A stretch of 51,132 nucleotides of DNA from Phenylobacterium sp. (lineage in GTDB: Bacteria > Pseudomonadota > Alphaproteobacteria > Caulobacterales > Caulobacteraceae). Of the stretch, positions 1-51,132 are shown one piece after another. The translations under genes and the position numbers were made by a program. Positions within the stretch are counted from its first letter, which is position 1. Every line of letters begins with the position of its first letter. Under the pieces are notes generated by a model, which worked only from the letters and a program-made list of their open reading frames with translations, was not told where the DNA came from and did no database searches. The stretch lies in contig NZ_JAEUMN010000048.1 in the NCBI RefSeq assembly GCF_016793225.1, forward strand, positions 1 through 51,132, given 5' to 3'.

Positions 1-1
1 C

Positions 2-187
2 ACGATGGACGACGTGACGATGAACCACATCTTCCTCAAGGACTGGGCCGACTACGCCGCCATGAACAAGGTCTACGCCGAGTACTTCCCGGGCGAGAAG
101 CCGGCCCGGTTCTGCATCCAGTGCGGACTTGTCCGACCCGATTTCCTGGTCGAGATCGCCACCATCGCTCACATCGGAAAGCGCTAG
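2..187 (+). CDS. RidA/YjgF/UK114-family protein, C-terminal part (cut by window edge)
   Basis: The frame is open from base 2, so the start lies outside the window; 61 codons plus a TAG stop remain. The fragment has the typical RidA C-terminal half: an [19 protein letters not shown]-like helix, then P-A-R and a final strand [10 protein letters not shown]. RidA proteins are cytosolic trimers that hydrolyse reactive enamine/imine intermediates; the arginine in the PAR segment is the usual substrate-carboxylate ligand. The Met at base 5 is almost surely internal, because the family is about 115-130 residues long. The next gene starts 4 bases downstream, so the two are probably co-transcribed. Subfamily cannot be decided from this fragment. 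Confidence 0.8.
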
Positions 188-191
188 GTCC

Positions 192-794
192 GTGACCGTC
201 ACCGCCAATGGCCGCACGGCCGAACACGACGTCGACCCGATCTTCCTCCAGCGCTGGTCGCCCCGGGCGCTCACCGGCGAACCCATGCCGCACGAGGCCC
301 TGATGAGCCTGTTCGAGGCGGCGCGCTGGGCGCCATCGGCGTTCAACGGCCAGCCCTGGCGGTTCGTCTACGCCCACCGGGACACCCCGGCCTGGGACGA
401 CCTCTTCGGACTCCTGGTCCCGTTCAACCAGTCCTGGGCCCAGCGGGCGTCGGCGCTGGTCTACGTGCTCTCCGACCGCTTCCGCAGGACGCCGGGGCAG
501 CCGCCGGCGCCCGTGCGCACCCATGCGTTCGACACGGGCGCGGCCTGGTCCAACCTCGCGCTGCAGGCCGCCAGGATGGGCTGGGTCACCCACGGCATGG
601 CCGGGTTCGACGTGGCGCGGTCCTACGAGGCCCTGGGCGTCAGCCCGGAGGACTACGAGGTGCACGCCGCGATCGCGATCGGCCGCCTGGGCGACCCCGC
701 GATTCTCGACGAGGCCTACCGGGCGCGGGAGGTCCCCAGCGGCCGCAAGGACTTCGCCGAGTTCGTGTTCGAGGGCCGGCTGGCCGGCGGCTGA
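192..794 (+). CDS. Nitroreductase-family protein
   Basis: This 200-residue protein fits the short nitroreductase-like FMN oxidoreductase family. The N-terminal R-W-S-P-R-A-L segment is followed by the helix FEAARWAPSAFNGQPWRFV, which is the usual flavin-phosphate binding region, and AWSNLALQAARMGW is the conserved central helix. Such enzymes are homodimeric, bind FMN and use NAD(P)H to reduce nitro compounds or quinones; the substrate here is unknown. I chose the GTG at 192 because homology begins about 17 residues later and it follows the upstream stop by 4 bases. A TTG at 129 would overlap the RidA gene by 59 bases. It ends 2 bases before the convergent cupin gene. Confidence 0.82.
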   Translation: MTVTANGRTAEHDVDPIFLQRWSPRALTGEPMPHEALMSLFEAARWAPSAFNGQPWRFVYAHRDTPAWDDLFGLLVPFNQSWAQRASALVYVLSDRFRRTPGQPPAPVRTHAFDTGAAWSNLALQAARMGWVTHGMAGFDVARSYEALGVSPEDYEVHAAIAIGRLGDPAILDEAYRAREVPSGRKDFAEFVFEGRLAGG

Positions 795-796
795 CC

Positions 797-1216
797 TCAG
801 CCCGGGCTCCATCCCGGCGGCGCGAGGTCGAAACCCTCGAAGCGGAATCCCGGCGAGACGATGCAGGCGACCAGGCCCCAGCCGTCCGTCGCCGCGGCCG
901 ACTGCCACTCGTCCTTGCGGACGAGATGCTGGGGGACCTCGCCGGGCCCCGTGCCCAGGGCCACCGTGGCGACCGAGGCGCCCCTGGCCGTGGAGAGCCG
1001 GACCGGCGCGCCGCCCTGGTGGATCCACAGCTCCTCGGCGTCCACGCGGTGCCAGTGCGACCGCTCGCCCGGCGCCAGCAGGAACAGGATCGCCGTGGCC
1101 GCCGCCCGGCCGTCGGCGTCGGCGCAGGCCTCGGCGCGCCAGGTCTCGCGATACCAGCCGCCCTCCGGGTGCGGCTTGAGGTCCAGGCGCTGGATCATCT
1201 CGGCGGCGGTCGTCAT
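797..1216 (-). CDS. Cupin_5 (DUF985) family protein
   Basis: The product has 139 residues. Diagnostic features of the cupin_5/DUF985 family are the N-terminal L-x-P-H-P-E-G-G-W-Y-R-E-T segment, the SHWHRVDAEELW motif with probable metal-binding His and Glu, and a C-terminal region rich in Gly, Trp and Pro. The fold is a small beta-barrel; the biochemical role of the family is not established. The ATG at 1216 places the HPEGGWYRE motif at about residues 16-24, as in relatives. The gene is divergent from the adenosine-deaminase-like gene with 78 bases between the starts, and its 3' end nearly touches the convergent nitroreductase gene. Confidence 0.85.
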   Translation of the reverse strand: MTTAAEMIQRLDLKPHPEGGWYRETWRAEACADADGRAAATAILFLLAPGERSHWHRVDAEELWIHQGGAPVRLSTARGASVATVALGTGPGEVPQHLVRKDEWQSAAATDGWGLVACIVSPGFRFEGFDLAPPGWSPG

Positions 1217-1294
1217 GGGGCCAGAGGACCGCAATCCGCCGCGCCGCGCCAGCGGGAGCTTGACCGCGCGGCCGGCGTGCGGCGGGCTTCCGCC

Positions 1295-2764
1295 ATGGGA
1301 CGATTCCTCGCCAGCCTGGCCTTGGCCCTCGCCGTCGCCGCTCCCGCGACCGCCGCGCCGCCCGACCTCTCGAAGATGGGAGCCGCCGAGCTCTCGGCCT
1401 TCCTCCGGTCCTTCCCCAAGGGCGGCGAACTGCACAACCACCTGGGCGGCGGCATCCCGGCCGAGGACCTGCTGGCGTGGGCCGTCGAGGACGGCCTGTG
1501 CGTCGACGCCGTCGAACTGGCGATCCGTCCGACCTGCGCCGGCGAGAACCTGCGTCCCGCGGCGGACTACCAGGGCAACGAGGCCCTGCGCTCGGCGCTG
1601 ATCGACAGCCTCACCACGCGCGCCCCGGGGTTCCGGGGGCGTTCGGGCCACGACCAGTTCTTCACCGCCTTCGGCCGTCGGGGCATGAGCCCGCTGCGCG
1701 CGGGCGACGGCCTGGCCGAGACCCTGGAGGGGCTGGCGCGCCAGAACACCTTCTACGCCGAGCTGATGTTCACGCCGCAGTTCGTCGCCTCGCGCGCGGT
1801 CGGCGCCCGCGTGGGCTGGAAGGGCGATCCCGCGGCGACGAAGGCGGCGCTGTCGGCGGCCGGCCTCGAAGGCCTGGTTCCCGCCGCGCGCGCCGACGCC
1901 GACCGGGTGCTGAACCGCGCCCGCGAGGTCATGAAGTGCGACACACAGCAGGCGAGGCCGGGCTGCCAGGTGACGGTCCGCTTCCTGTTCCAGGCGATGC
2001 GCGAAGGTCCGCCCGAGCAGACCATGGCGCAGCTCCAGCTGGGCGTCGCCACGATCGCCGCCGACAACCGGTTCGTCGGTCTGCAACTGGTGGCGCCCGA
2101 GGACAGCTTCGACGCCACCCGCTACTACGACACCCACATGCGGATCGTGGCCGAGCTGACGGACCAGGGCCGCCGGACGCCCGTGGCGCTGCACGCCGGC
2201 GAGGTCACGCTGAAGCTGGTCACGCCCAAGTCGCAGAGCCATCGGGTGCGCGACGCGGTGTTCGTGGCGGGGGCCCGCCGCATCGGCCACGGCGTGGCGC
2301 TGCCGCAGGAGACGGACGCCGACGCCACCGCCGCGGAGATGGCCCGCCGGGGCGTTCTGGTGGAGGTGCAGATCCTGTCGAACCAGGTGATCCTCGAGGT
2401 CGATCCTGCGGACCATCCCTATGCGTGGCTGCGGAAGAAGGGCGTCCCGGTGGCGCTCTCGACGGACGATTCCGGCATCACCCGCACCGAGCTCTCGGGC
2501 GACTACGTCGCCGCGGTTCGCAACGGCGCGACCTACGCGGACCTGAGGACGGCGGCCCGCAACGCCATCGCCTTCAGCTTCCTGCCGGGGGAGGGCCTGT
2601 GGCTGGATCCCAACGGCTATCGGCGGCCGGTGGCGGCCTGCGCGGGGCAGGTGGGCGCCGCCGAGCCGAAGGGCGCCTGCGCGGCCTTCGTCGCCGGCAG
2701 CGAGAAGGCCCGCGAACAGTGGCGGCACGAGCGCCTGCTGCGCGAATTCGAGGCCCGGTTCTAG
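1295..2764 (+). CDS. Exported adenosine deaminase-like metallohydrolase (ADGF-like)
   Basis: The product has 489 residues and starts with a clear signal peptide (charged MGR, hydrophobic core, cleavage near A-T-A-A at about 20). Metal and active-site motifs of the adenosine/AMP deaminase superfamily are present: H-x-H at residues 47 and 49 (GELHNHLGGG), HAGE at about 300-303, RIGHGVAL, and STDDSGI with the Asp pair at 391-392. Length, the PKGGELHNHL start of the domain and the STDDSG ending resemble secreted ADGF/CECR1-type deaminases more than the roughly 340-residue cytosolic enzyme. It probably deaminates adenosine or a related nucleoside in the periplasm for purine salvage. ATG 1295 is chosen because it directly precedes the signal peptide. 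Confidence 0.85.
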   Translation: MGRFLASLALALAVAAPATAAPPDLSKMGAAELSAFLRSFPKGGELHNHLGGGIPAEDLLAWAVEDGLCVDAVELAIRPTCAGENLRPAADYQGNEALRSALIDSLTTRAPGFRGRSGHDQFFTAFGRRGMSPLRAGDGLAETLEGLARQNTFYAELMFTPQFVASRAVGARVGWKGDPAATKAALSAAGLEGLVPAARADADRVLNRAREVMKCDTQQARPGCQVTVRFLFQAMREGPPEQTMAQLQLGVATIAADNRFVGLQLVAPEDSFDATRYYDTHMRIVAELTDQGRRTPVALHAGEVTLKLVTPKSQSHRVRDAVFVAGARRIGHGVALPQETDADATAAEMARRGVLVEVQILSNQVILEVDPADHPYAWLRKKGVPVALSTDDSGITRTELSGDYVAAVRNGATYADLRTAARNAIAFSFLPGEGLWLDPNGYRRPVAACAGQVGAAEPKGACAAFVAGSEKAREQWRHERLLREFEARF

Positions 2765-2775
2765 CGCCCGGGGGG

Positions 2776-3567
2776 CTAGCCGCCCGCGCCGCGCTGGAAG
2801 CTCTCGACGAGACTGCCGCAGACCAGGCGCCAGCCGTCCACCAGGACGAAGAAGATCAGCTTGAAGGGCAGGCTCACGACCACGGGCGGGAGCATCATCA
2901 TGCCCATGCTCATCAGGACGCTGGCCACCACCAGGTCGATGACCAGGAAGGGCACGAACAGCAGGAAGCCGATCTCGAACCCGCGCTTCAGCTCGCTGAT
3001 CATGAAGGCCGGCGTGACCACCCGCAGCGGCGTGTCCTGCACGTTCGCCGGCCGCTCGATGCGCGACAGGCGCACGAAGAGGGCGAGGTCCTCCTGCTCC
3101 ACCTGCGAGAGCATGAACTGCTTCACGGGGCCGCCGGCCGCGTCGAACGCCGCGGGCAGCTCCATCTGCTGGTCGAGGAGCGGCTTGACGCCCTCGTTGT
3201 AGGACCGCTCGAAGGTCGGCCCCATGACGATGGCGGTCAGGAAGAGGGAGAGGGAGATCAGGACGGCGTTGGGCGGGCTCTGCTGCAGGCCCAGCGCGGT
3301 CCGGAGCAGGGACAGGACCACCACGATGCGCACGAAGCTGGTGGTCATGATGACGATGGACGGGGCGAGCGACAGCACCGTCAGCAGGCCGACCAGCTGC
3401 ACCACGCGTTCGGTGAGCCCGGCGCCGGTGCCGAGGTTGACGTTCAGCGTCTGGGCCATGGCCGCGACGGGCAGGGCCATCCCGACCAGCCCGGCCAGCG
3501 CGGAGATGAGGAACGCCCGCCGCCAGTCCCGGGCGGGCAGGGTGCGGAGGGCGTGCAGGAAGCTCAT
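2776..3567 (-). CDS. fliP: Flagellar type III export gate protein FliP
   Basis: The product is 263 residues. An N-terminal cleavable-looking signal sequence ends near AMAQT, as is typical of FliP. The FliP core follows: SLAPSIVIMTTSFVRIVVVLSLLRTALG, the conserved Q-S-P-P-N segment, and the C-terminal membrane block with PAFMISELKRGFEIGF and MMMLPPVVVSLPFKL. FliP pentamerises as the heart of the export gate with FliQ and FliR. The ATG at 3567 overlaps the fliO stop by 4 bases (ATGA), so the two are translationally coupled. fliO-fliP runs divergently from flgBC-fliE. A longer open frame upstream is only read-through into fliO. Confidence 0.96.
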   Translation of the reverse strand: MSFLHALRTLPARDWRRAFLISALAGLVGMALPVAAMAQTLNVNLGTGAGLTERVVQLVGLLTVLSLAPSIVIMTTSFVRIVVVLSLLRTALGLQQSPPNAVLISLSLFLTAIVMGPTFERSYNEGVKPLLDQQMELPAAFDAAGGPVKQFMLSQVEQEDLALFVRLSRIERPANVQDTPLRVVTPAFMISELKRGFEIGFLLFVPFLVIDLVVASVLMSMGMMMLPPVVVSLPFKLIFFVLVDGWRLVCGSLVESFQRGAGG

Positions 3568-3836
3568 CGCGCTTCGCCCCGCGGCAGCTCGGCCAGCACC
3601 CGGCCTTCGCCCAGCATGACCAGGCGCTCGACCCCGTCGCACTCCACGATGATCAGGCGCCGGGTGGGATCCAGGACCAGGCTCTCCACCACCTTCAGGC
3701 GGCGTTCCTTCTTCGGCGTCTGGAGCCGGGCCACCGCGTCGGGCCCGTAGCGGCGCAGCGCCACGGCGGCGAGGCCGATGAGGCCCAGGGTCAGCGCCAG
3801 CGCGAAGGTGGCGCGCAGGAGGCTCGGGAAATCCAT
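3564..3836 (-). CDS. fliO: Flagellar biosynthesis protein FliO
   Basis: This 90-residue protein has one membrane segment (residues about 8-28), a basic stretch, and the cytoplasmic FliO domain: a KKERRLKVVESLVLDPTRRLIIVECDG block that ends in a short strand region. FliO is a chaperone that helps FliP assemble into the export gate and is not a stable part of the finished apparatus. It is first in a two-gene operon with fliP (4-base overlap). The divergent region with flgB holds one CtrA box about 48-62 bases upstream of the fliO start, which probably serves both directions. Confidence 0.92.
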   Translation of the reverse strand: MDFPSLLRATFALALTLGLIGLAAVALRRYGPDAVARLQTPKKERRLKVVESLVLDPTRRLIIVECDGVERLVMLGEGRVLAELPRGEAR

Positions 3837-3883
3837 GAAGACGCTACGCTCTCGAGTGCGTCCGCAGTTCGCGCCTGAGTCTC

Positions 3884-3898
3884 TTAAATGCGGATTAA
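3884..3898. promoter_or_regulatory. CtrA box between fliO and flgB
   Basis: The sequence reads TTAA, seven bases (atgcgga), then TTAA followed by CC. This is an exact match to the CtrA consensus TTAA-N7-TTAA(C). It lies 26 bases upstream of the flgB ATG and 48 bases upstream of the fliO ATG, in an 87-base divergent gap, so it can serve either or both early flagellar operons. CtrA binding is inferred from the motif. Confidence 0.85.
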
Positions 3899-3923
3899 CC
3901 CTGTTTCTTCAGGATCGGCCCCC

Positions 3924-4361
3924 ATGAACCTGGCCGAAATCCCGCTCTTCTCGATGCTTCGTGGCCGGCTGGGGTACCTCAGCGAACGCCAGAAGGTCAT
4001 CGCGCAGAACGTCGCCAACGCCGACACGGCCCGTTACACGCCCGAGGATCTGAAGCCCTTCAGCTTCGACGCCAAGGTGCAGATGGCGCGCGCCGGTCAG
4101 ACGGCCGGCGGGGTTGCGCCGATGGCCGCGACGCAGGCCGGCCACCTGGCGCCCAAGTCCCAGCCCCGCGGCCTCGGCTCGCAGTGGAAGACGACCAAGA
4201 CGCCCGACTCCGAGACCACGCTCAACGGCAACTCCGTGGTGCTGGAGGAGGAGATGATCAAGATGAGCGACGCGCGGCTGCACTACGACGCGGCCATCAG
4301 CTTCTACCAGAAGTCGCTCAACATGCTCCGCCTCGCGGCGAAGCCGCCCGGCCGCGCCTAG
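3924..4361 (+). CDS. flgB: Flagellar proximal rod protein FlgB
   Basis: The product is 145 residues. The rod-protein N-terminal motif is seen as SERQKVIAQNVANADTARYTP (about residues 23-43), and the C-terminal helix EEEMIKMSDARLHYDAAISFYQKSLNMLR carries the heptad pattern that packs in the rod. FlgB is exported by the flagellar type III system and forms the proximal rod with FlgC and FlgF. ATG 3924 is preferred over an upstream in-frame ATG at 3888 because that one lies inside the CtrA box. It is first in flgB-flgC-fliE, with flgC 11 bases downstream. Confidence 0.96.
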   Translation: MNLAEIPLFSMLRGRLGYLSERQKVIAQNVANADTARYTPEDLKPFSFDAKVQMARAGQTAGGVAPMAATQAGHLAPKSQPRGLGSQWKTTKTPDSETTLNGNSVVLEEEMIKMSDARLHYDAAISFYQKSLNMLRLAAKPPGRA

Positions 4362-4372
4362 GAGCCCGCTAG

Positions 4373-4792
4373 ATGCCCGAGATCAAGCCCACCGGCGGCG
4401 TCGCCCAGTCCATCGCGGCCTCGGCCCTGCGCGCGCAGCAGGCGCGGATGCGGATCATCGCCGAGAACCTGGCCAACGCCGACACCACGTCGAAGACGCC
4501 GGGCGGCGATCCCTACCGCCGCCAGGAAGCCATCTTCGAGCCCACCCGCATCGGCGGCGCCAAGGGGGTGCGGATGAGCAAGGTGGAGCCGGACACCAGC
4601 GCCTTCCGTCAGGAATACGACCCCGGCCACCCCTCGGCGGACGACAAGGGCTACGTGAAGCTGCCCAACGTGAACAGCCTGGTGGAGGCTCTCGACATGC
4701 GCGAGGCCCAGCGCGCCTACGAGGCGAACCTCAACGTGATCGAGACCAGCCGCGCGCTGCAGCTGCGCACGCTGGACCTCCTGAAGAAGTAG
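4373..4792 (+). CDS. flgC: Flagellar proximal rod protein FlgC
   Basis: The product is 139 residues with the rod-family N-terminal helix (ALRAQQARMRIIAENLANADTT), the central GGDPYRRQE segment typical of FlgC, and the C-terminal rod motif LPNVNSLVEALDMREAQRAYEANLNVIE. Like FlgB it is exported without a cleaved signal and assembles in the periplasmic rod. The stop is followed 11 bases later by fliE. Gene order flgB-flgC-fliE is the widespread one. Confidence 0.97.
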   Translation: MPEIKPTGGVAQSIAASALRAQQARMRIIAENLANADTTSKTPGGDPYRRQEAIFEPTRIGGAKGVRMSKVEPDTSAFRQEYDPGHPSADDKGYVKLPNVNSLVEALDMREAQRAYEANLNVIETSRALQLRTLDLLKK

Positions 4793-4803
4793 GGGCCTAG
4801 GCC

Positions 4804-5121
4804 ATGATCACCCCGCTCGCCGCCGCCAAGGCCTACGCCAGCGCCCAGAAGGCCATGGGCGTCGAGGACGGCCTGGGCATGGGCTCGGCCGCCGCGCCCG
4901 CTCAGGGCGGCTTCGGCGACCTCGTGAAGGCCGCCATCAGCGACGCCTTCTCGGCGTCCAAGACGGCCGAGACGCAGATGGCCGCTCAGGTGGCCGGCAA
5001 GGCCGAGCTCATCGACGTGGTCACGGCCATCTCGGCCGCCGAGGCCAGCCTCGAGACCGTCATGGCGGTGCGCGACCAGGTGATCTCCGCCTACCAGGAA
5101 ATCATGCGCATGCCGATCTGA
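4804..5121 (+). CDS. fliE: Flagellar hook-basal body protein FliE
   Basis: The product is 105 residues. The C-terminal helical region ([34 protein letters not shown]) is the FliE signature and ends in the typical I-M-R-M-P-I. FliE is the adaptor between the MS ring and the proximal rod and an early export substrate. It is the last gene of flgB-flgC-fliE. A GC-rich hairpin follows 11 bases downstream, before the convergent sodC gene. Confidence 0.95.
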
Positions 5122-5132
5122 GGCCGGCGCCG

Positions 5133-5151
5133 CGGCGGCGTCTCGCCGCCG
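5133..5151. terminator. Hairpin between convergent fliE and sodC
   Basis: An 8-bp GC stem (CGGCGGCG / CGCCGCCG) with a TCT loop occupies most of the 38-base gap between the fliE and sodC stop codons. There is no T tract on either strand, so it is a plausible bidirectional terminator or 3'-end stabiliser rather than a canonical one. Confidence 0.5.
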
Positions 5152-5159
5152 ACCGGCGC

Positions 5160-5657
5160 CTACCGGATCTCGGCGCAGGCTACGCGCGCCCCCGCGCCGC
5201 CGATGGGCTGGCTCTTGTGGTCGTCGGCATTGGCGTGAATCACCACGGCCGAGCCGTCGGCGTCCTTCAGCCTGTCCAGGGTCACCAGCGTCGTGAACAC
5301 CTCGGCCGCGGCGGCTCCGTCGGCGCCGGCGTGGATGTTCGGCAGGTCGCCCAGGTCGTTCGCGGCGGGGTTCAGCAGGCCGTGGACCGCCGCCTCGGGC
5401 CCGTGGACGTGCGCGCCCGCCGTCGTGAAGTCCGACTTCGAGCAGTCGGCCTTCTCGTGGAAGTGCAGGCCGTGCCAGCCGGCCGTGAGACCCTTGGCCT
5501 CCACCTTCATCAGCACGCCCTTCGGCGCCGCCGTCAGCGTGACCGACCCAATCGTCTTCCCGGCGCCGTTCTTCAGGTCGGCCGAGGCGGTGGCCGGCGC
5601 CTGGGCCGAGGCGGACGAGGCGACAAGCAGGGCGGCGAGGACGGCGGGAAGGCGCAT
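5160..5657 (-). CDS. sodC: Periplasmic Cu/Zn superoxide dismutase
   Basis: The product is 165 residues with an N-terminal signal peptide (about 18 residues, S-A-S-A-Q). It carries the bacterial SodC motifs: GLHFHEKADC with copper-binding His residues, GAHVHGPEA and HAGADG for the bridging and zinc sites, VVIHANADDHKSQP with the second copper His, and a C-terminal GGAGARVACAEIR with the disulphide Cys. It converts superoxide to hydrogen peroxide and oxygen in the periplasm. A Shine-Dalgarno-like AGGAG lies a few bases upstream of the ATG. It is divergent from the ABC transporter gene and convergent with fliE. Confidence 0.95.
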   Translation of the reverse strand: MRLPAVLAALLVASSASAQAPATASADLKNGAGKTIGSVTLTAAPKGVLMKVEAKGLTAGWHGLHFHEKADCSKSDFTTAGAHVHGPEAAVHGLLNPAANDLGDLPNIHAGADGAAAAEVFTTLVTLDRLKDADGSAVVIHANADDHKSQPIGGAGARVACAEIR

Positions 5658-5731
5658 GGGAGAACTCCTTGGGTGTCGGGGAAGTCTAGACTGCTCGGGC
5701 GAGGCAACCCAAGCCGTGCTAGGTCTGTTCC

Positions 5732-6502
5732 ATGGCCGTGCCCGCGATCCGCCTGTCCGACGTCGCGCTCCGCTACCCGAACGGCGTTTCGGCGCTGGAG
5801 GATATCGACCTCGAGGTCGCGCCGGGCGAGTTCGTCGCCCTGGTCGGCGGCTCGGGCTCGGGGAAGACGTCCCTGCTCAAGACCGTGAACGGGCTGGTCC
5901 GGCCGGCGACGGGCCAGGTGGCGGTGTTCGGGGAAGGCGTGGCGTCCACGCCGCCGCACGTCCTGCGCCGCCGGATCGGCTATGTGTTCCAGGACATCGG
6001 CCTCTTCCCCCACCTCACGGTGGCCGAGAACATCGCCATCACGCCCAAGCTGCTCGGCTGGGACCCGGCGCGCCGCGCCGCGCGCGCCGCCGAGCTGCTC
6101 GAGCTGGTGGCCCTGCCGGCGGACGTGGGCGGGCGGCCGCCCGCCGCGCTTTCGGGCGGCCAGCGCCAGCGGGTGGGCGTCGCCCGCGCGCTCGCCGCCG
6201 AGCCGCGGCTGATGCTGATGGACGAGCCGTTCGGGGCCCTCGATCCCGTCACCCGCGACGCGCTCGGCGGCGAGTACCGCGCGCTCCACGAACGGCTCGG
6301 CCTGACGACGCTGATGGTGACGCACGACATGACCGAGGCCGTGCTGCTCGCCGATCGGATCGTGGTCCTGCAGTCCGGCCGCATCCTCGGCGACGGACGG
6401 CCCGCGGCGCTGCTCGACGCTTCGGCCCATCCGCACGTGCGCGACCTTCTGGAAGCGCCCCGCCGGCAGGCCGAGCGCCTGCGGCAGCGGCTCGGCGCGT
6501 GA
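5732..6502 (+). CDS. ABC transporter ATP-binding protein, OpuCA/glycine-betaine type
   Basis: The product is 256 residues with all ABC ATPase motifs: Walker A GGSGSGKT (about residues 38-45), Q-loop VFQDIGLFPHLT, signature LSGGQRQR, Walker B LMLMDEPFGALDP, and switch His in VTHDMTEA. Phrases such as FQDIGLFPHLTVAENI and DPVTRD match the quaternary-amine importer (OpuCA/OpuBA, YehX) class. There is no C-terminal CBS domain, which OpuCA has. The next gene, 10 bases downstream, encodes the fused permease/binding protein, so these two genes could form a complete importer. The solute is probably betaine, choline or a related osmolyte, by family only. Confidence 0.9.
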   Translation: MAVPAIRLSDVALRYPNGVSALEDIDLEVAPGEFVALVGGSGSGKTSLLKTVNGLVRPATGQVAVFGEGVASTPPHVLRRRIGYVFQDIGLFPHLTVAENIAITPKLLGWDPARRAARAAELLELVALPADVGGRPPAALSGGQRQRVGVARALAAEPRLMLMDEPFGALDPVTRDALGGEYRALHERLGLTTLMVTHDMTEAVLLADRIVVLQSGRILGDGRPAALLDASAHPHVRDLLEAPRRQAERLRQRLGA

Positions 6503-6512
6503 GGCCGCACTG

Positions 6513-8057
6513 ATGGACCCCCAGCTCGCCGCCGCCTTCGAGCGCCTGCCCGAGTACCTCGCGTGGCACGTGCTGCTGTCGGTGAGCGCCCTGGCCCTGG
6601 GGCTGGCGATCAGCCTGCCTCTGGCGGTGGCGGCGGCGCGGCGGCCGCGCCTGCGTTGGCCCGCCCTCGCGTCCGCCAGCCTGATCCAGACCATTCCCAG
6701 CCTGGCGCTCCTGGCGCTCTTCTATCCCCTGCTGCTGGCGCTTGCCGCGCTGTCGGAGAGCCTCTTCGGGCGCGGGTTCTCGGCCCTCGGCTTCCTGCCG
6801 TCGCTCCTCGCGCTGACGCTCTATTCGGTGCTGCCGATCCTGCGGAACGGCGTGGCCGGGATCACCGGGGTGGATCCTGCCATCGTCGAAGCGGCCGACG
6901 GCGTGGGCATGACGCCGCGCCAGAAGCTGCTGCAGGTGGAGCTGCCGCTCGCCGCTCCGGTCATCATGGCCGGCGTCCGCACGGCCGCCGTCTGGACCAT
7001 CGGCGCGGCCACCCTGGCCACGCCGGTGGGGCAGACCAGCCTCGGCAACTACATCTTCGCGGGCCTGCAGACCGAGAACTGGGTGTCGGTGCTGTTCGGC
7101 TGCGCCGCGTCCGCCGTCCTGGCGCTGACCGCCGACCAGCTGATCGGCCTTGTCGAGACGGGCGTCCGCAGGCGCCGTCGCGCGTTCGTCGTTGCGGGGG
7201 CCGTGGGCCTGGTCGCGGGCGCGGCGGTGGCCATGGCGCCGCTGGTGACGCGGCTCGAGGGGGGGCGCAGCTATGTGGTCGGCGCCAAGAACTTCTCCGA
7301 GCAGTACATCCTGGCCGAGCTGATGGCGGTGCGCCTCGAGCGCGCCGGCGCCGCCGTGCGCCGCAAGGAGGACCTGGGCTCCGCGGTCGCCTACCGGGCG
7401 CTCGCCGCCGGCGAGATCGACGTCTACGTCGACTATTCGGGCACGCTGTGGACCGCCGTGCTCGGGCGCAGCGACAACCCCGGCCGCAAGGCGGTCCTGG
7501 ATCAGCTCACCGCGGAACTCGCGCGCCGCGACGGCGTGCGGGTGCTGGGCTCGCTGGGCTTCGAGAACGCCTACGCCTTCGCCATGCGCCCGGACCGGGC
7601 GCGGGCGCTGGGAGTCGCCTCGCTCGACGACCTGGCCCGCGTCGCGCCGCGCCTCACGCTGGGAACCGACGTGGAGTTCCTGTCACGGCCCGAGTGGAAG
7701 GCGGTGGAGGCCGCGTACGGGCTGCGGTTCCGGAACAGCCGCTCGTTCCAGCCCACCTTCATGTACCGCGCTCTGGGCTCGGGGGACGCGGACGTCATCA
7801 GCGCCTTCTCCTCCGACGGCCGGATCGCCGCGGACCGGCTGGTGGTCCTCTCGGATCCCCGGGGCGCGATCCCGCCCTACGACGCGGTGATCCTGGTGTC
7901 CCCGAAGGCGGCCGGCGACCGGCGGCTCGTCGAGACGCTGACGCCCCTCGTCGGATCCATATCCGTCGAAGCCATGCGGGCGGCCAACCTCCTGGTGGAT
8001 CGCGACACCGCCAAGATGACGCCCGCGCAGGCCGCGGGGACGCTCGAGCGGCGCTGA
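6513..8057 (+). CDS. Fused ABC permease and substrate-binding protein, OpuC/ProWX type
   Basis: This 514-residue protein joins two domains. Residues about 15-215 are a BPD_transp_1 permease with several membrane spans and the EAA-like loop (IVEAADGVGMTPRQKLLQVELPLAAPVI). After a further membrane span (about 228-246) comes an OpuAC-type binding domain that starts VVGAKNFSEQYILAELMA and includes YVDYSGTLW, the usual hallmark of quaternary-amine binders. The tethered binding domain would sit in the periplasm next to its channel. Fusions of this sort are known in this family. It forms an operon with the ATPase gene just upstream. Confidence 0.9.
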   Translation: MDPQLAAAFERLPEYLAWHVLLSVSALALGLAISLPLAVAAARRPRLRWPALASASLIQTIPSLALLALFYPLLLALAALSESLFGRGFSALGFLPSLLALTLYSVLPILRNGVAGITGVDPAIVEAADGVGMTPRQKLLQVELPLAAPVIMAGVRTAAVWTIGAATLATPVGQTSLGNYIFAGLQTENWVSVLFGCAASAVLALTADQLIGLVETGVRRRRRAFVVAGAVGLVAGAAVAMAPLVTRLEGGRSYVVGAKNFSEQYILAELMAVRLERAGAAVRRKEDLGSAVAYRALAAGEIDVYVDYSGTLWTAVLGRSDNPGRKAVLDQLTAELARRDGVRVLGSLGFENAYAFAMRPDRARALGVASLDDLARVAPRLTLGTDVEFLSRPEWKAVEAAYGLRFRNSRSFQPTFMYRALGSGDADVISAFSSDGRIAADRLVVLSDPRGAIPPYDAVILVSPKAAGDRRLVETLTPLVGSISVEAMRAANLLVDRDTAKMTPAQAAGTLERR

Positions 8058-8204
8058 ATCGCGCGGGCGGGCCGAAAGATCACGCCTGGGAGGCGAAGGC
8101 GGTTGCCGAAGCGTCACGCAGTTCCTCTAAGTCTGGGTGACGATCCCGGCCATGTGGCGGCCGGGGCAGGGGCCGACTGCGGCCCGGATTTGTGGGGGTA
8201 GGAC

Positions 8205-9113
8205 ATGAGGTTCACACGGCTTGCCGGAGCGGCGCTCGCGATGTCGCTCGCCATGGGCGGCACGGCCCTGGCTCAGGGGACCATCAACAGCGTCGGCGAC
8301 GGGTTCTCGGCCGGCGTCGGCGCGAACGGCGAGCTTTACAATCCCGGCGATGGGACGGGCTTCCGGCGCAACGGCGACGGCTATGATCCGATCTCTCCGG
8401 GCACGCCGCGCGATTCCTGGGGGATCGCCGTGGTCGGCGGCGGCGGCGCCTATGGCGACCAGGCCTTCTTCGGCTCCTCCAACATCGTCGGCACGACCTC
8501 GGTCTTCAGCGGCGCAGGCGCCCTCGTCACCACCACGACGAGCCTGGGGCTCACTGTCGAGCAGGACTACAGCTTCGTCTCCGGCGGCAACATCCTGCGC
8601 ATCCTCACCAGCGTCACCAACACCGGCGGCGACCTGGGCGAGGTCCTCTTCCAGCGCAACGTCGACTGGGACATCGCCCCTAACGAGACGGATGAGCGCG
8701 TGACCGGCCCCTACGGGGCGTTCGGCGCCGTGGTGGATTCGAGCTACCTGGGTTTCGAGGATCCGGATCCCAACACGCCCTATGGCTTCAGCTGCTTCGC
8801 GGGCTGTGACGCCACGGGCGATCTCGGGGGTGGGATCAAGATCAGCCTGGGCAGCCTCGCGGGCGGCGCGACGGCGCGGTTCGTCTACTACTACGGCCTC
8901 AGCGACGCGGGGCAGTCGACCGAGGACCTGATCGCCGAGGGCCAGGCGGCCGGCGCCCGCTACCTGATCGCCGGCGCCAGCCAGGGCGGCGAGAACTCGG
9001 CCTTCATCGGCGTCGGCGCCGTGGTGCCCGAGCCCGGCGTCTGGGCCATGATGATCCTGGGCTTCTTCGGCCTCGGCTCCATGCTGCGCCGCCGGCAAAC
9101 CGCGGCGGCCTGA
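8205..9113 (+). CDS. PEPxxWA-CTERM sorting-domain protein
   Basis: The 302-residue product starts with a signal peptide (to about A-L-A-Q) and ends with a sorting tail: VPEPGVWAMMILGF, a hydrophobic span, and R-R-R. This is the alphaproteobacterial PEPxxWA-CTERM variant, which predicts export, membrane retention and processing by an exosortase-type enzyme. The body is rich in Gly, Ser, Thr and Asp, has few Lys or Cys, and has no recognised domain; it reads like a beta-rich surface or matrix protein. GGGGGTAGG directly upstream of the ATG is a good ribosome site. It stands alone between the ABC importer and the fliQ operon. Its function is unknown. Confidence 0.88.
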   Translation: MRFTRLAGAALAMSLAMGGTALAQGTINSVGDGFSAGVGANGELYNPGDGTGFRRNGDGYDPISPGTPRDSWGIAVVGGGGAYGDQAFFGSSNIVGTTSVFSGAGALVTTTTSLGLTVEQDYSFVSGGNILRILTSVTNTGGDLGEVLFQRNVDWDIAPNETDERVTGPYGAFGAVVDSSYLGFEDPDPNTPYGFSCFAGCDATGDLGGGIKISLGSLAGGATARFVYYYGLSDAGQSTEDLIAEGQAAGARYLIAGASQGGENSAFIGVGAVVPEPGVWAMMILGFFGLGSMLRRRQTAAA

Positions 9114-9131
9114 CCGCCGGGCGTGGGCGAC

Positions 9132-9148
9132 CTAGCCTTTCGTTAACC
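9132..9148 (+). promoter_or_regulatory. CtrA-like box upstream of fliQ
   Basis: CTAG, seven bases (cctttcg), then TTAACC. The right half is perfect for the CtrA consensus and the left half matches 2 of 4 positions with correct spacing. It lies about 70 bases upstream of the fliQ ATG. CtrA control of the fliQ operon is known in Caulobacter; binding here is inferred. Confidence 0.65.
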
Positions 9149-9215
9149 ATGACGGGCCAAGAGTGAGCAGCCGCGGCGTGCGCCGCGGCGTGCTTGCTTC
9201 CCGTGAGGTTTCCGC

Positions 9216-9479
9216 ATGAACGGCGCCGAAGTTCTGGACGTCGGACGCGACGCCATCTGGCTCACGATCCAGCTGTCGGCCCCGGTCCTGATCGTCGGCC
9301 TGATCGTCGGCGTCGGCATAGGCCTGCTCCAGGCGCTGACGCAGATCCAGGAGCAGACGCTGGTCTACGCCCCGAAGATCGTCGCCATCTTCGTCTCGCT
9401 GCTGCTCTTCCTGCCCCTGATGGGCGCCCTGATGAGCGGCTTCATGCGCAACATCGCGGCCCGCATCGCCGGCATGTAG
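9216..9479 (+). CDS. fliQ: Flagellar export gate protein FliQ
   Basis: The product is 87 residues with two membrane helices. The conserved FliQ core is PVLIVGLIVGVGIGLLQALTQIQEQTLVYAPKI, followed by LLFLPLMGALMSGF. Four copies pack around FliP and FliR in the export gate. It is first in fliQ-fliR-flhB, with fliR 12 bases downstream, and follows a CtrA-like box. Confidence 0.96.
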   Translation: MNGAEVLDVGRDAIWLTIQLSAPVLIVGLIVGVGIGLLQALTQIQEQTLVYAPKIVAIFVSLLLFLPLMGALMSGFMRNIAARIAGM

Positions 9480-9491
9480 GGCGGCGCGGCC

Positions 9492-10250
9492 GTGGAATCC
9501 TACGCCACAGCCCAGCAGGTCTTCGCCGCCGGCCTCGTCTTCGCGCGCCTGGGCGCCATCGTCATGCTGCTGCCGGGCATGGGCGAGACGTTCATCCCGC
9601 CGCGGATCCGCCTGGCCTTCGCGCTCGCCTTCACGCTCATGCTGTTTCCCCTGCTCGCGGGATCCGTGCCGCCCCTGCCGGCGGACGCGGCGGGGCTCTT
9701 CGGAGCGGTGATCAAGGAAGTGCTGATCGGGCTGATGATCGGCGGCATCCTGCGCCTGTTCATGAGCTCGCTGGCCACGGCGGGCGAGATCGTCTCGCTG
9801 CAGACGACGCTCTCGTTCGCCCAGACCGCGAACCCGTCCCAGGCGCAGCCGTCGACCACGCTCAGCACCTTCCTGGGCCTGATCGGGATCACCCTGATCT
9901 TCGCCACCGACCTGCACCACCTCTTCGTGGCCGCGATCGTCGAAAGCTGGGACCTGTTCCCGTTCTCGCGCGACGTGCCGATCGCCGACGCCGGGCAGCT
10001 GGCGATCCAGACGGTGGGCCGGTCCTTCGCGCTGGGCCTGCAGCTCGCGGCGCCCGTCGTGGTGTTCTCGCTGGTCTTCAACATCGCCACCGGTCTGGTC
10101 GGGCGGGTGATGCCGCAGTTCCAGGTGTTCTTCGTCGCCACGCCGCTCAACGTGCTCCTCGGCCTGTCGGTCTTCGCCCTCAGCCTGGGCGTCGTCGGCG
10201 TGGTCTGGGTGGACCGCTATCGTGACCTCATCGGGCTCTTCTCCCGATGA
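9492..10250 (+). CDS. fliR: Flagellar export gate protein FliR
   Basis: The product is 252 residues, a multi-span membrane protein of the FliR/FlhB-associated gate family. Recognisable stretches include FARLGAIVMLLPGMGETFIPPRIRLAFALAFTLML and the central EVLIGLMIGGILRLFMSSLATAGEIVSLQ. One FliR closes the FliP5 ring to form the secretion channel. It uses a GTG start (9492), and its 3' end overlaps flhB by 4 bases (ATGA). Confidence 0.95.
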   Translation: MESYATAQQVFAAGLVFARLGAIVMLLPGMGETFIPPRIRLAFALAFTLMLFPLLAGSVPPLPADAAGLFGAVIKEVLIGLMIGGILRLFMSSLATAGEIVSLQTTLSFAQTANPSQAQPSTTLSTFLGLIGITLIFATDLHHLFVAAIVESWDLFPFSRDVPIADAGQLAIQTVGRSFALGLQLAAPVVVFSLVFNIATGLVGRVMPQFQVFFVATPLNVLLGLSVFALSLGVVGVVWVDRYRDLIGLFSR

Positions 10251-11332
10251 GCGAGGGTCCCGATCGCGAGTCCAAGACAGAAGAAGCCACCCCGCGAAAG
10301 CTCGAACAGGCGCGGGAGAAGGGCGACGGCGCCAAGACCATGGACCTGGCGTCGTTCGCGACGCTCAGCGCGGCCGCGGCGGTCGTGATCATGGCCGGCG
10401 GCTGGCTCTCGCGCGACATGGCGGCCCAGCTCACGCCCTTCATCAGCCGTCCGGACTCGATCCCGCTGGAGGGCGGCGGCGGCGTGGCCGTGCTCCGCCA
10501 CGCGGTGATGGCCGGCGCGCCCGCCCTGCTGGCGGTGATGGCCGCCACGGCCGTCGCGGGGGTCGCCGCCAATCTCCTGCAGGGCGGCCTTCACCTCACG
10601 CCCGAGAAGCTGAAGCCCGACTGGTCCAAGGTCGCGCTGGACAAAGGCTTCGTGCGCCTCTTCGGCCCCGACGGGCTGATGCAGTTCGCCAAGTCGGCGG
10701 TGAAGGTGGTCGTGATCGCCCTCCTGGCCTGGTGGGTGCTGAAGCCGGCGGCGGCCGAGCTTTCCTCGCTCTCGGCGCTCGATCCGGCGGCGATGCTCCC
10801 CTACAGCATCGACGTCCTGAAGCGGCTCGTCTTCGCCGTCGCGGCGCTGACCCTGGTGGTGGCCGCCGGGGACTGGCTGTGGCAGCGCCAGCGCTTCCTC
10901 ACCCGCAACCGCATGACCCGCGAGGAAGTGAAGGAAGACTACAAGCAGACCGACGGCGATCCGCACGTGAAGGCGCGGCAGCGCCAGCTCCGGCATGAGC
11001 GCGCCCGGCGGCGCATGATGCAGGCGGTGCCCGACGCGACGGTGGTGATCATGAACCCGACCCACTACGCCGTGGCGCTCCAGTACGAGCAGGGCGAGCA
11101 CGCCGCCCCGATCTGCGTGGCCAAGGGCCTCGACTCGCTGGCGCTCAAGATCCGCGAGATCGCCGAGGAGGCCGGCGTGCCGGTCATCGAGGACCCGCCG
11201 CTCGCCCGCGCCCTCTACGCGGCGGTCGACATCGACGACATGATCCCGGCGGCCCACTTCGAGGCCGTCGCCAAGATCATCGGCTTCATTCTCGGCGCCG
11301 GTCGCGACCGCGCCGCGCGAGCCGCCCGATGA
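10247..11332 (+). CDS. flhB: Flagellar export switch protein FlhB
   Basis: The product is 361 residues. The N-terminus has the FlhB start pattern (D-R-E-S-K-T-E-E-A-T-P-R-K-L-E-Q-A-R-E-K-G), then four membrane spans and a soluble C-terminal domain. The autocleavage site NPTH is intact at about residues 270-273 and followed by YAVALQY. Self-cleavage between Asn and Pro lets the export apparatus switch from rod/hook to filament substrates, with the ruler FliK (encoded at 29.0-30.5 kb here). It is the last gene of the fliQRflhB operon; a strong hairpin follows. Confidence 0.96.
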   Translation: MSEGPDRESKTEEATPRKLEQAREKGDGAKTMDLASFATLSAAAAVVIMAGGWLSRDMAAQLTPFISRPDSIPLEGGGGVAVLRHAVMAGAPALLAVMAATAVAGVAANLLQGGLHLTPEKLKPDWSKVALDKGFVRLFGPDGLMQFAKSAVKVVVIALLAWWVLKPAAAELSSLSALDPAAMLPYSIDVLKRLVFAVAALTLVVAAGDWLWQRQRFLTRNRMTREEVKEDYKQTDGDPHVKARQRQLRHERARRRMMQAVPDATVVIMNPTHYAVALQYEQGEHAAPICVAKGLDSLALKIREIAEEAGVPVIEDPPLARALYAAVDIDDMIPAAHFEAVAKIIGFILGAGRDRAARAAR

Positions 11333-11346
11333 GCCTTCGGACGCCG

Positions 11347-11370
11347 GCCTGCGCCCGGGCGGGCGCAGGC
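11347..11370 (+). terminator. Strong hairpin between flhB and cckA
   Basis: A perfect 10-bp stem, GCCTGCGCCC / GGGCGCAGGC, with a GGGC loop starts 15 bases after the flhB stop. A pyrimidine-rich stretch with short T runs (ctttcgcccttttcc) follows. It probably ends or attenuates fliQR-flhB transcription before cckA. Confidence 0.6.
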
Positions 11371-11413
11371 GACGCTTTCGCCCTTTTCCGGGTTCCCGGG
11401 CCCTTGTGAGACA

Positions 11414-13525
11414 ATGCAGATCACCGATTCGCCGGAGGCGCCGACGCTCGCCATGGCCGAGCCGCCGTCCAAGACCCGCAAGACCGATCCGCTGATCGCG
11501 CTCGCGGTCCTGTTCTTCCTGCTGGCCGTGGCCTTCGCCGCGGCCCCGCTGCTGAACGCCGGACCCGAGACGCTGGCCGGCTCGCTCCTGCTGTTCGGCC
11601 TGGCGGGCGTCTGCTGCCTGGGACTGTTCGTGCTGCGCGGCGCGCCGGACGAGCCGGTGGAGCCCGAGGCGGGGGCGGAGGCGTTCCTGGCCGCGCTCGA
11701 CGAGCCGGCCGCGGTCGCCGCGCCGGACGGACGGCTGCTCACCGCCAACCCGGCCTGGCGCGCGTCGATGGGTCCGGCGCCGCGCCTGCCCAAGAGCGGG
11801 GCCGCCGCGTCCAGCCTCTTCGCCGCCCTGGCGACGGCCCGGCGCGGGGACCTCGGGCGGGCCGCGATCAGGATGGGCGGCCAGGAGCACGAGGCGCTGG
11901 TCTCGCCGATCGGGCCGCGCCGGTTCCTGGTGCGACTGACGGGCCGCGGCAGCGGTCCTCTGGCGCTGCCGTCGTCCGCGATGGAAGTGCTGAACGCCGT
12001 CGCCTCGGCGAAGGCGCCGCCGCCCAGGGTGCTGGACGCCTTCGCCGCGGCCTCGCCCTTCGGCGCGGCCCTGCTGGAGGGCGAGGACCCGTTCGAGGCC
12101 CGGATCGTGGAGGCCAACCCGGCCCTCGCGGCGGTGGCGAAGGGTGGGGAGGCGGGCCAGGTCTTCGGCGACCTGATCGAGCCGGCCAGCCGCCTCGACG
12201 CCGCGTTCCGCCTGCACGAGGGCCGCGCCGGCCCGGCGCCCCTGGAGGTGCGCCTGGCGCACGATCCCACGCGCATCGCACACCTCTACCTCTCCCAGAG
12301 CAGCGGACGCTGGGTGGCCTATCTCGTCGACGTGTCCGAGCAGAAGCAGGTCGAGCTGCAGCTCAGCCAGAGCCAGAAGATGCAGGCCATCGGCCAGCTC
12401 GCCGGCGGCGTGGCGCACGACTTCAACAACCTCCTGACCGCCATCCTCATGCAGCTGGACGTCCTGTCGACCCGCCACCCGGTCGGCGACCCCAGCTACG
12501 AGGGGCTCAACGAGATCAAGCAGACCTCGATGCGGGCGGCGGACCTCGTCCGCAAGCTGCTGGCCTTCTCGCGCAAGCAGACGGTCCAGCGCGAGATCCT
12601 CGACGTCGGCGAGATGATCTCGGAGTCCGAGGTGCTCCTGCGCCGGCTGCTGCACGAGGACATCAAGCTGGTGACGGACTACGGCCGGAACCTGCCCCAT
12701 GTGCGCGCCGACCGCAGCCAGCTCGACACCGCGATCATGAACCTCGTCGTGAACGCCCGCGATGCGATCCGCAGCCACGGCGGCGGGACGATCCGCATCC
12801 GCACCGCCCGCGTCACGCAGGAGGAGGCCCGCAACCTGGGCTATCCGTCCGCGGTGGGCGACCAGGCCATGGTCGAGGTCGGGGACGACGGTCCGGGCAT
12901 CCCGCCCGACGTCATGGACAAGATCTTCGACCCGTTCTTCACCACCAAGCCGGTGGGCGAGGGGACGGGGCTGGGCCTGGCCACGGTCTACGGCATCGTC
13001 AAGCAGTCCGACGGTTGGATCGCGGTGGCCTCGAAGCCCGGGGAGGGGGCGGCGTTCCGCATCTTCCTGCCCGTCCACATCGCGCCCGCCCAGGCGGCGC
13101 CCGCCCCGCAGGCGGCCGCGCCGAAGCGCCCCGCCGCGCGCGACCTCTCGGGCGCGGGCCGGATCCTCTTCGTGGAGGACGAGGACGCCGTGCGCGGCGT
13201 GGCGGCCAAGCTGCTGCGCGCGCGGGGATACGAGGTGATCGAGGCGGCGTCCGGCGAGGAAGCCCTGGAGTACGCCGAGACCCATGCCGGCGAGATCGAC
13301 CTGATGATCTCGGACGTGGTGATGCCCGGCATGCAGGGACCGGACCTCCTGAAGCAGGCGCGCCAGTACCTGGGCGCGGCGCCGGTGATGTTCATCTCGG
13401 GCTATGCCGAGAGCGAGTTCTCGGACCTGCTCGAGGGCGAGCGCAACGTCTCGTTCCTGCCCAAGCCGATCGACATCAAGACCCTGGCCGAGCGCGTGAA
13501 GCAGGAGCTGCAGAAGGCCGCCTGA
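11414..13525 (+). CDS. cckA: Cell-cycle hybrid histidine kinase CckA
   Basis: The product is 703 residues. In order: two N-terminal membrane spans (about 25-80), two PAS-like regions (about 90-310), a HisKA domain with the H-box [12 protein letters not shown] (His 335), an HATPase domain with N-box ([10 protein letters not shown]), [13 protein letters not shown] and [11 protein letters not shown] boxes, and a C-terminal receiver whose phospho-acceptor is Asp 634 ([11 protein letters not shown]). This is the layout of CckA. It autophosphorylates, passes phosphate to its receiver and on to ChpT, and thus to CtrA and CpdR; it can reverse flow as a phosphatase. A position just after fliQR-flhB is also found in Caulobacter. 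CtrA boxes in this window are its downstream targets. Confidence 0.95.
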
Positions 13526-13585
13526 CCCGCGGGGGTCGGGCGCGTGCGGCTTGCCAACGCGGCGGCTGCGGGCCATGGAGCCGGG

Positions 13586-14638
13586 ATGTCCCAGCCGCCC
13601 GCCGAGCCCCGACGCTTCACCTTCGAGCAACTCTTCGAGCTGGCCTCCGCCGCCACCCGCGACGGGCGCTTCGGCGACGCCGAGGGCCTCTACCGCGCCC
13701 TCATGAAGGGCTCGCCGCCGCCGGCGGTGCCGCTGAACCTTGGCCTCGTCCTGGAGGACCAGGGCCGCTACGCGGACGCCGAGGCGCTCTACCGGGCCGA
13801 GCTGGCCAGGCGGCCGGGCGATCCCGAGTTCGAGCGGCGGCTGGGCTATCTGGCCCTTCGCGACGGCCGCCTCGCCGAGGGCTGGCCCCTTTACGAGCGC
13901 CGCATCCGGCCGGGCCAGCGCAAGCCCCAGTTCAGCTTCCCGGAGTGGACCGGCCAGCCCGTCGGCAGCCTGCTGATCGTGCTGGAGCAGGGCCTGGGCG
14001 ACCAGATCATGTTCGCCCGGTTCGTCCGCCCCCTCGTCGAACGCGGGATCGACGTGACGTTGACCTGCCGCTCCAGCCTCACCCGCCTGTTCGAGCACCT
14101 GGGCGTCCGCCTGCTGAGCGGCGAGGGCCGTGTGGAGATCCCGCCGCACGACGCCTGGATCCTCGCCGGCTCGCTGCCCTGGCGTCTCGGCGCGACGCTG
14201 GAGACCATCCCGCCCGCGCCCTACCTGCCGTCGAAGCCGGGCGGCGTCGGGATCGGCTTCGTCGGGAAGGGCAGCGCCGAGCACGTCAACGACCGCAACC
14301 GCTCGCTCCCCGACGACCTGGCGGCGCAAATCCTGGCCTGGCCCGGCGTCCGCAGCCTCGCGCCCGAGGACACCGGCGCCCGGGACTTCGAGGACACCCG
14401 CCGCATCATCGAGGACCTCGACGTGGTCGTGAGCGTCGACACCGCCGTCGCCCACCTGGCGGGCGCGATGGGCAAGCCCTGCTTCCTGATGCTGCCGTTC
14501 AATGCCGACTGGCGCTGGCTGCGGGACCGCCGGGACACACCCTGGTATCCGTCCGTGACGATCTTCCGCCAGGCGAAGCCGGGCGACTGGGCCGGCGTGC
14601 TGGCCGAGGTAAAGGCGGCCCTGGATGCGCGGGCGTGA
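13586..14638 (+). CDS. TPR protein with GT9-like (heptosyltransferase-fold) C-terminal domain
   Basis: The product is 350 residues. Residues about 10-110 hold tetratricopeptide-like helices ([47 protein letters not shown]). From about 125 on it resembles the glycosyltransferase-9-like domain usually found after such TPRs: [15 protein letters not shown], then [16 protein letters not shown] near the C-terminus and the DWRWLRDR-x-DTPWYPS segment. The family is often linked with protein or surface glycosylation, but no acceptor can be read from sequence. ATG 13586 follows a G-rich stretch; an earlier in-frame ATG at 13544 lies close to the cckA stop. It is 60 bases downstream of cckA and could be its co-transcript. 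Confidence 0.78.
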
Positions 14639-14642
14639 CGCC

Positions 14643-14918
14643 GTGAGGCCGCCCCGGCCACCCGTCCGCCGTGTGGCCGGCCGCGCGGTCGGCGCCTCGG
14701 CGACCGGGGCGGAGGCCGTGGGCTCGGCCGGCCTCGGCGCCGCGATCGTGGGCGCCGTGGCGCTCGGCGCGGCGGCGCTGGGCGCGCTCGCCATCGGGCG
14801 CCTGGCGATCGGACGCCTCACCGTTCGCAGCGTGCGCATCCGCCGCCTGGAGGTGGACGAACTCACGGTGGGCCGCCTGACGGTCCGGGAGGCCGACCAG
14901 CCCTTGCGCCGCAGGTGA
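14643..14918 (+). CDS. Small pentapeptide-like repeat protein
   Basis: A 91-residue product from GTG 14643 (alternative ATG 14625, overlapping the upstream gene by 14 bases). After an Arg/Pro-rich N-terminus, residues about 30-85 form consecutive five-residue units of the pattern A/T-L/I/V-x-x-L: ALGAA, ALGAL, AIGRL, AIGRL, TVRSV, RIRRL, EVDEL, TVGRL, TVREA. This is the spacing of pentapeptide repeats that build a four-sided beta-helix, though the units use Gly/Arg rather than the usual Asp/Asn. No signal peptide is evident; the Ala/Gly-rich early units could alternatively be membrane-associated. No function is known. It starts 4 bases after the TPR/GT gene. Confidence 0.6.
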   Translation: MRPPRPPVRRVAGRAVGASATGAEAVGSAGLGAAIVGAVALGAAALGALAIGRLAIGRLTVRSVRIRRLEVDELTVGRLTVREADQPLRRR

Positions 14919-14967
14919 TCCCGCGCGACCCTGCCGCCAACAGAAAGAGCGGTATGGGAGGACGGCG

Positions 14968-15780
14968 ATGGCGGGCTTCAATGCGAACGGGACGCTGAAG
15001 GGCAGGGTGGCGGTGGTCACCGGCGCCAGCCGCGGCATCGGCGAGGCCATCGCGGTGCGCCTGGCCATGGAGGGCGCCAAGGTGGTCGCCTCGGCCCGCA
15101 CCGCCGAGCCCGGCGAGAGCAAGCTGCCGGGCACGCTGCACGCCACCGTGGACCGCATCCGCGCCTTCGGCGGCGAGGCCATGGCGGTCAAGGCCGACCT
15201 GTCGGACGAGGCCGATCGCGTCCGCCTCATCGACGAGGCGGTCGCCGCCTACGGCCCCGTCGACATCCTGGTCAACGACGCGGCGGTCACCTTCTTCATC
15301 CCCGTCGAGACGTTCCCCAAGAAGCGCTTCGACCTGATGATGGAGGTCCAGGTCTGGGCACCGTTCCACCTCTCGCAGCTGGTCCTGCCCTCGATGCGCG
15401 AGCGCAAGCAGGGCTGGATCGTCAACATCTCGTCGGGCGCCGGCATCCATCCCAAGCAGCCCTACAACCGGCGGGGCGGCGGCACGGTCTACGGCATGTG
15501 CAAGGCGGCGCTGGAGCGCTTCACCACCGGTCTCGCGTCCGAGGTCTACGACGACAACATCGCCGTGAACGTGGTCTCGCCGGGCCTGGTCGACACGCCC
15601 GGCGTGGCCGTCCATGGCCTGATCAACGAGCAGACCAAGGACCGCGTGCAGCCGATCGAGTACATTGCGGAAGCCGTCTACCAGCTCTGCAAGGGCGACC
15701 CGAAGACCATGACCGGCCGCATCGACTACGCCGCGCCTTTCCTCGAGGAGCTGAACCTCAAGCCCAGCGAGCTGGCATGA
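14968..15780 (+). CDS. SDR-family NAD(P)-dependent oxidoreductase
   Basis: The product is 270 residues with the classical short-chain dehydrogenase layout: cofactor motif TGASRGIG (about residues 19-26), a conserved D-L segment, LVNDAAVT (the usual NNAG is N-D-A-A here), catalytic Ser in NISSGAG, and YGMCK as the Tyr-x-x-x-Lys pair. The insert after the serine (HPKQPYNRRGGGTV) is longer than usual. Substrate unknown. It overlaps the dienelactone-hydrolase-like gene by 4 bases (ATGA), so the two are one translational unit; an enoyl-CoA hydratase gene lies beyond the repeat island in the same direction. A GGGAGGACGG ribosome site precedes the ATG. Confidence 0.88.
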   Translation: MAGFNANGTLKGRVAVVTGASRGIGEAIAVRLAMEGAKVVASARTAEPGESKLPGTLHATVDRIRAFGGEAMAVKADLSDEADRVRLIDEAVAAYGPVDILVNDAAVTFFIPVETFPKKRFDLMMEVQVWAPFHLSQLVLPSMRERKQGWIVNISSGAGIHPKQPYNRRGGGTVYGMCKAALERFTTGLASEVYDDNIAVNVVSPGLVDTPGVAVHGLINEQTKDRVQPIEYIAEAVYQLCKGDPKTMTGRIDYAAPFLEELNLKPSELA

Positions 15781-16514
15781 TCGAGCAGACTGTCGACATC
15801 CCCACGAAGGACGGGGCGACCACCACCTTCATCGTCCACCCCGAGCGGGGCGGGCCGCATCCGATCGTGCTCTTCTACATGGACGCGCCCGCCATCCGCG
15901 AAGAGCTGCGCGACATGGCGCGCCGCATCGCCGCCGTCGGCTACTACGTGATGCTCCCCAACCTCTACTACCGGCGCGGCGTCCTGGAGCTGGCCGACCT
16001 GCCGCCGCTGCCCGAGGCCGAGGCGCGGGCGCGCATGTTCGACCTGATGGGCTCGATCAACATCCCGATGGTCATGTCCGACACCGACGGCCTGCTGGAC
16101 TTCGCCGACCGGGACGCCGCCGCGAGCCCCGGCAAGGCGGGCGCGATCGGCTACTGCATGAGCGGCCAGTACGCGATCAACGCCGCGGCCCACCATCCCG
16201 AGCGCATCGCCTGCGCCGCCTCGCTGTACGGGGTGCAGCTGGTCACCGACCGGCCCGACAGCCCGCACCTGGCGGCGCAGAAGACCCGCGCCGAGCTCTA
16301 CTTCGCCTGCGCCGAGCACGACAGCTACGCGCCGCTCGAGATGGTCGAGGCCCTGGACGCGGCGCTGAAGGGCCGCGCCGACGCCGAGGTCGAAATCTAC
16401 CCCGGCGCCCACCACGGCTTCGCCTTCCCCCAGCGCGGCGCCGTCTACGACAAGCCCTCCGCCGAACGACACTGGGAGCGCCTCTTCGCCCTGTTCCAGC
16501 GGAACCTCGGCTAG
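15777..16514 (+). CDS. Dienelactone hydrolase family protein
   Basis: The product is 245 residues, an alpha/beta hydrolase of the DLH class. The nucleophile elbow is GYCMSG with Cys 127 in place of serine, the family hallmark. The acid is probably the Asp in ACAEHDSYAP, and the base is the His in YPGAHHGFAFPQRG. DLH enzymes open lactone rings such as carboxymethylenebutenolide, though many homologues act on other esters. Coupling to an SDR suggests a small catabolic unit. The ATG lies inside the SDR stop (4-base overlap). A repeat island begins right after the stop codon. Confidence 0.88.
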   Translation: MIEQTVDIPTKDGATTTFIVHPERGGPHPIVLFYMDAPAIREELRDMARRIAAVGYYVMLPNLYYRRGVLELADLPPLPEAEARARMFDLMGSINIPMVMSDTDGLLDFADRDAAASPGKAGAIGYCMSGQYAINAAAHHPERIACAASLYGVQLVTDRPDSPHLAAQKTRAELYFACAEHDSYAPLEMVEALDAALKGRADAEVEIYPGAHHGFAFPQRGAVYDKPSAERHWERLFALFQRNLG

Positions 16515-16520
16515 GCGGCG

Positions 16521-16892
16521 CCCCTCATCGCTGCGCGACGCTGATGAGAAGACCCAAGGCCCGATGCTCCCCCCATGGGGGAGCTCGCGAAGCGAGAGGG
16601 GGTCCGGCGCAGGGACTGGCCAGCGATGTGCGGCGTGGCGCCTTCCGGCGCCGCGGCGGAAACCCCCTCCCCATCGTCGCTGCGCGACGCTGGACCTCCC
16701 CCAGAGGGGGAGGACCCTGGGGATGATGCTCCCCCTCTGGGGGAGCTCGCGAAGCGAGAGGGGGCATTGGGGCGAAGGTCCTGCCGGCCACCCCCTCCCC
16801 GCCGCCGCTGCGCGCCGCCGGACCTCCCCCGAGGGGGGAGGAGCCTGGGGATGATGCTCCCCCCATGGGGGAGCTCGCGAAGCGAGAGGGGG
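16521..16892 (+). repeat. Composite hairpin repeat island, left part (units up to the DUF559 gene)
   Basis: Two building blocks alternate. Block alpha (about 41 bases) is a hairpin GCTCCCCC-nnn-GGGGGAGC joined to a second hairpin CTCGC-GAA-GCGAG and a G run; copies are at about 16563-16602, 16723-16764 and 16851-16892. Block beta (about 52 bases) is CCCCCTCCCC, a hairpin of CGTCGC-TGC-GCGACG type, then CCTCCCCC-nnn-GGGGGAGG; copies are at 16663-16714 and 16791-16842, with a worn one at 16521-16545. Alpha and the next beta are joined by a 26-base spacer gamma (16765-16790) that is itself a repeat. The first alpha-to-beta interval (16603-16662) is different and longer. There is no gene in this stretch. 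In loops and stems the changes are mostly compensated, which points to selection for structure. Confidence 0.9.
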
Positions 16893-16940
16893 TCAGCGCA
16901 GGGGCTTGTGTTCTTCTTTTGTTTCCACCATCGTCCAGCC

Positions 16941-17354
16941 ATGGACGCCGCCCGCCCTGTCCGCGACCGTGCCTGGGTCTACCGCCGCGCGCTCAGTCTC
17001 CCGGAGGTCATTCTCTGGAAGGCCCTCAAGGGCCGCAGGGCAGGGGGGCTGCATTTTCGGCGGCAGCATCCTCTGGGCCCCTACGTCCTCGACTTCTATT
17101 GCGACGCCCTGAAGCTCGACGTGGAGGTGGACGGCCAGGGCCATGGGTTCGGAGACCGACCGGCCCGCGATGCAAGGCGTGACGCGTGGCTGAGAAGCCG
17201 CGGTGTTCGCACGCTGAGGCTCTCGGCCGCCACGGTGTTGCGCGATGTGGATGACGCTGTCCGCACCATCCTGGCCGCCGCTGCGGCAACCTCCTCCCCA
17301 TCGTCGCTGCGCGACGCTGGACCTCCCCCAGAGGGGGAGGACCCGACGGTGTGA
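16941..17354 (+). CDS. DUF559 endonuclease-like protein embedded in repeat island
   Basis: A 137-residue product of the DUF559 family (Vsr/PD-(D/E)xK nuclease fold). Seen are the helix SLPEVILWKALKGRR, the strand pair FRRQHPLGPYVLDFYC (Asp 51) and LDVEVDGQGHGFGD (Glu 62, Asp 64), then the R-R-D-A-W-L helix and GVRTLRLSAATVL. The acidic residues expected for a metal-dependent nuclease are intact, so it looks active; no substrate is known. Residues from about 117 to the end (PSSLRDAGPPPEGED...) are translated from a beta repeat block, and the TGA stop touches the next alpha block. No strong ribosome site precedes ATG 16941; a GTG at 16908 behind AGGGG is an alternative start. An alpha block ends 48 bases upstream. 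Confidence 0.85.
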   Translation: MDAARPVRDRAWVYRRALSLPEVILWKALKGRRAGGLHFRRQHPLGPYVLDFYCDALKLDVEVDGQGHGFGDRPARDARRDAWLRSRGVRTLRLSAATVLRDVDDAVRTILAAAAATSSPSSLRDAGPPPEGEDPTV

Positions 17355-17419
17355 TGCTCCCCCTCTGGGGGAGCTCGCGAAGCGAGAGGGGGCATTGGGG
17401 CGAAGACCCTGGCGGCCAC
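17290..17419 (+). repeat. Composite hairpin repeat island, right part (beta-alpha-gamma)
   Basis: A beta block (17290-17341), a 10-base linker, an alpha block (17352-17392) and a gamma spacer copy (17393-17419; 4 mismatches to 16765-16790) in the same orientation as the left part. The beta block doubles as the 3' end of the DUF559 coding region. The order beta-alpha-gamma is thus kept across the gene, with the gene taking the place of one gamma spacer. Confidence 0.9.
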
Positions 17420-17496
17420 GCTCGCCCGGGACGGAACCCGACGGGTCTTTACTGACCTTGGGGCGCCGGTTGGCCAATGCGGTCCAGGAGGACCCC

Positions 17497-18321
17497 ATGG
17501 CCGATCAACCCATCCTGCTCACCGACAGCCCCGCGCCCGGCGTGCGGCGGCTGACCCTGAACCGTCCCGAGAAGCGCAACGCGCTGTCGAACCAGCTCCG
17601 GGGCGAGCTGTTCGCCGCGCTGGAGGCCGCCGACAAGGATCCGGAAGTGCGGGTGATCGTGCTGCGCGGGGCGGGCAAGTGCTTCTCGTCGGGCTACGAC
17701 CTGGCCGGCGTGGGCGAGCTGCCGTTCCACACCGCGGGCGCCCAGGGCCAGTGGGCGCGGCACGTGGTGGAAGGCTGCTTCCGCATGTGGGACCTGGCCA
17801 AGCCGATCATCGCCCAGGTGCATGGCTGGTGCCTGGCGGGCGGCTCGGAACTCGCGTTCGCCTGCGACCTTGTCTACATCGCCGAGGACGCCCAGGTCGG
17901 CTATCCGGCCGTGCGTACGATGAGTTCGCCCGACAACCAGTTCTACCCGTGGCTCATGGGCATGCGCGCGGCCATGGAGCTGATGCTGACCGGCGACTCG
18001 ATCTCGGGCGTCGAGGCCGCGCAGCTGGGCTTCGCCAACCGCGCCTACCCGGTGGAGGACCTGGAGCCGGCGGTGACCGCCATGGCCGAACGGATCGCCA
18101 AGGTGGACCCCGAACTGGCGCAGCTGAACAAGCGGCTGGTGCACCGCCAGATGGAGGCCATGGGCATGCGCGCGGGCCTGCGGGCAGGCACCGAGCTGCA
18201 CGCGCTGGGCTGGCACACCAAAGCCAGCCGCGAGTTCATGGCCAAGATGCGCGAGGGCGTGAAGCAGGCGCTGGACACGCGGGATTCGGCGTTCGGGGAC
18301 TATCGCACGAAGGAGGGCTGA
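17497..18321 (+). CDS. Enoyl-CoA hydratase/isomerase family protein
   Basis: The product is 274 residues of the crotonase superfamily. It shows LNRPEKRNALSNQL near the N-terminus, the oxyanion-hole strand GAGKCFSSGYDLAG, and the second oxyanion motif HGWCLAGGSELAFACDLVYIAEDAQVGYP. The acidic catalytic residues expected of true hydratases are not obvious at the usual places, so isomerase or another crotonase chemistry is possible. AGGAGGA seven bases before ATG 17497 is a near-ideal ribosome site. Repeat islands lie on both sides in opposite orientations: the left one ends 77 bases upstream of the start, and the right one starts at the base after the stop. Confidence 0.88.
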   Translation: MADQPILLTDSPAPGVRRLTLNRPEKRNALSNQLRGELFAALEAADKDPEVRVIVLRGAGKCFSSGYDLAGVGELPFHTAGAQGQWARHVVEGCFRMWDLAKPIIAQVHGWCLAGGSELAFACDLVYIAEDAQVGYPAVRTMSSPDNQFYPWLMGMRAAMELMLTGDSISGVEAAQLGFANRAYPVEDLEPAVTAMAERIAKVDPELAQLNKRLVHRQMEAMGMRAGLRAGTELHALGWHTKASREFMAKMREGVKQALDTRDSAFGDYRTKEG

Positions 18322-18675
18322 CCCCCTCTCGCTTCGCGAGCTCCCCCAGCGGGGGAGCATCATCCCCAGGGTCCTCCCCCGTTGGGGGAGGTCCGGCGGC
18401 GCGCAGCGCCGGCGGGGAGGGGGTGGCCGGCAGGACTTTCGGCCCCATGCCCCCTCTCGCTTCGCGAGCTCCCCCAGCGGGGGAGCATCATCCCGGGGTC
18501 CTCCCCGGTTGGGGGAGGTCCAGCGGCGCGCAGCGCCGGCGGGGAGGGGGTGGCCGGCAGGACTTTCGGCCCGCTGCCCCCTCTCGCTTCGCGAGCTCCC
18601 CCAAAGGGGGAGCATCCTCGACCCGAAGACCCTCCCTCTCGGGGGAGGCGGCGCGCAGCGCCGGCGGGGAGGGGG
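18322..18675 (-). repeat. Tandem array of the composite hairpin repeat, inverted orientation
   Basis: Nearly three units (18322-18449, 18450-18576, 18577-18675; 128, 127 and 99 bases). On the + strand each unit reads alpha (CCCCCTCTCGCTTCGCGAG, then CTCCCCC-nnn-GGGGGAG), linker, beta (CCTCCCC-nnn-GGGGAGG, GGCGCGCAGCGCC-type hairpin, GGGGAGGGGG) and gamma; the last unit lacks gamma. These are the same blocks as at 16.5-17.4 kb on the opposite strand. The array begins at the base after the enoyl-CoA hydratase stop and ends 19 bases before the convergent rsgA stop, so it fills the whole gap and probably also acts as a two-way terminator. Confidence 0.93.
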
Positions 18676-18694
18676 TGCGCATGGCCCTGCCGCC

Positions 18695-19786
18695 TCAGGC
18701 GCCGTCCGGACCCCGCCGCTTGTGCTTGATCCAGGCCCGCGAGGCCTTGTGGCGGCTGGCCCAGAGCCTGCGGTTCTCCTTGGCCGCCGCAGGGTCCTCG
18801 CGCCGATGCTCGTAGGCCAGTTCGGCCTGCAGCTTCTCGTATGCCGCCAGCCGCTCCGCCGGCAGCTCGCCGGACGCGATGGCCGCGCGCACCGCGCAGC
18901 CGGGCTCGCCCTTGTGCCGGCAGTCGGCGAAGCGGCAGGCCGCCGCCAGCGCCTCGACGTCCTCGAACGTCGCCGAGACGCCCTCGTCGGCGTTCCAGAG
19001 GCCCAGCTCCCGCATCCCCGGCGTGTCCAGGATCAGCCCGCCGGACGGCAGCAGGACCAGCTCGCGATGCGTGGTCGTATGGCGGCCCCGGGCGTCGTCC
19101 TCGCGGATCTCCCGCGTGGCCATCCTCTCCTCGCCGGCCAGGGCGTTCACCAGCGTCGACTTGCCCGCGCCCGAGGAGCCCAGCAGCACGGCGGTGCGGC
19201 CGGGCGCCAGGTGGGCGGCGACCGCGTCCAGCCCCTCGCCGGTCTTCGACGAGATGGCGAGCACCGGCGCGGTCACGGCGATGGCCTCCACCTCCGCCAC
19301 CTGGGCGGCGGCGTCGTCGGCGATGTCGGCCTTGGTCAGCACGACCACCGGGTCGGCGCCGCTCTCGTAGGCGGTGGCGAGGTAGCGCTCGAGGCGGCGC
19401 AGGTTGAGGTCGGCGTTCAGCGAGGCGACCAGGAAGGCCACGTCGGCGTTGGCCGCCACCACCTGGGCGCCGCCGCGGGTCCCGGAGGCCTTGCGGATGA
19501 AGGCGGTCCGGCGCGGCAGCACGGCGTGGACGAGCGCCGTGGTCTCGCCGGGCCGGGCCTCGACGGCGACCCAGTCGCCGGCGGCCGGCCGCTCGGAGTC
19601 CGCGCTCGCGCGCATGAGCGCGCCGGAGGCCCGGGCCTCGATCTCGCCGTCCGGCGTCACGATGCGATAGCCGCCGCGCTGCTGCACGACGATGCGGCCG
19701 GGCACGAGGCCCTGGGCGGCGTAGGGTTCGAAGTCGGCCTGGAGGCGATCGCTCCAGCCGTAGGCGTCGAGTGCTGAGGTCAGCAA
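18695..19786 (-). CDS. rsgA: Ribosome small-subunit-dependent GTPase A
   Basis: The product is 363 residues with the circularly permuted GTPase order typical of RsgA/YjeQ: an N-terminal OB-fold, then G4 (VVVLTKAD), G1 (LLGSSGAGKSTLVNAL), G2-like TTTH, G3 (LILDTPGM), and a C-terminal zinc knuckle (CRFADCRHKGEPGCAV). It checks late maturation of the 30S subunit and releases RbfA. The start is a TTG at 19786, supported by AAGGA eight bases upstream; no in-frame ATG fits the OB-fold. It converges on the enoyl-CoA hydratase gene across the repeat array. Confidence 0.94.
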   Translation of the reverse strand: MLTSALDAYGWSDRLQADFEPYAAQGLVPGRIVVQQRGGYRIVTPDGEIEARASGALMRASADSERPAAGDWVAVEARPGETTALVHAVLPRRTAFIRKASGTRGGAQVVAANADVAFLVASLNADLNLRRLERYLATAYESGADPVVVLTKADIADDAAAQVAEVEAIAVTAPVLAISSKTGEGLDAVAAHLAPGRTAVLLGSSGAGKSTLVNALAGEERMATREIREDDARGRHTTTHRELVLLPSGGLILDTPGMRELGLWNADEGVSATFEDVEALAAACRFADCRHKGEPGCAVRAAIASGELPAERLAAYEKLQAELAYEHRREDPAAAKENRRLWASRHKASRAWIKHKRRGPDGA

Positions 19787-20003
19787 CGGGGATGTCCTTG
19801 TTGTCGAAGGCCGCGGACCTTCCGGTCCCTGGGGCGTCGACCGCGGATCATCCCCGGATCACGGGGATCTGCCTTTCAGGCGACCGGCGGCGCGACGCAG
19901 CGAGGGGCTGCGCGGACAATGGGCGACATCGAACCTCTCCTCTGCTGGCCGTTCCGGACGCCGCGGACCTTGGCGGCCCGCCCGCTTCGCGTCAAGTTGG
20001 GGC

Positions 20004-20309
20004 ATGGCCGACATCCAGGTGACCGACAACGCCGCGAAGAGCCGCTTCGAGGTGTCCCTCGACGGGGACACCGCCTTCGCCGACTACCGCCTCCAGCCGG
20101 GCCGGATGGTCCTGCCGCACACGGTCGTGCCGCCCGCCTTCGAGGGCAAGGGCGTGGCCAGCGCGCTCGCCCGCCATGCCTTCGGCGCGGCCCGCGAACG
20201 CGGCCTGAAGGTCGTCCCGACGTGCCCCTTCATGGCCGCCTGGGTGAAGAAGCACCCCGAGGCCCACGACCTGGTCGACGAGAGCTGCAGGGCCGAGCTG
20301 GGGATCTGA
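20004..20309 (+). CDS. Small GNAT acetyltransferase, YidJ/NATD1-type
   Basis: The 101-residue product fits the short GNAT family: FADYRLQPGRM, a strand VLPHTVVPPAFEGKGVASALARHAF carrying the acetyl-CoA binding G-x-G-x-A-like turn, then ARERGLKVVPTCPFMAAWVKKHPE. Such minimal acetyltransferases have no settled substrate. A paralogue is at 38128-38394. It is followed 4 bases later by a DUF1801 gene, so they form a pair. The 217-base divergent gap to rsgA shows no clear promoter or other gene. Confidence 0.85.
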   Translation: MADIQVTDNAAKSRFEVSLDGDTAFADYRLQPGRMVLPHTVVPPAFEGKGVASALARHAFGAARERGLKVVPTCPFMAAWVKKHPEAHDLVDESCRAELGI

Positions 20310-20313
20310 AGCC

Positions 20314-20679
20314 ATGGTGACGTCGATCGCTCAGACTGTGGACGCCTGGTTCGAGACGGTGGACCCGAAGCGGGAGGCGGCGCTGCGCGCCGTGCGGGCC
20401 AGTGCGCTCAAGCACTTCGGCGAGCGCTCCGAGGCCATGCGCTACGGCATGCCGTGCTACACGCGCCCGGACGACGCGACCCCCGTCTTCGCCTTCAACA
20501 GCCAGAAGCAGTACATCTCGCTCTACGTGAGCCCCCGGGTGCATCCGCTCCACGCCGAGGCGCTGAAGGGCCTGGACGCGGGCAAGAGCTGCATCCGCTT
20601 CCGCCGGCCCGAGCAGATCGACCTCGACCTGCTGGACCGCATGCTCGCCGACAGCGCGAAGCTCTCGCCGGTCACCTGA
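20314..20679 (+). CDS. DUF1801 domain protein (YdhG-like)
   Basis: The product is 121 residues. The domain is recognised from the pattern MRYGMPCYTR, followed by FAFNSQKQYISLYVSP and GKSCIRFRRPEQIDLDLL, which are typical of DUF1801/YdhG-like proteins. The fold is small alpha/beta; the function is unknown. It is probably co-transcribed with the GNAT gene 4 bases upstream. A PEPxxWA-CTERM gene ends 13 bases downstream on the other strand. Confidence 0.82.
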   Translation: MVTSIAQTVDAWFETVDPKREAALRAVRASALKHFGERSEAMRYGMPCYTRPDDATPVFAFNSQKQYISLYVSPRVHPLHAEALKGLDAGKSCIRFRRPEQIDLDLLDRMLADSAKLSPVT

Positions 20680-20692
20680 CCGGATCGGGGCC

Positions 20693-21442
20693 TCAGCCGG
20701 CGAGGCCGGCCCGCGGCCGCGTCCGCCGCAGCATGGCGCCCGCCCCCGCGAAGCCCAGGATCATGAGAGCCCAGGTCCCGGGTTCAGGCACATAGGCGCC
20801 GCTGAGGCTGTAGGCGCGGTTGTTGGCGTTCCCGCTCAGCGGCCCCCAGGCGCCGTTCGCGAACTGCCGCTGGTAGGCCAGGCCCGAGGCCGGCGTCGAA
20901 GCGCTCCAGCCGAACAGCGGGCTGAAGCTCGCCTGCAGCGAAACCGGGGACACCCAGTAGCGCACGCCGCCGGTCGCCAGGAAGTCCGTCGGCAGGGTCG
21001 CCGACCACTCGTAGACGTTCACGTTGTCGCCGGAGAAGACGTCGACTCCCAGGAGGGTGACGGTGACGTCCGCGGCGTCGATGTTCGCCGTGTAGAGGTT
21101 TGCGTCGGTGTCCGGCGTCGCGAGGTTGTCGGCGTAGAAGCCGACCTGCCAGGTCTCGGTGATCGGATCGGGCGCGGTTCCGGAACCGACGCCGTCCTGC
21201 CACACGAAGCCCCGCCACGTGACGGTCTGGATCCGCGCGTCGCGGCTCAAGGTGAAGTTGTCGAAGGTCTGGAAACCGTAGAGGCTTCCGTTCACGTCGC
21301 CCAGCGTCGACGTGCGGCAGGCGCCGGGCGGGCAGGCCTCGTTCGTACCCGCCTGCAGGTGCAAGAGTTCCGCCTGCGCGGGCGTCGACAGCGCCAGGAG
21401 GGCGAACCCGGCAACGAAAACGCCACGTAGAGCGGACGACAT
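20693..21442 (-). CDS. PEPxxWA-CTERM sorting-domain protein
   Basis: The 249-residue product has a signal peptide (to about A-Q-A-E, residue 25), a Cys pair in a NEACPPGACR segment, a beta-rich body with FDNFTLSRDARIQTVTWRGFVW (resembling ligand-binding or jelly-roll type repeats, not assigned), and the sorting tail VPEPGTWALMILGFAG plus R-R-T-R. It is predicted to be exported and handled by an exosortase-type enzyme. It is one of three such proteins in the window; they share only the tail. The ATG at 21442 lies 54 bases from the stop of the methyltransferase gene upstream. Confidence 0.87.
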   Translation of the reverse strand: MSSALRGVFVAGFALLALSTPAQAELLHLQAGTNEACPPGACRTSTLGDVNGSLYGFQTFDNFTLSRDARIQTVTWRGFVWQDGVGSGTAPDPITETWQVGFYADNLATPDTDANLYTANIDAADVTVTLLGVDVFSGDNVNVYEWSATLPTDFLATGGVRYWVSPVSLQASFSPLFGWSASTPASGLAYQRQFANGAWGPLSGNANNRAYSLSGAYVPEPGTWALMILGFAGAGAMLRRTRPRAGLAG

Positions 21443-21496
21443 CGCGACCTCGTGGTTATGGCTATGGACCGAGCCAGACAGCCGCGACCGGACATG

Positions 21497-22285
21497 TCAA
21501 GGCGACTCCCCGCGAGGGGGTATTCGGGCGCGGGTGGGACGCTGGACGCGCCAGGGCAGGTCGGCCTCGCCGCGCAGGATGGCCTCCACCTCCGGCCGGT
21601 GCTTCGCGCCGCCCCGCTCGTGCAGCACGAGCGGGGGCAGCAGCTGCAGCGGCGCCTTGCCCGTCTTGATGGCGCGCACCAGCACCCGCTTGGCCGGCGC
21701 ATCGGCGAACGGATGGATCGGCCGCACCTGGAACGAGCCGGCCTTGGCCGAGAGGTGCGACAGGAGGTCGGCGAGCCGGTCCGCCCGATGGATCACCGTG
21801 ATGGAGCCGCCCTCGCGCACCGCCTTCAGCAGGAACTCGGCCCAGCCCATCAGGCCCTCGTCCGCCATCCAGGCCGCCGCCTTCTCGGGCGCGGGCGGTC
21901 GCAGTTCGGCGGGATCGTCGAAGAAGGGCGGGTTGGCCAGGGCCGCGTCGAACGGCGGCAGGCCGAGGTGCGAGAAACGCCGGCCCACGTCGCCTTCGAT
22001 CACGTCCACGCGATCCGCGAGGGCGTTGAGGGCGACGTTCTCCCGGGCGAGGGCCAGCGCCTCCGGCTCCCGCTCGAGGCCGGTGAACCGGGCGCCCGGC
22101 CGTCGGACCGCTGCGGCCAGGAGGGCCGCGCCGGGCCCGCACCCGGCCTCCAGCACCCGCTGCCCGTCGGCGGCGTCGCAGGCGGCGGCCAGCAGGGCCG
22201 CATCCAGCCCCGCGCGATAGCCGCGCGCCGGCTGCCGCAGGCGAAGGCGGCCATCCAGCAGGCGATCCTCGGTGACGGAGTCCAT
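21497..22285 (-). CDS. tRNA1(Val) A37 N6-methyltransferase-like protein (TrmN6 family)
   Basis: The product is 262 residues, a Rossmann-fold SAM methyltransferase. Motif I is VLEAGCGPGAALLAAA, an acidic residue follows in GLEREPEAL, and motif IV is ANPPFF, the N-P-P-F/Y of N6-adenine methylases. N-terminal D-R-L-L-D-G-R-L-R-L-x-Q-P-x-x-G-Y-R-A-G-L-D-A is typical of the TrmN6/YfiC group that methylates A37 of tRNA-Val. Exact target is inferred from family. It is divergent from the polyprenyl diphosphate synthase gene. Confidence 0.85.
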   Translation of the reverse strand: MDSVTEDRLLDGRLRLRQPARGYRAGLDAALLAAACDAADGQRVLEAGCGPGAALLAAAVRRPGARFTGLEREPEALALARENVALNALADRVDVIEGDVGRRFSHLGLPPFDAALANPPFFDDPAELRPPAPEKAAAWMADEGLMGWAEFLLKAVREGGSITVIHRADRLADLLSHLSAKAGSFQVRPIHPFADAPAKRVLVRAIKTGKAPLQLLPPLVLHERGGAKHRPEVEAILRGEADLPWRVQRPTRARIPPRGESP

Positions 22286-22421
22286 CCGGGGCGGATCTCG
22301 GCGTGAGCGTCTGAACGTGTTCGGCGGGGGCCGCTTGACCGTGCCCTATCGCGTCACCATTGTCCCGGCAAACGGCGACCGGTAGGGCCCGGACGCTTTG
22401 GCAGGTAAGGAATACCCCGTC

Positions 22422-23426
22422 TTGGAAGCCGCCCAGGCCGTCGCCGCGCCGCCCTCGCTGGACCTGCTCCTCACGCTGGCCGGTCCCGACATGCGCGCCG
22501 TGGACCAGCTGATCCGACATCACATGGACAGCCCCGTGCCGGTGATCCCGGCGCTGGCGGACCACCTGATCGCGGGCTCGGCCAAGCGGCTGCGCCCCCT
22601 GCTGACCATCGCCGCGGCCCGGCTCTGCGGCGCGCGGGACGACGCCTGCCTCAAGCTCGCGGCGGCGGTGGAGTTCATCCACACGGCGACCCTGCTGCAC
22701 GACGACGTGGTCGACTCCTCCGAGCTGCGCCGCGGGCGCGTCGCCGCGCACCTGATCTGGGGCGCCCCCGCCAGCGTGCTGGTGGGCGATTTCCTGTTCG
22801 CGCGCGCCTTCGAGCTCATGGTCGGCGCCGGGTCGATGCCCGCGCTGGAGGTGCTGGCCCGCGCCAGCCGCGTGATCTCCGAAGGCGAGGTGCTGCAGCT
22901 CACCCGCAGCCACGACTTGGACCTCAGCCAGGAGGTCTACATCGACATCATCAAGGCCAAGACCGCCGAGCTGTTCGCCGCCGCCGCCGAGGCGGGCGCG
23001 ATCTCGGCCGGCGCGTCGCCCGAGCGCTGCCGGGCGCTGCGCAAGTTCGGCCAGGACCTGGGCCTCGCGTTCCAGCTGATCGACGACGCCCTCGACTACT
23101 CCGGCGACGCGGCCACCCTGGGCAAGAACCCCGGCGACGATTTCCGCGAAGGCAAGGTGACGCTGCCGCTCCTCTTCGCCATGGGCCGGACAGCGGCGTC
23201 CGAGCGCGACTTCTGGGTCCGCACGATCGACCGCCGCGAGCAGGAGCCCGCCGACCTCGATCACGCGCGCGAGCTGATGCGCCAGACGGGCGCGCTGGAC
23301 GACACCCTGGCGCTGGCGTGCCGCTATGCCGACGCCGCCAAGGCGGCCATCTCCGAGCCCGGCTCCAACAGCTGGCTCCCCGCCCTCCAGGACCTCGCCG
23401 ACTTCGCCGTGCTGCGCCGGGCTTAG
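22422..23426 (+). CDS. ispB: Polyprenyl (octa-/decaprenyl) diphosphate synthase
   Basis: The product is about 334 residues, a trans-type long-chain prenyl synthase. The first Asp-rich motif is LLHDDVVDSSELRRG, with the preceding RLRPLL, and the second is FQLIDDALDY followed by GKNPGDDFREGKVTLPLL. It makes the side chain of ubiquinone; alphaproteobacteria usually make Q-10, so the product may be decaprenyl diphosphate. I chose TTG 22422 because AAGGA sits nine bases upstream; a TTG at 22398 would add eight residues. It is divergent from the TrmN6-like gene. A CcdAB module converges from downstream. Confidence 0.9.
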   Translation: MEAAQAVAAPPSLDLLLTLAGPDMRAVDQLIRHHMDSPVPVIPALADHLIAGSAKRLRPLLTIAAARLCGARDDACLKLAAAVEFIHTATLLHDDVVDSSELRRGRVAAHLIWGAPASVLVGDFLFARAFELMVGAGSMPALEVLARASRVISEGEVLQLTRSHDLDLSQEVYIDIIKAKTAELFAAAAEAGAISAGASPERCRALRKFGQDLGLAFQLIDDALDYSGDAATLGKNPGDDFREGKVTLPLLFAMGRTAASERDFWVRTIDRREQEPADLDHARELMRQTGALDDTLALACRYADAAKAAISEPGSNSWLPALQDLADFAVLRRA

Positions 23427-23462
23427 GGCGGGTAGCTTGGCTCGTTCTCGGCGGAACGCGCC

Positions 23463-23771
23463 CTAGAAGCCGGTGAAGAGCCGGTCGAGGCCGCGCCGGA
23501 TCGCATCCTCGTGGCCGGCCAGGGAGCCGCGGGTCCCCTTCAACCCGGCTCTCTCGAGGCTGAAGACCTCGCCCAGGGCGATGACGAGCCGCTCGCCGAG
23601 GAGGTCGACCTCCAGGTCCAGTGCGGACATTGTCCGCGCGGCGTCACGGAGCACCGGCGCGACCACCACGCTGTCCAGCTGGTGCAGGTGGTGCGATTGC
23701 AGCACGACGAAGTAGGGGGCGTGGGCCCGCGAACGTTCCGACGGATTATCGACGACGTCGAACTGCCGCAC
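23463..23771 (-). CDS. ccdB: CcdB-family toxin
   Basis: The product is 102 residues and collinear with CcdB: it starts MRQFDVVDNPSERSRAHAPYFVVLQSHH, has LDSVVVAPVLRD in the middle and ends near LDRLFTGF. CcdB poisons DNA gyrase; whether this copy still targets gyrase is not visible. It begins with GTG directly after the antitoxin stop, so the pair is coupled. Being downstream of ccdA is the standard order. Confidence 0.9.
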   Translation of the reverse strand: MRQFDVVDNPSERSRAHAPYFVVLQSHHLHQLDSVVVAPVLRDAARTMSALDLEVDLLGERLVIALGEVFSLERAGLKGTRGSLAGHEDAIRRGLDRLFTGF

Positions 23772-24008
23772 TCACCACTTCCGGAACTCGGCGCCCACTA
23801 GTCCGCGCTCACGTATGCGGCGGTTGTAGTCGGCGATGGCCTCGACGTTCTCCTCGGCCCATCTGGCCGCCCGCGCATCGGCCGCCGAGGCGTCGGCGCC
23901 CCTCAGGGCCGCGCGGAGCGCCGCTTCGATCACCGCCTCGACCTCGACCCCTGCCGCCTGCGCCTGCGCGAGGAGGTCCGGGTCGATCTTGGGTTCGAGC
24001 TTGCCCAT
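23772..24008 (-). CDS. ccdA: CcdA-family antitoxin
   Basis: The product is 78 residues. It has an N-terminal DNA-binding-like part and a C-terminal segment rich in Ala, Arg and Glu that ends AIADYNRRIRERGLVGAEFRKW, the CcdA pattern that wraps the toxin. It should repress the operon and neutralise CcdB. Upstream is the GNAT/fumC operon on the same strand; only 31 bases separate them, so the promoter may be there or inside the GNAT gene. Confidence 0.88.
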   Translation of the reverse strand: MGKLEPKIDPDLLAQAQAAGVEVEAVIEAALRAALRGADASAADARAARWAEENVEAIADYNRRIRERGLVGAEFRKW

Positions 24009-24039
24009 GTCGGCAGCATAGCCTGCCGGCCGCCCGGCG

Positions 24040-24470
24040 TCAGCCGGCCAGGAACTGATGGCTCCAGGCGCGGCCGGAGACGCGCTCGAACCCCATCGCC
24101 TCCCAGAAGGCCTCGGCGTCAGGATTCCCGGCGTGGACGGTCACGAGCCGGCTCAGGCCCAGGGCTTCGGCCAGCAGAGCGTTGGCCAGCGCGCGGGCCA
24201 CGCCCAAGCGCCTCGCCCGCGGCGACACGAAGAGGCGTCGCATGCGCCACGCTTCGCCCGGAGCCGCTTCGGGCTCGGGGGTGATGCCGCCGACGCCCAC
24301 GAGAACCCCGTCCCCGAACGCCGCCAGGAGCGCGGTGAACATCTCGGGAGTTGCGGCGACCTCCGCGGCCAGTCGGCTCATGTGCCGATGGCCCTCGGCG
24401 TCGGCCTCCGAGCGCAGGGCGTCGAAGCCGTCCGGCAGCGCGTCGTCGAGCCGGACGAGCTGAAGCGTCA

Positions 24471-24471
<1 letters not shown>
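24040..24471 (-). CDS. GNAT-family N-acetyltransferase
   Basis: The product is 143 residues with a standard GNAT core: GVGGITPE, the strand WRMRRLFVSPRARRLGVARALANALL with the R/Q-x-x-G-x-A-like acetyl-CoA loop (R-R-L-G-V-A), and the C-terminal LVTVHAGNPDAEAFWEAMGFERV. Substrate unknown. Its ATG overlaps the fumC stop by one base (TGATG), so it is translated with fumarase. Confidence 0.86.
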
Positions 24472-25862
<1,391 letters not shown>

Positions 25863-25935
25863 CTGGATGGATCCCCCTCGCTCAGCGCCCCACGGTTTAA
25901 CCGGCCGGAGGGAGACTGCAAGGCTGCGCGCGGCT

Positions 25936-26304
25936 ATGGGTGCCCCGATGAGCGAGGAATGGGTCCAACACGGGAAGGTGCGCGCCCGCGAGGCCGAGGG
26001 TCTGCTCGAGATCACCGTCGATGGACTGACCACCCAGGCGAAGTACTACAAGCCTCTGATCTACGAGTTCTTCCGCAAGGCCTGGCGCGGCAGCCGCCCG
26101 GCCTGGGGCGAGTTCGCCGTGGAGATCGCGATGGACTACGTGGGGGAGGCCCCGTGGCTGGACCTCGACAACCTGGCCAAGGCGATCCTCGACGCCATCA
26201 AGGGCTACGCCTTCCATGACGACGCCCAGGTGGCGCGCCTGCTGGTGGAGCGACGGCCGGGCGAGCGGGAGCGGATCACCGTTCGGGTTTCGCGGCTGGG
26301 CTGA
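25936..26304 (+). CDS. RusA-family Holliday junction resolvase-like protein
   Basis: The product is 122 residues (118 from the alternative ATG at 25948). The C-terminal half shows the RusA signature: [29 protein letters not shown], with the Asp residues and Lys that bind metal and cut four-way junctions (D-x-D-N-x-x-K, then D-D). RusA enzymes are usually phage-derived, but nothing else phage-like lies nearby. The gene is divergent from fumC and convergent with sciP, with a strong hairpin between it and sciP. Confidence 0.85.
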
Positions 26305-26312
26305 AACGCGAA

Positions 26313-26350
26313 AGCCGGCCGCGCCCGGGGGTGCTGGGGCGCGGCCGGCT
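26313..26350. terminator. Strong hairpin between convergent rusA-like gene and sciP
   Basis: A perfect 14-bp GC stem (AGCCGGCCGCGCCC / GGGCGCGGCCGGCT) with a 10-base loop begins 8 bases after the RusA-like stop. There is no T tract. It probably blocks transcription from both sides. Confidence 0.65.
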
Positions 26351-26381
26351 CACGCAGAGCCGTCCGTGAGGCGGGCCGGCT

Positions 26382-26669
26382 CTAGCGGTACTGTTGCAGG
26401 CGCGTGGTGCGCAGGCCGGCCATCCCGTGGCGCTCGATCGAGCGCTGCCAGGACAGGAATTCGTCACTCGTCAACGAGTAGCGCTCCAGCGCCTCCTCGA
26501 GGCTGATCAGGCCGCCGCGGACAGCCGCGACCACTTCCGCCTTCCGGCGGATCACCCACCGGCCGGTGTTCGGCGGGGGCAGATCGTTCTTGGTCAAGGG
26601 CGCGCCCGTCGGGCCGATGACGTAGGTCTCGCCGCGGCTGTTCGTGCGCGTCTGCTGCTGTTGAAGCAT
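26382..26669 (-). CDS. sciP: CtrA inhibitor SciP (DUF1153)
   Basis: The product is 95 residues. The DUF1153 core is clear: YVIGPTGAPLTKNDLPPPNTGRWVIRRKAEVVAAVRGGLISLEEALERYSLTSDEF, a helix-turn-helix region, with a final RHGMAGLRTTRLQQYR. SciP binds DNA and CtrA and blocks CtrA-driven transcription after the flagellar burst in G1. It follows flgE on the same strand with a 167-base gap, which is enough for its own promoter. That gap contains an unusually AT-rich patch (26750-26820) but no TTAA-N7-TTAA match. Confidence 0.93.
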   Translation of the reverse strand: MLQQQQTRTNSRGETYVIGPTGAPLTKNDLPPPNTGRWVIRRKAEVVAAVRGGLISLEEALERYSLTSDEFLSWQRSIERHGMAGLRTTRLQQYR

Positions 26670-26836
26670 GGGCTTTCTACCGCCTCACCATCACTGTTGG
26701 CGAGAAGGTGACACAGGGGCCCCTAACGGCCGCTGAATCGCCTTGGTAAAGAAAGGGCTGATCATGAGCTCCCCCATGTACCATTTTAATACAGTAGAGA
26801 CTAAGTAAGATCATCAGGTGGAATTCAGCGCGAATT

Positions 26837-28222
26837 CTAGCGCTTGATGTTGATTAGTTCTTCCAGCATCTGATCGGCGGTCGTGATGATCTTCGAAGAA
26901 GCCGAATAGGCTTTCTGGGTCTGGATCAGGCCGGTAAACTCGGCGGAAAGGTCGACCGTCGAGGCCTCGAGGCTCGAGGGCGAGATCTTTCCGGCGCCGC
27001 CGACTCCGGCCTCCTTCACGATGAACTCACCCGCCGCGATGGTGGGGCGATAGGCGTTGCCGCTGATGGGCTGCAGTCCGTCCGGGTTGGGGAAGGTGGC
27101 GACGCCCACCTTGGCGACCGTCCGGATCTGGCTGTTGTCGTAGATCGCCGAGATGATGCCGACCTCGTCGACCTCGATCGCCACGATGTTGCCGACGCCG
27201 GCGCCGTCCTGGTTGATCGCGTTCACCGTCGAGGTGGCCGAGTACTGGGTGATGTTGTCCAGATCCAGATCGATCGTCTGGGCGGCAAGGCCCAGCGAGG
27301 GCGCCCAGCGCGGATCGGCCCCGTTGGAGGCGTTCAGGGTCAGCGTCGGGGCGGCGCCCGCCGCGCCGAACAGCGTCGTGTTCGCGAGGTCGATCGTGCC
27401 ATCCTGGTTGAAGAAGACCTGGCCACGCGCCAGCTGTCCCGGACGGCCGGCGACCGAAACGTCGGTGGCGGGGATCGAATAGATCTCGGCGTGCCACCGG
27501 TTGGGGTTGGCCGCGTCGTCCTTCAGGAACGCCATGGCGACCTTGCGCGCGCCGCCGGTGGAGTCGACGACGTTCATCTCGATCACGAAGTCGGGCCGCG
27601 TGCCGGTCGAGGGATCGTCGGCGTAGTCCGCCATCGAGGCGACCGTGGTCCCATTGTACGCGGCCTCGCCGGCCGAGACGACGCCACCCTTGTTGAGGTT
27701 GGCGCTGACGCCGATGTTGGCGGTCGGCGCCACGGCTGCGCCGAGGTTGCGCACGTTGATGGAGTTCATCAGCGACAGGTCGGACGGGTTGATGTTGAAG
27801 CTGCCGTCCGCCTGCACCGGCCAGCCCTGCAGGTAGAGCCGCGAGTCGTTCACGAGGTAGCCGTCGGCGTCGACGCTGAAGGAGCCGGCGCGGGTGAAGG
27901 ACCGCGCGTCGGAGGCGGTCAGGCCCGCGCCCTTGTCGGCCACGACGAAGAAGCCGTCGCCCGAGATGGCCAGGTCGGTGGAGGATCCGGAGGCCTGGAT
28001 CAGGCCCTGCTGGCTCACGAACTGGCGGTTCACCGCCTGCACGCCGCCGGCCGAGTACTGGCCCTTCACCGCCTGGGCGGTGACGACATTGGCGAAGTTC
28101 ACCTGGTTGCGCTTGTAGGCGACGGTGTTGACGTTGGCGATGTTGTCCGAAATCGCCGCGAGCGCCGACGAGTTGGCGACCAGGCCGGAGACGCCGGCGC
28201 GGAGGGCTGAGTTGATCGACAT
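26837..28222 (-). CDS. flgE: Flagellar hook protein FlgE
   Basis: The product is 461 residues. The N-terminus MSINSALRAGVSGLVANSSALAAISDNIANVNTVAYKR is the hook-rod family signature, the FlgE central domains follow (SGDGFFVVADK, VVDSTGGAR), and the C-terminal helix VDLSAEFTGLIQTQKAYSASSKIITTADQMLEELINIKR is intact. It polymerises into the hook, with FliK setting the length and FlgD as cap. It lies 50 bases behind flgD in the fliK-flgD-flgE operon. At its stop codon two near-copies of GCGCTGAATTC lie in tandem. Confidence 0.96.
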   Translation of the reverse strand: MSINSALRAGVSGLVANSSALAAISDNIANVNTVAYKRNQVNFANVVTAQAVKGQYSAGGVQAVNRQFVSQQGLIQASGSSTDLAISGDGFFVVADKGAGLTASDARSFTRAGSFSVDADGYLVNDSRLYLQGWPVQADGSFNINPSDLSLMNSINVRNLGAAVAPTANIGVSANLNKGGVVSAGEAAYNGTTVASMADYADDPSTGTRPDFVIEMNVVDSTGGARKVAMAFLKDDAANPNRWHAEIYSIPATDVSVAGRPGQLARGQVFFNQDGTIDLANTTLFGAAGAAPTLTLNASNGADPRWAPSLGLAAQTIDLDLDNITQYSATSTVNAINQDGAGVGNIVAIEVDEVGIISAIYDNSQIRTVAKVGVATFPNPDGLQPISGNAYRPTIAAGEFIVKEAGVGGAGKISPSSLEASTVDLSAEFTGLIQTQKAYSASSKIITTADQMLEELINIKR

Positions 28223-28272
28223 GGCTTAGGTTCCGTTCTCCTGACGCGGGTCCGCCTGCTGCGGGGCCGGCC

Positions 28273-29031
28273 TCACTGGGCCGCCGCTGGAGGCGACGTT
28301 TCGTCGCCCGTGGTGTTGCTGTTTGAGCCGCCGGCCGATGACGAGGCGCTGTTCGAAGCGGTCGTCGCCGGCGCCGGCGGTTCGCGGATGAGGGTGATCT
28401 TCTCCCAGGGCACCTGGGCTCCGTTGATGGTGACGACGGTGCCGCCGTCGATCTGCTGGACGCCGGTGACGACGCCCTGGGCCGCCACCGTGGCCGGCAC
28501 CGCGGAGCCTTCGCTGTCCTTGGCGGTAACGCGGAGCGAGTAGACGCCGTTGGCCATGGTCTGGCCGCCCGCGCCCTTGCCGTCCCAGGTGAAGGTGTGC
28601 TCGCCCGCCTTGTTGTCGGTCGGCGCGAGCGTCTGGACCACGCGGCCCTTCGAATCGAGCACTTCGATCTTCACGTCGCTGGCGGCGCGGTCGAGCTTGT
28701 AGACCCACTCGGCCTTGCCGTTCGCCAGGGCGGCCACGTCGGCGTCCGCCCGGACCTCCTTGCCGATCAGGCTCACGGCGGTGGCGATCCCCGATCCGGT
28801 GTTGGCGACCAGCTTCTTCAGGAGGTCGTTGGTGAGCAGCTGCTGCTCGACCCCGGTCATCTGCACGATCTGCTGGGTGAACTGGTTGGAGTCGAGCGGC
28901 GACAGGGGGTCCTGGTTCTTCAACTGCGTGGTCAGCAGCGCCAGGAAGGTGTCGAAGCTCTCGGCCAGGCGGTTGCGCCCGATGACGCTGGTGTCGGCGC
29001 CGGCGGCGACGGTGGAGACGGAATCGACCAT
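28273..29031 (-). CDS. flgD: Flagellar hook cap / hook assembly protein FlgD
   Basis: The product is 252 residues. It has the FlgD N-terminal region FLALLTTQLKNQDPLSPLDSNQFTQQIVQMTGVEQQLLTND and an FnIII/Tudor-like body with TFTWDGKGAGGQTMANGVYSLRVTA. The C-terminal tail is rich in Ser, Asn, Thr and Ala and looks disordered. FlgD caps the growing hook and is later replaced by FlgK. Its ATG overlaps the fliK stop by one base. Confidence 0.94.
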   Translation of the reverse strand: MVDSVSTVAAGADTSVIGRNRLAESFDTFLALLTTQLKNQDPLSPLDSNQFTQQIVQMTGVEQQLLTNDLLKKLVANTGSGIATAVSLIGKEVRADADVAALANGKAEWVYKLDRAASDVKIEVLDSKGRVVQTLAPTDNKAGEHTFTWDGKGAGGQTMANGVYSLRVTAKDSEGSAVPATVAAQGVVTGVQQIDGGTVVTINGAQVPWEKITLIREPPAPATTASNSASSSAGGSNSNTTGDETSPPAAAQ

Positions 29032-30524
29032 CAGATCCTCACATCCACGCCGGAGTTCACGCCTCGGCGAAGGCGCAGCGCGCTGGCTCCGGCGACGTCC
29101 GCGGCCTCACCCGCGGTTTCGAGCGCGGCCCGGAAGGCCTGGCCCCGGAAGGCGCGGCCCGGCTCGCCCTGGTCCTGCCAGGCCTGGCCCTGATGGCGGC
29201 CCTGGTCGGCGACGTCGAAGGAGAGGCCGCCCGAGAGGTCGAAGCCCGCCTGCTCCAGCACGCGTTGCAGTTCCGCGGCGCGCGCCCTCAGCTCGTTGGC
29301 CGCCTGCGGATTGTCGAAGAGCATCGAGGCCGTGAGCTTGCCGTTGGCGCCGATCTCGAGGCGAACGTCCACCCGGCCCAGGCCCGCCGGATCCAGCTCG
29401 AGGTCGAAGCGCGTGGCGCGCTCCTCGAGCTTCCTGACGATCTGCGCCGCGAGGTTCGCCACGGTCTCGGGCGAGCCGCGGACCCCGTGGGCCGTGTGCG
29501 CCGCCGTCGCAGACGACTGGGCGGCGGCCCGGGACTCGGCCTGCGGCGCCGGATCGACGGTGTCGGCGGATCCAATGTCGTCGCCGACAGGCCGCTCGGC
29601 GGCCTCGGCCGGCGCAGTGGTGGCGGCCGGCTTGGCGGCGGCCTCGGCGGCCTTCGCCTGCATGGGCTTCGCCGCCGTCTCGGCGGCGCCGGGCGCGTCC
29701 AGCGACTCGGAGCGCGCCGAGCCGCCCTTGCGCTCGGACCGCGCCGCCTTGGGCGCCGGCTCGGCGCGAGGCGTCTGGGCGGGAGGAGGCGTGGCCTGGG
29801 CGAGCTGAGCGGCCCCTGTCGGGGTCGCCTCGGGCGCCGAAGCGGGGAGGGGTGCGTCGGGCGCAGCGTCCGCCGTCGCGGCCTTGGACGCCAGGTCCGC
29901 GCGCGGGTTCGCGTTCTCGAGCGCGGGCGCCGCGGGGGAGGCGGGGGCCTTGTCGCGGCCAAAGGCGGGCGGCGGTGCGGCCCGGGCGTTCCCGCGCTCG
30001 CCGTCGGTCTGGACCGCCAGACCCGGAGGCGTGGCGCCGGCGGCCGGCGGCTCGGCGTCCGGCGTCGCCTCTGCGGCGACGGCCTCCCCGGCGGGCGCCG
30101 GTTCCGCCATGGGCGCGAAGATCGCGACCGAGCGCAGCGCCTGCCGCTGCACGGCCTGCCCATCGCCCGGAGCTTCGGACGGCCCGGCGGTCGGCGCGCC
30201 CTGAGGGGGCGCCGGCGCCGTCAGGGCGGCGGCCAGGGCCGAAGGGTCCACTGCAGGCGCGGGGATCAGCTCGGCGGAAGCGCCCTTGCCGTCGGCATTC
30301 GCCTCGCCCTTGGACCCCTCCTCCTCGGCCGAGGCGTCGGCCGCGCCGGACGGCGATCCGGCGACGGTCGGGGTGACGGCGCCGCCCGCGGGGAACAAGG
30401 CCGCAAGCAGGGCTTCGAAGCCGGCGAGGCCGCCTGCGCCGGGAGGCCGGCCCGCGGCCTGGCCGGCCGGGCCGGGGCCGGCCGTCGCGGCGGGCTGCGC
30501 TGTCGTGATGCTGGACGCGGTCAT
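29031..30524 (-). CDS. fliK: Flagellar hook-length control protein FliK
   Basis: The product is 497 residues. The first roughly 370 residues are a low-complexity Ala/Pro/Glu-rich ruler region. The conserved C-terminal domain follows: FDLELDPAGLGRVDVRLEIGANGKLTASMLFDNPQAANELRARAAELQRVLEQAGFDL, the FliK/Flg_hook signature that contacts FlhB. A last Gln/Gly-rich tail follows. ATG 30524 is chosen; a longer frame upstream crosses the sigma-54 promoter and cannot be used. It is the first gene of the hook operon. Similar Ala/Pro-rich frames on the other strand here are shadows. Confidence 0.9.
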   Translation of the reverse strand: MTASSITTAQPAATAGPGPAGQAAGRPPGAGGLAGFEALLAALFPAGGAVTPTVAGSPSGAADASAEEEGSKGEANADGKGASAELIPAPAVDPSALAAALTAPAPPQGAPTAGPSEAPGDGQAVQRQALRSVAIFAPMAEPAPAGEAVAAEATPDAEPPAAGATPPGLAVQTDGERGNARAAPPPAFGRDKAPASPAAPALENANPRADLASKAATADAAPDAPLPASAPEATPTGAAQLAQATPPPAQTPRAEPAPKAARSERKGGSARSESLDAPGAAETAAKPMQAKAAEAAAKPAATTAPAEAAERPVGDDIGSADTVDPAPQAESRAAAQSSATAAHTAHGVRGSPETVANLAAQIVRKLEERATRFDLELDPAGLGRVDVRLEIGANGKLTASMLFDNPQAANELRARAAELQRVLEQAGFDLSGGLSFDVADQGRHQGQAWQDQGEPGRAFRGQAFRAALETAGEAADVAGASALRLRRGVNSGVDVRI

Positions 30525-30596
30525 GGCTTTCGGAAGCCGGAGCTTCGATCTCGAGGGGAGCGCGTCCTGCGCCGGGGTCTTCGGTCGACACCCTGA

Positions 30597-30611
30597 GCAA
30601 CCCCCGGGCCA
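30597..30611 (-). promoter_or_regulatory. Sigma-54 promoter of the fliK-flgD-flgE operon
   Basis: On the minus strand it reads TGGCCCG-GGGG-TTGC, which matches the -24/-12 consensus TGGCNCG-N4-TTGC. The predicted start of transcription is near 30585, about 60 bases before the fliK ATG. An AT-rich patch (30615-30650) lies just upstream, where IHF bends DNA in the Caulobacter hook operon. Confidence 0.85.
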
Positions 30612-30673
30612 ACGTTGCAAGATACTGATTCAAAAAGAGAAAGATGGATTCCGGCGGCGCTGCACGCCGGCGC

Positions 30674-30692
30674 GACGGCGGAATTTGCCGGG
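30674..30692. promoter_or_regulatory. ftr-like FlbD enhancer for the hook operon
   Basis: GACGGC, seven bases (ggaattt), GCCGGG: an imperfect inverted repeat of the CCCGGC-N7-GCCGGG form. It lies about 90-107 bases upstream of the predicted fliK transcription start, the place of ftr1 in the Caulobacter hook operon. FlbD binding is inferred. Confidence 0.6.
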
Positions 30693-30806
30693 CCGTTCGG
30701 GGCCGCGGTGGGTCGATCCGTGCCGCCCTAGCAGCGACAAGCCGGTCCGCGACGGCGTCCTGGCGACGGGCCCCTCGCGGGCGCGCGGCCGTACGTTCGT
30801 TCGAAC

Positions 30807-30821
30807 TGGCCCGCCTCTTGC
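30807..30821 (+). promoter_or_regulatory. Sigma-54 promoter of flgK-flgL
   Basis: TGGCCCG-CCTC-TTGC, an exact -24/-12 match. Predicted transcription start is near 30833, leaving a leader of about 135 bases before flgK. The AT-rich stretch 30860-30886 and the ftr-like sites fall inside that leader. Confidence 0.85.
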
Positions 30822-30912
30822 GCCTGTCCCACCGACATCGACCGGGCCTCGGAGGGCCCATGTTGAATCTGTTGAGAAAATTCCGGCCTGACGCGTGCGC
30901 GTTCACCTTTGT

Positions 30913-30953
30913 CCCGGCAGAATCCGCCGGGTCGAGCGTCAGCCTTTGCCGGG
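30913..30953. promoter_or_regulatory. ftr-like enhancers downstream of the flgK promoter
   Basis: 30913-30931 is a perfect inverted repeat CCCGGC-AGAATCC-GCCGGG. A second, degenerate site has its good half, GCCGGG, at 30948-30953. They lie at about +80 to +98 and about +115 relative to the predicted flgK start. Downstream enhancers at roughly these places (ftr2, ftr3) are known for the Caulobacter flaN promoter. Confidence 0.65.
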
Positions 30954-30967
30954 CGGAGCCTTAATCC

Positions 30968-33064
30968 ATGTCGCTCACGGCCACCCTGCGCACCGCCTCC
31001 TCGGGCCTCAACGCCGCCCAGGCGGCCCTGCGCGCGACGTCCGACAACATCGCCAACGTCAACACCCCCGGGTACGTCCGCAAGGCCGTCAACCAGCAGC
31101 CGCTCGTTGTCGCCGGCGTCGGCGCCGGGGTCACGATCGAGGGCGTCCAGCGGATCACCGACCAGTACCTGCAGGGCGCGTCCCTTTCGGCGGCGTCCGA
31201 CAAGGAGCGCTGGAGCGCGGTCGCCCAGTACCTGGACAACGCCCAGAGCCTGTTCGGCGACCCGTCGGCCGACGGCTTCTTCTTCAGCCGGCTGGACAAG
31301 ATCTTCGGAGCCTTCGCCACGGCGGCGGACGATCCGTCGTCGACGCTCCTGCGCAGCCAGGCCCTGGGCAACATCGAGGACTTCCTGACCGAGGCGGGGC
31401 GGATCAACAGCCAGATCGTCTCGCTGGGCGACACGGTGGAGACGCAGATCTCCGCCGGCGTGGACCGCGCCAATGCGCTGCTCGAGCAGATCTCGAAGCT
31501 GAACACCGACATCAAGCGCGCCAGCCTGGTGAACGCCGACGCCTCGGGCTCGGAGAACATCCAGAGCCAGCTCCTCGACGAACTCGCCGGGCTGATGAAC
31601 ATCCGCGTGGCGCCCCGGGCGGGCGGCGGCGCCGACGTGCGTTCGGTCGAAGGCGTCCTGCTGGCCGGCGACGAGCCGGCCCGGCTCACCTACAACTCCA
31701 CGGCGTCGACCCCGGGCTACATCACCGCGCGACCGGCCGGCAGCTCCACCGACCAGCCCATCCAGCTGACCAGCGGCGAACTGCGCGGCCTGACCGAGCT
31801 GCGCGACGTCGAGCTGCCGAAGCTCTACGACCAGCTCGGCGAGTTCGTGAGCCGCGCCGTCGATCAGCTCAACGCGGCCCACAACGACGCGGCGGCCTAT
31901 CCGGCCCCGGCCACGCTGTCGGGTCGCAACACCGGGCTCGATCTTCCGACGGCCGTCAGCGGCTTTTCGGGGACCTCGACCATCGCGGTCGTGAACGCCG
32001 CGGGCGTCCTGCAGCGGACGGTGGCCATCGACTTCACCGCGGGCACGATCTCGGTGAACGGCGGGGCCGGAGCGGCCTTCACGCCGGCCACCTTCCTCGC
32101 CGGGCTCAACACCGCCCTGGGCGCGCTGGGCTCGGCCACGTTCAGCGGCGGCGCCCTGACCGTCAACGCGACGGCGCCCAACGGCCTGGCGATCGACGAG
32201 GGGACGTCGCAGAAGACGGGCCGCGGCTTCTCGCACTTCTTCGGCCTCAACGACCTGGTGAAGGCCTCGGGCTTCACCAACTACGCGACCGGTCTCCAGG
32301 CGGCCGACCCGCACGGCTTCACCCCCGGCGGCGTCATCAACCTGCGCCTGTCCAGCGCCGACGGACGGCCGATCCGCGACGTGTCGGTCTCCGTGCCCGC
32401 CGCGGCGACCATGACCGACCTCCTGAACGCCCTGAACAACAACGCCAGCGGCGTGGGTCTCTACGGCGCCTTCTCGCTCGACGCGAACGGCGTGCTCAGC
32501 TTCGCCGGGGGCGCGCCGCTGGACGCCCAGATCTCGGTCATCAACGACAACACCGCCCGCGGCGTCGGCGGTCCGTCGATCAGCCAGCTCTTCGGCATCG
32601 GCGCGCAGGAGCGTGCGGCCCGGGCCGGCCGGTTCCAGGTCAGTTCCGCGCTGAACTCGGATCCCACCAAGGTGGCGGTCGGCAAGCTCGACGTTTCCGC
32701 CGCGGTCGGCCAGGTCGCGATCCGGCCCGGGGACGGCCAGGGCGCGCTGGCCCTGTCCGCCGCGGGCGAGATCCCGGTCCTCTTCCAGGCCGCCGGCTCG
32801 CTGGGCCAGGTCACCATGTCCGTCTCGCGCTACGCCTCTGAGTTCGGCGGGGCCATCGGCCGCGGCGCCGCTTCCGCCGAGACCCGCAAGGCCAGCGCCG
32901 AGGCCGTCGCCTTCGAGGCCAACACCCGCCGCCAGGCCGTCGAGGGCGTGAACCTCGACGAGGAACTGGTGAACCTCACCACCTACCAGCAGGCCTTCAA
33001 CGCCTCCGCCCGCATGATCCAGGCCGCCAACGAGCTCTTCGACGTGCTCGTGAACATGGTCTGA
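30968..33064 (+). CDS. flgK: Flagellar hook-filament junction protein FlgK
   Basis: The product is 698 residues. It starts with MSLTATLRTASSGLNAAQAALRATSDNIANVNTPGYVRK, the hook-associated family signature, has the DNAQSLFGDPSADGFFFSRLDKIFGAF segment typical of FlgK, and ends with GVNLDEELVNLTTYQQAFNASARMIQAANELFDVLVNMV. The middle is a long, Ala/Gly/Thr-rich domain that makes it longer than the enteric protein (about 550). FlgK is the first junction ring after the hook. It is divergent from fliK and followed by flgL after 12 bases. Confidence 0.95.
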   Translation: MSLTATLRTASSGLNAAQAALRATSDNIANVNTPGYVRKAVNQQPLVVAGVGAGVTIEGVQRITDQYLQGASLSAASDKERWSAVAQYLDNAQSLFGDPSADGFFFSRLDKIFGAFATAADDPSSTLLRSQALGNIEDFLTEAGRINSQIVSLGDTVETQISAGVDRANALLEQISKLNTDIKRASLVNADASGSENIQSQLLDELAGLMNIRVAPRAGGGADVRSVEGVLLAGDEPARLTYNSTASTPGYITARPAGSSTDQPIQLTSGELRGLTELRDVELPKLYDQLGEFVSRAVDQLNAAHNDAAAYPAPATLSGRNTGLDLPTAVSGFSGTSTIAVVNAAGVLQRTVAIDFTAGTISVNGGAGAAFTPATFLAGLNTALGALGSATFSGGALTVNATAPNGLAIDEGTSQKTGRGFSHFFGLNDLVKASGFTNYATGLQAADPHGFTPGGVINLRLSSADGRPIRDVSVSVPAAATMTDLLNALNNNASGVGLYGAFSLDANGVLSFAGGAPLDAQISVINDNTARGVGGPSISQLFGIGAQERAARAGRFQVSSALNSDPTKVAVGKLDVSAAVGQVAIRPGDGQGALALSAAGEIPVLFQAAGSLGQVTMSVSRYASEFGGAIGRGAASAETRKASAEAVAFEANTRRQAVEGVNLDEELVNLTTYQQAFNASARMIQAANELFDVLVNMV

Positions 33065-33076
33065 GGAGACTGAACG

Positions 33077-34006
33077 ATGGTCACCCGCGTCACCACGCCC
33101 GGCAGCTACTCGGCCGTCCTGAACAACCTCCTGGCCGCCCAGCAGCGGCAGCTGGAGGCCGGCAACAAGGTTTCGACCCAGCGCAACGGGCAGGACCTCA
33201 AGGACTACGCCCGCTCGTCCGAGCTGATCACCGCCATGCGGTCGGTGCAGACCCGCCTCGGCGTCTACCAGGACCAGAACAAGCTCCTGGCCGACAAGCT
33301 CACGACCCAGGACACCGCCCTGATCCGGGTGGCCGATGCGGCGCAGTCGGTGCGGCAGGTGTTCTCCGAGGCGCTGGCCTCGGGGCGCGTCGACACGCTG
33401 GTGGAGGACGTGCAGGCGCAGTTCAGCGCCGCGATCGAGGCCATGAACGCCCGCTACGGCGGCAAGTACCTCTTCGCCGGCGGCCAGGTGGACACCCGGC
33501 CGGTGACGGCGACCACGCTTTCCGACCTGACCTCCGGGCCGCCGATCGCCAGCTTCTTCGCGAACGACGACTTCAAGGTCACCGCCAAGCTGGACGAGGC
33601 GACCAACGTCACCATCGGCTTCCTGGCCGACGACATCGGCACGTCCATGCTGACGGCGTTCCAGGCGTTCCAGGCCTTCAACCAGGGCCCGTCGGGACCG
33701 TTCGCCGGCGCCCTCACGGACGCCCAGCGCACCTTCCTGGAGGGACAGCTGGCAAGCTGGGAGACCGTTCGCGAGGACGTCACCCTGCTCGCCGCGCGCA
33801 ACGGCACCAACCAGAAGCGTCTCGACACCATCGCGGCCGACCTGGAGGGACGGCAGAACACCCTGGCCGGCATGCTGGGCGACATCACCGACGCCGACAT
33901 GGCCGAGGCCGCGGCCCAGCTGCAGCAGGCGCAGCTCTCGGTGCAGTCGGTGGCCTATGTGTTCCAGGCCCTCCAGCAGTCGTCGCTGCTCAACATCCTG
34001 AAGTGA
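33077..34006 (+). CDS. flgL: Flagellar hook-filament junction protein FlgL
   Basis: The product is 309 residues, flagellin-like. The N-terminal helix includes [32 protein letters not shown], the central part has [20 protein letters not shown], and the C-terminal helix is [40 protein letters not shown]. FlgL forms the second junction ring that the filament grows on. AGGAG sits 10 bases upstream of the ATG. No flagellin gene is present in the window. Confidence 0.94.
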
Positions 34007-34032
34007 GCGCAGCGCGTCCCGGCCGGGGCGCG

Positions 34033-34057
34033 GCCGGCGAGGGCGAAACCCGCCGGC
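34033..34057 (+). terminator. Hairpin downstream of flgL
   Basis: A 7-bp GC stem (GCCGGCG / CGCCGGC) with an 11-base loop, starting 26 bases after the flgL stop and followed by CTCTCG. It is a moderate terminator candidate between flgL and mnmA. Confidence 0.45.
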
Positions 34058-34094
34058 TCTCGAAAACGCCAGCCCGAGCCGCTACATAGCCGCC

Positions 34095-35276
34095 ATGCCA
34101 GCATCCGCGCTCGCACCCGACCGTCTGAGCGACGGCCTCGTGGAGGCCGCGCGCGAGGCCGTGCGCCTGCCGCCGGGAACCCGCATCGTGGCGGCCATGT
34201 CGGGCGGGGTGGACTCCACCGTCACCGCGGCGCTGCTGGCGCGCGCCGGCTATGACGTGGTGGGCGTGACGCTGCAGCTCTACGACCACGGCGCGGCGAT
34301 CCAGAAGAAGGGCGCCTGCTGCGCGGGCCAGGATATCCACGACGCGCGGACGGCCGCCGAGGCGATCGGCATCCCCCACTACGTGCTCGACTACGAGAGC
34401 CGCTTCCGCCAGCAGGTGATCGAGGACTTCGCCGACAGCTATCTGCGCGGCGAGACGCCGATCCCGTGCATCCGCTGCAACCAGACGGTCAAGTTCCGCG
34501 ACCTCCTGGACGTGGCGCGCGAACTGGGCGCCGAGGCGATGGCGACGGGCCACTACGTGCGGCGCGAAGAGGGCCCCGCCGGGCCGGAACTGCACCGCGC
34601 GGCCGATCCGGCGCGGGACCAGTCCTACTTCCTGTTCGCGACCACGGCCGAGCAGCTGGCCTATCTGCGCTTCCCGCTGGGCGGGCTGCCGAAGCCGGCG
34701 GTCCGTGCGGCGGCGGCCGAACTCGGGCTCGCGGTGGCCGAGAAGCCGGACAGCCAGGACATCTGCTTCGTGCCGGAGGGCCGCTACACCACGGTCATCG
34801 ACCGGCTGCGGCCGCAGGGCGCGGAGCCGGGCGACATCGTGCACCTGGACGGCCGCGTCCTGGGCCGCCACGAGGGGGTGACCCGCTACACCATCGGCCA
34901 GCGCCGCGGCCTGAACGTCGCGGTGGGCGATCCGCTGTTCGTGGTGCGCATCGACGCCGACGCCCGGCAGGTGGTGGTGGGCCCGCGCGAGGCGCTGCTG
35001 ACGCGGGCGCTGAGCCTGAAGGAAACCAACTGGATCGGGGACGGTCCCTCCCTCGAGGACGCGGTGAAGCGGCAGCGCCCGGTCCTGGCGCGCGTGCGTT
35101 CCACCCGCGAGCCCGCCCCCGGCCGCCTCGGCGTCGTGGAGGGACAGCCCGGCGTGGTCTTCGCCGCCCCCGAGGAAGGCGTCGCGCCCGGCCAGGCCTG
35201 CGTGCTCTACGCGCCCGAGGACGACACGCGCGTGCTGGGCGGCGGCTTCATCGCCGGGACCGTGCGCAACCTGTGA
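34095..35276 (+). CDS. mnmA: tRNA-specific 2-thiouridylase MnmA
   Basis: The product is 393 residues. It has the PP-loop SGGVDST (about residues 36-42), the first catalytic Cys in [20 protein letters not shown], the second Cys in [11 protein letters not shown], and the C-terminal TUDOR/beta-barrel parts with YTIGQRRGL. It puts sulphur on U34 of tRNAs for Lys, Glu and Gln. The extra CCAGQD motif after LYDHG is common in alphaproteobacterial MnmA. It stands downstream of flgL with a hairpin between. Confidence 0.95.
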
Positions 35277-35316
35277 CCCCCTTTCCCGCGCCGCGGGAAA
35301 GGAAGATGCTCCGGCC

Positions 35317-35514
35317 ATGGACGCCCGCCAGCTCGTGGACATCGCCTGCGACGAGGATCCCCGCGCGCCCTGCCTCTGGCTGCCCTCGGACCTGTTCCCG
35401 GAGTTCTGCGCGGCCATCCGGCAGACGCCGAACGTGGCGGGCGCCGTGATCTACCGGAACAAGACGATCCGCGACGGCGGCCCCTACTGCGACGTCACCA
35501 CGCGCCGCCCGTGA
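35317..35514 (+). CDS. Small conserved-looking hypothetical protein
   Basis: A 65-residue product that I do not recognise: MDARQLVDIACDEDPRAPC, then a helix with LPSDLFPEFCAAI and a short strand pair GAVIYRNKTIRDGGPYCDV. It has three Cys, no signal peptide and no membrane segment. GGAAAGGAAG lies about 15-20 bases before the ATG. It fits neatly in the 269-base gap between mnmA and the thiolase gene, on the same strand, and its codon use (G/C at third positions) matches neighbours, which is why I keep it. Confidence 0.6.
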   Translation: MDARQLVDIACDEDPRAPCLWLPSDLFPEFCAAIRQTPNVAGAVIYRNKTIRDGGPYCDVTTRRP

Positions 35515-35545
35515 CGCGGGGGGCGCGCGCGACTATATCGCGGGC

Positions 35546-36736
35546 ATGAGCCAGACCTCCGACCCCGTCGTCATCGCCTCGTACGCCCGCACGCCCATGG
35601 GCGGCTTCCAGGGCGTGCTCTCGGGCGCCAAGGCCACCGAACTGGGCGCCGCCGCCGTGCGGGCCGCGGTCGAGCGCGCCGGCGTCGCGCCGGATGCGGT
35701 GGAGCAGATCGTGATGGGCTGCGTGCTGCCGGCGGGCCTGGGCCAGGCGCCGGCGCGGCAGGCGGCGCTGGGCGCAGGCCTGCCCAAGTCGGTGGAGGCC
35801 ACCACCGTCAACAAGATGTGCGGCTCGGGCATGCAGGCCGCGATCCTGGCCCACGACGCCCTGGCGGCCGGCAGCGCCGACATCATCGTCGCGGGCGGGA
35901 TGGAGAGCATGACCAACGCCCCGTACCTGATGACCAAGCATCGCGGCGGGGCGCGGATCGGCCACGACACCATGTACGACCACATGTACCTGGACGGCCT
36001 CGAGGACGCCTACGAGCCGGGCCGGCTGATGGGCAGCTTCGCGGAGGAGGCGGCGCGGTCGTACCAGTTCACCCGCGAGGCGCAGGACGAGTACGCGATC
36101 GGGTCGCTGACCAAGGCCAAGGCGGCGATCGAAGGCGGCGCGTTCGCCCGCGAGATCACCCCGGTGACGGTGAAGGACCGCAAGGGCGAGTCGACGGTCG
36201 ACACGGACGAACAGCCGCTGAAGGCCGACCCGGCGAAGATCCCGACCCTGAGGCCGGCGTTCGCCAAGGACGGGACGATCACGGCGGCGAACGCCAGCTC
36301 GATCTCGGACGGCGCCGCGGCCCTGGTGATGACCCGCGAGAGCGTGGCGCGGAAGCTTGGGATGACCATCGTCGCGCGCGTGGCGGGCCATGCGGCCCAC
36401 GCCCACGAGCCGGGGCTCTTCACCACCGCGCCGGTCCCCGCCGTGCAGAAGGCGCTGAAGCGGGCGGGCTGGAGCGTGGCGGACGTCGACCTCTTCGAGA
36501 TCAACGAGGCGTTCGCCGTGGTGGCGATGATCGCCGAGCGCGACCTCGGGATCGACCGCGCCAGGCTCAACGTCAACGGCGGCGCCTGCGCGCTGGGCCA
36601 CCCGATCGGCGCCTCGGGCGCCCGCATCCTGGCGACGCTGCTGGCGGCGCTGCAGGCGCGTGGCGGCAGGCGCGGCGTGGCCAGCCTCTGCATCGGCGGC
36701 GGCGAGGCCACGGCCATGGCGGTGGAGTTGGCCTAG
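35546..36736 (+). CDS. Acetyl-CoA acetyltransferase (thiolase)
   Basis: The product is 396 residues. Active-site Cys 92 is in TTVNKMCGSGMQA, GGMESM follows, and the C-terminal motifs NVNGGACALGHPIGASGARI (catalytic His) and CIGGGEATAMAVE (second Cys) are intact. By motif it is a biosynthetic-type thiolase that condenses two acetyl-CoA or cleaves acetoacetyl-CoA; a role in polyhydroxyalkanoate or amino-acid metabolism cannot be told apart here, as no phaB or ctf gene is adjacent. A palindromic repeat element follows the stop. Confidence 0.94.
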   Translation: MSQTSDPVVIASYARTPMGGFQGVLSGAKATELGAAAVRAAVERAGVAPDAVEQIVMGCVLPAGLGQAPARQAALGAGLPKSVEATTVNKMCGSGMQAAILAHDALAAGSADIIVAGGMESMTNAPYLMTKHRGGARIGHDTMYDHMYLDGLEDAYEPGRLMGSFAEEAARSYQFTREAQDEYAIGSLTKAKAAIEGGAFAREITPVTVKDRKGESTVDTDEQPLKADPAKIPTLRPAFAKDGTITAANASSISDGAAALVMTRESVARKLGMTIVARVAGHAAHAHEPGLFTTAPVPAVQKALKRAGWSVADVDLFEINEAFAVVAMIAERDLGIDRARLNVNGGACALGHPIGASGARILATLLAALQARGGRRGVASLCIGGGEATAMAVELA

Positions 36737-36743
36737 AGCCTCA

Positions 36744-36845
36744 CCCGTTCAGACGGAACCGTCTGAACGGGAAAATGAGTCTCTAGATCAATAGCTTGAG
36801 CGCGTTCGGATCCGAAAACCGGTTCCCACTTTTCGGAACGCGCTC
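36744..36845. repeat. Intergenic palindromic repeat module (two hairpins)
   Basis: 36744-36771 is a perfect palindrome with 13-base arms (CCCGTTCAGACGG, AA, then its complement). 36798-36845 is a longer stem: GAGCGCGTTC / GAACGCGCTC outside and CGAAAA / TTTTCG inside, around GGATC and CGGTTCCCAC. Between and around them are short CTCTAGA / TCTAGAG flanks. The module fills the gap between the convergent thiolase and SRPBCC genes, and a worn copy with the same part order lies at 38550-38612. There is no gene here. Confidence 0.85.
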
Positions 36846-36882
36846 TAGAGCGTCGTCCGCCGCCGCCGAGCGCGCGCCGGGA

Positions 36883-37380
36883 TCAGGCCGCGGTATCGAG
36901 GCGGCGGGCCACCGCTTCCAGCTGGTCGAGCATCACGCCCCAGCCGTCCTCGAAGCCCATCTCCGCATGCTGCGTCTTCTTCTCCAGCGTGGGATGACCG
37001 ACGCGGGCGGTCAGCAGGGTCTTGCCGCCGGCGTGCGGCTCGAACGTGATGACGGCGGTCATCATGCCCTCGGGATTGGGGACCCAGCCCTCGGTGAAGG
37101 CGTCGGTGAAGACGATCTTCCGGCCGGGCGTGAGCTCAAGGAAGACGCCGTCGTTCGGGAAGACCTCGCCGTCCGGCCCATGCATGGTGATGCGGCTGGC
37201 CCCGCCCGGCCGCAGGTCCAGCGTCTGGGCCTCGGCGCGCCAGGGCTTGGGGCAGAACCACTCGGGATAGGTCGAGCCGTCGGTCCAGGTCCGGTAGAGC
37301 GCCTCCGGACTGGCGTCCATGATCCGCGCGAGAACCAGCTCGCGCTCGTTGTTGGGGGCGATCGGGGCGGGAACGGCCAT
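36883..37380 (-). CDS. SRPBCC/AHSA1-type (START-like) domain protein
   Basis: The product is 165 residues. The AHSA1 pattern is present: RIMDASPEALYRTWTDGSTYPEWFCPKPW, then a G-G-A-S-R-I-T-M-H-G-P-D-G strand, FTDAF, MTAVITFEPHAGGKTLLTARV and a final helix GWGVMLDQLEAVAR. The fold is a helix-grip with a hydrophobic pocket; ligand and role are unknown. GGAGTA lies just upstream of the ATG. It is on the same strand as the DUF3617-like lipoprotein gene, 81 bases downstream of it. Confidence 0.87.
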   Translation of the reverse strand: MAVPAPIAPNNERELVLARIMDASPEALYRTWTDGSTYPEWFCPKPWRAEAQTLDLRPGGASRITMHGPDGEVFPNDGVFLELTPGRKIVFTDAFTEGWVPNPEGMMTAVITFEPHAGGKTLLTARVGHPTLEKKTQHAEMGFEDGWGVMLDQLEAVARRLDTAA

Positions 37381-37461
37381 CGGATACTCCTTCGACGGTG
37401 CAGGTTGGGGTTCACCCCGAGGACGAACGGAGGCCGTCCGTCCCGACGACGCGCGTGCGCG

Positions 37462-38061
37462 CTACCTCTGGCCCCCGCCGGCCATGGCCGTCATCTTCTC
37501 CATGTTGATGGTCATTTCCGGGCCGCCCGGGATCTGGACCTTCACGTCGCCGCCCTGCATCCCCGCCGGGCAGGGCCCCTCCCACTTCGCGGTGAGCGTC
37601 ATCTCCTGCGCGCCGTTCGCCTGCGGCATGGACGACCCGGTGGTCGTGGACGAGGCCTTGACCACGTAGGACGTGTTGAAGTCGCCGGTGACCGAGCCGT
37701 TCGAGACGGTCTTGCCGGCGGCCCCCATGTCGCACTCGGACGAGAAGCGCCAGCCGCCGGGCGCCGGCGTGAACGTCTGCTTGGCGCACATCTCCTTGCC
37801 GGCCGCCTGGCCCCAGACGGTCATCTTGGCGTCGGTGTCCTCGTCGAGGCAGACCTTCATGGTCTGGTTCACGCCGCTGGAGGCGATGGTGTGCGTCCAC
37901 AGGCCGGGCTTGCGCTTGGGCGGCGCCGTCAGCGGGGTCGCGGCGGCCTGGGCGGCCGGGGCCGCGTCGCCGGTCTTCGCGGCCTCTTCCTTCTTCCCGC
38001 AGGACGCGAGGCCGACCGCAATGATCGCAAGGCTCGTTCCTGCAATGGCGACTCGTCGCAT
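37462..38061 (-). CDS. DUF3617-like lipoprotein
   Basis: The product is 199 residues. The N-terminus MRRVAIAGTSLAIIAVGLASCGKK is a lipoprotein signal with lipobox L-A-S-C (Cys about 21). A Lys/Glu/Ala/Pro linker follows, then a domain starting KRKPGLWTHTI, with paired Cys residues (VCLDED, EMCAKQ, SECDMG, GPCPAGM), the pattern of DUF3617 family periplasmic proteins of unknown role. ATG 38061 is preferred for its GGAGGG ribosome site seven bases upstream. It is divergent from the GNAT gene at 38128 with 66 bases between. Confidence 0.85.
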   Translation of the reverse strand: MRRVAIAGTSLAIIAVGLASCGKKEEAAKTGDAAPAAQAAATPLTAPPKRKPGLWTHTIASSGVNQTMKVCLDEDTDAKMTVWGQAAGKEMCAKQTFTPAPGGWRFSSECDMGAAGKTVSNGSVTGDFNTSYVVKASSTTTGSSMPQANGAQEMTLTAKWEGPCPAGMQGGDVKVQIPGGPEMTINMEKMTAMAGGGQR

Positions 38062-38127
38062 CTTGATCCCTCCCGGCACGTTCCCACGTCTTCAGGGACG
38101 ACCCTAACGCGGACAGGAGACCGATCA

Positions 38128-38394
38128 ATGTCCCAACTGCGCGACACGGGCGAGCGTTACGAGCACGACGAACAGGGCCTGACGTCCTACGCCGACTACC
38201 GCCTCGCGGGCGACCGCATGTACATCGACTATGTGTTCAGCCCGGTCCCGCTGCGCGGGTCCGGCGCCTCGGGCCGGCTGATGGAGGGCGTGGCGGCCGA
38301 CGCCCGCCGGCGCGGCCTGAAGATCACGCCGATCTGCGGCTATGCCGCCGCGTGGCTGCGGCGGAGCGAGGAGTTCCGCGACCTGGTCGCGTAG
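38128..38394 (+). CDS. Small GNAT acetyltransferase, YidJ/NATD1-type
   Basis: The product is 88 residues, paralogous to the protein at 20004-20309: SYADYRLAGDRMYIDYVFSPVPLRGSGASGRLMEGVAADARRRGLKITPICGYAAAWLRRSEEF. It keeps the acetyl-CoA loop (R-G-S-G-A-S) and the C-terminal A-A-W-L/V helix. Substrate unknown. AGGAGA lies 10 bases before the ATG. A repeat mosaic begins after its stop. Confidence 0.85.
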   Translation: MSQLRDTGERYEHDEQGLTSYADYRLAGDRMYIDYVFSPVPLRGSGASGRLMEGVAADARRRGLKITPICGYAAAWLRRSEEFRDLVA

Positions 38395-38413
38395 CGGTCC
38401 GTACGCGACGCCC

Positions 38414-38612
38414 GGTCATCCCGGCGAATGCCGGGATCCAGATGGTAGGGCTCGGAAGCGGGTTCCGTCCGCTCGGCGCCCTTCCCATCATGACCTTGCA
38501 CGTGGATCTGGGTCCCGGCATTCGCCGGGACGGTCGGAAGCTGTTGACGGAGGCGTCTGAACGGGGCGCGCACCTGGATCCGAAAAGCGGTTCCCGCTTT
38601 CGCAACGCGCTC
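38414..38612. repeat. Intergenic repeat mosaic (inverted REP pair plus worn palindromic module)
   Basis: Two inverted copies of a REP-like hairpin containing CCCGGC-GAAT-GCCGGG flank a unique centre: 38414-38445 (GTCATCCCGGCGAATGCCGG...) and 38503-38535 on the other strand. Then 38550-38612 repeats the thiolase-end module in worn form: GTCTGAACGGG, GATCCGAAAA, CGGTTCCC, CTTTCG, AACGCGCTC in the same order. The whole convergent gap of about 220 bases between the GNAT and zinc-finger genes is thus repeat-derived. Confidence 0.85.
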
Positions 38613-38618
38613 CTGCGA

Positions 38619-38984
38619 TCAGCCGAAGCGCTTCCAGGCGGCCTGCCGCGAGACGCCCAGCGTGTCCCCGATGGCCGCCCAGCTGACGTCGCGCTCGCGC
38701 AGGATGTCGGTGATGTCCCGCATCGCCTGGTCGACCCGCTCGCCGGCGGTGTCGTAGCCCTTCAGGATGGCCAGCAGCTGGTCGGTCGAGAGCTGCTCCG
38801 GGACGTTGATCGACGCCGGTTCGAGCTGGTCCGGGTACTGGGCCATGATGCTGTCGCAGAGCTTCACGCATTCGTTGCAGATCAGCACCCCCGGTCCCGA
38901 CACCATCTTCGCCACCTGGGTCTGCGGCTTGGCGCAGAACGAGCAGTGGAACATGCGGGCGGGGGCTTCGGCGGTCCTGGCCAT
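38619..38984 (-). CDS. ClpX-type C4 zinc-finger protein with C-terminal HTH
   Basis: The product is 121 residues. A ClpX-like zinc ribbon is near the N-terminus (C-x2-C at 14 and 17, C-x2-C at 36 and 39, in [32 protein letters not shown]), but there is no AAA+ domain. The last about 22 residues form a helix-turn-helix, [22 protein letters not shown], like sigma-region-4/Fis-type HTHs. It should therefore be a small DNA-binding protein whose finger may contact ClpX partners or the same adaptor peptides; that part is inference. It follows flhA on the same strand by 74 bases, but three operator palindromes lie in that gap, so it has its own control. Confidence 0.85.
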
Positions 38985-38996
38985 GGCGCGGCTCCT

Positions 38997-39054
38997 GTCA
39001 ACCAGATGTTGACAGTCAACCTCGCATTGACATCTCTGTCAACCCGCCGTTGAC
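38997..39054 (-). promoter_or_regulatory. Three tandem operators GTCAA-N7-TTGAC
   Basis: Three identical-form palindromes: 38997-39013 (within TGTCAAC-CAGAT-GTTGACA), 39015-39031 and 39038-39054. Each is GTCAA, seven bases, TTGAC. Centre-to-centre distances are 18 and 23 bases. They fill the gap between the flhA stop and the ATG of the zinc-finger/HTH gene, the only start they can serve. The TTGAC arms could also supply a -35 element. The binding protein is inferred to be the gene's own product or another HTH factor. Confidence 0.8.
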
Positions 39055-39058
39055 GCGG

Positions 39059-41146
39059 TCAGATCGCGCCGACGGTCTTCAGCCGCGCGCGCGGGTGCAC
39101 CTCGTTCTGGCTCAGCACGGGCGTCTGGCCGCGGAAGCGTTCGATGATCGAGCGGACGTAGGGCCGGATCGTGGGGCTGGTGAGCAGGACCGGGCTGTCG
39201 CCCGCGAGCGCCGCGCGCTCGAAGGTCTCGCGGACGCCGCGGATGAATTCCTGCAGGCGCGAAGGCGCCAGCGCCAGCTGCTTGTCGTCGCCCGTCCCGA
39301 CCAGCGCGTCGGCGAAGGCGTTCTCCCACTCGGGCGACAGCGTCACGATGGGCAGCGCCCCGTCCTCGCCGCGGTATGCGTAGCAGAGCTGGCGCGCGAG
39401 CCGGGCGCGGACCTGCTCCACCAGCATGGTGATCGAGGTGGTGTGGGGCGCCGCCTCGCCGATCCCCTCCAGGATGGCGCCCAGGTCGCGGATCGAGACG
39501 CGCTCGCGCAGCAGCGCCTGGAGCACGCGCACCACCGTGGTGGCGGTGACCACGCTGGGGATGAGATCCTCGCTGAGCTTCTTCTGCTCGGCCGGCAGGT
39601 CGCGGATCAGCTTCTGGACCTCCGCATAGGTGAGGAGGTCGGGCATGTTCTCCTTGAGGATCTCGGTCAGGTGCGTGGTCAGCACCGTGGCGGGATCGAC
39701 GATGGTGTAGCCGCGGAACGTGGCCTCCTCGCGCAGGGCGTCTTCGATCCACGTCGCCGGAAGGCCGAACGCGGGCTCCTTCACGTGCTCGCCCGGCAGC
39801 TCCACCTGTCCGCCCCGGGGGTCCATGGCCATCAGCTGGCCGATGCGCACCTCGCCCGACCCGGCCTCCATCTCCTTGATGCGCAGGGCGTAGCCCATGG
39901 AAGGCAGGCGCATGTTGTCCAGGATCCGCACGCTGGGCATGACGAATCCGAAATCGGCGGCGAGCGTGCGGCGCAGGGCCTTGATCTGGTCGGTGAGCCG
40001 GCGGCCCTCGAGGTCGTTGATCAGCGGCAGCAGGCCGTAGCCCAGCTCGATCTTGATCTCGTCGATGGCCAGCGTCTGGGAGATCGGCTCCTCGGTCTCC
40101 TCCTGGGCGGGCGCGACCTCGACCTCCACGGGCTCCGCGGCCTTCTGGGAACGTCGCCAGGCCAGCACGCCCGCGCCCAGGGACAGCGCGGCGAAGGGGA
40201 TGATCGGCATGCCGGGGATGATGGCCAGGACGCCGGCCGCCGCCGAGACCATGCCCAGGCTGATGGGGTTGGTGGCCAGCTGGGTGACCAGCGCCTGGTC
40301 GGCGGAGCCCTCCACGCCGGCCTTGGAGACCAGGAAGCCGGCGGCGATCGAGATGATGAGCGCGGGGATCTGGCTGACCAGCCCGTCGCCGATCGACATG
40401 ATGGTGTAGGACGCGAACGCCTGATCCAGCGGCACCGAGTGCTGCAGGACGCCGATCAGGATGCCGCCGATGACGTTGATGGCCAGAATCACGAGGCCCG
40501 CGATCGCGTCGCCGCGCACGAACTTCGAGGCGCCGTCCATGGCGCCGAAGAAGGTGGACTCCTGCTCCAGCTCCTTGCGTCGCTTCTTGGCCTCGTCCTG
40601 GTCGATCAGGCCGGCCGAGAGGTCGGCGTCGATGGCCATCTGCTTGCCCGGCATCGAGTCCAGGGTGAACCGCGCGGCCACCTCGGCGATCCGTCCCGAG
40701 CCCTTGGTGATGACGACGAAGTTCACCACCACGAGGATCGCGAACACGATCACCCCGATGGCGAAGTTGCCGCCCATCATCAGCTTGCCGAACGTCTCGA
40801 TGACGTGGCCGGCGCCGTGGGCGCCCTCGTGCCCGTGGCTCAGGATCAGCCGCGTGGTCGCGATGTTCAGCGCCAGCCGGTAGAGCGTCACCACCAGCAG
40901 CACGGTCGGGAAGGCGGTGAACTCGAGCGGCTTCTTGATGAGCAGCGAGGTCATCAGGACCAGGACCGACGACGCGATCGAGATCGAGAGCAGCACGTCC
41001 AGCAGGAACGCCGGGATCGGCAGGATCAGCAGGACGACGATGCCGATGACGCCCAGCGCCAGCGCAACTTCGCCGCGCGCCACCCAGCCCCACATGTCGC
41101 GCGCGCTCGGCGCGTTCGAAAAGCGCGAGGGGGTGACGTCGGTCAC
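39059..41146 (-). CDS. flhA: Flagellar export protein FlhA
   Basis: The product is 695 residues. The N-terminal half has about eight membrane spans and the FHIPEP-family core (TAFPTVLLVVTLYRLALNIATTRLILSHG, with GNFAIGVIVFAILVVVNFVVITKGSGRIAEVAARFTLDSMPGKQMAIDADL). The C-terminal half is the cytoplasmic ring domain with YTIVDPATVLTTHLTEIL. Nine copies form the ring that docks substrates and chaperones. It lies 35 bases behind flbD at the end of the fliF operon. The stop is followed by the operators of the zinc-finger gene. Confidence 0.97.
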   Translation of the reverse strand: MTDVTPSRFSNAPSARDMWGWVARGEVALALGVIGIVVLLILPIPAFLLDVLLSISIASSVLVLMTSLLIKKPLEFTAFPTVLLVVTLYRLALNIATTRLILSHGHEGAHGAGHVIETFGKLMMGGNFAIGVIVFAILVVVNFVVITKGSGRIAEVAARFTLDSMPGKQMAIDADLSAGLIDQDEAKKRRKELEQESTFFGAMDGASKFVRGDAIAGLVILAINVIGGILIGVLQHSVPLDQAFASYTIMSIGDGLVSQIPALIISIAAGFLVSKAGVEGSADQALVTQLATNPISLGMVSAAAGVLAIIPGMPIIPFAALSLGAGVLAWRRSQKAAEPVEVEVAPAQEETEEPISQTLAIDEIKIELGYGLLPLINDLEGRRLTDQIKALRRTLAADFGFVMPSVRILDNMRLPSMGYALRIKEMEAGSGEVRIGQLMAMDPRGGQVELPGEHVKEPAFGLPATWIEDALREEATFRGYTIVDPATVLTTHLTEILKENMPDLLTYAEVQKLIRDLPAEQKKLSEDLIPSVVTATTVVRVLQALLRERVSIRDLGAILEGIGEAAPHTTSITMLVEQVRARLARQLCYAYRGEDGALPIVTLSPEWENAFADALVGTGDDKQLALAPSRLQEFIRGVRETFERAALAGDSPVLLTSPTIRPYVRSIIERFRGQTPVLSQNEVHPRARLKTVGAI

Positions 41147-41181
41147 GGCTCAGAATCCTCGATGGCCGGTGTCGCGCGGGG

Positions 41182-42549
<1,368 letters not shown>

Positions 42550-42575
42550 CTTCCTACTCCTTCACACGCTCAGGC

Positions 42576-42908
42576 TCAGGCCTGGGCGTCGCCGTCCTTG
42601 ATGATTTCCGTCATGGTCACGCCGAGGCGATCGTCGACGATCACGACCTCGCCGCGGGCGACCAGGCGGTTGTTCACGTAGATGTCGATCGCCTCGCCCA
42701 CCTTGCGGTCCAGCTCGAGCACCGACCCCTGGGAAAGCTGCAGCAGCTGGGCCACCGACATGCTGGACCGTCCCAGCACCGCCGAGATGGCCACGGGGAC
42801 GTCGAACACGGTGGCGAGGTCGCCGGCGCTCTTCTCCTCACCCGCAATGTCGGGCAGCGCGCCTTCCTCGGGCGAGAATTCGTCGAGCTTCAGGTCGTCG
42901 TCCGCCAT
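42576..42908 (-). CDS. fliN: Flagellar motor switch protein FliN
   Basis: The product is 110 residues. An acidic N-terminal part is followed by the SpoA domain: VFDVPVAISAVLGRSSMSVAQLLQLSQGSVLELDRKVGEAIDIYVNNRLVARGEVVIVDDRLGVTMTEII. It forms the C-ring bottom and binds FliH. Four bases separate it from fliH upstream, and 26 bases from flbD. Confidence 0.96.
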   Translation of the reverse strand: MADDDLKLDEFSPEEGALPDIAGEEKSAGDLATVFDVPVAISAVLGRSSMSVAQLLQLSQGSVLELDRKVGEAIDIYVNNRLVARGEVVIVDDRLGVTMTEIIKDGDAQA

Positions 42909-42912
42909 GGGT

Positions 42913-43524
42913 CTAGCTTTCTGAACCGGGGATCAGGGGTTCGGCGTGCAGACCCTCGGCGGCCAGCGCCGCCTCGAGGGTCTGCGACACGCGCTCGGCG
43001 GCCTGCGCCGGATCGAACGCGGCCTGTCCGTCGCCGAAGTCGAGGGTGAAGGCGTGGGGGCCAAAGGCGCCGTCCGGCTTGACGACCACCGCGCCCTCGA
43101 AGCCGAGGCCGCGCGCGGTTTCGTCGAGCTGGCCCATCAGCGCCTCCGCGAGCGCCGGCTCGGCCGAGACCACCAGCCGCGGCTGGGCGTCGATCTCGCG
43201 GGCCAGGGTCTCCAGCGCGGCCTGCACGGGCGCTGCGGGGAACCGGGCGAGCGCCGCGTCGGCGATCGCGCGGCCGCAGGCGAGCGCCAGCGCGGCGGAG
43301 CCCTGCCGGTGCTCGTGCGCCACCTCGGCCAGCCGGGGCAGGGCCTGGCTGCAGGCCGCGACGCTGGCCAGGGCCGCGCGTTCGCCCTCGGCCCTCGCGG
43401 CCGCGCGGATCTGCTCGACCTCTTCGGCCGGGTACAGCCGCTTCGGGCGCGGCGCCACGAACGCGATCGAGCCCTGGGCGTCGAACTCGGTGTCGAAGGC
43501 GAATTTGGCGGGGGCTTCCGACAT
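42913..43524 (-). CDS. fliH: Flagellar assembly protein FliH (FlbE in Caulobacter)
   Basis: The product is 203 residues, with an N-terminal segment ([31 protein letters not shown]), an Ala-rich coiled coil, and a C-terminal domain with [36 protein letters not shown], the alphaproteobacterial FliH pattern. It is divergent from enteric FliH and mostly identified by position between fliG and fliN, where Caulobacter has flbE. It would regulate the export ATPase FliI and link it to FliN. The ATG overlaps the fliG stop by one base. Confidence 0.85.
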
Positions 43525-44555
43525 CAGTAGATGAGCTCATCGTCGGAGTTGGAGCCGGCGAGCATGATCTCGCCCTTGTTGGCGAGGTCCTTGGCGATCT
43601 GCACGATCGCCATCTGCGCCTGGTCGACGTCGCGCAGGCGGACCGGGCCCATGCTCTCCATGTCGTCGCGCATGATCTTGGCGGCGCGCTCGGACATGTT
43701 GGAGAAGAACATCTCGCGCAGCGCGTCCGAGGCGCCCTTCATGCCGAGGGCCAGCTGGTCCTTCTCGACCGCGCGCAGCAGCGTCTGGACGCCGCCCGGG
43801 TCGAGCTTCGACAGGTCCTCGAACACGAACATGAGGGCGCGGATGCGCTCGGCCGCCTCGCGGTTGCGCTCCTCGAGCGCGGTGATGAAGCGGGTCTCGG
43901 TCTGACGGTCGAAGGCGTTGAAGATGTCGGCCATCATCTCGTGGCTGTCGCGCTTCGAGGTGCGCGCCAGGTTCGACATGAACTCGAGCCGCAGCGTCTG
44001 TTCGATCTTGTCCAGGATCTCGCGCTGCACGGGCTCCATGCGGAGCATCCGCATCACGCATTCCAGGGCGAAGTCCTCGGGAAGCGAGGCCAGGACGCGG
44101 GCGGCGTGCTCGGACTTGATCTTCGAGAGCACCACCGCGACCGTCTGCGGGTATTCGTTCTTCAGGTAGTTGGCGAGCACGGCCTCGTTCACGTTGCCGA
44201 GCTTGTCCCACATGGTCCGGCCCGCCGGACCGCGGATCTCCTCCATGAGGGCGTCGACCTTCTCGCCCGGCATGATGGAGGCGAGCAGCTTCTGGGTCTG
44301 CTCGAACGACCCCATGATGGCGCCGGTCCCGGCCATCCCGGCCACGAACTCGACGAGCAGGTCCTCGACGACGGCCGCCGTCACGTTGCCCAGGCTGGCC
44401 ATGGCCTGGGAGATCTCCTTGATCTCCTCCTCGTCCAGCGCCTGCCAGACGTGCGCGTGGTCCTCGCCGAGGGCGAGCAGGATCACGGCGCACTTCTCCG
44501 CCCCGTTGAGGCGGGAGGCGTCGACGACGTTCTTGCCGCTGCCCCGGGGCGCCAT
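43524..44555 (-). CDS. fliG: Flagellar motor switch protein FliG
   Basis: The product is 343 residues. It shows [18 protein letters not shown] at the start, the [14 protein letters not shown] middle-domain motif (EHPQ region of FliM binding), and the charged C-terminal torque helix [38 protein letters not shown]. It couples stator motion to rotor turning on the MS ring. The ATG overlaps the fliF stop by one base. Confidence 0.97.
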
Positions 44556-46204
44556 CAGGCCGTCTCATGCAGCCAGGAGCGGAGGATCGAGACGGACTCG
44601 TCCGGATGCCGCTCCACGAATTCGGAGACCTTCTTGACGGCGCTCTGGCGCACCTGACCGTCCACGCGGGCGATGTCGATGCGCGCGGCGCCGTCGTCCT
44701 GCGGGCCGGCGATCGCCAGCTGCTGCATGCTGCCGTCGGAGGAGATGGCCATCTGCTGGCCGTCGGGCGTCACCATGATGCGGGTGACGGTGGGGGCCGC
44801 CGAGCCGGCGTCGGCGTCGCCGCCGCCCTTGCGCTTGCCGCCGCCGGCGCCGAGCAGGGGACGGGCGACGAAGAAGATCATCAGGATCCCGACGATGGCG
44901 AGAACCGCCAGCTCCACGGCCCGCATGATGTCGTTCTTGTCGAAGCCCATCAGCGGGTTGGCCGCCTCGGTGCCGCCCTCGGTGGCGGCCGTGGGGAAGC
45001 GCACGTTGATGACGCTGATCTGGTCGCCGCGGTCCTGGTTGAAGCCCACGGCCGAGCGGACCAGCTGCTCGATCTGCTGCATCTCCTGGGCGGACCGGGG
45101 CGTGTAGGCGCCCGGCTTGCCGTCCTTGCCGACCGCGGTCGCGCCGTCGACGGCCACCGCCACCGAAAGCCGCTTCACCGTGCCCGGCTCCTCCACCTTC
45201 GTCGTGACGGTCTTGGAGATCTCGTAGTTGGTGGTGGAGTCCGCGCGGCCGCTCGACGAGGAATTGGCGTTCTCGTCGGCGCCCGGTCCCCCGGGGATGT
45301 TGGCCGCCACCGAGGCCGCGCCCGATCCGGTCGAGTCGTTGTCCCGCGAGTTCTCCTCGGTGGTCGATTCCGAGCGGATCACCTGGCCGTCCGGATCGAA
45401 ACGTTCCTCCTGGGTCGTGACCCGGGCGAGGTCGAGGTCGGCGGTGACGTTCACGCGGGCCTTGCCTGCGCCCACGATGCCTTCGACCAGCGTCTTCACC
45501 TGCTTGGCGATCCGCTGCTCCACCTCGGACTTGCGGCCGTCGGCCTCGGCGGCCAGGCCGACCTCGCCGCCCGACAGGGTCCGGGCGCGCTGGTCGACCA
45601 CGGTCACGCGGTCGGGCTTCAGGTTGGGCACGGCGCCGGCCACGAGGTTCTGCATCGCCCGGACCTGGTCGGCGCTGGGCTCGCGGCCGCCGACGCCGAT
45701 GGTGACGGCCGCGCTCGGCTGCTCGGCCTCTTCCTCGAAGAGCTGGCGCTTGGGCAGCACCAGGTGGACGCGGGCCGAGGTGACGCCGTCGAGGCTGAGG
45801 ATGGTGCGCGCCAGTTCGCCCTCCAGGGCGCGCTGGCGGTTCAGCTGCTGCACGAAGTCGGTCTGGCCCAGCGCATTGGCCTCGTCGAAGATCTCGTAGC
45901 CCACCGAACCGGCCGTCGGCAGGCCCTTGGAGGACAGCATCAGCCGCGTCGAGGCCACCTGGTCGCGCGGGACCATGATGGTCGAGCCGTCGCCCTTGAC
46001 CTCGTACTTGACGCCGGCCTGGTCGAGCGCCGTCGTGATCGACCCCGCCTCCTTGAGGTCGAGGTTCGAGTAGAGCAGGGCCTTCGGCTGGCCCAGGCCC
46101 ATGAAGATGGCGGTGAAGACCGCGACCGCGCCCGCGGCGATCCCGAGGAAGGCCGCCAGCCGGCCGACCCCGAACCTCCGCACCATGGCCGCGATCTGAT
46201 TCAA
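44555..46204 (-). CDS. fliF: Flagellar MS-ring protein FliF
   Basis: The product is about 549 residues from TTG 46204 (ATG 46186 would give 543; a GTG at 46240 would give 561). The first membrane span is at about 12-35 ([20 protein letters not shown]), then the ring-building motifs [26 protein letters not shown] and [36 protein letters not shown], a Ser/Asn-rich insert, a second span at about 430-450 and a C-terminal FliG-binding tail ([20 protein letters not shown]). FliF starts assembly of the basal body. It is first in fliF-fliG-fliH-fliN-flbD-flhA, behind a CtrA-like box. Confidence 0.94.
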
Positions 46205-46283
46205 GACGCCTCGCCCCCAAACCCGGCGGCGCGCGGCCACGACCGGCCCCCGCCAACAGGTAGGCAGGAATTTCCCAGTCCAA

Positions 46284-46302
46284 GGTTAAGGGCCGGTTTA
46301 AA
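46284..46302 (-). promoter_or_regulatory. CtrA-like box upstream of fliF
   Basis: On the minus strand TTTAAA is followed by CCGGCCC and TTAACC. Taking TAAA-N7-TTAACC, the right half is perfect and the left half matches 3 of 4. It lies about 80 bases upstream of the chosen fliF start. CtrA activation of fliF is known in Caulobacter. Confidence 0.7.
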
Positions 46303-46403
46303 CTTGGCTGTAGCCGGACCCCTGTCGGTCGCGGCACGGCGCCGCAGGAGGGCCGGTCACGGCCGCCCGCGGACGTTCCCGGATCGAAACGCGCGCGAGC
46401 CTT

Positions 46404-48512
46404 CTAGCGGCTCCACGGCTCCAGGGCGCCGTTCAGCGCGAGGAGCACGGAGAACGCGGTGTAGACGACCACGGTGGCGGTAAAGAACAGCTTGCGGGTC
46501 GCGGTCCAGGAGTCCACCCGCCGGCCGCCCTGCCAGATCGCCGGAAGGGCGGCGATGGTGACCAGCGTCAGCGCCGCCGCCACGAGGGCCGACGCCGAGG
46601 CCGTGATCACGAGCGGGCCCGGCCAGCCGTACATCACCCGCTGAATGTCCGCGGCCCCTGCGCCGAACGCGCCGAACAGGACGAACGCGGCGATCCAGAG
46701 GCCTGCCTGGATGTTCTGCACCAGGGCGGCCCGGGCCTGGATCTGGTTCTGCCGCAGCTCGCGCCGGTTTCGCAGGATCAGGCCGACGAGCGTGGCGATC
46801 GCCGCCAGTCCGGTCAGGGCCGCGACGGCGCCCAGCGTGGCGGGACGTTCCGTGACGCCGGATCGGACCAGGGTCTCGGTGTTGCTCCATCCCCTGAAGC
46901 TGGTGGCCCGGCCGTCCTCGATGTGGAAGGCCAGGCGCTCGTCGTCGTCCGCGGCGATGAACCGGCCCTGGCTCGCGGGGCCTTCGGGCGTGTACGCCTT
47001 CGTCTGGCCGTCGCGGGTCACGAGCAGGCGACCCCCGCGCGTCACCGAGACCTCGGCGCCGCCGACCAGCAGGCCGACGAAGCCCTCGAGGCCGCCGTAG
47101 GCCCGCCGGGTGGTCAGGTAGTGGCCGGCGAAGATGTCGCCCGCCTCGGCCAGGTCCCGCGTCCCGGCCCGCGGGAAGGGGGCCGGCGGCGCATAGAAGT
47201 GACGCACGATCGCCGCCGGCAGCGGTCCGGCCACGTCGCGTCCCGTCTCGGTGTTGGTGGTCACGAAGACGCCGAGGCCGAGGTCCGGGACCAGGGTCAT
47301 GTTGGACATGAAGGCCAGCGTCGCCCCGAGATGGCCGTAGCCCCTGCGACCGCCCGGCAGGTCCATGGTCATGAAGCCGTGGGCCCAGCCGTTGATCCCC
47401 TCCGGCGTCGCCCGGAGCGGCGTGCGGAACGCGCGCGCCGCCTGGGGACCATAGATGGTGACCCCGTTCCAGGCGCCGTTCCCCAGCAGCATCAGCATGT
47501 ACCGGCTCATGTCGCCGGCGGTGGACGACGCCGACCCGGCCGGCGCGATCTGGCCGATGTACTCGTAGTCGTCGGGCATGAAGCCCGCGGCGCGCCAGCC
47601 GTAGCCCTGCGCCGCCTGCGCGCTCAGGGTTTCGGGCATCGGTGCGGGCAGGCCCCGCCGCGCCTCCCGCGGTTCGCGGAAGGTGGTGTGGCGCATGCCC
47701 AGGGGGACGAAGATCTCGTCCTCCGCCAGGCGCTCGAACGTCTTGCCGGAACCGAAGGTCGCCGCCGCGCCGGCCAGGGCCGCGCCGTAGTTCGAATAGC
47801 TCGAGACCCGTCCCGCCGCGCGCACGCGGTCCGGGCGCTCCTGCCGCAGATAGAGATCCAGCGGGCGCACCCGGCGCGGATCGTTCTCGAACAGCTGGCC
47901 CAGGGCGCGATCCTCGAAGCCGCCGGTGTGGTCGAGCAGGTTGGCGACCGTCACGCGGCCCGCCTTGCCGGTCAGCCGGACGCGTTCGGGCAGGTACAGG
48001 TTGACGGGGCGGTCCAGTCGCAGACGGCCCGCCTCGACCCCCTGCATCACCAGGATCCAGGTGAAGGTCTTCGAGATCGACCCGATGCGGAAGAGGCTGC
48101 GGTCCGGATCCACCGGCCGGCGCGGCGAGAGGTCCGCGAAGCCATAGCCCTTCTTCAGGATCACCTGGCCGTTCTGGACAACGGCGACGGACGCGCCCGC
48201 GACGTGCTCGCGCGCCATGGCGTCGGTCATCCACCCGTCCACGAAGGCCTCCAGCTCGGCCGGGTCCAGCGCCTGGCCCGCCGCGAGACGGGCGCCGTTG
48301 GCGTGGCGGGGGAGGGCGGGCGCCGCGGCCAGTCCCGTCTGCACCCTGGGCGCGGCCGGCGCGGCGCTGGGCCGCGGGGGCGCCTTGGCGGCGGGTCGAG
48401 CCTGGGCGTAGGGAACGGGAGCCTCGGGCAGCGCGGCCTCCTGCGCCCCCGCCGCCGGGGCGACAAGCAGTGCGAGCGCCGCCAGGACCGCCTTGAAGAG
48501 GCTGGGATTCAA
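46404..48512 (-). CDS. Membrane-anchored serine hydrolase (beta-lactamase/esterase fold)
   Basis: The product is 702 residues. A signal peptide (about 23 residues) and an Ala/Pro-rich linker precede a class-C beta-lactamase-like domain: S-I-S-K at 145-148 (SxxK nucleophile), a YSN motif at about 240, and HLGA as the third motif. A further beta domain follows, and the last about 130 residues hold four likely membrane spans. Such proteins act as esterases, D-peptidases or in lipid/peptide processing at the cell envelope; they are not drug-resistance lactamases by default. It is divergent from a PEPxxWA-CTERM gene, with a 174-base gap between starts. Confidence 0.87.
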   Translation of the reverse strand: MNPSLFKAVLAALALLVAPAAGAQEAALPEAPVPYAQARPAAKAPPRPSAAPAAPRVQTGLAAAPALPRHANGARLAAGQALDPAELEAFVDGWMTDAMAREHVAGASVAVVQNGQVILKKGYGFADLSPRRPVDPDRSLFRIGSISKTFTWILVMQGVEAGRLRLDRPVNLYLPERVRLTGKAGRVTVANLLDHTGGFEDRALGQLFENDPRRVRPLDLYLRQERPDRVRAAGRVSSYSNYGAALAGAAATFGSGKTFERLAEDEIFVPLGMRHTTFREPREARRGLPAPMPETLSAQAAQGYGWRAAGFMPDDYEYIGQIAPAGSASSTAGDMSRYMLMLLGNGAWNGVTIYGPQAARAFRTPLRATPEGINGWAHGFMTMDLPGGRRGYGHLGATLAFMSNMTLVPDLGLGVFVTTNTETGRDVAGPLPAAIVRHFYAPPAPFPRAGTRDLAEAGDIFAGHYLTTRRAYGGLEGFVGLLVGGAEVSVTRGGRLLVTRDGQTKAYTPEGPASQGRFIAADDDERLAFHIEDGRATSFRGWSNTETLVRSGVTERPATLGAVAALTGLAAIATLVGLILRNRRELRQNQIQARAALVQNIQAGLWIAAFVLFGAFGAGAADIQRVMYGWPGPLVITASASALVAAALTLVTIAALPAIWQGGRRVDSWTATRKLFFTATVVVYTAFSVLLALNGALEPWSR

Positions 48513-48686
48513 GGGCCGAACTCCGCTCGAGGAGGATTGACCATATCATCTGGGTTGAGTCGCGGGGCCCGTCTCCCGCCTGGGCCGCAGACGGACCGTA
48601 CGGGGCCACACTTGCCAGGCGAACAGGATGGCGGCGCTCCTCGAACGCTGTATTCTCGCGGGCCCCTGGGAAGGGCGGAGGCCTGA

Positions 48687-49361
48687 ATGTCCCTGAAGTC
48701 CGTCATCATCGCCGGCGCCGCATGCGCGCTCGTCGCCTCGTCCGCGGAGGCCGCGGGACGGTTCGTCAACGGCAGCTTCGAGGACGGCTTCACCGGCTGG
48801 GTCTATGACGAGGAACAGGTCCACAACCCGGGCGAAGCCAACCACCTCGCGGAGTCGGGCGAGGTCGACCAGAGCTACGGGCCGGTCGACGGGACCTACA
48901 TCGCCACGATCCAGGCGAACTTCACCGACACGCCGGTGGTGCTGAGCCAGACCTTCACCACCGAGGGCGGCCTCTTCTCCGGGTCGGCGGCCTTCCTGGG
49001 CGAGGATTTCCTTCCCTGGAACGACTCCGGCTACGTGCGCCTCTACCGGCTGGGCGACGGCGGAGTGTCGGCGACGAGCTTCGACGACGGCGACGGCTAC
49101 GAGCAGCTGTTCTACGCCGACATCGCGGGGGTCGGAGACTGGGGCTACACGCCCTGGACCCGGTTCTCGATCCGGCTGGGGGCGGGGACCTATCGCGTCG
49201 AGGCCGGCGTCATCGACCGGAACGACGACCGCGAAACCAGCCTCCTGATCCTGGACGACTTCGCCATGGCCGTGCCCGAGCCGGGCGCGTGGGCGCTGAT
49301 GCTGACGGGCTTCTTCGGGCTCGGGGCGGCCTTGCGCCGGCGGCGCGCGGCGCTCGCCTAG
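48687..49361 (+). CDS. PEPxxWA-CTERM sorting-domain protein
   Basis: The 224-residue product has a signal peptide (to about S-A-E-A-A, residue 23), then a body starting GRFVNGSFEDGFTGWVYDEEQV, which looks like a carbohydrate-binding or jelly-roll opening (N-G-S-F-E-x-G-F-x-G-W), and the sorting tail VPEPGAWALMLTGFFG with R-R-R-R. GGCGGAGG is a fair ribosome site. The stop overlaps the convergent C13 peptidase gene by 4 bases. It is the third such protein in the window. Confidence 0.87.
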   Translation: MSLKSVIIAGAACALVASSAEAAGRFVNGSFEDGFTGWVYDEEQVHNPGEANHLAESGEVDQSYGPVDGTYIATIQANFTDTPVVLSQTFTTEGGLFSGSAAFLGEDFLPWNDSGYVRLYRLGDGGVSATSFDDGDGYEQLFYADIAGVGDWGYTPWTRFSIRLGAGTYRVEAGVIDRNDDRETSLLILDDFAMAVPEPGAWALMLTGFFGLGAALRRRRAALA

Positions 49362-50137
49362 TCGCGCTTGGGCGCGCTCTCGAAGGCGTAGAGCGGCAGC
49401 ATCGGGCGCAGCTCGGGCCCGACCCAGACCTGCGGCTCGCTGGGCGGGCTCATCCGGGTGGCGATCTCGCGGGTCCGCACGCATTCCCGGGTGGCGTTCG
49501 CCAGGCCGGCGAAATCGCGGGTGTTCGGCATGGACGAGAGGAAGCAGTCGTCGAAGTAGGGGTACTTGTTGTCCTGGCCGCAGCCGAACGAGGTGCGGTC
49601 GGGACGGGCGGCGGTGAGCACCATCCGGTTCGGCTTCGCCAGGGTCGGCACGAAGACCCCCGAGAAACAGGCCGAGATCACCACCACGGTCGGCCGTGCG
49701 CCGCAGGTCTGGTCCAGCATCGTGGCCAGCGTGCCCGGGCGCAGGATCGTCTGGTCCACCTGCGCGCCCTGCGGCAGGCCGTGCGAGGTGAGATAGAAGA
49801 GGCAGCCGCCGCTGGTCCGCTGCGACAGGTCGGCGAGGGCGTTGTAGATGCCCCGCTGCTCCGCCTTCTCGGGCTTGGTGTCCTGGTAGCGTTCGGGCCG
49901 GACGGAGAACTGGCGGATGTTGTTCTGCCGGAAGCCGGCCCGCCCCAGCGCCAGCGTCACGTCGCGGCGCGCGTTGTCGAAGCCCTCCGTGGGCCCGCCG
50001 TCGCTGGCGTGCCAGTCGCCCGCCACAACGACCGCCGACCAGTCTGCGAAGGCCGAGGCTGCGTGGGCCGCGCTGACGCCCGCCGCCGACCAGACCATGG
50101 CGGTCAGGGCAAGCAGCCGGGCGGCGGTCCGCATCAT
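49358..50137 (-). CDS. Secreted C13-family (legumain/caspase-like) cysteine peptidase
   Basis: The product is 259 residues with a signal peptide to about A-H-A-A, residue 27. The clan CD catalytic dyad is visible: His 119 in FYLTSHGLPQG and Cys 157 in VVISACFSGVF, followed by the R-x-x-x-T-S-F-G-C loop. Bacterial members of peptidase family C13 are known but little studied; legumain and the GPI transamidase subunit are relatives. Its ATG overlaps the thioesterase stop by 4 bases, so the two are coupled. It converges on, and overlaps, the PEPxxWA-CTERM gene. Confidence 0.85.
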   Translation of the reverse strand: MMRTAARLLALTAMVWSAAGVSAAHAASAFADWSAVVVAGDWHASDGGPTEGFDNARRDVTLALGRAGFRQNNIRQFSVRPERYQDTKPEKAEQRGIYNALADLSQRTSGGCLFYLTSHGLPQGAQVDQTILRPGTLATMLDQTCGARPTVVVISACFSGVFVPTLAKPNRMVLTAARPDRTSFGCGQDNKYPYFDDCFLSSMPNTRDFAGLANATRECVRTREIATRMSPPSEPQVWVGPELRPMLPLYAFESAPKRD

Positions 50138-50601
50138 TTCTTGTAGTTCGAGAACGGCGTCGGGATTGCCGTCCCGGTCGCCTTCGCCAGCGTCCGGCCC
50201 TCGGGATCGAACAGCTCGCCTTCGGTGAAGGCGACCTGGCGGCCCCACTTCACGACCTTGCCGACGCCGCGGATCTTCCCGGGCTGTCCGGGGCGGAAGA
50301 AGGTGGTCTTCATCTCCAGCGTCGGCGCGACGGCCGTCATGCCGGACGCCACCATGCAGGCCACGCTCATGCACTCGTCGAGCATGGCGCAGAGGTAGCC
50401 GCCCTGGATCTGGCGCATGGGGTTGAGCAGCAGTTCGGCCTTGGCCTCGAACTCGACCTCCACCGAGCGCTCGGCCTGGTTCACCGCCACCATCCTGAAG
50501 CCCAGGGTCTGGGACCCGGTCGGCTGGTTCTTGGTGCGCAGGAAGCGCTGCAGGATGGCCTCGTCGGTGAGGGCCTCCGGCTCGCTCGCGACGTCGGTCA
50601 T
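50134..50601 (-). CDS. PaaI-type hotdog-fold thioesterase
   Basis: The product is 155 residues with the hotdog pattern: FEAKAELLLNPMRQIQGGYLCAMLDECMSVACM (the helix with Gly and Asp/Glu that binds the thioester) and PTLEMKTTFFRPGQPGKIRGVGKVVKWGRQVAFTEGELFDPEGRTLAKATGTAI. It probably hydrolyses a CoA ester. It starts 5 bases after the sspB stop and couples into the C13 gene. The three share a strand and probably an operon. Confidence 0.9.
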   Translation of the reverse strand: MTDVASEPEALTDEAILQRFLRTKNQPTGSQTLGFRMVAVNQAERSVEVEFEAKAELLLNPMRQIQGGYLCAMLDECMSVACMVASGMTAVAPTLEMKTTFFRPGQPGKIRGVGKVVKWGRQVAFTEGELFDPEGRTLAKATGTAIPTPFSNYKK

Positions 50602-50606
50602 GCGGT

Positions 50607-51101
50607 CTACTTCTTCCGGAACTGATCGAGGGAGACGACGGTGGCTTCGCCCTTCGGAGGCGCAGGCGTCTCGGCCTTCGCCTCGGCGGGCTTCTCGGGC
50701 GCGGCCTTGGCCTCGGCCGGCGCCGAGGGCGGCGGCTCGAACTGCAGCAGGAACTGCACCGAAGGATCGTAGAAGCGGGTGATGGCGCCGTACGGGACCG
50801 AGAGCCGCTTGGGCTGGCCGCCGAACTGCAGGGTCACCGAGAAGAACGTCTCGCCGGGGGCCAGGTCCCAGTACTGGTGCTGCAGGACGATGGTCATCTC
50901 GTCGGGATACTTCGACAGCAGGTCCTGCGGCCCCGAGACCCCCGCGGCGTCGGTCTTGAAGGTGATGTAGAAGTGGTGCGAACCCGGCAGCCCCTCGGGC
51001 GCGGCGGCGCGCTTCAGCGCAGCCTTGGCGACGCCCCGCAGCGCGTCCTGCGCCAGGGCCTCGTAGTTCATCAGATCCTGGACCGGCGGATCCTGAGCCA
51101 T
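50607..51101 (-). CDS. sspB: SspB-type ClpXP adaptor (alphaproteobacterial)
   Basis: The product is 164 residues. The SspB core is clear: NYEALAQDALRGVAKAALKRAA, HHFYITFKTDAAGV, DEMTIVLQHQYWDLAPGETFFSVTLQFGGQPKRLSVPYGAITRFYDPSVQFLLQF. A charged Ala/Pro/Glu/Lys tail ends in VVSLDQFRKK, which resembles the C-terminal peptide that docks on the ClpX zinc domain. It delivers ssrA-tagged and other proteins to ClpXP. ATG 51101 is preferred over GTG 51107 as GGAGTGGGT lies just before it. Confidence 0.92.
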   Translation of the reverse strand: MAQDPPVQDLMNYEALAQDALRGVAKAALKRAAAPEGLPGSHHFYITFKTDAAGVSGPQDLLSKYPDEMTIVLQHQYWDLAPGETFFSVTLQFGGQPKRLSVPYGAITRFYDPSVQFLLQFEPPPSAPAEAKAAPEKPAEAKAETPAPPKGEATVVSLDQFRKK

Positions 51102-51132
51102 ACCCACTCCGACAACCGAACGCCTGAAAGGT

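Follow-up and report, generated by a model that had tools for sequence, protein, structure and literature searches.

REP repeats are linked to RAYTs, which are described as single-copy and not self-mobile (PMC3116915). The CGTC REPs are palindromes mostly of alphaproteobacteria, defined as a single hairpin with a CGTC tag, a stem of 8-9 bp and a CCA tail, and their survey describes them as having no dedicated transposase (PMC3733652). The triplex motif of E. coli (BoxC/PIT/TM) is reported to form a triplex in vitro, and Holder et al. state that their data give no support for its stability as a triplex in vivo; they report no genes of the mobility type around the motifs of E. coli (PMC4666352). 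The DUF559-domain protein VsrA of C. crescentus (CCNA_02930) has been put forward as a mismatch-repair enzyme; it is required for the DNA-damage response of cells that lack the cytosine methyltransferase ScmA (PMC12907096). Our searches of the open-access literature found no link of DUF559 or COG2852 with repeats in titles and abstract openings, and nothing on REP together with Vsr or on the repeat sequences of this study used as search words.

We analysed a stretch of 51,132 nucleotides from Phenylobacterium sp., called here the window, which belongs to a genome of 4.6 Mb in 197 contigs with seven DUF559 matches. An earlier note on this DNA had reported that three blocks, alpha, beta and gamma, recur in a repeated order and that a DUF559 gene is located between copies of them, and both statements hold (Table 1). 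The best reading of the coding sequence, from an ATG at 16941 to a TGA at 17352-17354, confirmed that the final ~21 codons of the gene are the beta block itself (17290-17341). The stop codon, which was thought to abut the next alpha, does make contact with it and in fact overlaps its start at 17353.

Table 1. Positions of the DUF559 gene and of the repeat units in the window, and of GIY-YIG genes in other loci
Feature	Position	Strand	Basis or remark
DUF559 (Vsr-like/EDxHD-type) endonuclease gene, 137 aa	16941..17354	+	Pfam PF04480, AF2 model, fold matches
Alpha unit 1	16563..16602	+	Y-arm CTCCCCC, R-arm GGGGGAG, hairpin 2, mirror tail GAGGGGG
Beta unit 1	16663..16713	-	alpha-like architecture, inverted
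Alpha unit 2	16725..16764	+	
Beta unit 2	16791..16841	-	inverted
Alpha unit 3	16853..16892	+	left bracket; tail toward DUF559 gene
Beta unit 3	17290..17341	-	right bracket; doubles as final codons of DUF559 gene
Alpha unit 4	17353..17392	+	overlaps DUF559 stop codon
Third repeat array	18322..18612	-	beyond enoyl-CoA hydratase-like gene; arms 178 nt, 94% complementary
Inverted alpha cores of third array	18322-18347, 18450-18475, 18577-18602		beta units in between
GIY-YIG gene	L117:854-1261	-	
GIY-YIG gene	L285:1694-1982		
GIY-YIG genes, plasmid loci	L373-L384		

The window protein matched the Pfam PF04480 profile (E 1e-23; 83.7 bits, above the gathering cut-off of 20.6) and the NCBIfam DUF559 model PRK09767, which we take to be the YcjD model, at E 5e-19, far below the cut-off of that model. 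A search with its AF2 model (pLDDT 86, pTM 0.77) returned, in this order, 3hrl, an endonuclease-like protein matching the DUF559 profile, 3r3p, the catalytic domain of I-Bth0305I (E 1.4e-4), two mitoribosomal proteins and 1vsr (E 0.04). The similarity to Vsr is thus weak and by fold, while the catalytic fold of the EDxHD homing endonucleases (3r3p) is accompanied by their acidic residues, which the earlier note had considered intact: E22, D51, E62 and D64 are all present and invariant in a 45-row family alignment, and H68 is nearly invariant. None of the transposase families among the Pfam profiles matched the protein, and Rfam gave no intron family in positions 16000-19000 of the window, where its one match (E 0.15) was far below the gathering score. 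An identity with DpdF (PADLOC, E 1.6e-5) was rejected, the match covering the nuclease domain only, and PDB sequence matches with E values of 0.015 and above were regarded as chance hits.

The alpha unit has the layout CTCCCCC-TCT-GGGGGAG-hairpin-GAGGGGG. Beta is its inverted relative; in each of the two, a pyrimidine arm is followed by its purine complement, then by another short hairpin and a tail of purines. Alpha matches the three-arm triplex plan exactly, whereas beta unit 3 was not called by the strict triplex scan because its third arm is imperfect. The 26-nt alpha core has seven exact copies in the window (four on the + strand and three on the - strand) and 51 places in the whole genome when up to 3 mismatches are allowed (36 of these are exact), against none for the reversed control pattern. 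The alpha/beta family was found within 1.5 kb of only one of the seven DUF559 matches of this genome, the one of the window, and alpha/beta is thereby ruled out as the general partner of DUF559. DUF559 subfamilies pair with different repeat types, hence this figure: all seven DUF559 matches are, by eye, beside GC-rich hairpins that differ in sequence, and four of the six usable ones, including that of the window, had paired repeats of at least 40 bits in their flanks, the other two reaching 34.6 and 23.8 bits.

The flank test behind these scores compared 350 bp on the left with 350 bp on the right of the DUF559 domain, a shared repeat of at least 40 bits being counted as a pair. PF04480 was found in 47 of the 60 Caulobacteraceae genomes drawn, with up to 11 copies and 175 matches in total; 105 of these were sampled, mostly with up to 8 kb per side, and 103 were usable. 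Paired repeats bracketed 79 of the 103 DUF559 genes (60 inverted and 19 direct) and 10 of 972 control genes, the latter being other genes of the same stretches called with a simple in-house ORF caller rather than annotated genes; among small control genes (up to 220 aa), pairs occurred at 3 of 403. The earlier note had asked whether DUF559 genes lie next to alpha/beta blocks more often than chance; an excess is seen for paired repeats in general, although alpha/beta itself is near only one of the seven DUF559 matches of the window genome. The 60 inverted pairs give the arrangement of an insertion sequence, with terminal inverted repeats around one ORF, and the 79 pairs, with the matching across genera reported below, give that of the REP/RAYT system, in which the enzyme gene lies between repeats of its own type.

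The bracketing extends beyond the Caulobacteraceae. Pairs were found at 22 of 41 DUF559 genes of other alphaproteobacterial families (one best-scoring gene per genome, without a control of their own) and at 7 of 13 in other classes (best-scoring loci, again without their own control), one of these seven being inverted; one further locus was left out at a contig end. In a set of named loci, found with one protein and including Rhizobium, Sphingomonas, Lysobacter, Polaromonas and MAGs labelled Nitrospirae and Chloroflexi, 52 of 76 DUF559 genes were paired (25 inverted) against 3 of 258 controls, four of the 80 loci having been left out at contig ends. Among six plasmid DUF559 genes, hand-chosen from 44 records, the four paired ones were in Deinococcus and cyanobacteria, and the remaining two were in Azospirillum brasilense, with no pair, and Deinococcus NW-56, with one of 34.6 bits. 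No pair of 40 bits was present at 24 of 103 Caulobacteraceae and 24 of 76 named DUF559 genes, and for 44 of 105 genes a strict unit finder detected no unit in either flank. The unpaired genes do not form one clade (21 label changes compared to a shuffled mean of 23.4).

Most of the repeats that flank DUF559 share a layout in which a Y-arm, a loop and an R-arm are followed by either a linker or a second hairpin and then by a purine tail, the mirror image of the R-arm. T may stand for A in this mirror, as in purine-motif triplexes. Triplex-type motifs were located within 400 bp of DUF559 in 79 of 105, 65 of 80 and 47 of 55 cases (three sets) compared to 74 of 948 control genes, and on both sides in 48, 39 and 20 of these cases compared to 5 controls; the density of the motif beside DUF559 was 24-34 times that farther away. 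In this first scan, the enrichment of a non-mirror third arm was similar (60 of 105, 64 of 80 and 42 of 55) because many arms are symmetric, and this ambiguity is the reason why a test limited to asymmetric arms was made. Among 788 asymmetric-arm hairpins adjoining DUF559, a complete mirror tail was present in 316, a complete direct tail in 101 and one from shuffled arms in 44. The flanking repeats have the Y-arm, complementary R-arm and third arm mirroring the R-arm that define the BoxC/PIT/TM motifs, and by their sequence they look like potential intrastrand-triplex motifs of that type. The 'composite hairpin repeat' of the earlier note is thus a real repeat that is better given this name.

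Small orphan genes could have landed in repeat-rich gaps by chance, and repeats are indeed numerous. We consider the probability of this to be negligible, given pairs at 10 of 972 controls and at 3 of 403 of those of up to 220 aa (all from our own ORF caller) and the density of the motif beside DUF559.

In four repeat families, the bases of the second hairpin were paired at 88-96%, compared to 65-72% when its halves were swapped between copies. Its sequence varies and its pairing is kept, also when the repeats on either side of a single gene are compared; the first hairpin and the tail, in contrast, are constant. The alpha family, with 0.889 compared to 0.919 on four distinct inserts, was too uniform to discriminate. 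At the foot of the hairpins of 103 DUF559 flank pairs, the tetramer CGTC was found in 27, against 9 to 12 for GTAG, CTAG and GATG, a count of the tag at the hairpin alone. In some triplex repeats, the second hairpin may therefore be related to the CGTC REPs. GTAG, the tag of the REP/RAYT system, was not enriched (9 of the 103 flank pairs, with 10 and 12 for control tetramers).

One control gene with a strong repeat pair turned out to encode a GIY-YIG nuclease. Paired repeats bracketed 10 of 12 plasmid loci of stand-alone GIY-YIG genes, a small sample hand-chosen from 33 records, and a strict CGTC REP was within 500 bp of 8 of the 12, including 7 of the 10 bracketed ones. Among GIY-YIG genes found by pattern in the fetched stretches, 2 of 5 were bracketed; in Azospirillum lipoferum the GIY-YIG unit is between sufB and sufC. 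The bracketing of GIY-YIG is the DUF559 pattern repeated with a second homing-type nuclease, and we found no link of GIY-YIG with REP among the open-access papers listed.

Comparison of nucleases and repeats between genera showed a correlation of protein similarity with repeat similarity (rho 0.335 for 2714 pairs, kinship ignored), which none of 1000 within-genome shufflings of the repeats reached (mean rho 0.114). The nearest homologue in another genome had the best-matching repeat in 691 of 1361 cases, where 495 were expected; the matching is thus real but loose. The number of hairpins in 60 Caulobacteraceae genomes increased with the number of DUF559 copies (rho 0.63, kinship ignored). The hairpin/control ratio gave a rho of 0.60, the control count 0.10 and genus means 0.66. 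The expectation of the earlier note that repeat number follows DUF559 is thus supported, with exceptions in both directions: 4 of 13 DUF559-free genomes had an excess of the hairpin (G001, G022, G007 and G050) and 7 of 47 DUF559-bearing ones had none. Strong DUF559 matches (best E up to 1e-10, our own cut; 62 of 199 proteobacterial genomes, or 80 at E 0.001) were present in 32 of the 39 genomes in which one core triplex motif was in excess by 3 or more and in 30 of 160 motif-negative ones (kinship ignored). The repeat-rich genomes without DUF559 that the earlier note had named as evidence against its idea do exist: they are the four DUF559-free Caulobacteraceae genomes with a hairpin excess and, in the sense of lacking a strong match, 7 of the 39 (G388, G089, G264, G270, G291, G296 and G316).

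These genome counts also bear on the possibility that RAYT-type (Y1/HUH) transposases move the repeats and that DUF559 is unrelated to them. REP repeats elsewhere are tied to RAYTs (PMC3116915), and G044, the fourth richest genome in the hairpin, has four Y1 matches, three of them over the cut-off. However, Y1_Tnp (PF01797) is missing in the window genome and in five of the six hairpin-richest genomes (G051, G057, G003, G048 and G046), which makes such a mover very improbable. Among the 60 genomes drawn, it matched in nine, in eight of them over the cut-off, and was absent from 51, including the window genome.

One Caulobacter site, with flanks 93-98% identical to those of G051, had empty, pair-only and DUF559-unit alleles. 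Both flanks were present in 17 of the 30 loci read. The eight alleles described are an empty one with 12 bp between the flanks (G057), a gene-less 183-bp inverted repeat pair (G519 and G523), a full unit of repeat, DUF559 gene and inverted repeat as an insert of 543-591 bp (G051, G520, G585 and G588) and 292 bp of other sequence (G526); nine more distant loci had 35-812 bp between the flanks. The gene-less pair has its tails inward, the same layout as in gene-bearing units. No target-site duplication was seen at this single site, where the ends of the unit are not fixed to the base. Near-identical copies of DUF559 units were found in the window genome (97% over 566 bp) and side by side in G047 (96% over 553 bp).

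The neighbours of the window gene are tail to tail with nothing between them in G480, which was rejected as an empty site: the hydratase gene is inverted there, so that the comparison shows an absence plus an inversion. This enoyl-CoA hydratase-like gene (window 17447-18321) is located between inverted repeat arrays and has the opposite orientation to that in G480:C89 (L231), probably owing to an inversion between the flanking arrays. For the DUF559 unit of C137, the two neighbours were together in none of the matches listed among 100 relatives. A copy of this unit at a contig end (L391, G000:C105:26400-27731) has both hairpin ends and is lacking 262 bp, most of the domain; it shares sequence past the right hairpin and may therefore belong to a larger duplication. 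The Deinococcus DUF559 genes (L385, L387 and L390) are within hpa and paa catabolic clusters, and two Deinococcus species have the DUF559 gene at different points of one hpa gene cluster.

A house-keeping role as a VSP-like mismatch-repair enzyme, as proposed for VsrA, would make the flanking repeats incidental terminators or insulators. VsrA has a DUF559 domain, a damage role in ScmA-less cells and a residue spacing like that of the window protein (PMC12907096). We nevertheless find this role improbable for the bracketed genes, as their patchy and multi-copy distribution (in 47 of 60 genomes and with as many as 11 copies) and polymorphic presence between repeats are unlike those of a conserved repair gene.

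It is somewhat more probable, although still unlikely, that DUF559 is a passenger, a free-standing homing-type nuclease that uses the repeats as safe landing sites while these spread by other means, such as replication slippage or another enzyme. The closest fold of known function is that of the homing endonuclease I-Bth0305I, repeat-rich genomes without DUF559 occur, and GIY-YIG, another homing-type fold, is likewise located between repeats. The matching of subfamilies with repeats across genera and the link with copy number are unexpected of a pure passenger, and the gene-less Caulobacter pair has the tails-in layout of the gene-bearing units.

Our preferred reading, to which we give a probability of roughly 0.6, is that the DUF559 gene and its flanking repeats are one short mobile unit of the REP/RAYT kind, with a homing-type nuclease that acts on the repeats. 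The unit would consist of repeat, nuclease gene and repeat, mostly inverted in the Caulobacteraceae, and the gene-less pairs would be its non-autonomous relatives. The Vsr/EDxHD-type nuclease would recognise repeats of its own type, most likely in a folded state (hairpin or triplex) adopted on single-stranded DNA or at stalled forks. It would then nick or cut at the folded repeat or at a nearby target. Repair by copying from another copy of the repeat could then carry repeats, and sometimes the enclosed gene, to new places, so that the unit would operate like REP/RAYT with a more homing-like chemistry. The association, the matching, the copy-number link and the polymorphic insertion are observed; from these and from the homing-type fold we infer that DUF559 acts on its repeats and spreads them. 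The RAYT-like idea of the earlier note has fared better than expected on the two tests that the note had set against it, and it now has a wider scope. If DUF559 is the mover, it would define a class of repeat-spreading units with an enzyme chemistry unused by the known REP systems. The tie with repeats is relevant, too, to the way in which VsrA-type proteins damage DNA.

We tentatively extend this reading to at least three independent engines of dispersed palindromes in bacteria, each a small free-standing nuclease with repeats of its own class on both sides: HUH/RAYT with GTAG REPs, DUF559 with triplex motifs and GIY-YIG with CGTC REPs. If this is true, DUF559 and GIY-YIG would be homing-type spreaders of non-coding repeats and would fill the 'no transposase' gaps of the 2013 and 2015 surveys.

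The spread of repeats is directly testable in E. coli K-12, where ycjD, annotated as a DUF559 protein, is located beside a published motif; the tie with repeats would give this widespread and little-studied nuclease family a function. The fabI-ycjD gap (L372 5205-5240) holds motif no. 9, on one side of ycjD only, which was published at 1,351,204-1,351,239 as a type A motif with one mismatch (Table 1 of PMC4666352) and was not called by our strict scan because of this mismatch. The flanks of ycjD have no paired repeat, and a 41-base query of motif no. 9 matched 19 places in the median E. coli genome.

Comparison with these published motifs (PMC4666352) shows that the three-arm architecture is common to them and to the repeats flanking DUF559, that in the Caulobacteraceae repeats a further, variable hairpin precedes the third arm, and that a nuclease family is tied here to this class of motif, unlike in the E. 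coli report. The CGTC REP is a single hairpin with a CCA tail (PMC3733652), whereas the DUF559 repeats have CTCCC-type arms and a mirror tail; strict CGTC REPs flank GIY-YIG genes instead of DUF559. VsrA resembles the window protein in its DUF559 domain and in the spacing of its putative active-site residues, E-29-D-13-D-4-H, which is the same in both, and it was studied as a mismatch-repair enzyme (PMC12907096). I-Bth0305I carries additional DNA-binding regions and recognises a target of nearly 60 bp (PMC3943268), whereas the window protein is free-standing, with 137 aa between repeats. DUF559 genes occur several times per genome, some as near-identical copies, unlike the RAYTs, which are described as single-copy (PMC3116915). 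The REP/REPIN system with its RAYT has in common with the DUF559 units dispersed palindromic repeats, often in inverted pairs, a nuclease gene lying between repeats of its own type and gene-less pairs as non-autonomous forms; it differs in its enzyme, which is of the Y1/HUH type and not of the Vsr/EDxHD-type fold. I-Bth0305I and Vsr appear, from the predicted structure, to have a catalytic fold like that of the window protein. To our knowledge, no known repeat-spreading system has an enzyme homologous to DUF559, and for this reason we regard the unit as a new category. We grant that, despite this novelty, its logic is that of the RAYTs and its catalytic core is common to homing endonucleases.
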